In this document: positions 1 through 50,920 of the stretch, piece after piece
Position numbering within the stretch: the first letter of the stretch is position 1
Layout: each line of letters starts with the position of its first letter
Position numbers and translations under genes: made by a program
The notes under the pieces: generated by a model
Database searches by the model: none
What the model was told of the DNA's origin: nothing
The model's input: the letters and a program-made list of their open reading frames with translations, nothing else
DNA from: Bacteroidetes bacterium GWB2_32_14
Lineage (GTDB): Bacteria; Bacteroidota; Bacteroidia; Bacteroidales; UBA12077
Assembly (NCBI GenBank): GCA_001768235.1
Contig: MENK01000011.1
Span: forward strand, 35,461 to 86,380
DNA length: 50,920 nt
Reading direction: 5' to 3'

Positions 1-211
1 GATGATTGAAGGGATGAATAGTGAAAAAGGATTTGAAAAAATAAGTGCAAAAGTACCTTTAGCTGAGATGAATAAATATTCAACAGCTTTAAGTTCAATT
101 AGTGGTGGCAGAGCTACATACACCATGAAATTTTCGAAGTACGATCAGGTTCCATCCGATGTTCAGGAAAAACTGATTAAAGCATTTGAAGAAGAAGAAG
201 AAGAAGATTAG
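1..211 (+). CDS. fusA: Elongation factor G, C-terminal fragment
   Basis: This is the last 69 or so residues of an EF-G-type translational GTPase. The gene continues upstream of the window and codons run from base 2. The stretch ISAKVPLAEMNKYSTAL followed by GGRATYTMKFSKYDQVP matches domain V of EF-G, which moves on the ribosome during translocation. The protein ends in an acidic tail of seven Glu and one Asp, which is common in Bacteroidota EF-G paralogues. The GTPase domain is outside the window, so a classical fusA cannot be told from an EF-G2-like paralogue. A strong hairpin terminator follows directly. Confidence 0.85.
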   Translation, partial: MIEGMNSEKGFEKISAKVPLAEMNKYSTALSSISGGRATYTMKFSKYDQVPSDVQEKLIKAFEEEEEED

Positions 212-235
212 TATTCAAAAACTAATTTAACTATA

Positions 236-276
236 AAAGAAAGCAGGGTTAATCAAATTTTAACCCTGCTTTCTTT
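236..276. terminator. Bidirectional intrinsic terminator
   Basis: A perfect 17-bp inverted repeat (236-252 and 260-276) encloses a 7-nt loop. The core is GCAGGGTTAA paired with TTAACCCTGC, with A-rich and T-rich flanks on the two sides. It lies between two convergent genes, so it probably ends both the EF-G transcript and the T9SS cargo gene on the minus strand. Confidence 0.85.
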
Positions 277-293
277 ATATTATTTTCAGTTAT

Positions 294-1619
294 TTACCTG
301 TACAAACCAATAAATCCAAAGCTGGATTCCTTACCTAAAGTATTATTATTGTATTTAACATCATCCCATCCGGTAACTTCTAATACAAAAAAATAAGTTC
401 CTTCACTGGCTTTACCTTTTCCTCTAACTGTTCCGTCCCAGCCTTTCCAGTCGTGAATATCACCTTCGTATTCGTGCATTAACTGTCCCGAGCGGTTAAA
501 AATTGTTATTTTAAATGAACGTATCGATTTAAAATTCTCGGGATCAATAATAAATATGTCATTATTCGTATCACCATTAGGAGAAAAAACATTAGGAAAT
601 TCAAATTTTGAAGGATCAATATTTATATACACAGGTATAGAATCCATACAGCCATATTCGCTCTCACTTACAAGCTTTGCAGTATATTTTTTCCCCAACT
701 CTTTTTCTGTATAATAATAGGTATGTTCAGGTTGTAAATTAAAATCGGTTGTAGTAATATAATCGTCATCATCTTTAACAAGTGTATCACCAAAGAACCA
801 AACAAATTCGTACCCCCTTTTCGATTCGTTGGTAAATTTAACAATCAGGGGAGCTTCACCTGTAACTGAAGTATCTCCGGAAGAAACTTCGTTCCCGTCA
901 CGATCGAGAACAGTCATTTTCAAATCTGCCTTTGTGGCTATTGCAGTATAATTAACCGAATCTGAAGTCTCGCAGCCAAAACGATCAATAAGAACTAATT
1001 TACATTTTGTATCTTCTAATGGTAAATCAACTGTACTGGTATAAGAATAATTATATTCGGGAATATTAACTTCTCCATCGGAAGTAAACTCCCACTTGTA
1101 TTCTCCTTTGCTATTTTCAAAATCATACCCTGCTCCACCATCTGGATTGAAGTATGTAAACCCGGTTACAAAATTTGGAGTTCCATTTAATTCAAGTAGT
1201 TCACAATCCAATGGATCAATAATCCGTACATCGATGGAAAGGTTTGTATTATTATATATCCACGCAATATATTCCTGAACCGTATCTGCTGTTAAAACAA
1301 CTTTATAACCTCCCGAACTTAAATTTGAAATTGTTGAAATAGTTGAATCTGTATTGATTGAAAAATCGGTTAAAGGAATATTAAAACTATTTGTTCCTTC
1401 ATCATATTTAAACCATTCAAAAGAATAATGACCTATTCCCGATGAATCAGCAGCAATTAAACTACCCCCGTTTAAATCCGATGTACAAAAAACATGAATT
1501 GAATCAAAATCTGAATATTCTGTTTTCTCAATAAAATCAGCATTCGAACTTATTTGTGCAAATCCGCTTAATGGAATAAAATAGCCAATAAGAAGAATTA
1601 TATGTTGAATCTTTTTCAT
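294..1619 (-). CDS. Secreted T9SS cargo protein with PKD-like region and type-B sorting domain
   Basis: The 441-residue protein starts with a signal peptide (about residues 1-21, ending GFAQ). The middle is beta-rich with PKD/Ig-like character: GEAPLIVKFTNES followed by FVWFFGDTL near residues 255-275. The last 90 residues or so carry the gliding-motility/type IX sorting signature: FPNVFSPNGDTNNDIF, then ITIFNRSGQLM, WDGTVRGK, EGTYFFVLEVTGWD. Such proteins cross the outer membrane through the type IX system and are attached to the surface or released. No catalytic domain is visible, so an adhesin or structural surface role is inferred. It is a single gene between a convergent terminator and a divergent helicase gene. 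Confidence 0.85.
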   Translation of the reverse strand: MKKIQHIILLIGYFIPLSGFAQISSNADFIEKTEYSDFDSIHVFCTSDLNGGSLIAADSSGIGHYSFEWFKYDEGTNSFNIPLTDFSINTDSTISTISNLSSGGYKVVLTADTVQEYIAWIYNNTNLSIDVRIIDPLDCELLELNGTPNFVTGFTYFNPDGGAGYDFENSKGEYKWEFTSDGEVNIPEYNYSYTSTVDLPLEDTKCKLVLIDRFGCETSDSVNYTAIATKADLKMTVLDRDGNEVSSGDTSVTGEAPLIVKFTNESKRGYEFVWFFGDTLVKDDDDYITTTDFNLQPEHTYYYTEKELGKKYTAKLVSESEYGCMDSIPVYINIDPSKFEFPNVFSPNGDTNNDIFIIDPENFKSIRSFKITIFNRSGQLMHEYEGDIHDWKGWDGTVRGKGKASEGTYFFVLEVTGWDDVKYNNNTLGKESSFGFIGLYR

Positions 1620-1691
1620 AAACTATGTTGATATCTTTCAAAGAAAACTACAATAATAACAAATATCAATCAATAAAATTGTATGTGCTTT

Positions 1692-1699
1692 TATATTTG
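1692..1699 (+). promoter_or_regulatory. Possible -7 promoter element upstream of pcrA
   Basis: TATATTTG fits the Bacteroidota -7 consensus TAnnTTTG. It lies about 130 nt before the helicase start, in an AT-rich gap where other T-rich near matches occur. No TTG sits at the expected -33 distance, so this is a weak assignment. Confidence 0.25.
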
Positions 1700-1827
1700 T
1701 ATGTAAATTTTTTGTTTAATGCATTGCATTTAAGAAGAAAATATTTTGTGTATAAATACTTTGAACAAGGTTTGTATTGGCAGATTAATGGGTTTATTTT
1801 TACCACTTATTTTTAACCAGATATAAA

Positions 1828-4152
1828 GTGTACGAATTTTTAAACGAACTAAACGAAGCACAACGAGAAGCTGTTGTAAACTATAGTGGAGCATCGTTAG
1901 TAATAGCCGGGGCGGGATCCGGTAAAACAAGGGTATTAACATACCGGATTGCATATCTTTTGGCAAAGGAAATACCTGCCCGCCAAATATTAGCACTAAC
2001 CTTTACCAACAAAGCGGCAGCTGAAATGAAGTCGCGAATTGCAAAAATGGCAGGAAATGATGTCGCCCGGTTCTTATGGATGGGCACTTTCCACTCCATA
2101 TTTGCACGAATACTTCGAAATGAATCAGGTAAACTGGGATATTCTTCAAATTATACAATTTATGACCCAATTGACACAAAAAGTTTAATCAAAAAAATCA
2201 TTAAGGAATTAAATTTGGATGATAAAATATATAAATCAAACGAGGTATATGGCCGAATATCGAGTGCAAAAAACAATTTAATAACCGCTAAAGCATATAG
2301 CAGCAATAATCAAATTATTATTCAGGATCAAAAAAACAATCGTTCGAGAATAACAGATATCTACACCATATATTCTAACAGGTGCAAGAAAGCTGATGCA
2401 ATGGATTTTGATGATTTGTTGCTAAACACGAATATTCTTTTTCGCGACTTCCCTGAAGTACTTGAAAAGTACCAAAACATGTTTAAATACATATTGGTTG
2501 ATGAGTATCAGGACACCAACTTTGCCCAATATTTAATTGTAAATAAGTTAAGCTCGAAAAATAAAAACATTTGCGTTGTTGGTGATGATGCTCAAAGTAT
2601 CTATTCATTCAGGGGGGCAAAAATTGAGAACATCCTCAATTTTAAGAATGACTACCCCGGATACAAATTATTTAAACTTGAACAAAACTACAGATCAACT
2701 CAAACCATTGTAAATGCAGCGAATAGTTTAATCAAAAAAAATAAAGAACAAATACCCAAAAAAGTATTTTCTGCAAATTCTGTTGGTGAAAAAATTAAAG
2801 TTGTTGAAGCCGAAACCGATAAAGACGAAGCTTACAAAATTGCACGAATAATTCAGGATGTAATTGAAGAGAAAAACTACGACAACAAGGATTTTGCAAT
2901 TTTATACCGTACCAATGCGCAATCGAGAAGTTTTGAAGAAGCATTCAGGCGATTTAATATTCCCTATAAAGTTTATGGAAGTATTTCGTTTTATCAACGA
3001 AAAGAAATAAAAGATATTTTAGCTTATTTCAGGCTTTCTATAAATCATAACGACGAAGAAGCATTAACACGCGTTATTAATTACCCCGCGCGAGGCATTG
3101 GACAAACAACTCTCGAGCGAATTGAAGAAACAGCAAAAAACGAAAACCTTACAACCTGGGATATTCTTACTCAAATTCAAAAAAACGGGCTCGGGCTAAA
3201 TAGCGGCACACAAAGTAAGCTGAACTCATTTAAAGAATTAATTGAGAAATTCAGCGAAGGAATAAAACAGAATGATGCTTACGATGCAGCAATACTTATT
3301 GCTAAAGAATCAGGAATAATTGATGAATTTAAAAATCCCGAGTCGCACGAAGAGCAAACCCGGCTCGAAAACCTTGAAGAGTTATTAAACGGGATAAAGG
3401 AATTTGTTGATGAGCAAAACGATACCGACTTACTTCCCACGCTCGATAAATACATGGAAAATGTTGCTTTATTAACTAATCAGGATAATGAAAAAGATGA
3501 TGATTTTAATAAAGTAACCATAATGACGATACATTCAGCCAAAGGATTAGAATTTAAGCATGTTTTTTTAGTCGGACTCGAAGAAGATCTTTTTCCATCA
3601 AGCATGTCATCAGGCACACAAAAAGAACTCGAGGAAGAAAGACGGTTATGTTACGTGGCATTAACACGTGCCGAAGAAACGGCTGTTATCAGTTTTGCAA
3701 AAGAACGCTATAAGTGGGGAGTTCCCTCATCATGCAGGCCAAGCCGTTTTATTAAAGAGATTGATGAACAATTTCTCGAATTACCCGATTCTTTTTTGGA
3801 AACACCTTTCCCCCTGATAACTAAAAATGATTTACCTGGATTTTCATCGAAGCCAAAATTCATAAAAAATGATAAGCCGGGTATAAATGGAAATCTCCAA
3901 TCAGTAAATAAGAGACTTGTAAAGATCAGTTCGAATCAAAATAATCATACCAATCAGGAATCAGAAATAATACCCGATGATCCTGGTTTAATTGCAGAAG
4001 GAATGGTTGTTCGGCATAGTAAATTTGGGTTAGGTGAAGTTTTACAAATTGAAGGTGTTGCACCAAACTCAAAAGCAACTGTATATTTCGAAGTAGTTGG
4101 CGAGAAACAGCTTTTACTAAAATTTGCCAAACTACAAATAGTTAAAAAATAA
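1828..4152 (+). CDS. pcrA: UvrD/PcrA-type superfamily 1 DNA helicase
   Basis: This ATP-dependent 3'-5' DNA helicase acts in repair and in clearing stalled forks or RecA filaments. All SF1A motifs are visible: Q motif (LNEAQREAV, residues 8-16), Walker A GAGSGKT (28-34), motif Ia TFTNKAAAEM, motif II DEYQD (225-229), motif III GDDAQSIYSFRGA (252-264), motif IV QNYRST, motif V IHSAKGLEFKHVFLVG and motif VI YVALTRAEE. The C-terminal EGMVVRHSKFGLGEVLQIEG resembles the PcrA Tudor-like RNA-polymerase contact. The length of 774 aa is normal. The start is a GTG at 1828, which places the Q motif at the usual distance from the N-terminus. It is followed closely by the DUF4290 gene, so a shared transcript is likely. 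Confidence 0.93.
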   Translation: MYEFLNELNEAQREAVVNYSGASLVIAGAGSGKTRVLTYRIAYLLAKEIPARQILALTFTNKAAAEMKSRIAKMAGNDVARFLWMGTFHSIFARILRNESGKLGYSSNYTIYDPIDTKSLIKKIIKELNLDDKIYKSNEVYGRISSAKNNLITAKAYSSNNQIIIQDQKNNRSRITDIYTIYSNRCKKADAMDFDDLLLNTNILFRDFPEVLEKYQNMFKYILVDEYQDTNFAQYLIVNKLSSKNKNICVVGDDAQSIYSFRGAKIENILNFKNDYPGYKLFKLEQNYRSTQTIVNAANSLIKKNKEQIPKKVFSANSVGEKIKVVEAETDKDEAYKIARIIQDVIEEKNYDNKDFAILYRTNAQSRSFEEAFRRFNIPYKVYGSISFYQRKEIKDILAYFRLSINHNDEEALTRVINYPARGIGQTTLERIEETAKNENLTTWDILTQIQKNGLGLNSGTQSKLNSFKELIEKFSEGIKQNDAYDAAILIAKESGIIDEFKNPESHEEQTRLENLEELLNGIKEFVDEQNDTDLLPTLDKYMENVALLTNQDNEKDDDFNKVTIMTIHSAKGLEFKHVFLVGLEEDLFPSSMSSGTQKELEEERRLCYVALTRAEETAVISFAKERYKWGVPSSCRPSRFIKEIDEQFLELPDSFLETPFPLITKNDLPGFSSKPKFIKNDKPGINGNLQSVNKRLVKISSNQNNHTNQESEIIPDDPGLIAEGMVVRHSKFGLGEVLQIEGVAPNSKATVYFEVVGEKQLLLKFAKLQIVKK

Positions 4153-4216
4153 TAAAATTATAATTCTTTGATTGCTAAATCAAAAAGAGTTATTTTTGCA
4201 AAAATCAATAAAAATT

Positions 4217-4813
4217 ATGGAATACAATACCAGTAGGGAAAAGCTTGTTTTGCCTGAATATGGCAGGAACATACAAAAGATGATTGAACTCACGATTGCA
4301 GAAAACGACAGGGATAAGCGAAACAAGATGGCGCAGGCAATTATTGCAATTATGGGAAATATGAACCCTCATTTACGTGATATTGCAGATTTTAAACACA
4401 AATTATGGGATCACCTCGCGATTATATCTGATTTTAAACTTGATATAGACTCCCCTTACGAGAACCCATCGATTGAAAAACTAAAAGAAAAACCCGAAAT
4501 TGTACCTTACAATACTCAAAAAATAAAATTTAAACATTACGGCAAAACTATTGAAAAACTAATCGATGAAGCTGTAAAAATGGAAGATCCTGAAAAGAAA
4601 GAAGTTTTAATCCAGATGCTCGCCAACCACATGAAAAAAAGCTACCTGACATGGAATAAAGAGGCCGTTTCTGATGAACAGATTTTTAGTGATTTGAATG
4701 TAATATCCGATGGTAAAATTCAATTGAATATTAATGAAACCCGGTTAGCCGAAACCAAAGATATACTGGCAAAAAATAAACATCGTCGTACCCCGGTACC
4801 ACGAAAAAAATAA
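4217..4813 (+). CDS. DUF4290 family protein
   Basis: A 198-residue soluble, helical protein with no signal peptide and no membrane segment. The conserved N-terminal block (KLVLPEYGRNIQKMIE, then MGNMNPHLRDIADFKHKLWD) matches DUF4290, a Bacteroidota-restricted family of unknown function. A related phrase recurs internally (LPEYGRNIQKMIE versus FKHYGKTIEKLIDEAV near residue 100), which suggests a duplicated helical unit. The tail is basic (KNKHRRTPVPRKK). ATG 4217 is preferred over the upstream in-frame TTG at 4172 because the family motif begins just after MEYNTSREK. The gene lies 18 bp before murA, a neighbourhood I recall as common in this phylum. Confidence 0.8.
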   Translation: MEYNTSREKLVLPEYGRNIQKMIELTIAENDRDKRNKMAQAIIAIMGNMNPHLRDIADFKHKLWDHLAIISDFKLDIDSPYENPSIEKLKEKPEIVPYNTQKIKFKHYGKTIEKLIDEAVKMEDPEKKEVLIQMLANHMKKSYLTWNKEAVSDEQIFSDLNVISDGKIQLNINETRLAETKDILAKNKHRRTPVPRKK

Positions 4814-4831
4814 TCATACAATCGTTCGTAT

Positions 4832-6139
4832 ATGAGTTCATTTATTATAAACGGGGGGAAAAAACTTAAAGGCGATATTTACCCCCAGGGTGCAAAAAAT
4901 GAAGCATTACAAATTATTTGCGCTACACTTCTAACTCCCGAAGAAGTTATTATTCACAACATACCAAATATCATTGATGTAGTTAAACTTATAGATTTAC
5001 TTGCATCAACAGGTGTTCAGGTGAAAAAATTAAATGACTCAAGTTATTCTTTTATAGCAAAGGATATTAATTACGATTATTTTAAAACAGAAGAGTACAG
5101 GAACAAATCAACTGCACTTCGAGGATCAATAATGATGATTGGCCCATTATTAGCCCGCTTTGGTAAAGGATACATCCCAAAACCCGGAGGCGATAAAATT
5201 GGCAGAAGAAGAGTTGACATTCATTTCGTTGGTTTTGAAAAACTAGGTGCAAAGTTCGAATTTAGCCATAAAGAAAACTCATACAAGGTAAAAGGAAAGA
5301 ACCTGGTAGGAACATCCATGTTGCTTGAAGAAGCATCTGTTACCGGAACAGCAAATATAATTATGGCTGCTGTCTTGGCTAAAGGCAAAACAACCATTTA
5401 CAATGCAGCATGTGAGCCTTATATTCAGCAATTATGCAAGATGCTTGTTAGCATGGGTGCAAAAATTTCAGGTATTGGTTCTAATTTGTTAACTATTGAC
5501 GGGGTAACCGAACTGGGTGGTTGCGAGCATCGTATCTTACCCGACATGATTGAAGTTGGCAGTTTTATTGGCTTAGCAGCACTGACCGGTTCTGAGATTA
5601 CAATTAAAAATGTTTCGTACGAAAATCTTGGCATTATTCCATATTCGTTCCAACGACTTGGTATTCAGTTTGAGAAAATAGGCGATGATATATATATTCC
5701 CGAAAACAAACACTTCGAAATAGAAACATTTATAGATGGATCAATAATGACCATTGCTGATGCACCCTGGCCAGGATTAACACCCGATTTACTTAGTATC
5801 ATGTTAGTTGTTGCAACACAGGCAAAAGGCAGCGTTCTTATACATCAAAAAATGTTCGAAAGTCGCTTATTTTTTGTTGATAAACTCATCGATATGGGTG
5901 CACAAATTATTCTTTGCGATCCTCATCGTGCAACAGTTATCGGGCTTGATAACCAGATACAATTACGGGCAACAAAAATGACATCTCCCGATATTCGTGC
6001 CGGTGTTGCTTTACTTATTGCTGCTTTATCAGCTAACGGTACAAGCACAATTCATAATATCGACCAGATTGACAGGGGATATCAAAACATTGACATCAGG
6101 CTTAAAAACCTCGGTGCAGATATTCAACGCGTTAACTAA
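4832..6139 (+). CDS. murA: UDP-N-acetylglucosamine 1-carboxyvinyltransferase (MurA), Asp-type
   Basis: MurA transfers enolpyruvate from PEP to UDP-GlcNAc, the first committed step of peptidoglycan synthesis, in the cytoplasm. The 435-aa length and the landmarks agree: KNEAL (residues 22-26), the flexible-loop motif KPGGDKIGRRRVDIH, and the C-terminal IDRGYQNIDIRLKNLGADI. In the E. coli enzyme the loop reads PGGCTIG and Cys115 is the residue alkylated by fosfomycin. Here the equivalent residue is Asp121 (codon 5192-5194). Asp variants are known to stay active and to resist fosfomycin. It is downstream of DUF4290 in what looks like one transcript. Confidence 0.95.
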   Translation: MSSFIINGGKKLKGDIYPQGAKNEALQIICATLLTPEEVIIHNIPNIIDVVKLIDLLASTGVQVKKLNDSSYSFIAKDINYDYFKTEEYRNKSTALRGSIMMIGPLLARFGKGYIPKPGGDKIGRRRVDIHFVGFEKLGAKFEFSHKENSYKVKGKNLVGTSMLLEEASVTGTANIIMAAVLAKGKTTIYNAACEPYIQQLCKMLVSMGAKISGIGSNLLTIDGVTELGGCEHRILPDMIEVGSFIGLAALTGSEITIKNVSYENLGIIPYSFQRLGIQFEKIGDDIYIPENKHFEIETFIDGSIMTIADAPWPGLTPDLLSIMLVVATQAKGSVLIHQKMFESRLFFVDKLIDMGAQIILCDPHRATVIGLDNQIQLRATKMTSPDIRAGVALLIAALSANGTSTIHNIDQIDRGYQNIDIRLKNLGADIQRVN

Positions 6140-6272
6140 CTTCGTTTTTGACATAAAAAACAAATTATTTATCATTCAAGATGCCAATATGACCGATTAA
6201 CCTTTTTGGCAAATATTTTGATTATACCGAACTAATTAAAATCTTACAAATAATTATTCAAATTTTACTGAG

Positions 6273-6866
6273 ATGACAAAAAGTACGAAAGAGAAAAAAG
6301 AGGAAAAGAAACATGTAAAAACACCTCAGCAAGAAAATATTGAAACCAAATCAGAACAGGAATCCACAAGCACTAATCAAACTGAGACAACTGTTGATGA
6401 AAAAATAGAAGAAGTAAAAAAAGAGAAATCTGATAAAGAGAAATTAGACGAATTAAACGATAAATATTTACGTCTTGCAGCTGAATATGACAATTACAGG
6501 AAACGAACATTAAAAGAAAAAACTGAACTCATTAAATCGGCCGGAGAAGATATCCTCGTAAATATTTTACCTGTTGTCGATGATTTTGAACGAGCCCTGG
6601 GACATATTGATCAGGCAAAAGATATCAATGCAGTAAAAGAAGGAATAAATCTTATCTATACAAAGTTTTCCGAATTTTTAAAACAACGAGGTATTAAAGA
6701 AATTTCGGCTAAAGAAAAGGATTTTAATACCGATGAACATGAAGCCATAACAAAAATACCTGCCCCGGCTGAAGAACTTAAAGGCAAAGTTGTTGATGTT
6801 GTTGAAAAAGGATATTATTTAAACGAAAAGGTTATTCGCTTTTCGAAAGTTGTGGTTGGTGAATAA
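6273..6866 (+). CDS. grpE: Nucleotide exchange factor GrpE
   Basis: GrpE releases ADP from DnaK during the chaperone cycle. The 197-aa protein has a long, charged, low-complexity N-terminus (about residues 1-55, rich in Lys, Glu and Thr). A coiled-coil segment (LNDKYLRLAAEYDNYRKRT) follows, then the family core ILPVVDDFERAL and the C-terminal beta domain ending VVDVVEKGYYLNEKVIRFSKV. It is 30 bp ahead of dnaJ and surely co-transcribed with it. No dnaK is present in the window, and no CIRCE-like operator was found in the 130-bp leader. Confidence 0.95.
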   Translation: MTKSTKEKKEEKKHVKTPQQENIETKSEQESTSTNQTETTVDEKIEEVKKEKSDKEKLDELNDKYLRLAAEYDNYRKRTLKEKTELIKSAGEDILVNILPVVDDFERALGHIDQAKDINAVKEGINLIYTKFSEFLKQRGIKEISAKEKDFNTDEHEAITKIPAPAEELKGKVVDVVEKGYYLNEKVIRFSKVVVGE

Positions 6867-6896
6867 AAAAATGCAAGAGCGATAATACGAAAAAAA

Positions 6897-8069
6897 ATGT
6901 CGAAAAGAGATTATTACGAAATATTGGAAGTATCGAAAAATGCTACCGCTGAAGAAATAAAAAAAGCTTACAGGCAACAAGCCTTAAAGTTTCATCCCGA
7001 TAAAAATCCGGGCGATAAAAGTGCTGAGTCGAAGTTTAAGGAAGCGGCAGAAGCTTATGAAGTTTTAAGTAACCCGGATAAAAAAGCCCGTTACGATCGT
7101 TATGGACATGCAGGAGTAGGTGGAGCTTCAGGTAATGGATTTAGTGGCGGTGGTATGAGTATGGAAGATATTTTCGAAAACTTTGGCGACATTTTCGGGA
7201 GTGCTTTTGGAGGAAGTTTTGGCGGGTTCAGTGGATTTGGCGGGTTCGGCAGTTCAAGGCAGCGATCTCAAAGAGTTAATAAAGGATCAAACCTGAGAGT
7301 TAAAGTATCTTTGGATTTAAAAGAAATTGCTCACGGTGTTACTAAAAAAATAAAAGTAAATAAATATGTAGCCTGCAAACCATGTAGTGGAACCGGTGCT
7401 GCAAATTCGTCTGCTTACAGTACATGTTCAACTTGCAATGGCACCGGGCAGGTAATACGGGTTACCAGTACTTTTCTCGGGCAAATGCAAACAGCTTCTG
7501 TTTGTCATGCATGTGGTGGCGAAGGGAAAATAATAACCAATAAGTGCACAAGTTGTCATGGCGAAGGAATAGTTAAAGATACGGAAGTTACTTCGCTCGA
7601 TATCCCTGCAGGAGTAGCAGAAGGAATGCAACTCTCAGTTAGCGGAAAAGGAAATGCTGCTCGCCGTGGTGGTGTCAATGGTGATTTAATCGTGTTAATT
7701 CAGGAAGAAAAACACCCCGATTTAATTCGTGACGGAAATGATCTTATATATGGATTGTACCTGAATTTTGCCGAAGCAGCACTTGGTGCCCCTGTAGAAA
7801 TTCCAACTGTTGACGGTAAAGTTAAAATTAAAATCGATGCCGGAACTCAACCCGGTAAAATTCTACGTCTCAGGGGAAAAGGTCTCCCCGAAGTTAATGG
7901 TTATGGCAAAGGAGATTTATTGGTTAATATAAATGTTTGGGTTCCTAAAACCCTGTCGAAAGAAGAACAAAAAACAGTTGAGCAACTTGGAAAGTCAACT
8001 AATTTTGTCCCTCAGCCTGATGAATCGGATAAAAGTTTTTTTGAAAAAATGAAGAACTTTTTCGAGTAA
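6897..8069 (+). CDS. dnaJ: Chaperone protein DnaJ
   Basis: This type I Hsp40 co-chaperone stimulates DnaK ATPase. The J domain covers residues 4-70 with the HPD motif at 33-35. A Gly/Phe-rich linker follows (about 75-125, with repeats such as [10 protein letters not shown]). The zinc region carries four CxxCxGxG units ([32 protein letters not shown]). The C-terminal substrate-binding domains include [12 protein letters not shown] and [20 protein letters not shown]. The 390-aa length is normal. The gene ends 30 bp before the convergent transglycosylase gene. Confidence 0.97.
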
Positions 8070-8098
8070 ATAATACATCTCGAGAGTTCTATTCCGAA

Positions 8099-9646
8099 TT
8101 AGCTTTTAGGCATAATCTTAATAGTTTGCCCTGCTTTTAATGATCTTCCGCTGGATAAATTATTTAATTTCATTATTTCTTTTTCGGTAACACCTGGGTA
8201 TTTTTTGGCAATATCCCAAAGCGTATCGCCTGAACGAACTTTATAATATACAACGTTTCCTGTAGCAGGGCTTACTTCAACTTCGTCGGGCAGAACGGTT
8301 GATTTACCAATTCTGCGTTGTTTTTCTTCAAAAGACAATGAGTTGATGTTCGAATACTTGCTTACATTATCTTTTTTCACATAAACAGCGATATTTTGCC
8401 CAACACGTATGGTATTTCCCCGAATATTATTCCAGTATCGTAAATCAGACAATCCTACATTATACCATTCAGCAATAAAGCCAAGGTTATCACCTGATTT
8501 TACAGTATAAACCAATTTTTCACGCCCTGTTGGTGCCTGTGGAATATAATATGACTTTTGAGGGCTTTTTATTGTATTATCTGCAGTAAAAAACAGTGAA
8601 TCTTTATACCTGAAAATTGAATCCTGATTCGAAATAAACTTACCAGTATAATCCATAGGTATTGTAATCGGGTATTTAGTTCCTTTTGCAGGAATAATAT
8701 CTATCTTGTATTGAGGATTTAAATCGCGTATGAGTTGATAAGGTATTCCTAAAACTTCTGACACCTGTTTTAAATGCAAATTATCATAAATAATGATGGT
8801 ATCAGTAGCCATTGATATTTCAGGAATAACAGGTGAGATATAATGTTCCTGATAATAATTCATTGTATAAGCAGCTGCAATATATGCAGGTACATATCCC
8901 CTGGTTTCGCGAGGCAGGTAATAGTACAATTCCCAAAAATCCCTTTTCCCGCCTGTTCGCCGGATGGCTTTATTTACATTTCCCGGCCCACAATTATACG
9001 CGGCAATAACCAATGTCCAGTCGTTAAATATTGAATAGAGATCCTGCATAAATTTTGCAGCAGCATGAGCAGATTTTACCGGATCGCGGCGTTCATCAAC
9101 GTAAGAGTTTATTGTTAAATTATACATTCTGGCTGTTCCGTACATAAACTGCCACATTCCTGTTGCTCCCACCCTTGAAACAGCATTTGGATTTAATGCT
9201 GACTCAATAATTGCCATATATTTAAGTTCTGTAGGTATCCCGTATCCCTCGAAAATCTCTTCAATAATGGGAAAATAATAGTCGGAAAGGCCAATCATTG
9301 CCTGAACGTTCTCTCTTCGTTTTTTTGTATATACATGAATATAATTTCGAACAATACTGTTGTATGGAAGATTAATAATTGAAGGGATATTTTTTAAACG
9401 TTCAATATATACCGAATCCGGAAATTCCGGTATATCAGAATAAATATTATCGTTTGAAGTATTGTAGTTTGTTTTAACCGAGTTTTTTACATACCAGAGA
9501 TTGAGCAAGCTATCAAGATTATCTTCAAAATTTGAAAAATACTCGACTCCCAGTTTTAGCGAATCTTTTTCAGCATCTGAACTATAAATTGATTGAGATA
9601 TAAAACATGATAATAGTGAAAATATGATGACCTTTGTTTTTAACAT
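8099..9646 (-). CDS. mltD: MltD-like membrane-bound lytic transglycosylase with LysM repeats
   Basis: This enzyme cleaves peptidoglycan between MurNAc and GlcNAc to give anhydro ends. The 515-aa protein has an N-terminal signal sequence (about residues 1-22, FSLLSCFISQSIYS). Its SLT goose-lysozyme-like domain spans about residues 130-250, with catalytic Glu148 in AIIESALNPNAVS followed by GATGMWQFM and AAYNCGPGNV. LysM glycan-binding repeats lie at about 379-423 and 466-512, and a degenerate third at about 290-331. The Cys in LLSCF may be a lipobox, which would anchor it to a membrane. It is likely expressed alone or with nearby minus-strand cell-envelope genes. Confidence 0.9.
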   Translation of the reverse strand: MLKTKVIIFSLLSCFISQSIYSSDAEKDSLKLGVEYFSNFEDNLDSLLNLWYVKNSVKTNYNTSNDNIYSDIPEFPDSVYIERLKNIPSIINLPYNSIVRNYIHVYTKKRRENVQAMIGLSDYYFPIIEEIFEGYGIPTELKYMAIIESALNPNAVSRVGATGMWQFMYGTARMYNLTINSYVDERRDPVKSAHAAAKFMQDLYSIFNDWTLVIAAYNCGPGNVNKAIRRTGGKRDFWELYYYLPRETRGYVPAYIAAAYTMNYYQEHYISPVIPEISMATDTIIIYDNLHLKQVSEVLGIPYQLIRDLNPQYKIDIIPAKGTKYPITIPMDYTGKFISNQDSIFRYKDSLFFTADNTIKSPQKSYYIPQAPTGREKLVYTVKSGDNLGFIAEWYNVGLSDLRYWNNIRGNTIRVGQNIAVYVKKDNVSKYSNINSLSFEEKQRRIGKSTVLPDEVEVSPATGNVVYYKVRSGDTLWDIAKKYPGVTEKEIMKLNNLSSGRSLKAGQTIKIMPKS

Positions 9647-9770
9647 GGTTAATTTTTTAATGTAAATTTAAATAATGCCCGAAATAAAAGCAATTCGATT
9701 AAAAAAAGAAATTTTTTTTGTTATTATTTGTTAAAAAGTTTATTTAATGAGCCCGTGTGGAATCAACTGT

Positions 9771-10349
9771 CTAGAAACTAATGCTAAGAGCAAAACCATA
9801 AGTACTCTGTTTATCGACTGAAAATTGCATTGCAGGTTGAACATCCAACGAGAGATCTTCGCTAATATCATAATAAAATAAATGTGCATCAACGGCAGCA
9901 TCCACAACATTTAGTAAATAAATAGCTGCAAGGCTTATAACATTTAAATCCCTGTTCCGGCTGTAATTGTCTTTAATTTTCAGAATTATCGCTTTATCGG
10001 TGTATCCTTCGAAGCTTGTAATTTTACCTGACTGGAAATCGGCATAAGCATTCTTAAACTTATTGTATTGAGTGTTATTGTAATCGAAAGAATAAATAAA
10101 TATTCCGGTTAATCCATAAATCACGGGTAATTTCCAGTATTTTTTATTGTAAACCTGACCGAGCCCCGGAATAAGAGCCGAGTACATTGTTGCTTTATGA
10201 GGCGAATGAACCTGGGGCTGATTAATATCTTGTCGTGCTTGCCCGGTTAAAACAACATCATCCTGACTGAATGCATTATTGAATAAGCACATCAGAATGA
10301 GGGTTAAACAATATTTAATAAATATGATTTTGAATTTATTATCAGACAA
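9771..10349 (-). CDS. DUF5683 family membrane or exported protein
   Basis: A 192-residue protein with an N-terminal export signal (hydrophobic ILMCLFNNAFSQ). The conserved core HKATMYSALIPGLGQVYNKK, then WKLPVIYGLTGIFIYSF, marks DUF5683. Two hydrophobic segments follow, near residues 70-88 and 135-155. Function is unknown; the motif resembles short membrane-insertion elements of small envelope proteins. The start appears to be a TTG at 10349, since the next in-frame ATG would remove the basic n-region of the signal. It lies 33 bp downstream of parB, so it probably belongs to the parA-parB transcript. Confidence 0.8.
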   Translation of the reverse strand: MSDNKFKIIFIKYCLTLILMCLFNNAFSQDDVVLTGQARQDINQPQVHSPHKATMYSALIPGLGQVYNKKYWKLPVIYGLTGIFIYSFDYNNTQYNKFKNAYADFQSGKITSFEGYTDKAIILKIKDNYSRNRDLNVISLAAIYLLNVVDAAVDAHLFYYDISEDLSLDVQPAMQFSVDKQSTYGFALSISF

Positions 10350-10382
10350 TTGTTTTGAATTTTAAAATAACCAGGGGCAAAA

Positions 10383-11249
10383 TTATTTCATTTTATCAAT
10401 AATTCCCATTAATCTTTCTAAATCTTCATCTGATTTAAATGGAATAACGATTTTGCCGCTTCCCTTATTATTTCGTTTAAAGTCAATTTTCGTGTTAAAA
10501 TGATCAGAAAGGTGTTTTTTTAACTGTTCGTATTCTTCGGGAAGTCGTACTTTTTCTTTCTGTTCATCTGGTTTTGGGGTATTAATATCGCGAATTATAT
10601 CTTCAGTTTTGCGAACAGATAAATCGTCATCGATAATTTTATAATATGTATTTAGCTGTGTTTTTGTATTTTCAATATTTACAAGAGCTCTTGCATGCCC
10701 CATAGATATTTGCTTATCGCGAATACCCAGTTGAATTTCAGCAGGCAATTTTAATAATCTCAGGTAATTTGAAATGGTTGATCTTTTTTTACCAACCCTG
10801 TCGCTCATGCTTTCCTGGGTAAGTTTACATTCTTCAATTAAACGCTGGTAGCTTATTGCTATTTCAATGGCATCGAGGTCTTCGCGCTGGATATTTTCAA
10901 CAAGAGCCATCTCCAGCATTTCCTGATCGTTGGCAAAACGAACGTATGCCGGAATTTTGTTAAGTCCCGCGATCTGGGCAGCCCTGTAACGACGTTCACC
11001 TGTTATTAATTGGAATTTTTTATCGTCAATTTTTCTAACGGTAATAGGCTGAATAATTCCTAATTCACGAATAGATTTCGCGAGATCATTTAAAGATTCT
11101 TCGTCGAATTTTGTTCGAGGCTGAAACGGGTTTACTTCTATACGGTTAATCTCTATTTCATTAACAGAGTCGGCATTTACTGTGTGTTCATGACCTGCAT
11201 CGTCAATCAATGCTCCCAATCCTCTTCCTAATGCATTTCGTTGTGCCAT
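10383..11249 (-). CDS. parB: Chromosome-partitioning protein ParB
   Basis: ParB is a CTPase clamp that loads at parS and helps segregate the origin region. The 288-aa protein has the typical start (RNALGRGLGALI, residues 3-14) and the N-terminal ParB domain, with IEVNPFQPRTKFDEE and the CTP-binding ITGERRYRAA. The central DNA-binding region runs from LVENIQREDLDAIEIA to the helix-turn-helix TQESMSDRVGKKRSTISNYLRLLKL. A C-terminal dimerisation segment completes it. It is directly downstream of parA. No parS-like palindrome was found in the window. Confidence 0.95.
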   Translation of the reverse strand: MAQRNALGRGLGALIDDAGHEHTVNADSVNEIEINRIEVNPFQPRTKFDEESLNDLAKSIRELGIIQPITVRKIDDKKFQLITGERRYRAAQIAGLNKIPAYVRFANDQEMLEMALVENIQREDLDAIEIAISYQRLIEECKLTQESMSDRVGKKRSTISNYLRLLKLPAEIQLGIRDKQISMGHARALVNIENTKTQLNTYYKIIDDDLSVRKTEDIIRDINTPKPDEQKEKVRLPEEYEQLKKHLSDHFNTKIDFKRNNKGSGKIVIPFKSDEDLERLMGIIDKMK

Positions 11250-11281
11250 TATATATTCAATTAATTCTGGTTAAACTTTGT

Positions 11282-12082
11282 TTATTCAATTATTTTAGCC
11301 GCGTTCGCGATCTTTGTCTTGTCGTTTTTTTGAAGTACTTCGCGTGCAAGGTTCAAGTAATTTACAGAACCTTTAGAAGCTGCATCGTATAAAACAACAG
11401 GTTTCCCGTAGCTAGGTGATTCGCTCAATTTTATGTTGCGTTGAACAATGGTTTCAAAAACCATATCCTGGAAATGTTTTTTTACTTCATCCACAACCTG
11501 GTTTGATAATCGTAATCGTGGATCGTACATGGTTAAAAGAAATCCCTCGATTTCGAGTTCTTTGTTAAGTCGTGTTTGAATAATTTTTATTGTATTAAGC
11601 AATTTCCCTAATCCTTCAAGAGCAAAGTATTCGCATTGTACCGGGATTATTACAGAATCAGCAGCAGTTAGTGCATTAACAGTTATTAATCCTAAAGATG
11701 GAGAACAATCGATTAAAATAAAATCATAATCGTCTTTAAATTTCTCAATTACACGCTTTAAAATATATTCCCGGTTAGGCTGATTAAGCATTTCTATTTC
11801 TGCACCAACTAAATCAATATGAGAAGGTATAAGATCCAATCCTTCAATATCGCTGTTTAAAATAATGCTTTTAGGATCGAGATCATCAACCAAACATTCA
11901 TAAATACTCGTTTTAATGGCCCTGATATCAAAACCCGTTCCTGATGTGGCATTAGCCTGAGGATCGGCGTCAACAATAATAACTTTTTTCTCGAGAACAG
12001 CTAAACTCGCTGCTAAATTTATTGCTGTAGTGGTTTTTCCTACTCCACCCTTTTGATTTGCTAATGCAATAACTTTTCCCAT
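11282..12082 (-). CDS. parA: Chromosome-partitioning ATPase ParA (Soj)
   Basis: ParA is a dimerising ATPase that binds the nucleoid and positions ParB-parS complexes. The 266-aa protein shows the deviant Walker A KGGVGKTT (residues 11-18), the A' motif VIIVDADPQANAT and Walker B FILIDCSPSLGLIT. The C-terminal region has VVDEVKKHF and RNIKLSESPSYGKPV. The short N-terminus lacks an HTH, which fits a chromosomal Soj-type ParA rather than a plasmid type Ia protein. It leads the parA-parB-DUF5683 group. Confidence 0.95.
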   Translation of the reverse strand: MGKVIALANQKGGVGKTTTAINLAASLAVLEKKVIIVDADPQANATSGTGFDIRAIKTSIYECLVDDLDPKSIILNSDIEGLDLIPSHIDLVGAEIEMLNQPNREYILKRVIEKFKDDYDFILIDCSPSLGLITVNALTAADSVIIPVQCEYFALEGLGKLLNTIKIIQTRLNKELEIEGFLLTMYDPRLRLSNQVVDEVKKHFQDMVFETIVQRNIKLSESPSYGKPVVLYDAASKGSVNYLNLAREVLQKNDKTKIANAAKIIE

Positions 12083-12324
12083 ATCTTATTTCGTTGTAAA
12101 TACTATGTTTATATTTAATAAATTTTGATTTTACAGGATTTCAAAAATACAATTTTAAACGCTTTTTATATTTGTGTTGAATAAGAATTGTAAACATTTT
12201 TATTGGAGTTATTAACAAATTATTAACAATTCTTTTTGTTTTTTATATCAATTCTCTATAAGCCAGTACTATTTTTTATTTAAAAAAATGTTTTATAGTT
12301 CATCCTGTTTTTTTGACTGAAGAA
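12083..12324. other. AT-rich gap upstream of parA
   Basis: This 242-bp stretch has no open frame of note. On the minus strand it carries TATTTTTG (plus-strand 12142-12149), which fits TAnnTTTG and could be the parA -7 element about 60 nt before the start. No -33 TTG sits at the right distance. The rest is A/T runs, including a TTATTAACAA-like stretch near 12210, and shows no convincing terminator for the upstream kinase gene. Confidence 0.4.
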
Positions 12325-13323
12325 TCATGAAAATTTCTCAATGGTTTCTTTTAAAAGTTGCGTTTTATCGATTGGTACCACGCCAACCTTTTCGCATACC
12401 AATCCGCCTGCCAGGTTTGATATCCCGGCAATAAGTTCGGCATTTAAACCCGATGCAAGACAAACACTCGCGATACTTATTATAGTATCTCCGGCCCCCG
12501 AAACATCTGCAATATCTCTTACCTCGGCAGGTATTGTTTTGTAGGATTTGTTATAACTAATAAAAACTCCTAACTCCGACAATGTTACTAAAAGATATTT
12601 TACTGATAATTCATCATGTAATTTCTCCGATGCCTTAAATACTCCGTCAAAATCTCCCTTTTTAATGTCAATTTTGGAACCTTCGACCAACTCCTTGAAA
12701 TTGGGTTTGAAAAGTGTAACATTCTTGTATTCAGAGAAATTTCTCTTTTTGGGATCCACCAAAGTTGGAATATTCTTCTTATTTGCAAATTCAACAATTT
12801 CCTTAATAACAAGAGGTGTAATGCACCCTTTATCGTAATCTTCAAATATGATTGCATTTACCTGTTTTTTCGACATTATTGATAAAATATGCTGAATAAA
12901 GGTTTTTTCAATTTTTTTATCGAGCTCGTGATCCACTTCTTCATCAACTCGTAATAAATGCTGGTTATTAGAAATAATCCTTGTTTTTACAGTTGTTTTT
13001 CTACTTTCGTCTTCCAGGATTCCCTCGCCTGATAATTTATTCTCTTTTAAAAGATTATAAAAGGATTTTGCTTTTGAATCTTTCCCGATAACAGCACAGA
13101 GAATAGGATTTGCACCGAGAGCCTGAACATTTAATGCCACATTAGCAGCACCGCCTAAACGATTTTCCTGTTTTGTACTCATAATTATTGGAACAGGAGC
13201 TTCGGGAGAAATACGGTTTACCTTACCCCACATGTACGAGTCGATCATTACATCGCCAATAATTAATATATTGAATTGGTTAAAAGATTCAAAAACAGTA
13301 TTAAAATTTATTTTCTCTGTCAT
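12325..13323 (-). CDS. rfaE1: PfkB-family kinase, heptose-7-phosphate kinase-like (RfaE1/HldE domain I)
   Basis: A 332-residue ribokinase-fold sugar kinase. The hallmarks are GDVMIDSYMWGKVNRISPEAPVP (residues 23-45, typical of RfaE/HldE), the N-terminal PfkB signature GGAANVALNVQALGA, FEDYDKG, and the C-terminal signature DVSGAGDT with its catalytic Asp. Enzymes of this type phosphorylate D-glycero-D-manno-heptose 7-phosphate at O-1 for ADP-heptose and LPS core synthesis. Only the kinase half is present; bifunctional HldE also carries a nucleotidyltransferase half. Substrate assignment rests on similarity to the RfaE1 branch, and another PfkB sugar substrate is possible. It has its own likely promoter. 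Confidence 0.8.
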   Translation of the reverse strand: MTEKINFNTVFESFNQFNILIIGDVMIDSYMWGKVNRISPEAPVPIIMSTKQENRLGGAANVALNVQALGANPILCAVIGKDSKAKSFYNLLKENKLSGEGILEDESRKTTVKTRIISNNQHLLRVDEEVDHELDKKIEKTFIQHILSIMSKKQVNAIIFEDYDKGCITPLVIKEIVEFANKKNIPTLVDPKKRNFSEYKNVTLFKPNFKELVEGSKIDIKKGDFDGVFKASEKLHDELSVKYLLVTLSELGVFISYNKSYKTIPAEVRDIADVSGAGDTIISIASVCLASGLNAELIAGISNLAGGLVCEKVGVVPIDKTQLLKETIEKFS

Positions 13324-13342
13324 TATAATTTATATGAATGTG

Positions 13343-13350
13343 CAAAGATA
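13343..13350 (-). promoter_or_regulatory. -7 promoter element of the PfkB kinase gene
   Basis: Read on the minus strand this is TATCTTTG, an exact TAnnTTTG match of the form most common in Bacteroidota promoters. It is 20 nt ahead of the ATG, so the leader would be very short. No clear TTG lies at -33. Confidence 0.45.
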
Positions 13351-13394
13351 TGAAATCGACACGAAATACATAAAATATTAGAAATCGATTTTTC

Positions 13395-13880
13395 TTATTT
13401 GCTTTCCTTTTCATCTAAGCCACTGTTTCCTGTATCAAGTACAAACCGCCATTCCCCTTTAGCATTTTTTTCCCAAATTGTACAGTAAGTTCCTTGCAGC
13501 GATTGTCCTTTTTGTTCTCCCCGGGTAATTTCTAAAAGAAAAATTCCAAATGTATATCCCAAGTCTGCCGATTTAGAAACTTTTGCATAACTCGGTTTCC
13601 AGGTTAACCGATAACTGGTATCTGACAACTCCGAATATAATTGTTTCATAGCTTCTTTACCCACAATAGGATATGAATTGGGTTTTAATAAAACAACATC
13701 GGGTGAAGCATATTCTAAAAAAGCCCTGTGATTGCCAACCTCTACCGAGCGGTTTGAAAAATCAATATCGGTTTGTAATATCTTTTCTTTTTCTTGTTCC
13801 AAAGTAGTTTGCATATTGCAATTTGTAAAAAAGACAGAGATTATTATTAAAAATACAAATTGTTTTGTAGTTGTTTCCAT
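13395..13880 (-). CDS. SnoaL/DUF4440-like lipoprotein
   Basis: A 161-residue protein with a lipoprotein-type leader: hydrophobic residues 8-18, then FFTNC with the candidate lipidated Cys21. The mature part has the NTF2/SnoaL-like layout of DUF4440 proteins: an initial helix (EKILQTDIDFSNRSVEVG), RAFLEYASPDVVLLKPNS, VGKEAMKQLYSEL, and a beta sheet ending GEWRFVLDTGNSG. The fold makes a small cone-shaped pocket; some members are enzymes and most are uncharacterised. It is separated from the kinase by about 70 bp and divergent from the sensor kinase. Confidence 0.75.
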   Translation of the reverse strand: METTTKQFVFLIIISVFFTNCNMQTTLEQEKEKILQTDIDFSNRSVEVGNHRAFLEYASPDVVLLKPNSYPIVGKEAMKQLYSELSDTSYRLTWKPSYAKVSKSADLGYTFGIFLLEITRGEQKGQSLQGTYCTIWEKNAKGEWRFVLDTGNSGLDEKESK

Positions 13881-14016
13881 GATGCACTTGAGTTTATGAT
13901 CTGAAATAAATTAAAAATCTGTTTAATTGGATAAAGTTAACAACGATGATTATTAAATTCATCAAATTAAAATAAATTTCTGCATATAATTTTTTATAAT
14001 ATTAATAAAAATAACC

Positions 14017-14024
14017 TACATTTG
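14017..14024 (+). promoter_or_regulatory. Possible -7 element of the hybrid kinase gene
   Basis: TACATTTG matches TAnnTTTG about 50 nt before the start codon. The region 17-21 bp upstream is A/T only and lacks a TTG element. Confidence 0.35.
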
Positions 14025-14075
14025 GTATAAGCCAGACACTTATTACAATAAACTGCCTGTTAATTAGATACTTAT

Positions 14076-16280
14076 ATGTGTATAAAGAAGGAGAACACAG
14101 ATTTAACTGTTTCAATTTCTGTAACTATAATTACAGCATTTGTGTTTATTTTCCTTTTTTTATTCCTGGGTATAAATCATCGAAAAGAAGATTTTAATGA
14201 TGCAAAAAAATTGGCTGTTGAAATATCCCGAAAAGCAGCATTCGAAACACAATCATATCTATCATCAGCAATAATAATTGCGAGATCGCTTGAACAAAGA
14301 ACCCAGTTACTTCACAAACTTAAAGGTTCAAAAAAAGAAATTAATGATATGCTAAAATCAGCTATTGTTAACAATCCCAATTTTTTAGGGGTATGGACAC
14401 TTTGGGAACCAAATGCATTTGATTGCAAGGATAACATGTACATAAATGATTCTCTCTACAATAATCAAGATGCATCAGGAATCGGGTATTTTAGATACAA
14501 TAATAAGATTTATACTGAAGTAATGACTTCGGCTGAATACATGGAGCCATATTATCTATCCCCCAAGGAGTTAAAAGATGAAGTAATTATTGAACCATAT
14601 GAATTCTATTATATCGGCCATGATCAGTTATTTTTTGGAACTACAATCAGTGTCCCGGTAATTGTTAATGACAAGTTTTGGGGAGCATTGGGAATTGATA
14701 TTGATCTTGTAAACCTTCAGAAAGAACTAAGCAAAGTAAGGCCTTATGAAACAGGTTATCTCTCTTTAATTTCAAATAATGGAACAATAGTAACTCATAT
14801 TGACTCGTCGCTTGTAAACAAGAATATTTTTAACCTGCTAAGATCAAGCGATACACTATGTTGTAATTCAATAAAAAACGGGACAGAGCTTACTCTTGAA
14901 ACCAAATCGGAATTTACCGGGGAAAAAGTATTCCGGCTTTTCTATCCTATTGTTATTAGTAAAGGCAGCATGCCCTGGAGTATGATGGTTGAAATTCCAA
15001 TTGAAAAAACGACCACTAGCTCAAAACAACTGTTTATAATCGCCATTATTACCTTAGTTATAGGATTTTCTCTCCTTTTTTACCTCGTGTATAATATTTT
15101 TGAAAGAAAAAGGTATGAGAAAACAATTCTTGCTGCAAAATTCGAAGCCGAAGAAAGTAATCGCTTAAAAACCGCGTTCTTAAATAATATTTCTCATGAA
15201 ATAAGAACTCCGTTGAATGGGATTATAGGATTTACTGAATTACTTACAGAGAATAATGTCACGGATGAACAAAAAAAAGTATATAAAAGTATTATCCATA
15301 ACTCGAGTAATCAGCTCTTATCAATAATATCGAACGTTCTCGAATTATCAAAAATTCAATCCATGAAAATTGAAAAAATTATCAGGGAATTTGATGTTGA
15401 ATCAGCAATTTCTAAAGTTGTAGCATTTTATAATTCTTCGGCAGATGAAAAAGGAATACAAATTATAACCAACTACCCTGAAAGTGAACAAAAAACCAGG
15501 ATAAGTTCTGATGAAGATAAATTTAAACAGATATTGTCGTACCTGGTAAATAATGCAATAAAATTCACTAAAAGTGGTTTTGTTGAAGTTGGTTTTTATA
15601 ATCAGCAGGAATCTGTCCTGTTTTATGTTATGGATACAGGAATAGGAATAAAACCCGAGAGTGCAAATAAGATTTTCAAATTTTTTAACCAGGAAAATAA
15701 ATCCATGACACGATATTTCGGGGGCCTGGGTATTGGTTTATCTATTTCAAAATCTTTTATTGATTTACTTGGTGGTAAAATACAGTTCGAGTCTGAACCT
15801 GAAAACCCGGCTGCCGGCAAGGCCGGAGGAACAACCTTTTATTTTACTTTACCCAATACCCAACAAAAATCTAAACCCACTGATATTCAGAATATATTTC
15901 CCCCTGCTGATTTTACAATTCTGATTGCAGAAGACGAAAAACACAACTACATCCTTTTAAACGAAATAATTAATAACTCAGGCATAAAAACACTATGGGC
16001 ATCGAACGGAGAAGAAGCTGTAAATTTATGCAAATCGAATCCGGATATTAAGCTTGTTCTTATGGATATTAAAATGCCCGTAATGAATGGTTACGAAGCA
16101 TGCAAAATTATTAAATCATTTAAAAACAATCTACCGGTAATTGCAGTTACCGCAAACTTTAAACCACAGGACATATCACAGGAAACCACCTTCGATTCAA
16201 TTATTTCCAAACCCTTTAAAAAAGAAGAGCTCATGGAAATAATTACATCCGTTATAAATGATGAAATTAAGAAAGCTTAA
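14076..16280 (+). CDS. Cache-domain hybrid sensor histidine kinase with receiver
   Basis: A 734-residue membrane sensor. A first membrane helix (about residues 14-32) is followed by a periplasmic region of about 285 residues with double-Cache character (NPNFLGVWTLWEPNAF, GHDQLFFGTTISVPV, FWGALGIDIDL). A second helix lies at about 319-340. The cytoplasmic part holds HisKA with phospho-acceptor His374 (NISHEIRTPLNGIIGF) and HATPase_c with N box LVNNAIKF, G1 DTGIGI and G2 GGLGIGLS. The C-terminal receiver has acidic residues IAEDE, Asp664 (LMDIKMPVMNGYEA) and a conserved Lys in SKPFK. No output protein is adjacent, so its phosphorelay partner is encoded elsewhere. The ligand is unknown; Cache domains usually bind small molecules. 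Confidence 0.9.
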   Translation: MCIKKENTDLTVSISVTIITAFVFIFLFLFLGINHRKEDFNDAKKLAVEISRKAAFETQSYLSSAIIIARSLEQRTQLLHKLKGSKKEINDMLKSAIVNNPNFLGVWTLWEPNAFDCKDNMYINDSLYNNQDASGIGYFRYNNKIYTEVMTSAEYMEPYYLSPKELKDEVIIEPYEFYYIGHDQLFFGTTISVPVIVNDKFWGALGIDIDLVNLQKELSKVRPYETGYLSLISNNGTIVTHIDSSLVNKNIFNLLRSSDTLCCNSIKNGTELTLETKSEFTGEKVFRLFYPIVISKGSMPWSMMVEIPIEKTTTSSKQLFIIAIITLVIGFSLLFYLVYNIFERKRYEKTILAAKFEAEESNRLKTAFLNNISHEIRTPLNGIIGFTELLTENNVTDEQKKVYKSIIHNSSNQLLSIISNVLELSKIQSMKIEKIIREFDVESAISKVVAFYNSSADEKGIQIITNYPESEQKTRISSDEDKFKQILSYLVNNAIKFTKSGFVEVGFYNQQESVLFYVMDTGIGIKPESANKIFKFFNQENKSMTRYFGGLGIGLSISKSFIDLLGGKIQFESEPENPAAGKAGGTTFYFTLPNTQQKSKPTDIQNIFPPADFTILIAEDEKHNYILLNEIINNSGIKTLWASNGEEAVNLCKSNPDIKLVLMDIKMPVMNGYEACKIIKSFKNNLPVIAVTANFKPQDISQETTFDSIISKPFKKEELMEIITSVINDEIKKA

Positions 16281-16383
16281 ATCAAAGAAAATAATTACAT
16301 CTCATCTGTTTATCAGGTTAAAATACATCATACGAGAGAAAGATAACTTATCAACAGGATGAAACCGAACCAATAAAAATTAG

Positions 16384-16391
16384 TAAATTTG
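16384..16391 (+). promoter_or_regulatory. -7 element of the restriction-modification genes
   Basis: TAAATTTG matches TAnnTTTG exactly and ends 19 nt before the methyltransferase ATG. No -33 TTG is visible. Its position suggests that the methyltransferase and nuclease are transcribed from their own promoter and not from the upstream kinase. Confidence 0.4.
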
Positions 16392-16409
16392 TGAGATAAA
16401 GAATTTTAA

Positions 16410-17288
16410 ATGGAAATATTGACAGACATATATTTAGGAGACAGTAAAGAAAAATTAAAGTTGCTTTCCGACAATTCAGTTGACTTGATTGTAACTTCCC
16501 CTCCCTATGCAGACCAAAGAAAGAGTACATACGGGGGAATTCATCCTGATAAATATGTTGATTGGTTTTTACCTATTTCGAAACAATTGCTGCGAGTTTT
16601 GAAACCAACGGGAACATTTATTTTAAATATAAAGGAAAAGGTTGTTGATGGAGAACGCAGCACTTATGTAATGGAATTAATTTTGGCAATGCGTAAACAG
16701 GGTTGGTTTTGGACAGAAGAATTTATCTGGCATAAAAAAAATTCATATCCGGGAAAATGGCCAAATCGTTTTCGTGATTCGTGGGAAAGACTTCTTCAAT
16801 TTAACAAAGACAAGAAATTCAATATGTATCAGGAAGAGGTAATGGTTCCAATGGGGGATTGGGCTAAAAACAGATTGAAAAATCTTTCAGAAACCGATAA
16901 AATACGAGACAACTCAAAAGTAGGTAGCGGATTTGGAAAAAACATTTCAAATTGGCTAGACAGAGATAAAGCATATCCGACTAATGTACTTCATTTGGCA
17001 ACGGAATGTAACAATAAGAATCATAGTGCAGCATTTCCTGAAGAACTCCCAGAATGGTTTATCAAGCTTTTTACAAAAGAAAATGATACAGTTTTAGATC
17101 CTTTCATGGGTTCAGGAACCACATTGAGTGTTGCAAATAGAATGAAACGTAACTCTATTGGAATAGACATAGTTCCCGAGTATTATGAAATGGTTAGAAA
17201 GCAACTCAGCCCAGTAGAACTTTGCTTATTAGAATCAAAAACAAAATATGAAAAAACTAAACCTGAAAGACGTATCTCAGTACGTTGA
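16410..17288 (+). CDS. Type II DNA methyltransferase, beta-class (probably N4-cytosine)
   Basis: A 292-residue AdoMet-dependent DNA methyltransferase. Catalytic motif IV is TSPPY (residues 29-33), close to the N-terminus. The AdoMet-binding motif I DPFMGSGTT (230-238) is near the C-terminus, followed by SIGIDIVPEYYEM. This order (IV before I) is the beta class. SPPY is commoner in N4-cytosine enzymes, though N6-adenine activity cannot be excluded. The 3' end overlaps the nuclease gene by 41 bp, as in compact type II systems where the methylase is made first to protect the host. The target sequence cannot be read from the protein. Confidence 0.88.
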   Translation: MEILTDIYLGDSKEKLKLLSDNSVDLIVTSPPYADQRKSTYGGIHPDKYVDWFLPISKQLLRVLKPTGTFILNIKEKVVDGERSTYVMELILAMRKQGWFWTEEFIWHKKNSYPGKWPNRFRDSWERLLQFNKDKKFNMYQEEVMVPMGDWAKNRLKNLSETDKIRDNSKVGSGFGKNISNWLDRDKAYPTNVLHLATECNNKNHSAAFPEELPEWFIKLFTKENDTVLDPFMGSGTTLSVANRMKRNSIGIDIVPEYYEMVRKQLSPVELCLLESKTKYEKTKPERRISVR

Positions 17289-18000
17289 AAAAAATATTGG
17301 CACATTTCACGAAAAACGTATTCAAAGTCTTGACAGTCTTAGGTTATCACAAGTTCTTAAAAGAAAAAACCCCTATTTATTCAAGGCAAAATACGTTTTG
17401 ACCGCGGAGAAAATTGTACGCGGGATTGTTGATGCACATGTATCTTCAAGCGAAGAAGGAATTTTTGGAGATTGGCTTGAAGGATTAGCAATTTACATAA
17501 ATGAAAAGGTTTATGGAGGTAAAAAATCCGGAATAATTGGAATAGACCTGGAGTTTGACAAAGATGAAAGCAGATACATCGTGAATATCAAATCAGGTCC
17601 TAATTGGGGAAATAGTTCACAAATTGCAAAAATGGTTTCTGATTTTAAAACAGCAAAAAAGACTTTAAGAACAAGTAATTCAAAACTTAATATTATTGCC
17701 GTGAATGGCTGTTGTTATGGACGAGACAACCAACCAGACAAAGGCGATTATTTCAAATATTGCGGACAAAATTTCTGGGAATTCATTTCAGGAAATGAAA
17801 ATTTATATACTGAAATTATTGACCCTCTTGGACATAAAGCAAAAGAGAAAAACGATACTTTTGTAAAGTCGTATTCTCAAATGATAAACAAATTTACTAA
17901 AGAATTCTCTAATGAATTTTGCAAAGACAACGGAGAAATAGACTGGGAAAAATTGGTTCGGCTTAACTCCGCAAAAGTCGAAGACAAAAAAAAGAAATAA
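17248..18000 (+). CDS. Type II restriction endonuclease, PmeII-like
   Basis: A 250-residue protein whose frame overlaps the end of the methyltransferase gene by 41 bp. Distinctive stretches are KRKNPYLFKAKYVLTAEKIVRG, DWLEGLAIYINEKVYGGKKSG, NIKSGPNWGNSSQI and VNGCCYGRDNQPDKGDY. I recognise these as typical of the family labelled PmeII-type type II restriction enzymes. A PD-(D/E)xK-like core can be proposed: Asp100 in GIDLEF followed by Lys115 in VNIKSG, with Glu77 (WLEGL) as a third acidic candidate. Asn occupies the usual Glu position of the ExK motif. Activity and site are unknown. Confidence 0.75.
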   Translation: MKKLNLKDVSQYVEKNIGTFHEKRIQSLDSLRLSQVLKRKNPYLFKAKYVLTAEKIVRGIVDAHVSSSEEGIFGDWLEGLAIYINEKVYGGKKSGIIGIDLEFDKDESRYIVNIKSGPNWGNSSQIAKMVSDFKTAKKTLRTSNSKLNIIAVNGCCYGRDNQPDKGDYFKYCGQNFWEFISGNENLYTEIIDPLGHKAKEKNDTFVKSYSQMINKFTKEFSNEFCKDNGEIDWEKLVRLNSAKVEDKKKK

Positions 18001-18126
18001 AGCCCGAAAACATAACAGTTGGTATATTTTATTACCGGCATAGTGCAGGTTTCAGCATTTGCTAATGCACAACCCTACAGAAGAGTGCTTTGAAATCAGT
18101 AATAAAAACATACTGTCAACCCGTTT

Positions 18127-20604
18127 TTAAACCGGATCAACATCAATAATTATTTGAACAGACTTGAAATTTTCGGTTCCAAGTAAATTCTCTATCTCGG
18201 CATTTAGCCTTTCTTTTGCCCGTTGAAATGAACTTTGCTTCTCAACTTTAAGTAAAATATTTTTAATGTATAAATTTTGAATTCTGCCAACTATTGGAGC
18301 CTCGGGCCCCAATACCCGTTTCCCGAAAACTTTTTTCAGGTTTTCAGCAAGTAAAAACGATGCTTTATTTGATATTTCAATGTTTTTATGTTTTATGCTG
18401 ATGGTAATCAGCCGAACAAATGGAGGATAATTAAAATTCTTACGTTCAACAAGCTCCGATTTATACATCCCCTGGTAATCGTTGTTTAATACAAATTGCA
18501 ATACCGGGTGTTGTGGATTGTAGGTTTGTAAAATAACATTTCCCTGCTTATTTTTTCTTCCGGCACGTCCGCTTACCTGGGCCATAAGCTGATAACTTCG
18601 CTCAAACGATCTGAAGTCGGGATAATTTAACATATTGTCGGCATTCATAATCCCGACAAGGCATACATTATCAAAATCGAGTCCTTTCGAAACCATTTGT
18701 GTGCCAATGAGAATATCTATTTCGCCTGACTCAAAACCCGAAATAATTTTTTCGTATGCATATTTCGAGCGTGTTGAATCTAAATCCATTCGAATTACTT
18801 TTGCTTCGGGAAAAAGAATCCGGATATCGTCTTCGATTTTTTCAGTGCCAAATCCACGAGTAATAAGTTCGGTATTTCCGCAAGCCTTGCAGGCTTTATA
18901 TGTTCGTACGGAAAACCCGCAATAATGGCAAACCAATTCTTTCGTGTGTTGATGGTATGTAAGGCTGACATCGCAATTGGGGCAATTGGGAATCCATCCA
19001 CAGCTTTCACATTCGAGATAAGGAGCAAACCCTCTCCTGTTCTGAAAAAGAATAACCTGTTCGTTTTTATCGAGAGCATCTTTAATCCCTTCAACCAACT
19101 CAGGACTAAAATGTGATTTCATTTCTTTTTTCCGTTTTGCCCTCAGGACATCAATAATTTGAATCCCGGGTAATAAAATATCGAGGTAACGTGATGTTAA
19201 TTCAACTAATCCATATTTACCATTTTTTGAATTGAAATAACTTTCAACAGATGGCGTTGCAGAGCCCAGCAAGACCTTAGCCTGATGTATTTGAGCTAAA
19301 ACCAGCGCACTGTCGCGTGCATTATATCGCGGGGCAGGATCGTATTGCTTGTACGTATTTTCATGCTCCTCGTCAACAATTATCAATCCCAGGTTCGAAA
19401 AAGGCAGGAATAAGGATGAACGTACCCCCAGAATAACCTTATAGGACTTTTCCCTGCCGGGATTCAAAATATTCTGATATACTTCTACCCTTTCAGAATC
19501 ACTGAATTTTGAATGATAAACACCCACCTTATTTCCAAAAACAGATGTTAATCGATTGATTATTTGTGTAGTTAATGCTATTTCGGGCAATAAATATAAA
19601 ACCTGTTTGCCCTTATCAATTTGTTCTTTAATTAAATGAATATAAATTTCGGTCTTTCCACTCGATGTTACCCCGTGTAGTAAAACAACATTCTTTTCAT
19701 TAAACTCATCCTGTATCGAACTGAATGCTGTTTGTTGTTCTTTAGTTAATTCTTTTATTGATTTAATTTCATTCCCGTATTCGCCCAACCTGCTTATGTT
19801 CTTTTCATATTCAACAACTATTTTTTTCTCGACAAGTGATTTTATAACAGCTGATGTTGATTCTGACTCTTCAAGCAAACTTTTTTTGCTCACTTCTTCT
19901 GTTCCGTTGTTTATGAAACTACCTGAAAGTTTACAAAATGCCATTAAAGTATGAAGCTGCCTGGTTGCTTTTTTCAAAGAATCGAAAATTTCGTTTAACC
20001 GGGCTTCTGTTTTTATTGAATCATGAAGGCAGATGTATGTTTCTGTTTTAGGCTTGTAATTCTCTTTTAATTTCTCTTCAAGAATTAAAGCTTTTTTTTC
20101 CATTAATGATTTTATTACAGGCAATACATCTTTTCGGTTTAATACATTCGATATTTCCTGTATGCTTGAAATATTTCTTTTTTCTAAAAAATCAAGGATT
20201 AATGTTTCTGTACTATTAAAGCTGGTTTCTTCAATATATTCAGGATTATATATAACCTTTGTTTCGCTCTCCAGCTTTAATCCTGAAGGCAAGGCTGCTT
20301 TATATACTTCTCCAACAGAGCACATGTAATATTCAGCAATCCATTGCCAGAGTTTAAGCTGGTTTTGGTTTACTACCGGTTCTGTATCAAGAATTGAAAT
20401 AATTTCCTTTGTTTTATAATCTGCCGGAGCATTATAATGTAATGAAAAAACAATGGCTGTATAAATCTTCCTGGCACCAAACTGTACAATAACCCGGCTT
20501 CCCGTTTCAATTGAATTGTTTTGTGTTTCAGGAACAGAATAGGTGAACAACTGCTTTAGGGGCAATGGTAAAATAACATCGGCATATAAAGCTTCTTTGC
20601 TCAT
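18127..20604 (-). CDS. priA: Primosomal replication restart helicase PriA
   Basis: PriA recognises stalled forks and D-loops and reloads the replicative helicase. The 825-aa protein has an N-terminal 3'-DNA-end-binding domain and a winged-helix linker region (about 130-280). The helicase core has Walker A GVTSSGKT (311-318), motif II DEEH (VDEEHENTYKQ) and LLGSATPS. The zinc-binding insertion has eight Cys (CESCGWIPNCPNC, CHYCGF, CKACGN). The second lobe has GTQMVSKGLDFDNV and QVSGRAGR. Length is normal for Bacteroidota. It is not obviously in an operon; a terminator separates it from the upstream MATE gene. Confidence 0.96.
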   Translation of the reverse strand: MSKEALYADVILPLPLKQLFTYSVPETQNNSIETGSRVIVQFGARKIYTAIVFSLHYNAPADYKTKEIISILDTEPVVNQNQLKLWQWIAEYYMCSVGEVYKAALPSGLKLESETKVIYNPEYIEETSFNSTETLILDFLEKRNISSIQEISNVLNRKDVLPVIKSLMEKKALILEEKLKENYKPKTETYICLHDSIKTEARLNEIFDSLKKATRQLHTLMAFCKLSGSFINNGTEEVSKKSLLEESESTSAVIKSLVEKKIVVEYEKNISRLGEYGNEIKSIKELTKEQQTAFSSIQDEFNEKNVVLLHGVTSSGKTEIYIHLIKEQIDKGKQVLYLLPEIALTTQIINRLTSVFGNKVGVYHSKFSDSERVEVYQNILNPGREKSYKVILGVRSSLFLPFSNLGLIIVDEEHENTYKQYDPAPRYNARDSALVLAQIHQAKVLLGSATPSVESYFNSKNGKYGLVELTSRYLDILLPGIQIIDVLRAKRKKEMKSHFSPELVEGIKDALDKNEQVILFQNRRGFAPYLECESCGWIPNCPNCDVSLTYHQHTKELVCHYCGFSVRTYKACKACGNTELITRGFGTEKIEDDIRILFPEAKVIRMDLDSTRSKYAYEKIISGFESGEIDILIGTQMVSKGLDFDNVCLVGIMNADNMLNYPDFRSFERSYQLMAQVSGRAGRKNKQGNVILQTYNPQHPVLQFVLNNDYQGMYKSELVERKNFNYPPFVRLITISIKHKNIEISNKASFLLAENLKKVFGKRVLGPEAPIVGRIQNLYIKNILLKVEKQSSFQRAKERLNAEIENLLGTENFKSVQIIIDVDPV

Positions 20605-20637
20605 CAGGTATAAATCTTTTAAAGTGATGAAGGTAAA

Positions 20638-20678
20638 AAAAAAACAGGCTTTTATTTAATTTAAAAACCTGTTTTTTT
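20638..20678 (-). terminator. Intrinsic terminator downstream of the MATE gene
   Basis: An inverted repeat (20638-20653 and 20663-20678) has a CAGG/CCTG core extended by A and T runs and one mismatch. Read on the minus strand it ends in a long U tract. It falls just after the MATE stop and before priA. Confidence 0.7.
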
Positions 20679-20679
20679 A

Positions 20680-22119
20680 TTAAACCAATTGTTTTTTCCA
20701 GTTACCTTTTCGAAATAAATAAATGGCTATAACTGTCATAAGTGATTCGGCAATTACTATAGCTGTATAAACTCCATTCTCGTTATTAAAAACAATTTTT
20801 GACAGAATATATGCCAATGGAATTTCGATAAACCAAAAACACAATATATTTATTTTGGTTGGAGTACTGGTATCTCCTGCTCCATTAAACGATTGAACCA
20901 TAACCATCCCCATTGCATAAAAAATATAACCCAGGCTAATTATTCGCAACCCTTTAGCGCCAGAACTAACTACATCCGGATTATTAATAAATAACCGTAT
21001 GAAAAACTCAGGATATGCAATAAAAATAATTGATATCAATCCAAGTATAATCATATTCACGTACCCGGTAATCCATACAACGCGTTCTGCACGATCGGCT
21101 TTTTTAGCTCCTAAATTTTGCCCAACAAGAGTTGCAGCAGCATTGCTTACTCCCCACGATGGCATTAAAGCAAAAATAACAATCCGAATGGCAATGGTAT
21201 AACCAGCCAGGGCGTTGCTGCCAAATTCAGCAATAATACGAACCATCCCAACCCAGCTGATTGTTGCAACTAGCGACTGACCAATACCTCCCAACGATAC
21301 TTTAAACAGGTTGTACATCACTTTTAAATTCAGTTTTAATGCCCTGCGAATTATTTTCACTCTCCCGTTTCCTTTATACAAGAGATAAAACTGGTATAAA
21401 ACAGCCGTTCCTCTGCCAATGGTTGTAGCTACTGCTGCTCCTTTTATCCCCAATGCAGGTATTGGCCCCCACCCAAAAATAAAAATAGGATCGAGAATTA
21501 TATTGATGATGTTTGCGAACCAGAGCACCCTCATTGATATTGCGGCATCTCCTGAACTACGGAATACAGCATTGATTATAAATAGCAACATAATAACCAT
21601 ATTGCTGCCTAATGTAATAGTAGTATATATCGAGTATTCGTTTACAATTGTACTGTTAGCCCCCATCAGGCGCAGCAATGAAGGTGCAAATATTATCCCC
21701 GGGATACCTATTGCCAGCGAAACAATTATTCCGGCAATTATTGACTGAACAGCTACTATAGATGCAGAGTATGGCTTTTTTTCGCCTATTCTTCTCGAAA
21801 CCATAGCTGTAGTTGCCATGCTAAGCCCCATTCCTACTGCATAAATTATGGTTAGCAACGACTCGGTAATTCCTACTGTAGCTATCGCATCCGGGCCCAG
21901 TTTTGAAACAAAGAAAATATCAGTAATAGCAAATATCGATTCCATTAAAGTTTCAAGAACCATAGGAATTGATAAAAGCAAGATTGATTTTCGCAAAGGA
22001 ATATTTGTAAAATCCTTATCGGTTCCGGCAATAGATTCTTTAATATCTTCCCATAACGATAACAGATTGGATTTATTAAATGTATATTTAATAGTATAAA
22101 TGTATTTTTTTAACGACAT
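20680..22119 (-). CDS. MATE-family multidrug/Na+ antiporter
   Basis: A 479-residue polytopic membrane protein with about 12 hydrophobic segments in two homologous halves. The first half shows IPLRKSILLLSIPMVLETLMESIFAITDIFFVSKLG, a start typical of NorM/DinF-like MATE proteins. The second half repeats the pattern (LFKVSLGGIGQSLVATISWVGMVRI). SNAAATLVGQNLGAKKADRAE is the conserved mid-protein motif. Such exporters use Na+ or H+ gradients to expel cationic drugs or metabolites; the substrate cannot be inferred. It has a plausible promoter and its own terminator, so it appears monocistronic. Confidence 0.92.
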   Translation of the reverse strand: MSLKKYIYTIKYTFNKSNLLSLWEDIKESIAGTDKDFTNIPLRKSILLLSIPMVLETLMESIFAITDIFFVSKLGPDAIATVGITESLLTIIYAVGMGLSMATTAMVSRRIGEKKPYSASIVAVQSIIAGIIVSLAIGIPGIIFAPSLLRLMGANSTIVNEYSIYTTITLGSNMVIMLLFIINAVFRSSGDAAISMRVLWFANIINIILDPIFIFGWGPIPALGIKGAAVATTIGRGTAVLYQFYLLYKGNGRVKIIRRALKLNLKVMYNLFKVSLGGIGQSLVATISWVGMVRIIAEFGSNALAGYTIAIRIVIFALMPSWGVSNAAATLVGQNLGAKKADRAERVVWITGYVNMIILGLISIIFIAYPEFFIRLFINNPDVVSSGAKGLRIISLGYIFYAMGMVMVQSFNGAGDTSTPTKINILCFWFIEIPLAYILSKIVFNNENGVYTAIVIAESLMTVIAIYLFRKGNWKKQLV

Positions 22120-22252
22120 GATTAATTCTTGAATAGATAAAACAATAAGGACAATTAAAATGGATAAAAATTAAAACGGTAGTTTTAAATTAGAATGCCA
22201 CGACGGCTGTAAATACAATGATCGGTTTCATTAAAGTATGTTTTATCTGCAA

Positions 22253-22285
22253 CAAAGATAGGGAAAAGATAATTTATTTCCCAAA
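22253..22285 (-). promoter_or_regulatory. Promoter of the MATE gene
   Basis: On the minus strand, TTTG (plus 22282-22285) and TATCTTTG (plus 22253-22260) are spaced by 21 bp, close to the Bacteroidota TTTG/TAnnTTTG arrangement. The leader would be about 125 nt. It contains a 7-bp hairpin (TTAAAAC/GTTTTAA) but nothing recognisable as a riboswitch. Confidence 0.5.
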
Positions 22286-22330
22286 TTTAAATTTAAAAAA
22301 TATGATTACAGGTATAAGGAATTAAGGAGT

Positions 22331-22361
22331 AAAAAGAAAAGAGGCCTTGAAAAAAGCCCCT
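22331..22361 (-). terminator. Intrinsic terminator of the acidic-protein gene
   Basis: On the minus strand AGGGGC pairs with GCCTCT (one G-U) around a 10-nt loop (plus 22340-22361). The run TTTTCTTTTT follows. It is about 20 bp after the stop codon of the upstream gene. Confidence 0.6.
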
Positions 22362-22381
22362 GGATTTATTTAAAAAATCAG

Positions 22382-22744
22382 TTATTCTTCGTAAGGCTCG
22401 TCTTGTACACTCTCGGCCTCGTCGTAATTGTCGTCAAGATATTCTTCTGATTCATCATCACCTGCATCATCAGTTTCAATATCTTCAGCAAAATCACCTC
22501 TTAACTTGCCATCACTATCAAAGTCTTCATCATCTTTAACAATCTGACGAGCTTCATTAGCTGTCATTCTTATTAAATAATAAATTTCTTCGGTTTCGAA
22601 GGGTAATGCAGAAATATATCTTCCTTCAGCATTGGTAAATGTAATGAGATTGTCTTCATAACCATCAGGGTATTCCATCTTAATCCTGTTAATTGTATCT
22701 TCAGGAAGTTTATCGTAATCTATTACTACTCGTTTTTTTGCCAC
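22382..22744 (-). CDS. Conserved acidic protein of unknown function
   Basis: A 120-residue soluble protein in two parts. The first 75 residues or so are ordered (KKRVVIDYDKLPEDTINRIK, DGYEDNLITFTNAEGRYISALPFETEEIYYLIRM). The last 45 are almost entirely Asp, Glu and small residues. I recall similar Bacteroidota proteins with this KRVVIDY-LP start and acidic tail but know no function. The acidic tail could mimic nucleic acid or bind a basic partner, which is inference only. It is transcribed alone, with a terminator directly after it. Confidence 0.7.
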   Translation of the reverse strand: MAKKRVVIDYDKLPEDTINRIKMEYPDGYEDNLITFTNAEGRYISALPFETEEIYYLIRMTANEARQIVKDDEDFDSDGKLRGDFAEDIETDDAGDDESEEYLDDNYDEAESVQDEPYEE

Positions 22745-23182
22745 TTTTTATATAATTTTTACTTTATTTTTAATGCCCGAAAGATATTTAGAAAATGTAA
22801 TTTGACAAAGAAATCAGAAAATTTTTATTGTTTTTTTTTATTATCCCGATTTTTTCACTTTTCTAAAAGCCCAAAATGATTAACAATCAAGTTATACTCC
22901 TATATTCATTCAGGGGTTATTTTTTCGGATGCAAATTTTTAGAAAAATTTTTAAAATAACTAATGAATCAGACTTTTTTACCGGATAATTTAAAAAATAA
23001 ATTAAAAATGCTGTCTCTATAGATATAAGCATTTATAACATGCTGTAATTAAAAAAGATATTTACTAATTCATTATTCACACCTGAAGTATTGTCCGGAT
23101 TTGTATTTGCAGCATCATTGATCTGGGATGCTATAGAATAAAGACTTATAAAGAATGGGGATTAAACACATTATAAAGAAAT
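22745..23182. other. Gene-free AT-rich stretch
   Basis: No supported gene lies in these 438 bp. They are rich in T and A runs. A short dyad, AAATTTTT-AG-AAAAATTT, sits at 22933-22950. A 29-codon frame without ATG runs at about 23053-23140 (ending SLIWDAIE) and is too weak to call. No transposon ends or RNA structures were recognised. It may contain the promoter for the acidic-protein gene, but no exact TAnnTTTG was found there. Confidence 0.4.
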
Positions 23183-23590
23183 TTACCAGTATTTCTCCAA
23201 TTGCATTCCTGGCCCGTCATCGGGACGTATTTCAAACCCCAGTTTTTCATAAAAGCCCTTTTTCCCTTTAGCACAAAATAATTGAATGTCGCAAATTTTA
23301 TGTTTCTTGCATTTTTCAACCAGTTTATCCATAACTTCCTTACCTATCCCTTCATCCTGCCGTTCGGGATGAATTATTACATCGAGAATCAGGGCATGTA
23401 CTATTCCATCGCAGATAATCCTTCCAAAACCAATCAATCGGTCTTTATCATACACAGAAATAGTAAACCACGAATTTTGTAGTGCAAGAAATAACTCATC
23501 TTTGGTAAGTTCATATTTGGTATTCCAGCCTGTGGTTTCGAACAAATCAAAAAACTGATCAGAATCAGGAAGTTTTTCAGAAAATATCAT
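23183..23590 (-). CDS. GNAT-family N-acetyltransferase
   Basis: A 135-residue protein with the GCN5-related acetyltransferase fold. Motif A is DVIIHPERQDEGIGKEVMDKLVEK, whose R-x2-x-G-I-G acetyl-CoA loop reads RQDEGIG. The C-terminal motif is KGFYEKLGFEIRPDDGPGMQLE. It would move an acetyl group from acetyl-CoA to a small amine or protein; the substrate is unknown. The short single-domain form is common for stand-alone GNATs in this phylum. No operon partner is evident apart from a possible small frame upstream. Confidence 0.9.
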   Translation of the reverse strand: MIFSEKLPDSDQFFDLFETTGWNTKYELTKDELFLALQNSWFTISVYDKDRLIGFGRIICDGIVHALILDVIIHPERQDEGIGKEVMDKLVEKCKKHKICDIQLFCAKGKKGFYEKLGFEIRPDDGPGMQLEKYW

Positions 23591-23664
23591 ACAATTAGAT
23601 ATATTGATTTCAGGTAAAATTAACTGATTTATTTGATTTTGTGGAAACAGGATTTGGAGAATAT

Positions 23665-23778
23665 TTATTTTTTATCTGGTACAGGAACAGTTTCCTGCTC
23701 ATGTTTAGCCTCTTGCTCAATAAGGCCATTCATAATCAACACGCGTAAAAGGATTTCTAAAAGTTTTTCGGGTTTCAT
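23665..23778 (-). CDS. Possible 37-residue small protein
   Basis: An ATG-initiated frame of 37 codons. It starts MKPEKLLEILLRVLIMNGLI, which would form an amphipathic helix of Leu and Ile with Lys and Glu. It continues with a polar tail (EQEAKHEQETVPVPDKK). AAAGG lies immediately before the ATG, closer than an ideal ribosome site. It sits between the GNAT gene and the divergent exported-protein gene. I do not recognise the sequence. The regular helix pattern and basic end make chance less likely, but the frame is short. Confidence 0.35.
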   Translation of the reverse strand: MKPEKLLEILLRVLIMNGLIEQEAKHEQETVPVPDKK

Positions 23779-23833
23779 CCTTTAAGTAGTTTATTTATTT
23801 ATAAAAAATATGATGTTATTTATCTTAAAAAAG

Positions 23834-23865
23834 TTGCTTTAAGATTGGGGAAAAATATAATTTTG
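23834..23865 (+). promoter_or_regulatory. Promoter of the 190-residue exported protein gene
   Basis: TTG (23834-23836) and TAATTTTG (23858-23865) are spaced by 21 bp. They fit the -33/-7 pair of the main Bacteroidota sigma factor. The -7 box ends 35 nt before the ATG. Confidence 0.45.
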
Positions 23866-23900
23866 GTCAAATTTTAATTATATTTCATATTAACTATCGA

Positions 23901-24473
23901 ATGGAAAAAAGTATTAAACTGTTTTTTACTTGTTTTATTATTATTTTATCAATAAAAGCATTTTCTCAACGAGATACTGATCCCTCATTGGTATTTCAAA
24001 ATTATAGTAATAAGAAACCTTACTATATCAATATTGAAATAGAAAAAAAGGATAGAATAAACTTTCCTTTTTATGTAGATAATATTATTGATAGTACAGA
24101 TAACCAGATGATTGGATTGGTCAGGACAGGTATTTTTAATGTGCAAAGACCAGCATATTTTAAATTAGGTACTCAGAAGACTTTTCTTAGAGTTATTCAA
24201 GACGTTAATGATGCAAAAGAAGGGTATTTGCCATTGAAAATTGTAATATCTAAAGTTAAAATTTTTGAGAATTTAAATGCATTTAATGCAAATACAAATG
24301 TTATTGTTACTCTAAGATTTTATTCTTTAGGTATTCTCATGTTTACCAGTACAGAACAATTTTCAAATACTCATCTTGATGGAACAAGCAGCCATAAGGA
24401 AAACATAAAGAAAGCAATAATAAATAATCTGAATTCATTTACAGAATTTTATTACACAACAAGAAAGAAATAA
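23901..24473 (+). CDS. Exported protein of unknown function
   Basis: A 190-residue protein with a clear signal peptide (MEKSIKLFFTCFIIILSIKAFSQ, cleavage near residue 23). The mature region is beta-rich. It includes DNIIDSTDNQMIGLVRTGIFNVQRPAYFK and a long alternating stretch ending TVIVTLRFYSLGILMF-like strands. The end is a helical region plus basic residues. It has no Cys in the mature part and no known catalytic motif. Secretion to periplasm or outer membrane is inferred. It has its own promoter and terminator. Confidence 0.7.
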   Translation: MEKSIKLFFTCFIIILSIKAFSQRDTDPSLVFQNYSNKKPYYINIEIEKKDRINFPFYVDNIIDSTDNQMIGLVRTGIFNVQRPAYFKLGTQKTFLRVIQDVNDAKEGYLPLKIVISKVKIFENLNAFNANTNVIVTLRFYSLGILMFTSTEQFSNTHLDGTSSHKENIKKAIINNLNSFTEFYYTTRKK

Positions 24474-24494
24474 GGCTGCAATTAGCAGCCTTAT
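24470..24494. terminator. Bidirectional terminator between convergent genes
   Basis: A perfect 10-bp stem (ATAAGGCTGC paired with GCAGCCTTAT) encloses a 5-nt loop, centred on the stop of the exported-protein gene. Towards the minus strand it is followed by TTTCTTTCTT, giving a good U tract for the peptidase gene. The plus-side tail is less regular. Confidence 0.75.
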
Positions 24495-24500
24495 CATTTA

Positions 24501-26594
24501 TTATTTCAATCCGTTTCGTTTCAAGAATGCATCCAATTGAGGTTCCATGCCTCTGTATTTCTTGTATAAATCCATTGCTGGTTCTGTATTTCCTCTTGAA
24601 AGAATATTGTCACGTAACGATTTTGCAGTTTCCTGGTCAAATAATCCTTTTTCCTGAAAAACGCTGAAAGCATCGGCATCAAGAACTTGTGCCCATTGGT
24701 AGCTATAATATCCTGATGAATAACCACCACCAAAAATATGTCCAAAATAAGGACTTCGGTAACGAACAACAATCTCAGGAATCATTCCCATTTTTTTCAT
24801 GATATCGTTTTCGAACTGTGTTGCATCCTGTTCAATAGTGTCATTAAGCGTGTACCAATACATATCGAGTAAAGCCGCAGAAGTGTATTCCAGCACGGTA
24901 AACCCTTTATTAAACAATCCGCTGTTTGATATTTTATCGATAAGTTCTTGTGGAATTACTTCGCCTGTTTGGTAATGTTTGGCATACATCTTTAGCACTT
25001 CGGGTTCTGAAGCCCAGTTTTCCATAATTTGCGATGGTAACTCTACAAAATCTCTTGCAACATTTGTTGCAGCCAATGAATGGTATTTGCAATTTGATAA
25101 TAATCCGTGCAGTGCATGCCCAAATTCATGAAACGTTGTAGAAACTTCTTCGAAAGAAAATAACGCCGGTTTATCACCTGATGGAGCTGTGAAGTTAAAG
25201 TTTGTAGTAATTATTGGATCAACTCCTTCTGATTGTCTGCGGTATTCATCCATCCAGGCACCACTCACTTTACTTGCACGGGGATACCAATCCATATAAA
25301 GAATTCCTAAGAAAGTACCATCAGGGTTTTGAACTTCGAATACTTCAACATCGGGATGATATTTTGGGATATCGGTACGTTCAACAAATTTTATTCCCCA
25401 TAATTTGGTTGCTACGGCAAATGCTCCATCACGAACGTTGTTTTTTTCGAAATAGGGACGAAGCATTTCTTCATCCAAATCATATTTTTCCTTACGTAGC
25501 TTTTCTGCATAGTACCACCAGTCCCAATGAGCCAGTTTAAAATTACCCCCTTCTTTGTCAATCATTTTTTGCAGTTCTGCAGCTTCGTTTTTAGCAATTG
25601 GCAAAGCAGCATCCCACACTTTATTTAAGAATGCAAAAACAGTTTCAGGATTTTTAGCCATATTCACATCTAAAACATATTCTGCATAGTTTTTAAATCC
25701 AAATAAATGAGCTTTTTCGGCACTTAGCACGGCAATACGTGATAAAACTTTTTTGTTATCGTATTCATTATTGTTGTCACCACGCATGATATAAGCCGTG
25801 TGCAATTTCTGACGTAACTCCCGGTTATCGGCATAAGTAAGGAATGGCAACATACTAGGTTTTTGAGTTGTAAACAACCATTTACCTTCCAGGCTATCTG
25901 CTTTTGCTGCATCAGCTGCTGCCTGCTTAACCGATTCAGGAAGTCCTGCCAGGTCAGCCTCGTTATCAATAATCAGTTTAAAGTTATTTGTTTCGGCTAA
26001 AACATTTTCGCCAAACTTTAAATTTAACATGGCAAGTTCTTCATTAATTTTCCTGAGTTTATCTTGTTTCCCGGCATCAAGGTTTGCACCGCCACGCTCG
26101 AAATTTTTATATGTTACTTCAAGTAACCTGGCTTGTTCGGGTGTTAATGCAAGTTGTTCTTTCTGTTCGTAAACTGCTTTTACCCGTTTAAATAATTCTG
26201 CATTAAGAGCAATATCATCACGATGTTTTGATAATAATGGAGCAACTTCCTGGGCAACTTTTTGCATTTCATCACCTGTTAGTGATGCATTCAGGTTATT
26301 GAATGTAGCTTCAATTCTGATTAATAATTTACCACTATATTCCAATGCTTCAACAGTGTTTTCAAAAGTTGGGGCATCTGTATTATTAACTATTGCAGCA
26401 ATTTCTTCTGTATTTTGTTTTATTGCTTCCAGGTAAGCAGGTACAAAATGCTCTGTTTTAATAAGATCAAAAGGCTGAACACCATAAGGAGTTTTAAATT
26501 CGCCCAACAATGGATTTTCCATATTCACTGATTTTTGAGTGCATGATGCAAGCAATAATCCTGCAGCAAACAACATGAATGTAAATTTTTTCAC
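24501..26594 (-). CDS. dcp: M3-family metallopeptidase, dipeptidyl carboxypeptidase-like lipoprotein
   Basis: A 697-residue zinc peptidase. The catalytic motif HEFGH is at residues 489-493 (TTFHEFGHALHGLL), with the downstream Glu in the FVELPSQIMENWA segment. The N-terminal half is the usual helical M3 channel domain, starting LLGEFKTPYGVQPFDLI. FGGGYSSGYYSYQWAQVLDADAF is the substrate-loop region of Dcp/oligopeptidase A proteins. The leader ends LLASC with lipidated Cys18, so the enzyme should be membrane-anchored in the periplasm, unlike cytoplasmic E. coli Dcp. It would trim C-terminal dipeptides from short peptides. Confidence 0.92.
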   Translation of the reverse strand: MKKFTFMLFAAGLLLASCTQKSVNMENPLLGEFKTPYGVQPFDLIKTEHFVPAYLEAIKQNTEEIAAIVNNTDAPTFENTVEALEYSGKLLIRIEATFNNLNASLTGDEMQKVAQEVAPLLSKHRDDIALNAELFKRVKAVYEQKEQLALTPEQARLLEVTYKNFERGGANLDAGKQDKLRKINEELAMLNLKFGENVLAETNNFKLIIDNEADLAGLPESVKQAAADAAKADSLEGKWLFTTQKPSMLPFLTYADNRELRQKLHTAYIMRGDNNNEYDNKKVLSRIAVLSAEKAHLFGFKNYAEYVLDVNMAKNPETVFAFLNKVWDAALPIAKNEAAELQKMIDKEGGNFKLAHWDWWYYAEKLRKEKYDLDEEMLRPYFEKNNVRDGAFAVATKLWGIKFVERTDIPKYHPDVEVFEVQNPDGTFLGILYMDWYPRASKVSGAWMDEYRRQSEGVDPIITTNFNFTAPSGDKPALFSFEEVSTTFHEFGHALHGLLSNCKYHSLAATNVARDFVELPSQIMENWASEPEVLKMYAKHYQTGEVIPQELIDKISNSGLFNKGFTVLEYTSAALLDMYWYTLNDTIEQDATQFENDIMKKMGMIPEIVVRYRSPYFGHIFGGGYSSGYYSYQWAQVLDADAFSVFQEKGLFDQETAKSLRDNILSRGNTEPAMDLYKKYRGMEPQLDAFLKRNGLK

Positions 26595-26637
26595 GATTTT
26601 ATTTTTTAATGGTTTAGAAATTTTTAGTTTATTTTTT

Positions 26638-26645
26638 CAAATTTA
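26638..26645 (-). promoter_or_regulatory. Possible -7 element of the M3 peptidase gene
   Basis: Read on the minus strand this is TAAATTTG, an exact TAnnTTTG, about 44 nt before the ATG. A TTTG lies upstream at plus 26673-26676, but the 27-bp spacing is longer than usual. Confidence 0.35.
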
Positions 26646-26820
26646 TAACTATTTAAATGAATGATTAACATTCAAAATCATAAAAATTTAGTAGTATTCA
26701 ACAAAGCTCTATTTATTTTTCAATAACTTAATAGCTAATTTGTAAATCTTTTTGCAATTTTATATTATTTCTAAAATCAATTTTATCTCAAATTTATCGC
26801 GTGTAAATAAAAATAACATT

Positions 26821-28317
26821 ATGCATAATAAAATATCAAAACGAGTACTGGTGCTAATTATGTTACTGGTAATTTCTATACCCGTGGTCTTTGCAAACAA
26901 TGATAGTCAGACAATAGTGAGTGAACCTACTACAAAATTTATGTTTTGGGCTTTTTTACTTGGAGGGTTAAGTGCAATTTCATTGGTTATTGGTTCAGCA
27001 TTAGGTATTGTATGGAGACCTTCACCACGCCTTACAGCTGCTTTTACGGCTTTTGGCGCGGGAGCTCTATTGGCTGCTTTAAGTGTTGAGCTTATTGCTC
27101 CAACAGTTATTGAGTTTGTCGAGAGTAGTCATACAGCTACAGGTAATACTTCGGGGCACGAGATGTTTTTGGAGTTTGTTTTCTTGTTGGGGGGGTGTAT
27201 TCTTGGTGGGATATTATTTTATTTTTTAAACGAAGCATTAAACAGTAAAGGTGGCTATTTACGAAAAGCATCAACTACCATATCTTACTTTAATCATTTA
27301 CGAAACAAAAGATTTAGGCTCGCATTAAAACGGTTGTCAAAAATCAAACTTATCAGGTCAATTCCTGTTACACATCTTGATATTCTGATACAACATATTC
27401 GCCAGGTTCATTTTAAAAAGGGAAGCTATCTTTTCCATAAAGGTGATACAATAAATCGTATTTATTTTATCGAAAGCGGAGAAGTTAATCTAATCTATAA
27501 TAAAGATCAGGTTCATATAATTAAAGATAATGGAATTATTGGTGAAACAGCCTTTTTACTCCATGATGCACTCCTGTACGACGCAATTGCAAGTACCGAT
27601 GTAAAAGCTTTTGAGCTAAGCCAGAATGATTTTAATTATTTACGAGATGCATGCCCCGAGTTACAGGAAATACTGGGGATTTACGCGAGAAACGAATTAA
27701 TTCACGATCTTGGTCACGAAAATGGTGATAGTAAGAATCATGCAGAAGCAGAAGATTGGACTTATGAAGCATCAAAACATGTCCATCAACATTCATATAT
27801 TCCAACACAAACTGAAATAAATGAACATGCACAGAAACAAACATCGGCTCCATTATCCATTTGGCTGGGTATTTTCCTTGATGGTATTCCTGAAAGTTTT
27901 GTTATTGGTGCAGGGTTTCTTATTATACTTTCTTCAAAATCATCACTCGGAACAGTTTCATTTACCGATGTTGTTCCTTATACTTTAATTGCGGGATTAT
28001 TTTTATCGAACCTGCCTGAGGCCATGTCGAGTAGTATTGGAATGAAAAAAATGGGCTGGAAACCATTTAAAATTTTAACTCTCTGGGTATCATTAATGCT
28101 AATGACAGCCATTGGGGCTATATTTGGTTACTATTATGGTGCCACAATTCCAAATTATGTTGAGATTGGCGTAGAAGGAATTGCATCCGGGGCTATGCTT
28201 ACAATGATTGCCCAGACAATGATTCCTGAGGCTGTTCATATTGGAGGAAGTAAGGTTACAGGTTTGAGTACCTTAGCCGGTTATCTTTCAGCTGTAGCTT
28301 TTAAAGTTTTCGAATGA
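26821..28317 (+). CDS. ZIP-like metal transporter with internal cyclic-nucleotide-binding-like domain
   Basis: A 498-residue fusion. The N-terminal part (about 1-145) has a signal-like first helix and membrane segments (WAFLLGGLSAISLVIGSALGIV, FGAGALLAALSVELIAP). Residues 175-290 form a Crp-type sensor domain: HFKKGSYLFHKGDTINRIYFIESGEVNLI, then IGETAFL. A polar linker with a His-rich patch (HVHQH, 320-324) follows. The C-terminal half resumes the ZIP fold with DGIPESFVIGAG (354-365) and SNLPEAMSSSIG (396-407), the positions of the metal-binding HNxPEG-type motifs. The family moves Zn2+ or other divalent ions. ATG 26821 is chosen over an upstream in-frame TTG because it gives a normal leader. 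Confidence 0.82.
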   Translation: MHNKISKRVLVLIMLLVISIPVVFANNDSQTIVSEPTTKFMFWAFLLGGLSAISLVIGSALGIVWRPSPRLTAAFTAFGAGALLAALSVELIAPTVIEFVESSHTATGNTSGHEMFLEFVFLLGGCILGGILFYFLNEALNSKGGYLRKASTTISYFNHLRNKRFRLALKRLSKIKLIRSIPVTHLDILIQHIRQVHFKKGSYLFHKGDTINRIYFIESGEVNLIYNKDQVHIIKDNGIIGETAFLLHDALLYDAIASTDVKAFELSQNDFNYLRDACPELQEILGIYARNELIHDLGHENGDSKNHAEAEDWTYEASKHVHQHSYIPTQTEINEHAQKQTSAPLSIWLGIFLDGIPESFVIGAGFLIILSSKSSLGTVSFTDVVPYTLIAGLFLSNLPEAMSSSIGMKKMGWKPFKILTLWVSLMLMTAIGAIFGYYYGATIPNYVEIGVEGIASGAMLTMIAQTMIPEAVHIGGSKVTGLSTLAGYLSAVAFKVFE

Positions 28318-28348
28318 TAACCATCAAAAAAATAATTTTTAATAAGAT

Positions 28349-28603
28349 ATGACTTACATAACTATACTCGGGCTAATCGCCGCGAGCCTGACTACAGGCT
28401 CGTTTTTACCACAGGCTGTTAAAGCTGTTAAAACAAAACATACAAAAGACCTGTCATTGGGAATGTACTCTGTACTTACTACCGGTATTGTATTGTGGCT
28501 AATTTACGGGATTCTGGTCAACGATTTGCCCATAATACTTTCAAATTGTGTAACTCTAATCCTTACACTCACCATATTGTTCCTGAAAATTAAATACAAA
28601 TAA
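28349..28603 (+). CDS. SemiSWEET sugar transporter
   Basis: An 84-residue, three-helix membrane protein of the PQ-loop/MtN3 family. The PQ motif is in TTGSFLPQAVKAVKTKHTKDLS. It is followed by SLGMYSVLTTGIVLWLIYG and a last helix with the conserved Asn (ILSNCVTLIL). Bacterial SemiSWEETs are half-transporters that dimerise to carry mono- or disaccharides down a gradient. It is 31 bp after the ZIP-like gene and could be co-transcribed, though the functions have no obvious link. Confidence 0.9.
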   Translation: MTYITILGLIAASLTTGSFLPQAVKAVKTKHTKDLSLGMYSVLTTGIVLWLIYGILVNDLPIILSNCVTLILTLTILFLKIKYK

Positions 28604-28686
28604 TAATTCCATGTTTTTAAGCTTAACCTCTTGATATCCGAATTCAATTAATTTATCTACTTTTATCGATTATTTGAAAGATTGTA

Positions 28687-29616
28687 ATGTTAATCGAAAA
28701 AAGAATTAAAGGATTTGGATTTGCTTTACTTGCTACTATTGCAGGATCGACTGTTTATATTTTCAGCAAAGCAGCCTTAATTCAAATTACTCTGCCCCAG
28801 TTTGGTTTTTATTGGTTTTCATTAGCTTTGGTATGGAATATATTGTTTGCATATATAACACCCGAACATCGGAGTTTTAGAACAGTATCACGAAATTCCT
28901 TAAAGACCTTAACTCTTATCGGTATAATTGAGATAGTTGCCACGAGTACTTTCTATGGAGCAATATCTGTTGCAGGCAATGCTGCAATACCTTCTTTTTT
29001 GCGAAATATGGAATATATTTTTGTTGCTTTAATGGGAGTAATTTTACTTGGCGAACGGTTCTCCAGGATGGAATTAGTTGGTGTAATCCTTACATTCACC
29101 GGAGTACTCGTTATCAGCTACCATAAAGAAACTACATTGTTCTCTTTTTTAACAGGTAGTTCTGGATTAATGATAATATGTACCATTTTTTATGCAATGC
29201 GAACCATAACAGCAAAAAAGCATATTGAAAAAGTTACTCCTGTAATGCTTGCTATAAGCAGGGCATTTTTTTTACTCTTATTTTCTGTTCTGGCGTTACT
29301 CCTGCTTAAACAAAATCTTTCTATCCCGCTAAATGCTCTGTTAAATATTGTTATTGGATCTTTTTTAGGTCCTTTTCTAACATCATTAGGTCAGTATAAT
29401 GCACTTAAATATATTGAAGCATCAAAATCTGCCATTATTCAAAGTACAACAGCATTGTTTGTTCTTTTAGGAGCATATCTTTATTTTGGCCGTTTTCCAA
29501 TGGGATATCAGATTGCCGGGGGGTTGCTTACTATTGCTGGTGCAATATTGCTTGTTATAGGACGTAAACTACATTTCTTTAATCACATTTTTTCAAAACA
29601 AACCAAATCAATATAA
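28687..29616 (+). CDS. EamA/DMT-family transporter
   Basis: A 309-residue membrane protein with about ten hydrophobic helices in two EamA repeats. The first repeat (about 5-140) ends EYIFVALMGVILLGERFSRMELVGVILTFTGVLVIS. The second (about 155-290) ends QSTTALFVLLGAYLYFGRFPMGYQIAGGLLTIAGAILLV. The repeated LGE-then-G pattern at each half's end is diagnostic. Members export or import amino acids, nucleosides or other metabolites; the substrate cannot be told. It is 6 bp before truA and likely shares a transcript with it. Confidence 0.9.
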   Translation: MLIEKRIKGFGFALLATIAGSTVYIFSKAALIQITLPQFGFYWFSLALVWNILFAYITPEHRSFRTVSRNSLKTLTLIGIIEIVATSTFYGAISVAGNAAIPSFLRNMEYIFVALMGVILLGERFSRMELVGVILTFTGVLVISYHKETTLFSFLTGSSGLMIICTIFYAMRTITAKKHIEKVTPVMLAISRAFFLLLFSVLALLLLKQNLSIPLNALLNIVIGSFLGPFLTSLGQYNALKYIEASKSAIIQSTTALFVLLGAYLYFGRFPMGYQIAGGLLTIAGAILLVIGRKLHFFNHIFSKQTKSI

Positions 29617-29622
29617 AAAATA

Positions 29623-30435
29623 ATGATAAGATACTTCTTTCATATAGGATACAACGGATTAAACTACAGGGGGTGGCAGCGTCAGAAAGGAGTTGAAACC
29701 ATTCAGGCAATTATTGAAGAGAAATTAAGAATACTGTTTAGAAAACACGTTACAACACTCGGATGCGGCAGAACAGATGCAAAGGTGCATGCAATGCAGT
29801 ATTTTTTTCATATTGATTTGGAAAAAGAGTTTACCAAAGATGTATTGTTTTTACTGAACAAAATGTTACCCGATGATATTGCTGTTTTCGACATTATAAA
29901 AATGGAAGGTGAACCACATGCCCAGTTTGATGCCATTGAAAGAACTTACGATTACTTTATTCATACTTTTAAAGATCCCTTTTTAAGCAATGTAAGTTCG
30001 TTATATTTAATTAAAGATTTGGATATTGAGAACATGAAGAAAGCGGTTGACTTACTTCCAAAATATGATGATTACAGGGCATTATGCAAATCGCCCGACA
30101 AACATAACAATACAATCAGCAAGGTTACATCTGCCAGGTTATATGTAAATTCAACCGGCGATAAAATACGGTTTCAAATTACCGCGAACAAATTTCTAAA
30201 AGCCATGGTTCGTATTATTGCCGGGAAACTAATAGAAATTGGAACTGGCGAATTAAGCGTAGAAGAGTTTGAAAGCAAACTGGAAAGCAAAGTTGCCCCT
30301 TTAACAATAAAACCCGCATATCCACAAGGACTTTATCTTACCAGGGTAAAATATCCTTTTCTGGAAATGCCTGCCCGGACAGAATCATTTACAGTATTAC
30401 AAAACAATAGCAACAATTACTGGAAGCTGGTATAA
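29623..30435 (+). CDS. truA: tRNA pseudouridine(38-40) synthase TruA
   Basis: TruA isomerises uridines 38-40 in the anticodon arm of tRNAs. The 270-residue protein shows YNGLNYRGWQRQ near the N-terminus, the catalytic motif CGRTDAKVHAM with Asp52, the RTYDYFIHTF strand and the C-terminal KFLKAMVRIIAGKLIEIGTG. The length is normal. It probably shares a transcript with the EamA gene and is followed directly by a hairpin. Confidence 0.95.
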   Translation: MIRYFFHIGYNGLNYRGWQRQKGVETIQAIIEEKLRILFRKHVTTLGCGRTDAKVHAMQYFFHIDLEKEFTKDVLFLLNKMLPDDIAVFDIIKMEGEPHAQFDAIERTYDYFIHTFKDPFLSNVSSLYLIKDLDIENMKKAVDLLPKYDDYRALCKSPDKHNNTISKVTSARLYVNSTGDKIRFQITANKFLKAMVRIIAGKLIEIGTGELSVEEFESKLESKVAPLTIKPAYPQGLYLTRVKYPFLEMPARTESFTVLQNNSNNYWKLV

Positions 30436-30455
30436 TAAAACCCTCGGGTTTTATT
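30434..30455 (+). terminator. Hairpin terminator after truA
   Basis: A 9-bp stem (AATAAAACC paired with GGTTTTATT) encloses a 4-nt loop starting at the truA stop codon. The U tract is within the descending arm and does not extend after it, so strength is moderate. The gap that follows (to 30677) also holds a hairpin ATTGCTT-GTAA-AAGCAAT (30581-30598) and a 10-bp direct repeat GCTTGTAAAA at 30584 and 30607. Confidence 0.5.
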
Positions 30456-30677
30456 GTAAGCAAAAACCAGGTTGATTATCAATTAATTTTATCCATTCAA
30501 CGGTAATTATACGTGCATTCATAAATTAGTACTATCTAGTTATTTGAAATCGCTTACTTTCTTTATACTTTTATAAGTTGATTGCTTGTAAAAGCAATTA
30601 TCCTGAGCTTGTAAAACATCGATAAACAATTGTATAATTTTAAATATTACAAATAAGTAATTTAATATCTGGTATAT

Positions 30678-31358
30678 ATGAAATATTCTATGTTGCTTTT
30701 CACTGTCTTTCTTTTGGGGATTTTGAACAATGTATTTTCACAGGATATAATACTTCTGAAAAATGGAGAAGAAATTAAAGCTATTGTAAATGAAATAGAT
30801 ATCCATGTTATCAAGTACAAAAAATTTGAAAATCCAAACGGGCCTGTTTATAACTTAAAGAAAACAGATGTAGTTATGATAACTTATGAAAACGGATTAA
30901 AAGATGAATTTTCAAAACAAGTTATCACGGAAAAAACTAATGTATTGAACGAAAATCCTTTAATCGCGAAAAAAGGAATTGTAAAACAAAACGGGAAATC
31001 TTTAACCAAAAAAGAAGTCCAGTCATTCATGATAACCAATAGTGATGCTCTTGAATTATATAATTCAGGAAAAAACCTGTGTACATCTGGAGAAATTATC
31101 GCGGGTGCCGGGTTGGGAATAATACTTATTGCTGCAGTGGTTGAGAATAAGGGCAATTTCAAGGACAATAGCGCTGCCATGGTTGGAGTTATTGGCGGTG
31201 CTGCTTGTTTAGCAACAAGTATGACAGTTACTTTTACAGGAAGAAGCAAAATAAAAAAATCAGTAGCCCTTTATAATTCAGGCATACAAAATCAACAGTC
31301 ATATAAAATTGATGTTGGAATTAATCAAAATGGAATTGCTTTTACAATGAATTTTTAA
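30678..31358 (+). CDS. Exported protein of unknown function with two hydrophobic segments
   Basis: A 226-residue protein with a signal peptide (about residues 1-21, ending NVFSQ). The first mature block (DIILLKNGEEIKAIVNEIDIHVIKYKK, then NLKKTDVVMITYENG) is a beta-rich module seen in many exported Bacteroidota proteins of unknown role. A hydrophobic pair follows (EIIAGAGLGIILIAAVV and AAMVGVIGGAACLATSMTVTF, about residues 140-190). The C-terminal strand ends in Phe (GIAFTMNF), a pattern seen in outer-membrane-associated proteins. It precedes the MauE-like gene by 12 bp and may share a transcript with it. Confidence 0.7.
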   Translation: MKYSMLLFTVFLLGILNNVFSQDIILLKNGEEIKAIVNEIDIHVIKYKKFENPNGPVYNLKKTDVVMITYENGLKDEFSKQVITEKTNVLNENPLIAKKGIVKQNGKSLTKKEVQSFMITNSDALELYNSGKNLCTSGEIIAGAGLGIILIAAVVENKGNFKDNSAAMVGVIGGAACLATSMTVTFTGRSKIKKSVALYNSGIQNQQSYKIDVGINQNGIAFTMNF

Positions 31359-31370
31359 TAATTGGTGAAT

Positions 31371-32285
31371 ATGTTCGACAAGAAGATTCTAAATATTTAC
31401 TCTGTTATCATTGGAGTTTTATTTATAGTTTCCGGGTTAGGAAAAGTTGTAAATACTGCCGGTTTCAGTGAGCTTATATCAAATTATGGTTTGAGTTATT
31501 TTAAATATTTATCGCCGGTTATTGTATTGGTTGAAATTTTAATTGGCTTGTTTTTAGTTTTATTAATCAATCCTAAACGTTATTCGTTTATCTCTTTTTG
31601 TTTGTTGATTGTTTTTACACTTGCGTTTGCCTATGCTTACTTCAAACACGGAATTAATAACTGCGGATGTTTTGGAACATTGAAATATGCAAGTACTTCT
31701 CCTGTTATATCCTTTGTAAGGAATTTTATATTGATAACAATGTCTTTAATTATCTGGATAAAATACCCTAAAGAAAAAACCGAACCTGAAACCTGGAAAA
31801 AAGATTTTGTTCTGTATGTAATGTGTTTTTCGCTATTTGCTGCAGGTTACTCATTCAGGGGGCCGATTAATTTTAAATTAAACTTAAAAAAACAACCTTA
31901 CCTGAATCAACCTCTTAATAATACTATTCTTTCAAAATATGTGAAAACATCACCCGATAGTACCTACTTGGTTTTTTGTTTTTCATACACCTGCCCTCAT
32001 TGCTTAAATTCGATAGAAAATCTAAACCAATACAAACATTATAACACTGTAGATTCAATTATAGCTTTTACTACCGGGAAAGAATCAGACAAACTATTCT
32101 TTGAGCAGAATTTTAAGGCCAATTTTAAAATTACCACGCTTCCGAAAGAATCGTTATTTGAAATTGCAGATGTAGTTCCAACAGCTTATTACATTAAAAA
32201 TGATACCATAAAAGCGATTATACCAACTGTATTACCATCTCACGTAGTTTTTAAAAAACATTATTTGCGATCAAAATCAAATTAA
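31371..32285 (+). CDS. MauE/DoxX-like membrane protein fused to a thioredoxin-like domain
   Basis: A 304-residue two-part protein. The N-terminal half has four membrane helices of the MauE/DoxX type (SGLGKVVNTAGFSELISNYG is the typical first loop) with a conserved Cys pair NCGC (98-100) before the last helix. After a fifth helix (about 147-161) comes an extracytoplasmic thioredoxin-like domain with CPHC (208-211) in FCFSYTCPHCLNSIENL. The layout resembles electron-relay proteins that pass oxidising or reducing power across the membrane to a disulfide enzyme. ATG 31371 is chosen over the adjacent TTG/GTG codons. The Cys-rich peptide encoded next is the obvious candidate substrate. Confidence 0.78.
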   Translation: MFDKKILNIYSVIIGVLFIVSGLGKVVNTAGFSELISNYGLSYFKYLSPVIVLVEILIGLFLVLLINPKRYSFISFCLLIVFTLAFAYAYFKHGINNCGCFGTLKYASTSPVISFVRNFILITMSLIIWIKYPKEKTEPETWKKDFVLYVMCFSLFAAGYSFRGPINFKLNLKKQPYLNQPLNNTILSKYVKTSPDSTYLVFCFSYTCPHCLNSIENLNQYKHYNTVDSIIAFTTGKESDKLFFEQNFKANFKITTLPKESLFEIADVVPTAYYIKNDTIKAIIPTVLPSHVVFKKHYLRSKSN

Positions 32286-32303
32286 CCATTTAAGCCAGGT
32301 ATT

Positions 32304-32570
32304 ATGAAAACAAAATTTTTTAGGTACTTACTACCACTTGGATTAGGCCTTTCGTTATTTGTTATTACATTAATCGGCTTAACATCAATAACTTTAGGTA
32401 GTTGCAATATAGAACAATGTACCGATCCTGATTATCCATTGTATTGTTCATCTGCAGAAAAATGCTGTCCCGGAGATAAGCCATATACCGATGGACACGG
32501 ATCTTGTTATGGAACCCTTGAAGGTTGCACCGCAACAGGATATGCTTGTGAACACTGCTGGGAAGAATAA
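32304..32570 (+). CDS. Small Cys-rich exported peptide or lipoprotein
   Basis: An 88-residue protein. Residues 1-33 are a basic start and a hydrophobic segment (LLPLGLGLSLFVITLIGLTSI) leading to LGSC, a possible lipobox with Cys34. The mature 54 residues carry eight more Cys (39, 48, 54, 55, 68, 75, 82, 85), enough for four disulfides. The rest is rich in Gly, Tyr, Asp and Glu. It lies 18 bp downstream of a membrane protein with a CPHC thioredoxin domain, which suggests that the neighbour forms or repairs its disulfides. I do not recognise a named family; a surface peptide or redox-active factor is possible. Confidence 0.72.
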   Translation: MKTKFFRYLLPLGLGLSLFVITLIGLTSITLGSCNIEQCTDPDYPLYCSSAEKCCPGDKPYTDGHGSCYGTLEGCTATGYACEHCWEE

Positions 32571-32632
32571 TTCTTTAGAATATAAAACAGCAACAATTTT
32601 TATAGATATCAGGCAAATTGCACCAGGTATTG

Positions 32633-33313
32633 TTATCCATTCTTACTAATTTTTTCAAGAGTATCTTTCTTTAAGATTGTTATTTCTTTACCATTAATTT
32701 CAATGATTTTTTCATTACTTAATTCGGAAAGAACCCTGGAAACACTTTCTCTTGATGTACCAACCATATCTCCAAACTCATTTCTTGTCAGTGGAAAATT
32801 AAACCGGGAATTATTGTAAATGGTTTCTGAAATACAAAGCAGGGTTTCTGCCACCAGGCCGGGAATCTGTTTCTGTGATTGACTCGTATATCGATGATAA
32901 TCTTTTAATTCGTTTTTACATAACTCAACTATTATTTCGTAAGCAAATTTGCCATTGCTGTATATAAAATTCCTGAAATAATTACTGTCTATAAAACAAA
33001 CACTTGTATCTTCAATGGCTGTTGCCGAGTATTGATTTATTTTATCGCCAAAAGTGATTGGTATTCCAAGATATGATGGCGCTTTAACAATCCTTAGTAT
33101 CTTCTCCCGTGTTGGCCCATGCATATGAACTTTTACAATACCTGTCCTGAGATATGCAACATTTAAAGATAATGCTCCCTCCTTAAATATATTCTCTCCT
33201 TTTTTAAAAATAACCTGTGCACTATTGCTTTCGAGAATATCAAATTCTTCTGTATTTAAGTTTTTTGCTGCAGCTGATTTAATCTGACAATCTTTACAAT
33301 GATGTTGTAACAT
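32633..33313 (-). CDS. Crp/Fnr-family transcriptional regulator
   Basis: A 226-residue regulator. The N-terminus has a Cys pair (HHCKDC, residues 6 and 9). It is followed by a cyclic-nucleotide-type sensor beta-roll (VIFKKGENIFKEGALSLNVAYLRTGIVKVH) and a long dimer helix. The C-terminal winged HTH is LTRNEFGDMVGTSRESVSRVLSEL. The recognition helix SRESVSR keeps the Arg-Glu...Arg set that lets E. coli Crp read TGTGA. Only two Cys are in an FNR-like position, so an iron-sulfur sensor is uncertain. It is divergent from the DsrE2-TusA genes with a perfect TGTGAT palindrome between them, so it is the likely regulator of that cluster. Confidence 0.9.
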   Translation of the reverse strand: MLQHHCKDCQIKSAAAKNLNTEEFDILESNSAQVIFKKGENIFKEGALSLNVAYLRTGIVKVHMHGPTREKILRIVKAPSYLGIPITFGDKINQYSATAIEDTSVCFIDSNYFRNFIYSNGKFAYEIIVELCKNELKDYHRYTSQSQKQIPGLVAETLLCISETIYNNSRFNFPLTRNEFGDMVGTSRESVSRVLSELSNEKIIEINGKEITILKKDTLEKISKNG

Positions 33314-33447
33314 AGAAATACTTTTATTACATGAACAACTAACAAATCATTAAGTTTCCAAACATTGAACAAAAAATACCAAAACCCATAATCAATGAAG
33401 TATTACCTTATTATTATTGACATTTTCTAAATCTCATTTGAATTATA

Positions 33448-33455
33448 CAAATATA
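33448..33455 (-). promoter_or_regulatory. -7 element of the Crp/Fnr gene
   Basis: On the minus strand this reads TATATTTG, an exact TAnnTTTG. The place of the -33 element is taken by the adjacent TGTGAT palindrome, so binding there should affect this promoter directly, perhaps as autoregulation. Confidence 0.4.
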
Positions 33456-33461
33456 ACCCAA

Positions 33462-33479
33462 ATGTGATATAAATCACAT
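33462..33479. promoter_or_regulatory. Crp/Fnr-type operator palindrome
   Basis: ATGTGAT-ATAA-ATCACAT is a perfect 18-bp palindrome with 7-bp half-sites. It contains TGTGA-N6-TCACA, the consensus for Crp-type proteins. Its centre (33470.5) is about 76 bp upstream of the predicted dsrE2 transcription start, a spacing compatible with class I activation, and about 30 bp upstream of the predicted start of the regulator gene. Confidence 0.75.
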
Positions 33480-33511
33480 AAGTTGATGTATTACCGCACA
33501 TCGTTTTTGTA

Positions 33512-33540
33512 TTTGGCAATTCGATAACAAGTTACTTTTG
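33512..33540 (+). promoter_or_regulatory. Promoter of the dsrE2-tusA genes
   Basis: TTTG (33512-33515) and TACTTTTG (33533-33540) are separated by 17 bp, a good match to the Bacteroidota -33/-7 promoter. The last base of the -7 box is the first base of a possible GTG start at 33540. This argues that translation really starts at ATG 33564. Confidence 0.6.
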
Positions 33541-33563
33541 TGAATAAATTAACACTGGGAATT

Positions 33564-34109
33564 ATGAATAACGAAATTGAAAACCAAATACTGGAATTAC
33601 AAAAAAAACTGGGGAAGCTTGAAAAAGGAACTAAAGATCAGTTATCTATGGTTGTTTTTTCCGGCGACCTCGATAAAATCCTTGCAGCAATGATTATTGC
33701 TACAGGAGCTGCTGCCTACGATATGAAAGTTAAGCTCTTCTTTACTTTCTGGGCTATTTCATCTCTCCGCGATCCTAGAAAATCAGTTTCAGGGAAAAAT
33801 TTTATTTCGAAAATGTTTGGTGTCATGTTGCCAAAGGGAAGAAACAAAATCAAACTTTCGAAAATGAACATGGCAGGCATGGGAACTGCCATGATTAAAG
33901 GATTAATGAGAAAACACAACGTGGCATCCCTTGATGATATGTTTAAAACCGCCGGCGAATTGGGTATAGAGATTAATATTTGTGAGATGTCGATGAATCT
34001 CATGGGATTTAAAGCAGAAGAAATGATCGACTATCCCCATATGAATATTTGTGGTGTTGCAACTTTTCTTGCCGACGCTTCCGAAAGTAAAGTTCAATTA
34101 TTTATATAA
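33564..34109 (+). CDS. DsrE2-family sulfur-transfer protein
   Basis: A 181-residue DsrE/DsrF/DsrH-like protein of the DsrE2 group. After a short helix (IENQILELQKKLGKLEKG) comes the conserved LSMVVFSGDLDKILAAMIIATGAAA, then KLFFTFWAISSLR. Two conserved Cys (Cys140 in INICEMSMNLMG and Cys163 in NICGVATFL) are candidates for persulfide carriage. DsrE2 proteins are often encoded with TusA and hdr-like genes and may be membrane-associated sulfur acceptors. It is 16 bp before tusA. Start ATG 33564 is chosen because the upstream GTG overlaps the promoter. Confidence 0.88.
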   Translation: MNNEIENQILELQKKLGKLEKGTKDQLSMVVFSGDLDKILAAMIIATGAAAYDMKVKLFFTFWAISSLRDPRKSVSGKNFISKMFGVMLPKGRNKIKLSKMNMAGMGTAMIKGLMRKHNVASLDDMFKTAGELGIEINICEMSMNLMGFKAEEMIDYPHMNICGVATFLADASESKVQLFI

Positions 34110-34125
34110 TTAATAAAGTAAAAAA

Positions 34126-34377
34126 ATGACTACAGAAGAATTAAAAAAAATTACAGCAAATCAAATAGTAGATGCACGGGGAACTGCCTGCCCGGGCCCT
34201 TTATTAGCTGCTAAAAAAGCAATTGGTGATATTGAATCAGGAGAAATTCTGGAGATTTTATCTTCAGACGAAGGTACAAAACACGATATTCCCAGATGGT
34301 GTGAAAAAATGGAACATGATTTTCTTGGAATACTTGAAGAAGACAGCTATTCAAGATTATTTCTTAAAAAAGCATAA
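34126..34377 (+). CDS. tusA: TusA-family sulfur carrier protein
   Basis: An 83-residue protein with the TusA core VDARGTACPGPLLAAKKAI. Cys22 of the CPGP motif carries the persulfide. The rest follows the two-layer alpha/beta fold (EILEILSSDEGTKHDIPRWCEKMEHDFLGI). TusA hands sulfane sulfur to partner proteins in tRNA thiolation, molybdenum cofactor synthesis or dissimilatory sulfur metabolism. Its place after DsrE2 and before an HdrA/Qmo-like set points to the last role. A strong terminator follows. Confidence 0.93.
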   Translation: MTTEELKKITANQIVDARGTACPGPLLAAKKAIGDIESGEILEILSSDEGTKHDIPRWCEKMEHDFLGILEEDSYSRLFLKKA

Positions 34378-34385
34378 TACATTAT

Positions 34386-34422
34386 CGGATAAATCAATAC
34401 TTTTTGATTTATCCGTTTTTTT
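34386..34422 (+). terminator. Strong intrinsic terminator after tusA
   Basis: A perfect 12-bp stem (CGGATAAATCAA paired with TTGATTTATCCG) with a 6-nt loop is followed by seven T. It lies about 10 bp after the tusA stop. The downstream hdr-like genes must be reached by read-through or have their own promoter. Confidence 0.88.
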
Positions 34423-34429
34423 AATCTTT

Positions 34430-34449
34430 TATCTATAATTATATAGATA
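34430..34449. promoter_or_regulatory. Dyad upstream of the Hdr/Qmo-like genes
   Basis: TATCTATA-N4-TATAGATA is an interrupted palindrome with 8-bp half-sites between the tusA terminator and the FlpD-like start. It could be an operator, but it is pure A/T apart from one C and one G, so chance is possible. Confidence 0.3.
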
Positions 34450-34482
34450 ATATAATATGTCGATGTGAAAAAATCCAACACT

Positions 34483-34911
34483 ATGGAAAAAGAAATTTTC
34501 AAACCAAAAATACTCGTTTTTTCTACTGATAAAATATCCGATCCGGGAATTGACCAGGCAGGATTAAGAAAAATTCATTACTCTCCTTCGGTTTATACCA
34601 TTAGCTTACCTTGTTCTTCCGGTATTAAACCAAAATGGATTATGCATGCTTTCGAAAAAGGATTCGATGGTGTATTTATTGCAGCAGACGGGCACGAGTG
34701 TTCCTATAGCCCAAAATGTGCCGAGTACACCAATAAAATTATACTTGAAGCCCAACTAATGATGAAAGAAAAAAATATAAGTCCTAAACGTATTCGAATG
34801 GCAGCCATTTGCTCTGTTTGTGCCGAACCATTTTCAAACCACATGGATAATTTCGGGAAAATACTCTCAGAATTAGGCAAAATTGGTGAGGATAAACAGA
34901 TAGCCGAATAA
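34483..34911 (+). CDS. FlpD/MvhD-like iron-sulfur protein, reduced Cys set
   Basis: A 142-residue protein of the methyl-viologen-reducing hydrogenase delta-subunit (FlpD/MvhD) family. SLPCSSGIKPKWIMHAFEKGFDGVFIAA matches the family core. It also has HECSYSPKC and AAICSVCAEPF. In MvhD the N-terminus has a CNWC-like pair followed by a [2Fe-2S] site; here that place reads FSTDKIS with no Cys. Five Cys remain (44, 73, 79, 110, 113). The family usually passes electrons to HdrA, and in QmoB it is fused at the C-terminus. It is 24 bp before the HdrA-GltD gene. ATG 34483 is preferred to GTG 34465. Confidence 0.8.
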   Translation: MEKEIFKPKILVFSTDKISDPGIDQAGLRKIHYSPSVYTISLPCSSGIKPKWIMHAFEKGFDGVFIAADGHECSYSPKCAEYTNKIILEAQLMMKEKNISPKRIRMAAICSVCAEPFSNHMDNFGKILSELGKIGEDKQIAE

Positions 34912-34935
34912 ATTCATAAATAGTTAGTAATTATT

Positions 34936-37680
34936 ATGTCACAAAACGATAAAATATTTGACTCATTAGTAATTGGAGGCGGAATAGCAGGGCAGGAAGC
35001 TGCATTAAGCTTAGCTGATATGAATCATCAGGTACTGCTTGTTGAAAAAGACCTTTCAATTGGTGGTAAAATGATACAGTTAAGTAAGGTATTTCCAACA
35101 TTGGATTGTGCTGCCTGTATTACAACGCCCAAAATGTCAGAAACAGCCCGTCATCCGAATATTACATTAATGTTAAACAGTGAAATTGATGGAATAAATA
35201 AAACGGATACCGATTTTCAGGTTAACATTTCAAATAACCCGCGATATATTATTCCCGAAGCATGTACTGGTTGTCAGCAGTGCGAAGTAGCATGTCCCGA
35301 AGTAAGAATGGATGAGTACAATGCAAACCTGGCAGGACGAAAAGTAGCATATATCCCATTTAGTTTAGCAAATCCACGAATTGCAACAATCGACAGGCAA
35401 GATATTTCGGCTCCGTGTATTAACGAATGCCCCGGTGGTGTAAAACCTTATGGTTACATCTCGCTTGTTCGAAACGGACAATATGATGATGCCATGAGGT
35501 TGCATCTCGAAGATATTCCTTTACCGGGAAGTTTAGGAAGAGCTTGTTATGCCCCTTGTCAGAATGAGTGTACACGTGCCACATTAGATTCAACCGTGGA
35601 TATCAGGAGAATTAAACGATTTTTTGCTGAAAACTACTACGATAAATTTCCTGAACCTGAAAAAACAGAAATCACTAGTAGATCAGGGAAAAAAGTTGCA
35701 GTAATTGGTTCCGGTCCTGCTGGATTAACTGCTGCTTATCATCTTGCATTAAAAGGGCACTCAGTAAAAATATTTGAAGCTGCACCTGTTTTAGGTGGTA
35801 TGTTAAAACTTACCTTGCCCGAATACAGGCTTCCAAAAACGGTTGTTGATCGCGACATAAAAAATATTACTGCACTGGGTGTTGAATTTGAAGTAAATAC
35901 TAAAATTGAAAATCTTACTAAACTTAAAGAAGAAGGTTTTGATAGTATTTTTATTTCTGTTGGAACACACGATACAAGCAAATTAGATGTTGAAGGTTCC
36001 GATTTGAAAGGAATTATTTCATGCCTTGATTTTTTAAGAGAAGCAAACATTGGACAGAAAGAAAATCTAAAAGGTAAAAAAGTAATGGTTATTGGTGGCG
36101 GGAACACCGCTATGGATGCATCACGAACAGCTTTACGACTGGGTGCAGAAAAAGTGACTGTAATTTACAGAAGAAGCAGAAGTGAAATGCCTTGCTTTAA
36201 ACCCGAGATTGACGAAGCAGAAGAAGAAGGTGTTGAAATAATGGTACTTCGCAATCCGATTCAGTTTTTTGGCGAGGATGGTATTCTTAAAAAGGTTCAG
36301 TTAATTAAAATGAAACTTGGCGAACCCGATCAGAGCGGAAGAAGAAGACCCGAACCCGTACCAGGTTCTGAATATATTGAAGATGTCGATTTTGTAATTG
36401 AGGCAATCGGTTTACAGCCATCAACATCCATGTTTGGCAACACAATTGAAATTAAAAAAGGCGGAACCATAAAAGTAAACGAAACTACTTTACAAACATC
36501 GGTTGAATCTATTTTTGCAGGTGGCGATTCTGTTACTGGTGCTTCAACTATTATCGAAGCTGCCGGCCAAGGCAGGAAAGCTGCATTTTATATTGATAAA
36601 TATCTTCAAAACTTACCTTTAAATAATTATGTGTTTGGTGATAAACTTCCTGCAATTGATAAAAATAAAGTGCTTGAAAGAGGAACTTTTAAACTTATTC
36701 CACAGGTTGATCCCAAATTTAGAAGCATACATGAACGTATTCAGGACTTTAAAGATGTTGAATTAACACTTAGCGAAGAAGAAGTTCTTTTAAGCACAAA
36801 CCGATGTCTGGATTGTAGTAACTGCCGCGAATGCCATCAGTGTATATCGGCTTGTCCTGCAAATGCAATAGACTTTTCGCAAAAGAAAGAAATTGTTGAA
36901 ACCAATGTAAGATCTGTAATTGTAACTACAGGATTTAAATTATTTCCACCATCAGGAAAACCAGAATACGGATATACAAAATATCCAAATGTAATTGATT
37001 CTATGCAAATGGACAGGTTAATTGCTCCTACCCGGCCATTTAACAATGTATTGCGCCCCGGTGATGGAAAATCACCCGACAATATTGCTTATGTTTTGTG
37101 TACCGGATCACGCGATTCTGCTATCGAAAACAGCAGTTGCAGTACCGAATGTTCAAATAATCCTATTTGTTCGCAAATCTGTTGCATGTACTCAATAAAG
37201 CAGGCACAGCTTTTAATGGGTGCTTTGCCAATGGCTGACATTACAATCTATTACATGGATATCAGAGCTTTTGGAAAAGGATATGAGGAATTCTTCCAGC
37301 AATCCAAATCCATGGGAGTGAATTTTGTGAAAGGGAAAGTAGCCAAAATAAGAGAAAAAGATGATAACAGCGGAGATCTTATTTTACGTTACGAAGATGT
37401 TACCAGTGGAACAATAAAAGAATCGAAACACGATTTAGTTGTTTTATCGGTTGGCGTACTTCCAAATAAAGAAATTCCACAGATGTTTAAAAACGAGAAG
37501 CTGGAACTTGATGAATTTAATTTTGTAAAACAACTTGATGAGCTGGTAAGCCCATCGTTAACAAGCATAAAAGGAGTTTTTGTTGCTGGTGCAGCTTCGG
37601 GACCAAAAGATATTCCCGATTCCATTTTATCAGCCGGATGCGCTGCATCTGAAGTTGCAGTTTATCTAAATAAAGTTTAA
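34936..37680 (+). CDS. hdrA: HdrA-like flavoprotein with an embedded GltD-type NAD(P)H module
   Basis: A 914-residue flavo-iron-sulfur protein. An HdrA-type FAD fold starts at GGGIAG (14-19), with the HdrA motif TLDCAACITTPKM, and a [4Fe-4S] site C110/113/116/120. Residues 155-560 or so are a complete GltD-like module: Cys161, 165, 204, 208 and 212, FAD motif GSGPAG (258-263), NAD(P)H motif GGGNTA (387-392) and AGGDSVTGASTIIEAAGQGR. The HdrA part then resumes with a Cys-rich cluster (C624-C640, CRECHQCISACP), VTTGF, CTGSRD and CSQICCMYSIKQA. This would let NAD(P)H electrons enter an HdrA flavin, possibly for bifurcation. It sits between the FlpD-like and second HdrA genes. Confidence 0.9.
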   Translation: MSQNDKIFDSLVIGGGIAGQEAALSLADMNHQVLLVEKDLSIGGKMIQLSKVFPTLDCAACITTPKMSETARHPNITLMLNSEIDGINKTDTDFQVNISNNPRYIIPEACTGCQQCEVACPEVRMDEYNANLAGRKVAYIPFSLANPRIATIDRQDISAPCINECPGGVKPYGYISLVRNGQYDDAMRLHLEDIPLPGSLGRACYAPCQNECTRATLDSTVDIRRIKRFFAENYYDKFPEPEKTEITSRSGKKVAVIGSGPAGLTAAYHLALKGHSVKIFEAAPVLGGMLKLTLPEYRLPKTVVDRDIKNITALGVEFEVNTKIENLTKLKEEGFDSIFISVGTHDTSKLDVEGSDLKGIISCLDFLREANIGQKENLKGKKVMVIGGGNTAMDASRTALRLGAEKVTVIYRRSRSEMPCFKPEIDEAEEEGVEIMVLRNPIQFFGEDGILKKVQLIKMKLGEPDQSGRRRPEPVPGSEYIEDVDFVIEAIGLQPSTSMFGNTIEIKKGGTIKVNETTLQTSVESIFAGGDSVTGASTIIEAAGQGRKAAFYIDKYLQNLPLNNYVFGDKLPAIDKNKVLERGTFKLIPQVDPKFRSIHERIQDFKDVELTLSEEEVLLSTNRCLDCSNCRECHQCISACPANAIDFSQKKEIVETNVRSVIVTTGFKLFPPSGKPEYGYTKYPNVIDSMQMDRLIAPTRPFNNVLRPGDGKSPDNIAYVLCTGSRDSAIENSSCSTECSNNPICSQICCMYSIKQAQLLMGALPMADITIYYMDIRAFGKGYEEFFQQSKSMGVNFVKGKVAKIREKDDNSGDLILRYEDVTSGTIKESKHDLVVLSVGVLPNKEIPQMFKNEKLELDEFNFVKQLDELVSPSLTSIKGVFVAGAASGPKDIPDSILSAGCAASEVAVYLNKV

Positions 37681-37715
37681 GTCATTAGTTGAGATTATAT
37701 CAAAATAGAACAAAA

Positions 37716-39914
37716 ATGAAAGAAAGAATAGGCGTATATATTTGTCATTGTGGTGGGAATATTTCCGATTATGTTGATGTGGAAGAAATTGGAAAAATGC
37801 TTAAAACCGATGATGGCGTTGTAATTTCGAAAGATGTCATGTTTGCCTGTGCCGATTCCAATCAGAAAGACATGATTAGTGATATTAAAGAATATAAACT
37901 TGATGCTATTGTAGTTGCATCGTGTTCTCCCAAGCTGCATTTGCATACATTTAAAAATGTAGCCGATCGTGCCGGACTAAATCCCACAAATTATGTTCAG
38001 GTAAACATTCGCGAACAATGTTCGTGGCCACATTCCGACAAGCCAAGAGAAGCATCGGTAAAAGCAGCAGGTTTAATCAGAGCAGGAATTAAACGAGTAG
38101 CTTATTCCGAATCGTTGGACAATATCGAAATAAATGTAAAGAAAGCCGTTTTAGTAGTTGGTGCAGGTGTTTCAGGAATGAAAGCAGCAATTGACCTTGC
38201 CCGTTTAGGTAACGAAGTTTATTTAATTGAAAAAGATTATTTTGTTGGTGGCCATATTACTCAAACAGAAAATCTCTTTACTACCGGACAGAACGGAAAA
38301 GAAATAGTTTCGAGATTGTATGCCGAATTAAAAAGCTATAATAACATTACCCTTTTTACAGGAGCTACAGTTGAGAAAGTTTCGGGTAGTCTCGGAAATT
38401 TTGCTGTAGATGTTCGTGTTAAACCACGATTTATTAATGGGAAAGCTGATTTGCAGGCAGTACAAAACGCAATGAATGATTGTACTGTTCTTGTTGATGA
38501 TGATTTTAATTTTGGTTTTACAAAGCGCAAGGCAATTTATAAAAATTACCCCGGAGCATTACCCGATGTTCCTGTTGTAAATGCTGATGCACTTAGAAAC
38601 GAGAAGGACTTTTTAGATAAACATGCTTCATGCCTTGATTTAAATCAACAAGATGAGATTTTATCTCTTACTGCCGGTTCTGTTTTAGTAACAACCGGAT
38701 TCGATTCATATCAACCTAAAGATGGTGAATATGGATATAAAACCTTTTCGAATGTGGTAACATTACCTGAGCTAAACAGGTTAATTGAGTTAAATCCTGA
38801 AAAACTAATCTATAACAATAAGCCAGTTAAAAAAATAGCATTTATTTATTGTGTTGGTAACAGGCAAACAAAAGGAGAAAACAAGTATTGTTCTCGTCAA
38901 TGTTGCTCTTCGGCCATAAATTCTTCGTTACAACTTGCTGATAAGTACAAAGGAATGGCTGCTTTTCATCTTTTCAGAGATATCAGAACGTATGGAAAAC
39001 AGGAATTGATGTACGAGAAATCATCAAAACAAGGCGATATTTATATCCGTTTCGATGAAAAAGAACCTCCGGTTGTTGAGCAGAATGGAAAATCAATAAA
39101 CATAAAGGTTAAAGATTATCTGACATCAAAAAAAGAATTAGAAATTGAAGCCGATTTGGTTGTATTGGTTACCGGAATGGTTGCCCGTGATGATAGTAAA
39201 CAAATATCAGAGAAGTTTAAAATTCCAATTGGTACCGACAAATTTTTCAATGAGATTCACCCAAAACTCAAACCTGTTGAAACCGTAATCAAAGGAGTTT
39301 ATATCGGAGGTTCTTGCCAGGGGCCAAAGAATATAAGTGAATCGATACAATCATCACTTTCTGCCGCATCTAAAATTAATGCTTTATTAAAAGGAGGAAC
39401 AGTTTCACTCGATCCTGTAATTGCACGTGTTAATAATGATGCATGTACATGGTGCGGAAAATGTGCTGAAGTATGCGAATATACTGCAATAAAAGAAATT
39501 GAATCAGGGGATAAACATATTGCTACAGTAAATAAAGCAATTTGTACAGGATGTGGAATTTGTGCACCTGTATGCCCTGTAAATGCAATTGAAATTGCCC
39601 AGTTTACCGATAATGAAATTGAATCGATGATTGATGGTTTTATGGAAAAAATCGACTTGAAAGTAAGAGAAAAAGAAAGCGAATCAACAGAAGAAGTTTC
39701 CGGAGTTAAGATGAAAGAATATCCTCAACTATGGAAAAATATTTTAGGAACCATGAATGGCAGTAAATTGACAATCCCTGAAATAGCTGAAAAGATTGGG
39801 GTTGATAAAGAAATTGTTACATACCATGTGATGACTATGCATAAATACAATGTTGTTGTAACAGAAGGTATGGATAAGAAAGAGTTGTATTATTATTATA
39901 AATTGAAAAACTAA
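37716..39914 (+). CDS. HdrA/QmoB-like flavoprotein with C-terminal winged-helix-like domain
   Basis: A 732-residue HdrA-type subunit. The N-terminus GVYICHCGGNIS and ASCSPKLHLHTF, REQCSWPH are standard HdrA Cys regions. The FAD fold starts LVVGAGVSGMKAAIDLA (near residue 145). YCVGNRQ with CSRQCCSSAI, and GGSCQGPKNISESIQSSLSAA follow. Two ferredoxin clusters are near the end (CTWCGKCAEVC, CTGCGICAPVCPVNAI). The last 67 residues or so (39711-39911) look like a winged helix: KLTIPEIAEKIGVDKEIVTYHV, then VVVTEGMDKKELYYYY. It probably works with the preceding HdrA-GltD and the following membrane subunit. ATG 37716 is used. Confidence 0.88.
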   Translation: MKERIGVYICHCGGNISDYVDVEEIGKMLKTDDGVVISKDVMFACADSNQKDMISDIKEYKLDAIVVASCSPKLHLHTFKNVADRAGLNPTNYVQVNIREQCSWPHSDKPREASVKAAGLIRAGIKRVAYSESLDNIEINVKKAVLVVGAGVSGMKAAIDLARLGNEVYLIEKDYFVGGHITQTENLFTTGQNGKEIVSRLYAELKSYNNITLFTGATVEKVSGSLGNFAVDVRVKPRFINGKADLQAVQNAMNDCTVLVDDDFNFGFTKRKAIYKNYPGALPDVPVVNADALRNEKDFLDKHASCLDLNQQDEILSLTAGSVLVTTGFDSYQPKDGEYGYKTFSNVVTLPELNRLIELNPEKLIYNNKPVKKIAFIYCVGNRQTKGENKYCSRQCCSSAINSSLQLADKYKGMAAFHLFRDIRTYGKQELMYEKSSKQGDIYIRFDEKEPPVVEQNGKSINIKVKDYLTSKKELEIEADLVVLVTGMVARDDSKQISEKFKIPIGTDKFFNEIHPKLKPVETVIKGVYIGGSCQGPKNISESIQSSLSAASKINALLKGGTVSLDPVIARVNNDACTWCGKCAEVCEYTAIKEIESGDKHIATVNKAICTGCGICAPVCPVNAIEIAQFTDNEIESMIDGFMEKIDLKVREKESESTEEVSGVKMKEYPQLWKNILGTMNGSKLTIPEIAEKIGVDKEIVTYHVMTMHKYNVVVTEGMDKKELYYYYKLKN

Positions 39915-39919
39915 CTGTA

Positions 39920-40969
39920 ATGGCAAAAGTAAATCCTGAATTTGCTACTGAAATTAAAAAATACGGAGCTCACGACTTTAATGCTTGTTTTAATTGTGGA
40001 AATTGCACAGCAACCTGCTCGCTTTCTGACAATACCAATTCATTTCCCAGAAAACTGGTAAGGTATTCGGTTCTTGGTTTGGAAAGTGAAATTGAAGCAT
40101 CTCTTGATCCCTGGTTATGTTATTATTGTGGTGAATGCTCAACAACTTGTCCCCGCGAAGCAAACCCGGGTGAATTGATGATGTCTTTACGTAGATGGTT
40201 AACGGCTAAATACGATTGGACAGGACTTTCGGGTTTATTGTATAAATATCTTCCATTTACCATTTCTGCATTCCTTGCTACAGCTTTAGCCGTAATTCTA
40301 TTTGCTTTTTCAAAGAGCTTTGAAATTGAAACCATTATGCATTTTGGCCATCAGTTCGAAATGTGGGCTATAATTAGTGTTTTTACTATAATCTTAATTC
40401 CGAATCTTGCCCGTATGTGGTGGTTTGTAATATTAAAACCCAAGATAAAAGTAAAATTCTTAACTTATGTAAAGGGAATGCAAGAACTATTTACGCACAT
40501 GTTCACCCAAAAAAGAACACTCGGATGCGATGATAGTCAGTCACGTTGGTTGATTCATTTAATAATTGTTTTTGGATACCTGTCGTTGCTATTCACAACA
40601 GTTGTTCTCGATTGGTTTGGAACAAGCAGTTTATTTATAATCTTACTTGGTTATGCTGAAAGTATAGTATTGTTTACCCTTACTTTTATTTTTGTAAGAG
40701 GCCGAATAAAGAAAAATAAAGAATTAAATAAGTTTTCGCAACCATCAGACTGGCTGTTTGTAATCTGGTTGTTTCTAATGGCATTTTCTGCATTTTTAGT
40801 ACGAATATTTATCGATTTGGATTTAATTGAAACCAATTTGTGGTTGTATCTTTTTCACCTGACAATATTGGTGCAATGGGCTGTACTTATTGTCCCTTTT
40901 GGTAAATGGACACATTTCTTGTATCGTTCGTTTGCAATGTATTTTGAAAAAATTAAACAAACTGCATAA
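39920..40969 (+). CDS. qmoC: QmoC-like membrane subunit (HdrC ferredoxin fused to cytochrome b-like domain)
   Basis: A 349-residue protein. Two HdrC-type [4Fe-4S] clusters lie at the N-terminus (Cys23, 26, 29, 33 in ACFNCGNCTATC; Cys67, 70, 73, 77 in LCYYCGECSTTCPRE). Five or six membrane helices follow, from about residue 107, with several His placed for heme b (HFGHQFEMW, HLIIVFGYL, LFHLTILVQW, KWTHFLY). This arrangement is that of QmoC, which links the Qmo complex to the menaquinone pool. Function as an electron path between quinol and the Hdr-like subunits is inferred. It starts 5 bp after the second HdrA gene. Confidence 0.87.
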   Translation: MAKVNPEFATEIKKYGAHDFNACFNCGNCTATCSLSDNTNSFPRKLVRYSVLGLESEIEASLDPWLCYYCGECSTTCPREANPGELMMSLRRWLTAKYDWTGLSGLLYKYLPFTISAFLATALAVILFAFSKSFEIETIMHFGHQFEMWAIISVFTIILIPNLARMWWFVILKPKIKVKFLTYVKGMQELFTHMFTQKRTLGCDDSQSRWLIHLIIVFGYLSLLFTTVVLDWFGTSSLFIILLGYAESIVLFTLTFIFVRGRIKKNKELNKFSQPSDWLFVIWLFLMAFSAFLVRIFIDLDLIETNLWLYLFHLTILVQWAVLIVPFGKWTHFLYRSFAMYFEKIKQTA

Positions 40970-40995
40970 GTAAATTGAAAAAATTGTAATTAAAA

Positions 40996-41028
40996 AAAGG
41001 AGATCCGAAACGGTCTCCTTTAATTTTT
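40996..41028 (+). terminator. Intrinsic terminator after the qmoC-like gene
   Basis: AAAGGAGA pairs with TCTCCTTT with an inner CCG-AAA-CGG cap and a single bulged T. It is followed by TAATTTTT. It closes the Hdr/Qmo-like operon. Confidence 0.75.
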
Positions 41029-41088
41029 ACTACTATTTAGAAAATTCCTTTCTGATGTGAACCTATATATTATAAGTTTAATAATGAT

Positions 41089-41193
41089 TTATTCGCTTTT
41101 TATCAGTATCTTTTGCTTCCCACCTTTTTCAAATTCATCATAAAAATCATCTGCTAAATAAAAAATTTCAGTATTTTTATCTATATTAATCAC
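41089..41193 (-). pseudogene. Relic resembling an IS982-type transposase N-terminus
   Basis: A 34-codon minus-strand frame reads VINIDKNTEIFYLADDFYDE, then FEKGGKQKILIKSE and stop. The pattern TEIF-x-L-A-DDF-x3-F near the start is like the N-terminus of IS982-family transposases common in Bacteroidota, but the remaining 250 residues or so are gone. No terminal inverted repeats were recognised. The rest of the gap (41030-41300) shows nothing else. It may be a decayed insertion between the Qmo-like and LytS blocks. Confidence 0.42.
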
Positions 41194-41300
41194 AAAAACA
41201 AGATAATTAAATACCTGAATAATAAAACATTAAATACAACTATTCTCTCTGTATTTTCAAATTAAATTACTACAATTCTTGCAACTAACTCACGTTATAT

Positions 41301-42332
41301 ATGAAATTTCACAAAATGAGAAAAACTAACTGGAAAATTGCTATAGTTTTCTCAGCATTTCTTCCTGCATTCAATATCATAAACAATAGTCAATATAGCA
41401 TAGATACTGATTTTAACCGGATTTTTTTGAGTTGGTGTGTAACATTTGTTTTTCTTTTGACAAGTTGGTACATCAACTCTTTATTGACCGTATTTTTTGA
41501 AAATTATAAACGTGAATTTGAATTGATTAAAAAAATTATTATAATTTTTAGTTTTAATGCAATATTATTGGTGGTATTTATTTTATTAGGGGTTTTTATT
41601 TTAAAGGATATAGGTGGTTTTTTTATTAGAAAGGATAATGCATATTTTTTTATTTTTCTTAAAGGCCTGGTGAGCATTGCCATAATCTATATTATTCAGT
41701 ATGCGATTAATTCAGATACAAGGGTGCAGGAGGCAACTCTTCAGAATCAAATCCTTAAAACAGAAAATATCAGTGCCCAGTTTGAAATATTACGCCAGCA
41801 GGTTAATCCCCATTTCCTGTTTAACTCTTTATCCACACTACGATCAATGATCCGTTCAAATAACAAAAACTCTGAAATTTTCGTCGTCAAACTTTCTGAA
41901 ATTTACCGGCAGTTATTATTAAAAAGAGAAAAAGAGATTGTTCCTTTAAAGGAGGAACTTGATTTTGTAAACGATTATATGTTCATGCTCTTTGCAAGAT
42001 TTGAGAAAATGCTGTCTTTAAATATTAATATCCCTGAGAATTTCCTGAGTCTAAAAATACCAACATTCAGTTTGCAATTACTTTTGGAAAATTGCATCAA
42101 ACACAATATCATTTCTCAGGATAAACCATTGAAAATAAACATATTTTATACAAACCCTGATAGCCTAATAATCGAAAATAATTTTCAACCTAAATTGACT
42201 CATAGTGAACAATCTGGATTTGGCTTACAAAATCTGGAACAAAGATATAGCCTGTTGGGAGTTACAGATGGAATCCATATTTTCTCTGATGAATCAGTTT
42301 TTAGAGTTAAAATTAAGCTACTAAATGCATAA
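41301..42332 (+). CDS. LytS-type sensor histidine kinase
   Basis: A 343-residue membrane kinase. Four hydrophobic segments lie at about residues 12-30, 42-64, 77-101 and 116-134. A coiled linker follows, then the His_kinase core with phospho-acceptor His171 (QQVNPHFLFNSLSTLRSMI) and a compact ATPase part (LLLENCIKHNII with the N-box Asn, SGFGLQNLEQRYSLL). The sensor part has no known ligand domain. It overlaps no gene but is 3 bp ahead of its partner regulator, forming a LytS/LytTR two-component pair. Confidence 0.9.
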   Translation: MKFHKMRKTNWKIAIVFSAFLPAFNIINNSQYSIDTDFNRIFLSWCVTFVFLLTSWYINSLLTVFFENYKREFELIKKIIIIFSFNAILLVVFILLGVFILKDIGGFFIRKDNAYFFIFLKGLVSIAIIYIIQYAINSDTRVQEATLQNQILKTENISAQFEILRQQVNPHFLFNSLSTLRSMIRSNNKNSEIFVVKLSEIYRQLLLKREKEIVPLKEELDFVNDYMFMLFARFEKMLSLNINIPENFLSLKIPTFSLQLLLENCIKHNIISQDKPLKINIFYTNPDSLIIENNFQPKLTHSEQSGFGLQNLEQRYSLLGVTDGIHIFSDESVFRVKIKLLNA

Positions 42333-42335
42333 AAA

Positions 42336-43109
42336 ATGATGAAAATCTTAATCATAGAGGACGAGCCTAAAACAGCCGGTGTTTTAAAAGATATTATTAT
42401 TCAGGTTCAACCAAACACGGAAATAATGACAATTCTTGGAAGTATCCAAAAATCTGTGGATTATTTATCTGATTCAAGAAATCTCCCAGATTTGATTTTT
42501 ATGGATATTCAGCTTGCTGATGGCCTCAGTTTCGAAATCTTTTCTAGGGTTCAGGTTAAATGCCCTGTCATTTTTTGCACTGCATACGACCAATACTCTT
42601 TACAGGCATTCAAAACAAACGGGATAGAATACATTCTTAAACCAATTAAAGAAGAAGATGTTAAAGCAGCCTTTACAAAATTTGAAAATTTAAAGCAATC
42701 TATTAACCCGGAATCTGAAATATTGGATATACTTAAAAGTGCATTAGAACATAAGAAAAGTTTTAAAACAGCAATCCTTGTTCGATTCAAAGAGAGTTAT
42801 ATTCCAATTTTAATATCGAATATTGCCCTTTTCCTTGTTGATACTGAAATAGTTTATGCATACACTTTCGATAATCAAAAACATGCAGTATTTAAACCGA
42901 TCATGGATATTGAAAATGAAATCAATCCCAGTCAATTTTTTAGAATTAATCGGCAAGTTTTAATTAATCGTGCAGCCATAAACGAAATACAGCCCTATTT
43001 CAACAGAAAAGTTGTTGTAAAGACCAAGCTTAAACTTGATGAACAACTTATTGTAAGTCGGTTAAAAGTAACTGAATTTATGAATTGGATAGAGAATCCC
43101 AAGAGCTAG
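42336..43109 (+). CDS. LytTR-family response regulator
   Basis: A 257-residue regulator. The receiver domain (about 3-115) has acidic residues IIEDE, phospho-acceptor Asp57 (LIFMDIQLADG) and Lys in ILKPIKEEDV. The C-terminal LytTR DNA-binding domain (about 150-255) shows FFRINRQVLINRAAINEI and a strand-rich end (KLKLDEQLIVSR). LytTR proteins bind pairs of short direct repeats about two helical turns apart. It is paired with the preceding kinase; likely targets are the nearby outer-membrane, lipoprotein or efflux genes. Confidence 0.92.
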   Translation: MMKILIIEDEPKTAGVLKDIIIQVQPNTEIMTILGSIQKSVDYLSDSRNLPDLIFMDIQLADGLSFEIFSRVQVKCPVIFCTAYDQYSLQAFKTNGIEYILKPIKEEDVKAAFTKFENLKQSINPESEILDILKSALEHKKSFKTAILVRFKESYIPILISNIALFLVDTEIVYAYTFDNQKHAVFKPIMDIENEINPSQFFRINRQVLINRAAINEIQPYFNRKVVVKTKLKLDEQLIVSRLKVTEFMNWIENPKS

Positions 43110-43138
43110 TGTTTTTGTATGAAATCCTTTATCATTCG

Positions 43139-43804
43139 TTAAAGTTTATAGACAAAAAATACATTAATGCTTGGAAAGTATCCATAATTAACAAAGTATT
43201 GGTTCAGTTTATTGTCAATGGCATTACTTAACGATTCGAGAGACTGCTCCCTCTCTTTTTTCAAATAACTATTTGATGCAAATGTTTTCATGAGTGAAAA
43301 CTCAAGGTTTACAGCATATCGACTGCCTTTAATATTGAATTTCCTTCCCAAAATAAATCCTGCATTATGCAGGTTCGATTGCAGAGTAAGTGAAGAAGAG
43401 TACCTGTCTGGGATAGAAATTTCATAGTAGTTTTCAATTGCATCTATAGGGCAATCCTTGGCATTAAGCATTAAAAAAGAATATGACAATCCAATATAAG
43501 TTTTCCTGATATACCATTTTAAAGTTGGTTGTAAATTTATTCCAACTGAAAACGCATCACCAATAGTATTTACTAATAACTCATCAGCATCAAATTCTTT
43601 GAGTAAATCCAAAATTATCACATCGAATGGATTTGTTAAAACACCCAATTTGCCATTTAATGAAATATGTTCAGATATTTCATGCTCATATCCAAAGCTA
43701 TAATATATGGGAATATCTAACCCAACAAAAATTTCTCTGTTTTGCGATAACACATTGTACCCATGAGTTATAAAAATGAAAACAACTACAATTTCTTTTT
43801 TCAT
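43139..43804 (-). CDS. Small outer-membrane-like exported protein
   Basis: A 221-residue protein with a signal peptide (MKKEIVVVFIFITHGYNVLSQ). Alternating hydrophobic strands with aromatic ends (IYYSFGYEHEISEHISLNGKLG, PTLKWYIRKTYIGLSYSFLM, SRYAVNLEFSLMKTF) and a final strand ending VFFVYKL suggest an 8- to 10-stranded beta barrel. No family was recognised. It lies 21 bp downstream of the second LytTR regulator on the same strand, so it may be co-transcribed with that pair. It ends facing the first regulator. ATG 43804 is used, which places a Lys pair before the hydrophobic core. Confidence 0.7.
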   Translation of the reverse strand: MKKEIVVVFIFITHGYNVLSQNREIFVGLDIPIYYSFGYEHEISEHISLNGKLGVLTNPFDVIILDLLKEFDADELLVNTIGDAFSVGINLQPTLKWYIRKTYIGLSYSFLMLNAKDCPIDAIENYYEISIPDRYSSSLTLQSNLHNAGFILGRKFNIKGSRYAVNLEFSLMKTFASNSYLKKEREQSLESLSNAIDNKLNQYFVNYGYFPSINVFFVYKL

Positions 43805-43825
43805 ATGTACAATCATCTAATTCTG

Positions 43826-44521
43826 TTATTGAAACAACTTGTTTACAATATCTTTAAAAGCCCGGCCAACCGGAACTTTTTTATTATTTATTTCCAAAAT
43901 ATTGCCATAATATGCTTTGACATGGTTTATATTTACTATATAAGACTTATGGACTCGTATAAACTTGTTTTTAGGAAGTAATAATTCAAGGTTCTTTAAC
44001 GATTCGAGCTTTAATACTTTTTGTTCATTCGTATATATAGTCACATATTCTTTTAGTCCTTCAATATATAAAATATCATCTAAGTTGATTTTTACCGACT
44101 TGTAACCAGACTTCACGAAGATGTACTTTTTTTCTCCTGAAAGACTACTATGGGTTCTCTGATCAATCAACCTTGTTGCCTTGTTTATTGCCTGTAAAAA
44201 TCGTTCGAATGGAATTGGTTTGAGTAAATAATCGACAGCATCAAGATTATAGCCTTCAAGTGCATATTCCGAATATGCAGTTGTTAAAATAATAATTGGT
44301 TTATAAACAAGTGCTTTTATAAAATCTATCCCTTTGATCTCGGGCATTTGTATATCCAAAAAAAGTATATCTGGTTTTTCATTCTGTATATATAGACCTG
44401 CTTCTGTAGGATTTGTAAATGTTTTAACCATTTCCAGAAAAGGAATTTTTAAAACGTATTCCTGTAGAATAGTAAGGGCCAATGGTTCATCATCAATTGC
44501 AATACACTTGTAATGGTTCAT
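43826..44521 (-). CDS. LytTR-family response regulator
   Basis: A 231-residue regulator. Its receiver carries IAIDDEPLA, phospho-acceptor Asp56 (ILFLDIQMPEIKGIDF) and the conserved Lys (YLLKPIPFERF). The LytTR domain includes KYIFVKSGYKSVKINLDDILYIEG and FIRVHKSYIVNINHVKAYYGN, much closer to the family norm than the other regulator in the window. Its start codon overlaps the stop of the kinase gene (ATGA), so the two are translationally coupled. Confidence 0.94.
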   Translation of the reverse strand: MNHYKCIAIDDEPLALTILQEYVLKIPFLEMVKTFTNPTEAGLYIQNEKPDILFLDIQMPEIKGIDFIKALVYKPIIILTTAYSEYALEGYNLDAVDYLLKPIPFERFLQAINKATRLIDQRTHSSLSGEKKYIFVKSGYKSVKINLDDILYIEGLKEYVTIYTNEQKVLKLESLKNLELLLPKNKFIRVHKSYIVNINHVKAYYGNILEINNKKVPVGRAFKDIVNKLFQ

Positions 44522-45543
44522 AAACTAATTTTTAAGCTTAAACAAAAAGTATCATTTTGTTTATTTATTTTTAATATGTGCCTTTGTGGGTAAATCATTT
44601 CTAATCGTTTTTTACTGTTCAATAGCCCAACTCCTGTTATACTATCAACATTTTTTCCTTTTTCCGAAAAAGTGTTTTCGCAAATGAATTCTAGTTCGTT
44701 ATCTTTTAAGTTTATCCGAATGTAAATTCGTCCATCTTGATTAAGATTACAATGTTTAAATGAGTTTTCTACGAAAGGAATAAAAAGCATGGGCATTATT
44801 TTATAGTTATTTTCTTCAATTGAAATATCAAGTTTTAAATTGTATTTATTAGCCAAACGCAATGATTCTAACTCTATATAGTATTTCAGGTAAGTTATTT
44901 CCTTGCTTAATAATACTTTCTCTTCAGATGCTTCATAAATAATATATCTGAGTAATTGAGATAATGACATTAATGCTCCTGCTGCGTTTTCGGATTTCGT
45001 TAATACAAGGGCATAAATATTATTTAAAGCATTAAATAAGAAGTGCGGATTAAGCTGTGCTTTTAAAAATTTCAATTCAGCTTCCGTTTTTTGTTGAAGC
45101 AACAGGTCTTTTTGATATGTTTGGATAGTATAATAATCGACTATTTTAAGTAAAAAACTGATGAAGAAGATAAATAAATTGATTGCAAAAGTTAAAATAT
45201 ATGGCCTGAATATAGAACCAGAAACGACCTGATATTTAATTAAACCAGGATATAGGCCATAGTGTTTTTCTACTAAAACTCTTAGCAATGTGATAAAAAT
45301 AATGAGTATCGCTCCTGAAAAATAATAAATTCGTTTTTTTTTCTTTATATAAAGCTTGGGGATAAGAAAAAACCAGTTAAAATAAAAAGCAAACAAAAAA
45401 AGGATAACAATAATAATTCCTCTTTCTAGTGCAACTGACACACCTTTAATGGATGAAAAATAAGCTAAATGAAGGACAAAAAATATTCCCCATACTAGTA
45501 TATGTATAAAAACCTTATAGTATTTAATTAAAAATTTAAACAT
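44518..45543 (-). CDS. LytS-type sensor histidine kinase
   Basis: A 341-residue membrane kinase with four hydrophobic segments (about 10-30, 42-62, 72-90, 112-134). A coiled region then leads to the His_kinase core: His167 in KAQLNPHFLFNALNNIYAL, the N box PFVENSFKHCNL, and GVGLLNSKKRLEMIYP. It has no periplasmic sensor domain, as is typical of this class. It is co-transcribed with the overlapping regulator and probably with the outer-membrane-like gene. Confidence 0.93.
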   Translation of the reverse strand: MFKFLIKYYKVFIHILVWGIFFVLHLAYFSSIKGVSVALERGIIIVILFLFAFYFNWFFLIPKLYIKKKKRIYYFSGAILIIFITLLRVLVEKHYGLYPGLIKYQVVSGSIFRPYILTFAINLFIFFISFLLKIVDYYTIQTYQKDLLLQQKTEAELKFLKAQLNPHFLFNALNNIYALVLTKSENAAGALMSLSQLLRYIIYEASEEKVLLSKEITYLKYYIELESLRLANKYNLKLDISIEENNYKIMPMLFIPFVENSFKHCNLNQDGRIYIRINLKDNELEFICENTFSEKGKNVDSITGVGLLNSKKRLEMIYPQRHILKINKQNDTFCLSLKISL

Positions 45544-45572
45544 AATCTAAAATATTAATTCTAGTTAAAGTT

Positions 45573-45603
45573 AAAAAAAAGACCATCAAAAAAGATGGTC
45601 TTT
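45573..45603 (-). terminator. Intrinsic terminator of the lipoprotein gene
   Basis: A perfect 10-bp stem (AAAGACCATC paired with GATGGTCTTT) with a 6-nt loop is followed on the minus strand by a run of T. It lies about 15 bp after the lipoprotein stop and separates it from the LytS gene. Confidence 0.85.
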
Positions 45604-45618
45604 AAATAATTTAGTGGT

Positions 45619-46368
45619 TTAGTATTCTATTTCACCAGAAACTATGTCTATGGTGTATGTTATTCCATCTAATATAAGTTCTGCCTTACCATTTCCCAAA
45701 TAACTAACAATGGCAACAAAATTATAGTTTTGTTCATTAACTGTGCCTGAAATATTCCAGGTCAGTGTACCCTCAATAATTGTTAGCGCTGATTTATTAA
45801 TCTTTACATTGCTTAATGAAATTTGAGAGTTAGAAGTAACCTGGCTTTTATTTCTTATTTTTGATACTGAATTCCCTGTCCTTATTGTACTTCCGTTTAA
45901 TATATAATTACTTGAAGATATTTCCAGTCCAGTTAAAGACCAATCGCTTGAACGATCATCAGAGGAACCAATACGTGGAGCGTCAAAACTTCCATTAACG
46001 CTACCTTTGTAATAAAGGTTATCAAGAGATCCTCCATCAAAAACATAACCATATTCCATTTGATATGAATAGCTATACGTTATTAAGGTGCCAGCCTGAT
46101 TTTCTCTTGTAAAAATTGTGTCAACAGAATAAACAGTGTCAGACAGTGCAGATTTTAGTTGGTCAGAAATATATTCATCAGCTAAACCTGCAATCTCAGT
46201 AATCTCACTTGATATACCAGAATTTGATGACCCAAGAGAAGCCGCAATATCATCAGCAACTTCTTCTGCTACAACCGTGCTATCGGTAATCTCATCTTCC
46301 TGGCTGCAACTTATGCTCATAAAACTGGTAAGTGCAATAATGCTCATAAAATAAATTGTCTTTTTCAT
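45619..46368 (-). CDS. Lipoprotein of unknown function
   Basis: A 249-residue protein with a lipoprotein leader (MKKTIYFMSIIALTSFMSISC, lipidated Cys21) followed by acidic residues (QEDEITD). The +2/+3 acidic pattern is typical of Bacteroidota lipoproteins, including surface-exported ones. A helical segment (EVADDIAASLGSS) precedes a beta-rich, Ser- and Asn-rich domain (about 95-249) with repeated strands such as TLTWNISGTVNEQNYNFVA. It has no catalytic motif and no known family. It is 43 bp after the 206-residue gene and ends at a strong terminator. Confidence 0.75.
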   Translation of the reverse strand: MKKTIYFMSIIALTSFMSISCSQEDEITDSTVVAEEVADDIAASLGSSNSGISSEITEIAGLADEYISDQLKSALSDTVYSVDTIFTRENQAGTLITYSYSYQMEYGYVFDGGSLDNLYYKGSVNGSFDAPRIGSSDDRSSDWSLTGLEISSSNYILNGSTIRTGNSVSKIRNKSQVTSNSQISLSNVKINKSALTIIEGTLTWNISGTVNEQNYNFVAIVSYLGNGKAELILDGITYTIDIVSGEIEY

Positions 46369-46411
46369 AATTAAATGTTTAAAGTTAATATTAAATAAAA
46401 TTCAAAGTATA

Positions 46412-47032
46412 TTAGAAGTTATTAGCCATCTGTTGGTCAGGATTCCAAATTACAAACACAACTTTTGATAAACGCTCAACCGGAATTAATTTCTGAATAT
46501 TGTGTTTTAATACCGGATTAAGTTCTTTAAAGTGCTTCCCCTGATTATCCAACAAGATTTCTTGAAGCGCCAATATCCATATTTTTACATTTTCCTCTTC
46601 TTTCAGGTAAATATTCTGGAGTTCCTTATCATGAGTATTTGTAATTTCTAAAGCCTGAATCATTACATTAAAAAACCGTTTTCTCGTTTCATTTAATATA
46701 TCTGCTTGCCGATCTGCAAGTGTGTCTGAATGAATAGTGTTGATGCATTTTTCTACTTCAGCTTCTCTGCGTATTTCAGAAATGGTCTTTAATTCTTTGC
46801 GTATGCTTTCAATCTGGTTGATTTCATCGCTGGTGAGTTGTTTTTCAAATTCATAACGATAAGGTTTCATCACTGGCATAACTTCTTCAACCAGGTATTT
46901 ATAAGTTTGTCTTTTACTAAAGGTTTGTGAAATTCCTTCTTGTGGAACTGAAATTTCCAGAAGTAACAGTAACCCTGTAAACAAAAAAACGAATGTTGTT
47001 TTGCTTTCTTTTAATAATGGTTTTATTTTCAT
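46412..47032 (-). CDS. Exported helical protein of unknown function
   Basis: A 206-residue protein with an N-terminal hydrophobic segment (TTFVFLFTGLLLLLEISV, residues 12-29), probably a signal peptide cut near GISQ. The mature part is almost all helix, with many charged residues (LTSDEINQIESIRKELKTISEIRREAEVEKCI, then RKRFFNVMIQALEIT). The pattern resembles periplasmic Spy/CpxP-like helical proteins in outline, but no diagnostic motif is present. It heads a two-gene unit with the lipoprotein and is divergent from the efflux operon. Confidence 0.7.
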   Translation of the reverse strand: MKIKPLLKESKTTFVFLFTGLLLLLEISVPQEGISQTFSKRQTYKYLVEEVMPVMKPYRYEFEKQLTSDEINQIESIRKELKTISEIRREAEVEKCINTIHSDTLADRQADILNETRKRFFNVMIQALEITNTHDKELQNIYLKEEENVKIWILALQEILLDNQGKHFKELNPVLKHNIQKLIPVERLSKVVFVIWNPDQQMANNF

Positions 47033-47070
47033 CTTTCTTGTTTATTTTAATTAATAATTAAATTTCTAAT

Positions 47071-47078
47071 CAAAAATA
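47071..47078 (-). promoter_or_regulatory. Possible -7 element of the helical-protein/lipoprotein unit
   Basis: On the minus strand this reads TATTTTTG, an exact TAnnTTTG, about 39 nt before the ATG. No TTG lies at -33. Confidence 0.35.
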
Positions 47079-47262
47079 GTCCAGCCTGATAAGGTGACGA
47101 TTATTTATTCTACTAACAACACTTTTAATAGTACCATCGACAAATTTGATTCTTTAAAACTTTACTTTTTACCTACAGATTAATTATCATTTGTCTTGTT
47201 AGTTATTAATTATAAGTTTAGTTTTCTAAAATACCGGGGTAAATAATATGAGCTTAAAATTG

Positions 47263-47293
47263 TTCAATTCACCGTCCTTTTTATTCAATTCAC
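47263..47293 (+). repeat. Direct repeat with 21-bp period upstream of the efflux operon
   Basis: TTCAATTCAC occurs exactly twice (47263-47272 and 47284-47293), start to start 21 bp, two turns of the helix. LytTR regulators typically bind two such repeats. A near -7 box CATCTTTG (47328-47335, one mismatch to TAnnTTTG) without a -33 element follows, which suggests an activator-dependent promoter. The rest of the 330-bp gap (47033-47363) shows only A/T-rich sequence. Confidence 0.5.
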
Positions 47294-47363
47294 TAACTTT
47301 TACATTTTTTATAATATAAGCTCACTTCATCTTTGTGCTATAAATTAAAAAGTACAACAAGAT

Positions 47364-47789
47364 ATGAAGCGATATTTAATTCTATTACTGGTTGTTTGTG
47401 CAAGCACTGCAACCCGGGCACAAAATCCTGCCGATAAAATAATCGGGATTTGGTTAAATGAAGAAAAGACAACCAAAATTGAGATTCTAAAAACAGGAAA
47501 TACCTATTCTGGGAAAATTGTATGGTTAGCACAACCCAATGACCCAGAAGGTAATCCATACACGGATATTAAAAATCCCGACCCGAAGAAACGAAGCCAG
47601 AAAATTCTTGGCCTAACCATTATTACTGGCCTTAGGTATTCGAATAATAAATGGTACGGCGGTTCCCTTTATGGACCCAAACGCGGGCAGTACGCGAACT
47701 GTTCAATTGTGCTAAAAAGCTCTGGACAACTTCAAATTACGGTATCAAAAGGTGTCTTGTCGGAAACCAAAACATGGGCAAAATTATGA
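47364..47789 (+). CDS. DUF2147 family exported protein
   Basis: A 141-residue protein with a signal peptide (MKRYLILLLVVCASTATRAQ). The mature domain matches DUF2147: IIGIWLNEEKTTKIEILKTGNTYSGKIVWL, then GLTIITGLRY, WYGGSLYGPKRGQYANCSI and GVLSETKTW. It is predicted to be a small lipocalin-like beta barrel in the periplasm, with unknown ligand. Its stop codon overlaps the start of the TolC-like gene (ATGA), so the two are coupled. Confidence 0.88.
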   Translation: MKRYLILLLVVCASTATRAQNPADKIIGIWLNEEKTTKIEILKTGNTYSGKIVWLAQPNDPEGNPYTDIKNPDPKKRSQKILGLTIITGLRYSNNKWYGGSLYGPKRGQYANCSIVLKSSGQLQITVSKGVLSETKTWAKL

Positions 47790-49093
47790 AGATACCAGTT
47801 ATAATATTTGTATTTCTTACTCAGTCAGTTATCGTGCAAGCACAACACGTATTCAATTCATTACATGATGTTTGGGAATACTCACTGTCAAATAACCCTG
47901 AAAATACCATTTACCAGTTAAGGATTGAACAGGCTGAACAGGATAAAAAAACAGCAACCAGTTATTTATACCCGAAAGCAGCTGTAAGCTTTTCAGGTCA
48001 AAGAAGTATTGACATTCCTGAAACTCCTGTACCCGGTGAACTTATTGGGAAACCCGGTGAAACAGTCTATATGAAGTTTGGACAGAATTATAGTTTCAAT
48101 AGTGGAATATCATTAAGTAAAACATTGCTTGACTGGCAGGCTATGGCTCAGTCTAAAATAGCAAAATTGAACGTGTCACTTACCGAAGCTCAGAAAGACT
48201 ATTTTGAACAAACTTTAAAGGAACAGGTTGCACAAGTTTATTATGCGGCCTTAACAGCAAAAAAAGCTGTAAAAATAGGTGAAAGGGACTTTGAAATCGC
48301 TGATTCCATATGCCTGTTATCTAAGGAACGCTTTGAACAGGGTTTAATCGATGCATTGGTTTTTAATCAGGCCAAAATAAATAAGAATAGTGTATTTGAG
48401 AAGCTTGAACGAAACAAACTTTATCAAAGCCAATGCATATATAATCTGAAATTGTTTTTGGGAATCGCAGCCTCCGATTCTTTAATCTTAACGGAAGATA
48501 ATTTAATCTTTGATGAACAGAATACACTTGATTACAAACAACTTACCAGCGAAAAATACATCAAGATATACAGTTTACAATCCGAAATTTCAGGAACTGA
48601 AACAAAAAAAGCACTCGCAAGATTTACTCCCAAAATTGACATCGCTTATTATTATGGTACTTCCCAGTATCAGGATGATTTTGCCTTATCTTTTAAGTCA
48701 TCCGATTGGAAACCGAATAGTTACCTGGGTCTCTCTCTTTCAATACCTGTTTTTACCGGATTTTCTAATAAAATACAATATAATTCTGCTAAAATTTCAC
48801 GAACAATAATGCAAAAAAAACTTCAGGACGAAACCAGAAAGTCAGCTATAAATGATAGCATCCTGCTGAATAATTACTTCTCATCGGCAAAACTTATACA
48901 AGTTGCAACTGAAACATATAAAATTTCAGGCAACAGCGTGGAGCTTGCAGCCAAAAAATATGCACAGGGTTTAATAAACCTTGATGAATATCTGAAAATA
49001 TTTGATGACTACTTAACTGTAGAAAACCAATATTTCAATTCGCTATCGGACTATTTAATAAACAAAGCAACAATCGATGCACGAAAAAAATAA
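47786..49093 (+). CDS. TolC-family outer-membrane efflux protein
   Basis: A 435-residue protein with a signal peptide (MKIPVIIFVFLTQSVIVQAQ). It has the TolC fold of two helical repeats: an N-terminal half (SLHDVWEYSLSNNPENTIYQLRIEQAEQDKKTA) and a C-terminal half (ETYKISGNSVELAAKKYAQGLINLDEYLKIFDDYL). The GLI-x-LDEYL phrase is the conserved second-repeat hairpin. It forms the outer-membrane channel for the HlyD/MacB-like export system encoded next. Start ATG 47786 overlaps the DUF2147 stop. Confidence 0.88.
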   Translation: MKIPVIIFVFLTQSVIVQAQHVFNSLHDVWEYSLSNNPENTIYQLRIEQAEQDKKTATSYLYPKAAVSFSGQRSIDIPETPVPGELIGKPGETVYMKFGQNYSFNSGISLSKTLLDWQAMAQSKIAKLNVSLTEAQKDYFEQTLKEQVAQVYYAALTAKKAVKIGERDFEIADSICLLSKERFEQGLIDALVFNQAKINKNSVFEKLERNKLYQSQCIYNLKLFLGIAASDSLILTEDNLIFDEQNTLDYKQLTSEKYIKIYSLQSEISGTETKKALARFTPKIDIAYYYGTSQYQDDFALSFKSSDWKPNSYLGLSLSIPVFTGFSNKIQYNSAKISRTIMQKKLQDETRKSAINDSILLNNYFSSAKLIQVATETYKISGNSVELAAKKYAQGLINLDEYLKIFDDYLTVENQYFNSLSDYLINKATIDARKK

Positions 49094-49098
49094 AAATT

Positions 49099-50187
49099 AT
49101 GAAAAACAAATTTATCCAATATTGCTTAATTGGAATTACCATCTTAACTGGTTGCAGCCATCAGGAAAGAGTTCAGCCACAACGTAAAGATATTGTAGAT
49201 GCAGTATTTGCAAGCGGAAGCATAATTACAAACAATCAGTATTCGGTGACTTCTCAATCTGAAGGTTATCTTATAAATTCGTTTGTCTATGAAGGAGATA
49301 CTATAAAAGAAGGCCAGACACTCTTCCATATTTATGATGAAACGCAAAAGGTGCAACTCAAAAGCGCAACTGCCAATTATCATTATGCACTGTATAATGC
49401 AAGTTCAAACTCAGCAATTCTACAGCAGTTAAATGCACAGAGAATTCAGTTAAAAAACAAACTTACCACCGATTCATTAAACTTCATCAGATACAATAAT
49501 CTAATTAAGTCAAATGCTGTATCACAGTTGGATTACGAAAGAGTAAAACTTGCTTTCGATAATTCCCTGCAGGAATTGCAGGCTACCGAAATACTTATTA
49601 TGGATACGAAAAAAAATCTCGAATTGGAATTGATTAAATCAAAAGCCAATCTCGTTTCGCAGCAAAACACAAGTTCTTATTTTGTGTTGAGCAGTCGAGT
49701 TAATGGCATCGTATTACAAATATTCAAGACAGATGGAGACCTTGTCAAAAGAGGGGAAACTATTGCAGAAATTGGCTCCGGTAGCTTTATCATAAATTTG
49801 CTTATCTCTGAAGACGATATAAACAAAATCCAAGCAGGCCAGGATGTTTATATAGAACTGAATACCGAAAAAAATAAAGGATATAAAGCCCGGATTTCAA
49901 AAGTTTATCCGGCTTTCGATACAAAAGAACAGTCTTTTATTGCCGAGGCTCTGTTTTCTGAACAGATCTCAAATCTAAAATCAGGCACCCAACTACAGGC
50001 GAATATTGTAATCCTGGAACAGAAACAAGCACTGGTTATCCCTACTAATTATCTCCTCCCAGACGATTATGTAATCACCAGCAGTAAAAAGGAAAAAGTA
50101 AAGATTCAGATTGGAATAAAAACTACAGAATGGGCTGAAATTATAAGTGGCTTAGATGAAAACTCGACAATAGTACGCCCGAATTAA
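49099..50187 (+). CDS. HlyD-like periplasmic adaptor lipoprotein
   Basis: A 362-residue membrane-fusion protein with a lipoprotein leader (LIGITILTGC, Cys19). It has a biotinyl-lipoyl-like half (EGYLINSFVYEGDTIKEGQTLFHIYDE), a long coiled-coil hairpin (about 85-190), and a second lipoyl half (VNGIVLQIFKTDGDLVKRGETIAEIG). A beta-barrel region and a C-terminal domain follow (LPDDYVITSSKKEKVKIQIGI). It links inner-membrane ABC permeases to a TolC channel. It is 5 bp after the TolC-like gene. Confidence 0.9.
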   Translation: MKNKFIQYCLIGITILTGCSHQERVQPQRKDIVDAVFASGSIITNNQYSVTSQSEGYLINSFVYEGDTIKEGQTLFHIYDETQKVQLKSATANYHYALYNASSNSAILQQLNAQRIQLKNKLTTDSLNFIRYNNLIKSNAVSQLDYERVKLAFDNSLQELQATEILIMDTKKNLELELIKSKANLVSQQNTSSYFVLSSRVNGIVLQIFKTDGDLVKRGETIAEIGSGSFIINLLISEDDINKIQAGQDVYIELNTEKNKGYKARISKVYPAFDTKEQSFIAEALFSEQISNLKSGTQLQANIVILEQKQALVIPTNYLLPDDYVITSSKKEKVKIQIGIKTTEWAEIISGLDENSTIVRPN

Positions 50188-50197
50188 ATTTGGTTAT

Positions 50198-50920
50198 ATG
50201 AAAAAATCAGTTAATAAACAGATAGCCGGGGTGCATTTAACCTCAAGAATTGGGCAAACTATTGTTGCCATTTTGGGAGTGACATTTGGCGTCTCCATGT
50301 ATATTTTCATGAACAGTTTTATGAATGGAGTTAATAAAGTACAGGATGATATGGCTTTTAGCTCGATGTCTCACATAAGAATTTACAATGAAAATAATGA
50401 ACAATCGTATAACCCGGTAGAAAGTTTTTTTAAATCACCTCAGACAATTTTTAATATAAGAAACCATAGGGCGATACAATATACCGATGGCATAAAAAAT
50501 ACCTCTGAAATAATCTCCTTTCTTGAAAATCAAGTAGAAATAACTGGCATTGCATGTCAGCTAAATTTTAATGTTTTTTTTCGAAGTGGTTCAAAAAAAA
50601 TAAACGGGCTAATTGCAGGTGTTGAAGTTGCTAACGAGGATAAGCTTTTTGACAATTCGAACAAAGTAATATTTGGCAGTTGGTTCGATTTAAGTTACCA
50701 GAAATCAGGAATTATCCTTGGTAATATTTTGGCTGAAAATTTGGGAGTCAAAGTCAACGATAATATCAACGTACTTACTTCTGATGGAATTTCAAAGAAC
50801 TTCGTTGTTGTTGGTGTAATTGAAACATCTGTAAAACAGGTGGATAAAACAAAAGCATGGCTTAATATTTCATCTGCCCGACAATTGCTGAGTAAAAATC
50901 AGGATTATGCGAGTGATATC
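50198..50920 (+). CDS. MacB/FtsX-type ABC transporter permease, 5' portion
   Basis: The frame opens with ATG at 50198 and stays open to the window edge (241 codons). It has a basic start (MKKSVNKQIAGVHLTSRIG), a membrane helix (TIVAILGVTFGVSMYIFMNSFM) and a large periplasmic MacB core-like region (GIILGNILAENLGVKVNDNINV, then FVVVGVIET). This is the usual permease of MacB- or LolC-like exporters and fits the preceding adaptor and TolC genes. The ATPase gene is expected just beyond the window, or the ATPase is encoded elsewhere. Confidence 0.85.
   Translation, partial: MKKSVNKQIAGVHLTSRIGQTIVAILGVTFGVSMYIFMNSFMNGVNKVQDDMAFSSMSHIRIYNENNEQSYNPVESFFKSPQTIFNIRNHRAIQYTDGIKNTSEIISFLENQVEITGIACQLNFNVFFRSGSKKINGLIAGVEVANEDKLFDNSNKVIFGSWFDLSYQKSGIILGNILAENLGVKVNDNINVLTSDGISKNFVVVGVIETSVKQVDKTKAWLNISSARQLLSKNQDYASDI

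Follow-up and report, generated by a model that had tools for sequence, protein, structure and literature searches.

The stretch of DNA analysed here (the window) comprises 50,920 nucleotides of a contig of Bacteroidetes bacterium GWB2_32_14 (G000:C11:35461-86380), whose genome assembly of 3.66 Mb lies in 36 contigs and is 98.95% complete. A block of sulfur-carrier and Qmo/Hdr-like genes lies in it beside a divergent regulator gene, with the following features:

32633..33313, minus strand: crp/fnr regulator gene, divergent, 226 aa, Crp/Fnr family
33463..33478, no strand assigned: operator TGTGATATAAATCACA, between crp and dsrE2
33564..34109, plus strand: gene of a DsrE2-like sulfur carrier, 181 aa (DrsE_2, E 2.9e-48)
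34126..34377, plus strand: tusA, 83 aa (TusA, E 6.6e-22)
34483..34911, plus strand: flpD, FlpD/MvhD-like (FlpD, E 4.9e-27)
34936..37680, plus strand: gene of a QmoA/HdrA-like flavoprotein with a GltD insert, 914 aa (PRK12771, 5.6e-149; HdrA2, 8.7e-133)
about 35401-36795, plus strand: GltD/NfnB/StnC-like NADP(H) module within QmoA, residues about 156-620
37716..39914, plus strand: qmoB-like HdrA gene, 732 aa (HdrA2, E 3.5e-172, profile positions 1-643)
about 39654-39911, plus strand: C-terminal winged helix of QmoB, from a predicted model, with an ArsR-like HTH in a homologue
39920..40969, plus strand: qmoC-like gene (qmoC, E 1.4e-41), HdrC domain and membrane domain

The open reading frames, their coordinates and their families all agree with the gene set that a first-pass annotation of this DNA had placed beside a divergent Crp/Fnr gene. 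Inspection of the reading frames also shows a TTG at 37689 as an alternative start of the qmoB-like gene. A Pfam search of the window's own QmoB winged helix returned no match; the structure models (25 and 18 sequences deep, mean pLDDT 76 and 75, with several Fe-S segments of low confidence) served solely for this helix and for the fold of the insert. FlpD is present as a single copy in the genome. With 61 bits the DsrE2-like protein fell short of the NCBIfam DsrE2 equivalog NF047629, whose cut-off is 210, and QmoC reached 143 bits against an equivalog cut-off of 300, while a canonical control (L162) scored 394 bits. Queries for AprA, AprB, HdrB, DsrC, SQR and YeeE gave no match within the window, and in the whole genome neither NIR_SIR (siroheme sulfite reductase) nor YeeE (PF04143) was found; HdrB-type CCG proteins are present on other contigs (C1 and C17). 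Since the genome is without NIR_SIR, it has no DsrAB, and the annotated absence of HdrB, DsrAB and AprAB from the window stands.

The block was seen in 18 of 59 genomes (the window's own and its relatives), nine of them, the window's included, with a GltD-bearing QmoA and nine with a plain QmoA of about 432 aa, and some of these 18 blocks end at contig ends. It recurs in genomes of many families, so the arrangement is not due to chance. A scan of named genomes with an FlpD alignment, from which the MTHFR-type FlpD of L040, L041 and L051 was left out, confirmed at least 502 FlpD relatives, the best 80 of which were examined; the closest named relative among the matches listed is Bacteroidetes bacterium GWA2_31_9b (L057, FlpD 94%). 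Bacteroidales (Paludibacter, Petrimonas, Proteiniphilum, Marinifilum and Draconibacterium among others) supply most of the best 80 of at least 502; a few records carry the labels Spirochaetes, Deltaproteobacteria, Proteobacteria, Actinomycetota, Chlorobiota, Krumholzibacteriota and UBP1. Linkage was counted by tblastn on those of the best 80 loci that had enough flank. TusA stands no more than 1.5 kb upstream of FlpD in all 71 such loci, and 65 of the 71 also have a DsrE protein upstream; the six without a match (L130, L131 and L133-L136) belong to the most distant. A divergent crp is present in 41 of 64. Downstream, in the 55 loci of this set with 6.3 kb of sequence, QmoA and QmoB were each found in all 55, QmoC in 53 and HdrB in the other two, the winged helix in 53 and the GltD insert in 50. 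On these counts the genes are kept together in relatives, and the first-pass view of a conserved Bacteroidota block is borne out for TusA and the QmoA-QmoB pair at every testable locus. The wider set of 100 loci used below joins 20 from the related-genome survey to the best 80 of at least 502; 96 of them have a block-type FlpD, many end at contig ends, and near-copies (L032/L057, L033/L063) are counted apart. Across the order, block-type FlpD (above 200 bits) occurs in 36 of 197 genomes.

The large QmoA had been described as an HdrA-GltD fusion. A GltD module does sit on the HdrA-like protein, but alignment with plain homologues shows an internal insertion into the QmoA ferredoxin domain, which rules out a simple gene fusion: in the 914-aa protein the QmoA sequence breaks off behind the first [4Fe-4S] motif of the inserted ferredoxin domain and is taken up again shortly before the second, with all Cys of both motifs retained in GltD-bearing QmoA. 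A chimera arising from the assembly of a single genome is likewise ruled out, because the same arrangement is present in 62 of 80 QmoA rows (rows beyond set length and identity limits having been dropped). In the other 18 rows QmoA has no NADPH module; GltD is thus optional, and sister operons do without it. On a quick maximum-likelihood tree of the 80 block rows and two outgroups, built with the insert columns removed, the insert trait needs three changes, and none of 500 shuffles gave as low a number; plain L060, L065, L066 and L074 fall inside the GltD-bearing clade. With outgroup branches of such great length, either gain or loss may have come first. By this tree, a conserved redox subunit would have acquired or shed its NADPH module on three or more occasions.

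Among PDB entries the insert comes closest, in both sequence and fold, to NfnABC (9n5u, 9bov) and StnC (8oh5), with 39-42% identity and the same fold, StnC being NADPH-oxidising according to an excerpt of its description (PMC10482914); unlike in those proteins, the module is embedded in HdrA and is not joined to NuoG-like domains. Inserted GltD is already known from type III HdrA of ANME-1 and Bathyarchaeota (PMC12054007) and from a Moorella HdrA in a methylene-THF reductase cluster (PMC9430772), and, as far as the excerpts of these sources describe it, the module stands at the ferredoxin domain of HdrA there as it does in the block. Unlike type III HdrA, the block's QmoA is without the N- and C-terminal Fe-S domains (plain QmoA aligns to HdrA 142-558 of 643), and unlike both the type III and the Moorella proteins in these excerpts, it shares its operon with sulfur carriers and a quinone subunit. 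The nucleotide motif of the insert reads GGGN[TVS]A in each of the 62 fused rows (GGGNTA in the window), not the GXGXXG of type III HdrA; by the rule in PMC12054007, the module would therefore bind NADP(H) and not NAD. The NAD(P)H coupling put forward in the first-pass annotation is in this way supported by the motif as coupling of the NADP(H) type.

Ligands were counted in open reading frames whose own match to the window-type query was at least 45%. Invariant residues include Cys22 of the CPGP motif in TusA (57 rows), a single Cys, C140, in DsrE2 (61 rows), five Cys in FlpD (72 rows) and eight Cys and four His in window-type QmoC (34 rows), where two [4Fe-4S] clusters in the HdrC domain and two haems b in the membrane domain are expected. 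QmoB (59 rows) has conserved Cys sets in its N-terminal part, its thioredoxin-reductase-like part and its C-terminal ferredoxin part, but in residues 111-388 (numbering from 37689), the position of the inserted ferredoxin of HdrA, no Cys of the window's QmoB is conserved in the same rows. The examined Fe-S and haem ligands are thus conserved, in agreement with the proposed Qmo/Hdr-like electron-transfer complex.

The E356/K409 pair of M. thermolithotrophicus HdrA serves in PMC9430772 as a mark of bifurcating flavins, and we placed its equivalents by aligning QmoB to 5odc_A and QmoA to 8rvv_A. Every one of the 80 QmoA rows has K at the K409 equivalent and D or E at the E356 equivalent, the window's copy having D. 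In QmoB (rows of at least 38% identity) the Lys is absent from all 61 rows (H in 42, Y in 11, others in 8) and D/E is present in only 8 of 61; in the window's QmoB both Glu and Lys are replaced by Asn, and the pair is intact in one canonical QmoB and in one homologue linked to a hydrogenase. Since QmoA keeps the pair and QmoB has lost it, one flavin looks competent for bifurcation and the other may have changed its role. The QmoB flavin, with the Lys lost in 61 of 61 rows, may be the site at which the persulfide of TusA/DsrE2 is the substrate.

Not every related locus ends in QmoC. In 4 of 100 loci (G007, G002, L129 and L130) it is replaced by HdrC-like and HdrB-like proteins, the HdrB-like CCG domain being confirmed on the protein of G007; the HdrB family reduces disulfides in methanogens. 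One genome, G229, holds three related systems: a block with HdrB (L129), a canonical AprBA-QmoABC (L162, with aprA, aprB and qmoC above cut-offs) and an HdrA-QmoC-HdrA-FlpD set beside a [NiFe] hydrogenase that is Vhu-like and below the models' cut-offs (L164). L164 holds a related QmoC (53% identity), and the listed reading frames of L164 gave no match to TusA or DsrE. Since the FlpD, HdrA and QmoC modules join different partners, the sulfur relay is the constant partner of the block. A set such as L164 is also what would be expected if the block encoded an NADPH:menaquinone oxidoreductase, possibly bifurcating, that serves redox balance and has its sulfur carriers only for maturing or regulating the complex, and the conserved flavin residues of QmoA and the NfnB/StnC-like insert would suit such an enzyme. 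The linkage of TusA in every locus with enough flank argues against this, as do the rhodanese, YeeE, DsrC or SQR genes that some of the loci have close to the block, and we regard the explanation as unlikely.

In canonical QmoB the FlpD domain is fused, whereas the block has FlpD as a separate gene. The block further differs from the canonical AprBA-linked QmoABC of G229, to which it has 26-31% identity, in having no AprA or AprB within the window, in the loss of the QmoB bifurcation residues, both of which the canonical QmoB of G229 keeps, and in its GltD insert and linked TusA/DsrE2. The QmoC score (143 vs 300 bits), the missing AprBA in the window and the separate FlpD rule out a canonical Qmo. 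Unlike HdrABC, the block has no CCG-domain HdrB in the window, an HdrB-like protein being found in only the four related loci mentioned above. Sulfur oxidation of the sHdr type is marked by HdrB-type subunits and a lipoate-binding protein; HdrB-type subunits are absent within the window. In overall architecture the block is like QmoABC of sulfate reducers (type I) and the type II Qmo, as both are presented in an excerpt of PMC10504309, in having two HdrA-like subunits and an HdrC-dihaem membrane subunit, the likeness to type II being one of description and not of compared sequences. With the YTD cluster (YedE-TusA-DsrE; PMC8780430, PMC13293266 and PMC12998232, each in excerpt) it shares TusA and DsrE and, in some relatives, YeeE. 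Unlike that cluster as there described, it is coupled to a Qmo-like complex, and in relatives it is accompanied by rhodaneses and by a Porin_O_P protein (Pfam test in L037); the absence of YeeE from the whole window genome rules out a YTD cluster here. Qmo-like complexes without Dsr/Apr are already published (PMC10504309) and TusA/DsrE relays already described (PMC13293266, PMC12998232). In the open-access literature, represented mostly by titles and the beginnings of abstracts, the union of a Qmo-like complex and a GltD-inserted HdrA with a TusA/DsrE2 relay in Bacteroidota was not found. Therefore, since Qmo-like complexes without Dsr/Apr, GltD-inserted HdrA and TusA/DsrE relays are each known, the novelty lies in their combination.

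The operator TGTGATATAAATCACA is the sole perfect match in the window genome to the 16-base pattern TGTGATNNNNATCACA. Its core, TGTGA-N6-TCACA, is present in 30 of 38 crp-dsrE intergenic regions, some of which are near-copies, and in 20 mononucleotide-shuffled controls no palindrome was common to more than two sequences. With up to one mismatch, nine sites were found in the window genome and two with a reversed-pattern control. Among the nine only that of the block is perfect, which rules out a broad Crp regulon; seven of the other eight lie inside open reading frames and one (L172) between two unrelated ones. The region upstream of the SQR operon elsewhere in this genome has no perfect core, and neither has the crp-dsrE2 region of Petrimonas sp. 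IBARAKI. A TAnnTTTG box, which we take to be the Bacteroidota -7 element, lies downstream of the core in 18 of 30 regions, the other 12 being without it. From the operator centre to the start of the box, the distance is 62 bp in 16 of 18 (the window included), 61 in one and 82 in one, the shuffled controls covering the palindrome and not this spacing. The recurring 62 bp suggests that the regulator would activate from an upstream site. The regulator itself has R188, E189 and R193, presumably the CRP-type recognition-helix residues, and three Cys (C6, C9 and C106) that are invariant across 51 rows aligned at 40% identity or more; these Cys make redox or sulfur sensing possible.

On another contig the genome carries a crp gene with an SQR III - DUF1641 - DsrC/TusE - DsrE2 operon, whose SQR III scores 660 bits against a cut-off of 525 on a model named 'selenoprotein subtype'; a role in selenium, to which this name and YedF/SclA-like matches could point, is ranked low. 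Of the 100 loci, five (Marinifilum L064 among them) include the same SQR III. Co-occurrence with dsrAB and sqr had been named in the first-pass annotation as a check. Among the 197 genomes of the order, 36 with block-type FlpD, dsrA above cut-off was found in none. SQR III, present in 41 of the 197, is commoner with block-type FlpD (16 of 36 vs 25 of 161 others; Fisher p 4e-4, with kinship ignored). This association, the SQR III operon and the loci that include SQR III would fit an oxidative, sHdr-like complex, in which sulfane sulfur made by SQR would pass through DsrE2/TusA and be oxidised, with electrons going to menaquinone and NADP+; for other bacteria, a supply of sulfur for oxidation through DsrE/TusA relays has been proposed (PMC13293266). 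However, HdrB is missing from the window genome's block and NIR_SIR from the genome as a whole, and 20 of the 36 genomes with block-type FlpD have no SQR III above cut-off. Oxidation to sulfite of the DsrAB type is unavailable, because none of the 197 genomes has dsrA above cut-off and DsrAB is missing from the window genome, and on the whole we consider the oxidative direction rather improbable.

Some relatives extend the block. YeeE and a Porin_O_P-type gene adjoin it in 10 of 100 loci, accompanied by rhodanese-domain proteins (rhodanese, too, was Pfam-tested in L037), and a DsrK/HmcF-like protein with a cysteine desulfurase does so in 9 of 100, with DsrC in 8 of these 9; the window's block carries neither extension. 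The second kind of extension, together with the HdrB-like protein that takes the place of QmoC in four loci, would suit a protein or low-molecular disulfide or trisulfide (e.g., of the DsrC type) as the substrate, TusA/DsrE2 merely passing sulfur on. Also in favour of such a substrate is the one DsrC-family protein of the window genome, which carries a C-terminal Cys. However, true DsrC has two C-terminal Cys, of which this protein has no second, and neither DsrC nor HdrB was matched within the window; we think this substrate very unlikely.

The reading that we favour, tentatively and with somewhat less than even confidence, is that an NADPH- and menaquinone-linked membrane complex reduces TusA/DsrE2-bound sulfane sulfur to sulfide. 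The gene set and its order, cofactor ligands, the NADP-type motif, the optional insertion and the operator can be read from the sequence itself; we infer that TusA/DsrE2 touch the complex, that it works reductively, what its substrate is, and that NADPH and menaquinol cooperate at QmoA by con- or bifurcation. Elemental sulfur or polysulfide would supply the sulfane sulfur, bound to TusA/DsrE2 as a persulfide. NADPH would reduce the FAD of the GltD insert, and the electrons would cross the [4Fe-4S] clusters of the insert to the ferredoxin domain and then to the flavin of QmoA, from which FlpD and QmoB would relay them. QmoC would tie the complex to the menaquinone pool, and reduction of the TusA/DsrE2 persulfide would release sulfide. 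Electron disposal by sulfur reduction is probably the purpose of the block for the cell.

This reductive reading draws support from the linkage, the absence of DsrAB, the conserved active-site Cys and the Fe-S and haem ligands, from the GGGN[TVS]A motif of the insert and its matches to NfnABC and StnC, from the YeeE/porin import line and the DsrC/DsrK-like extensions in relatives, and from the HdrB-like protein in place of QmoC in 4 of 100 loci. A phenotype adds to this: Petrimonas sp. IBARAKI, which carries the block (L096), was obtained in black, sulfide-containing colonies and its 16S rRNA is 99% identical to that of P. sulfuriphila, a fermentative member of Bacteroidales that reduces elemental sulfur to sulfide (PMC5940944, in excerpt). 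This link concerns one genus, with phenotype and genome from different strains and a crp-dsrE2 region without the perfect core, which counts against it. In the text of a Petrimonas mucosa omics paper the words heterodisulfide, thiosulfate and TusA appear nowhere. Also to be set against the reductive reading are the co-occurrence of SQR III, which is sulfide-oxidising by annotation and fits sulfide oxidation too, the absence of the YeeE import line from the window genome, and the 18 of 80 QmoA rows without the NADPH module. The window genome has three molybdopterin oxidoreductases, one of them (L149) beside a ferredoxin-type protein, so a further sulfur reductase is possible. Menaquinol on its own is not a strong enough donor to reduce elemental sulfur, so electrons may pass QmoC in either direction.

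In a more specific form, the block would encode a dedicated sulfane-sulfur respiratory complex of anaerobic Bacteroidota, in which the QmoA flavin bi- or confurcates electrons of NADPH and menaquinone and the QmoB flavin reduces the TusA/DsrE2 persulfide. The QmoB site is suggested by the loss of the bifurcation Lys in all rows and of the acidic residue in most, and by the lack of conserved inserted-ferredoxin Cys; as a whole this form is doubtful. If it were true, the complex would count as an enzyme of sulfur reduction distinct from Psr, Nsr, MBS and DsrAB. Since the block has its own operator and regulator, it is directly testable.

We know of no enzyme for the reduction of elemental sulfur by the fermentative Bacteroidales species Petrimonas sulfuriphila. 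The interchangeable quinone and HdrB-type end modules within one operon offer a view of how Hdr/Qmo complexes are re-wired, and the block, with at least 502 FlpD relatives, is a concrete and widespread candidate for sulfur reduction in Bacteroidales.

The winged helix in the C-terminal part of QmoB, a domain with no known role, is fused to that protein in most loci. In the main clade of QmoA proteins lacking the GltD insert it is a gene of its own, of about 88-98 aa, and it is still joined to QmoB in the insert-free loci of the GltD-bearing clade (L060, L065, L066 and L074).

Window 39654-39911, winged helix of QmoB
L045:12813-13079, separate-gene winged helix of a relative (example), ArsR-like HTH by Pfam
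L130:9234-9965, TusA with an N-terminal ArsR-type helix-turn-helix domain, relative labelled Actinomycetota

The related gene groups L138 and L146 lie elsewhere in the window's own genome (G000).

L138:9207-11879 (contig C35), operon of type III SQR, DUF1641 protein, DsrC/TusE (single C-terminal Cys) and DsrE2
L138:12015-12710, divergent from this operon, Crp/Fnr gene other than that of the block
L146:6806-11751 (contig C17), second Hdr-like cluster

The latter comprises HdrC-like, CCG (HdrB-like) and HdrA-like proteins, an additional Fe-S protein, a protein with two CCG stretches and a membrane protein that is DsrM-like by eye, with no Pfam matches; similar genes adjoin the block in relatives L034 and L073.

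L040:3770-8212, L041:8472-12917 and L051:9859-14259, HdrA proteins with a GltD stretch, 1466-1481 aa
L037:3370-8733, TusA-YeeE-rhodanese-rhodanese-Porin_O_P-rhodanese-rhodanese gene line of a relative
L164:5003-13194, HdrA-QmoC-HdrA-FlpD adjoining a Vhu-like [NiFe] hydrogenase, Bacteroidales MAG

In L040, where the large HdrA neighbours MetF (score above the cut-off), an HdrC-like protein and, by eye, a possible HdrB-like protein, the gene group is similar to the Moorella arrangement for the Hdr-type methylene-THF reductase. The L037 line is possibly a sulfur import route from outer membrane to cytoplasm, and the L164 genes may encode a hydrogen-to-quinone complex.
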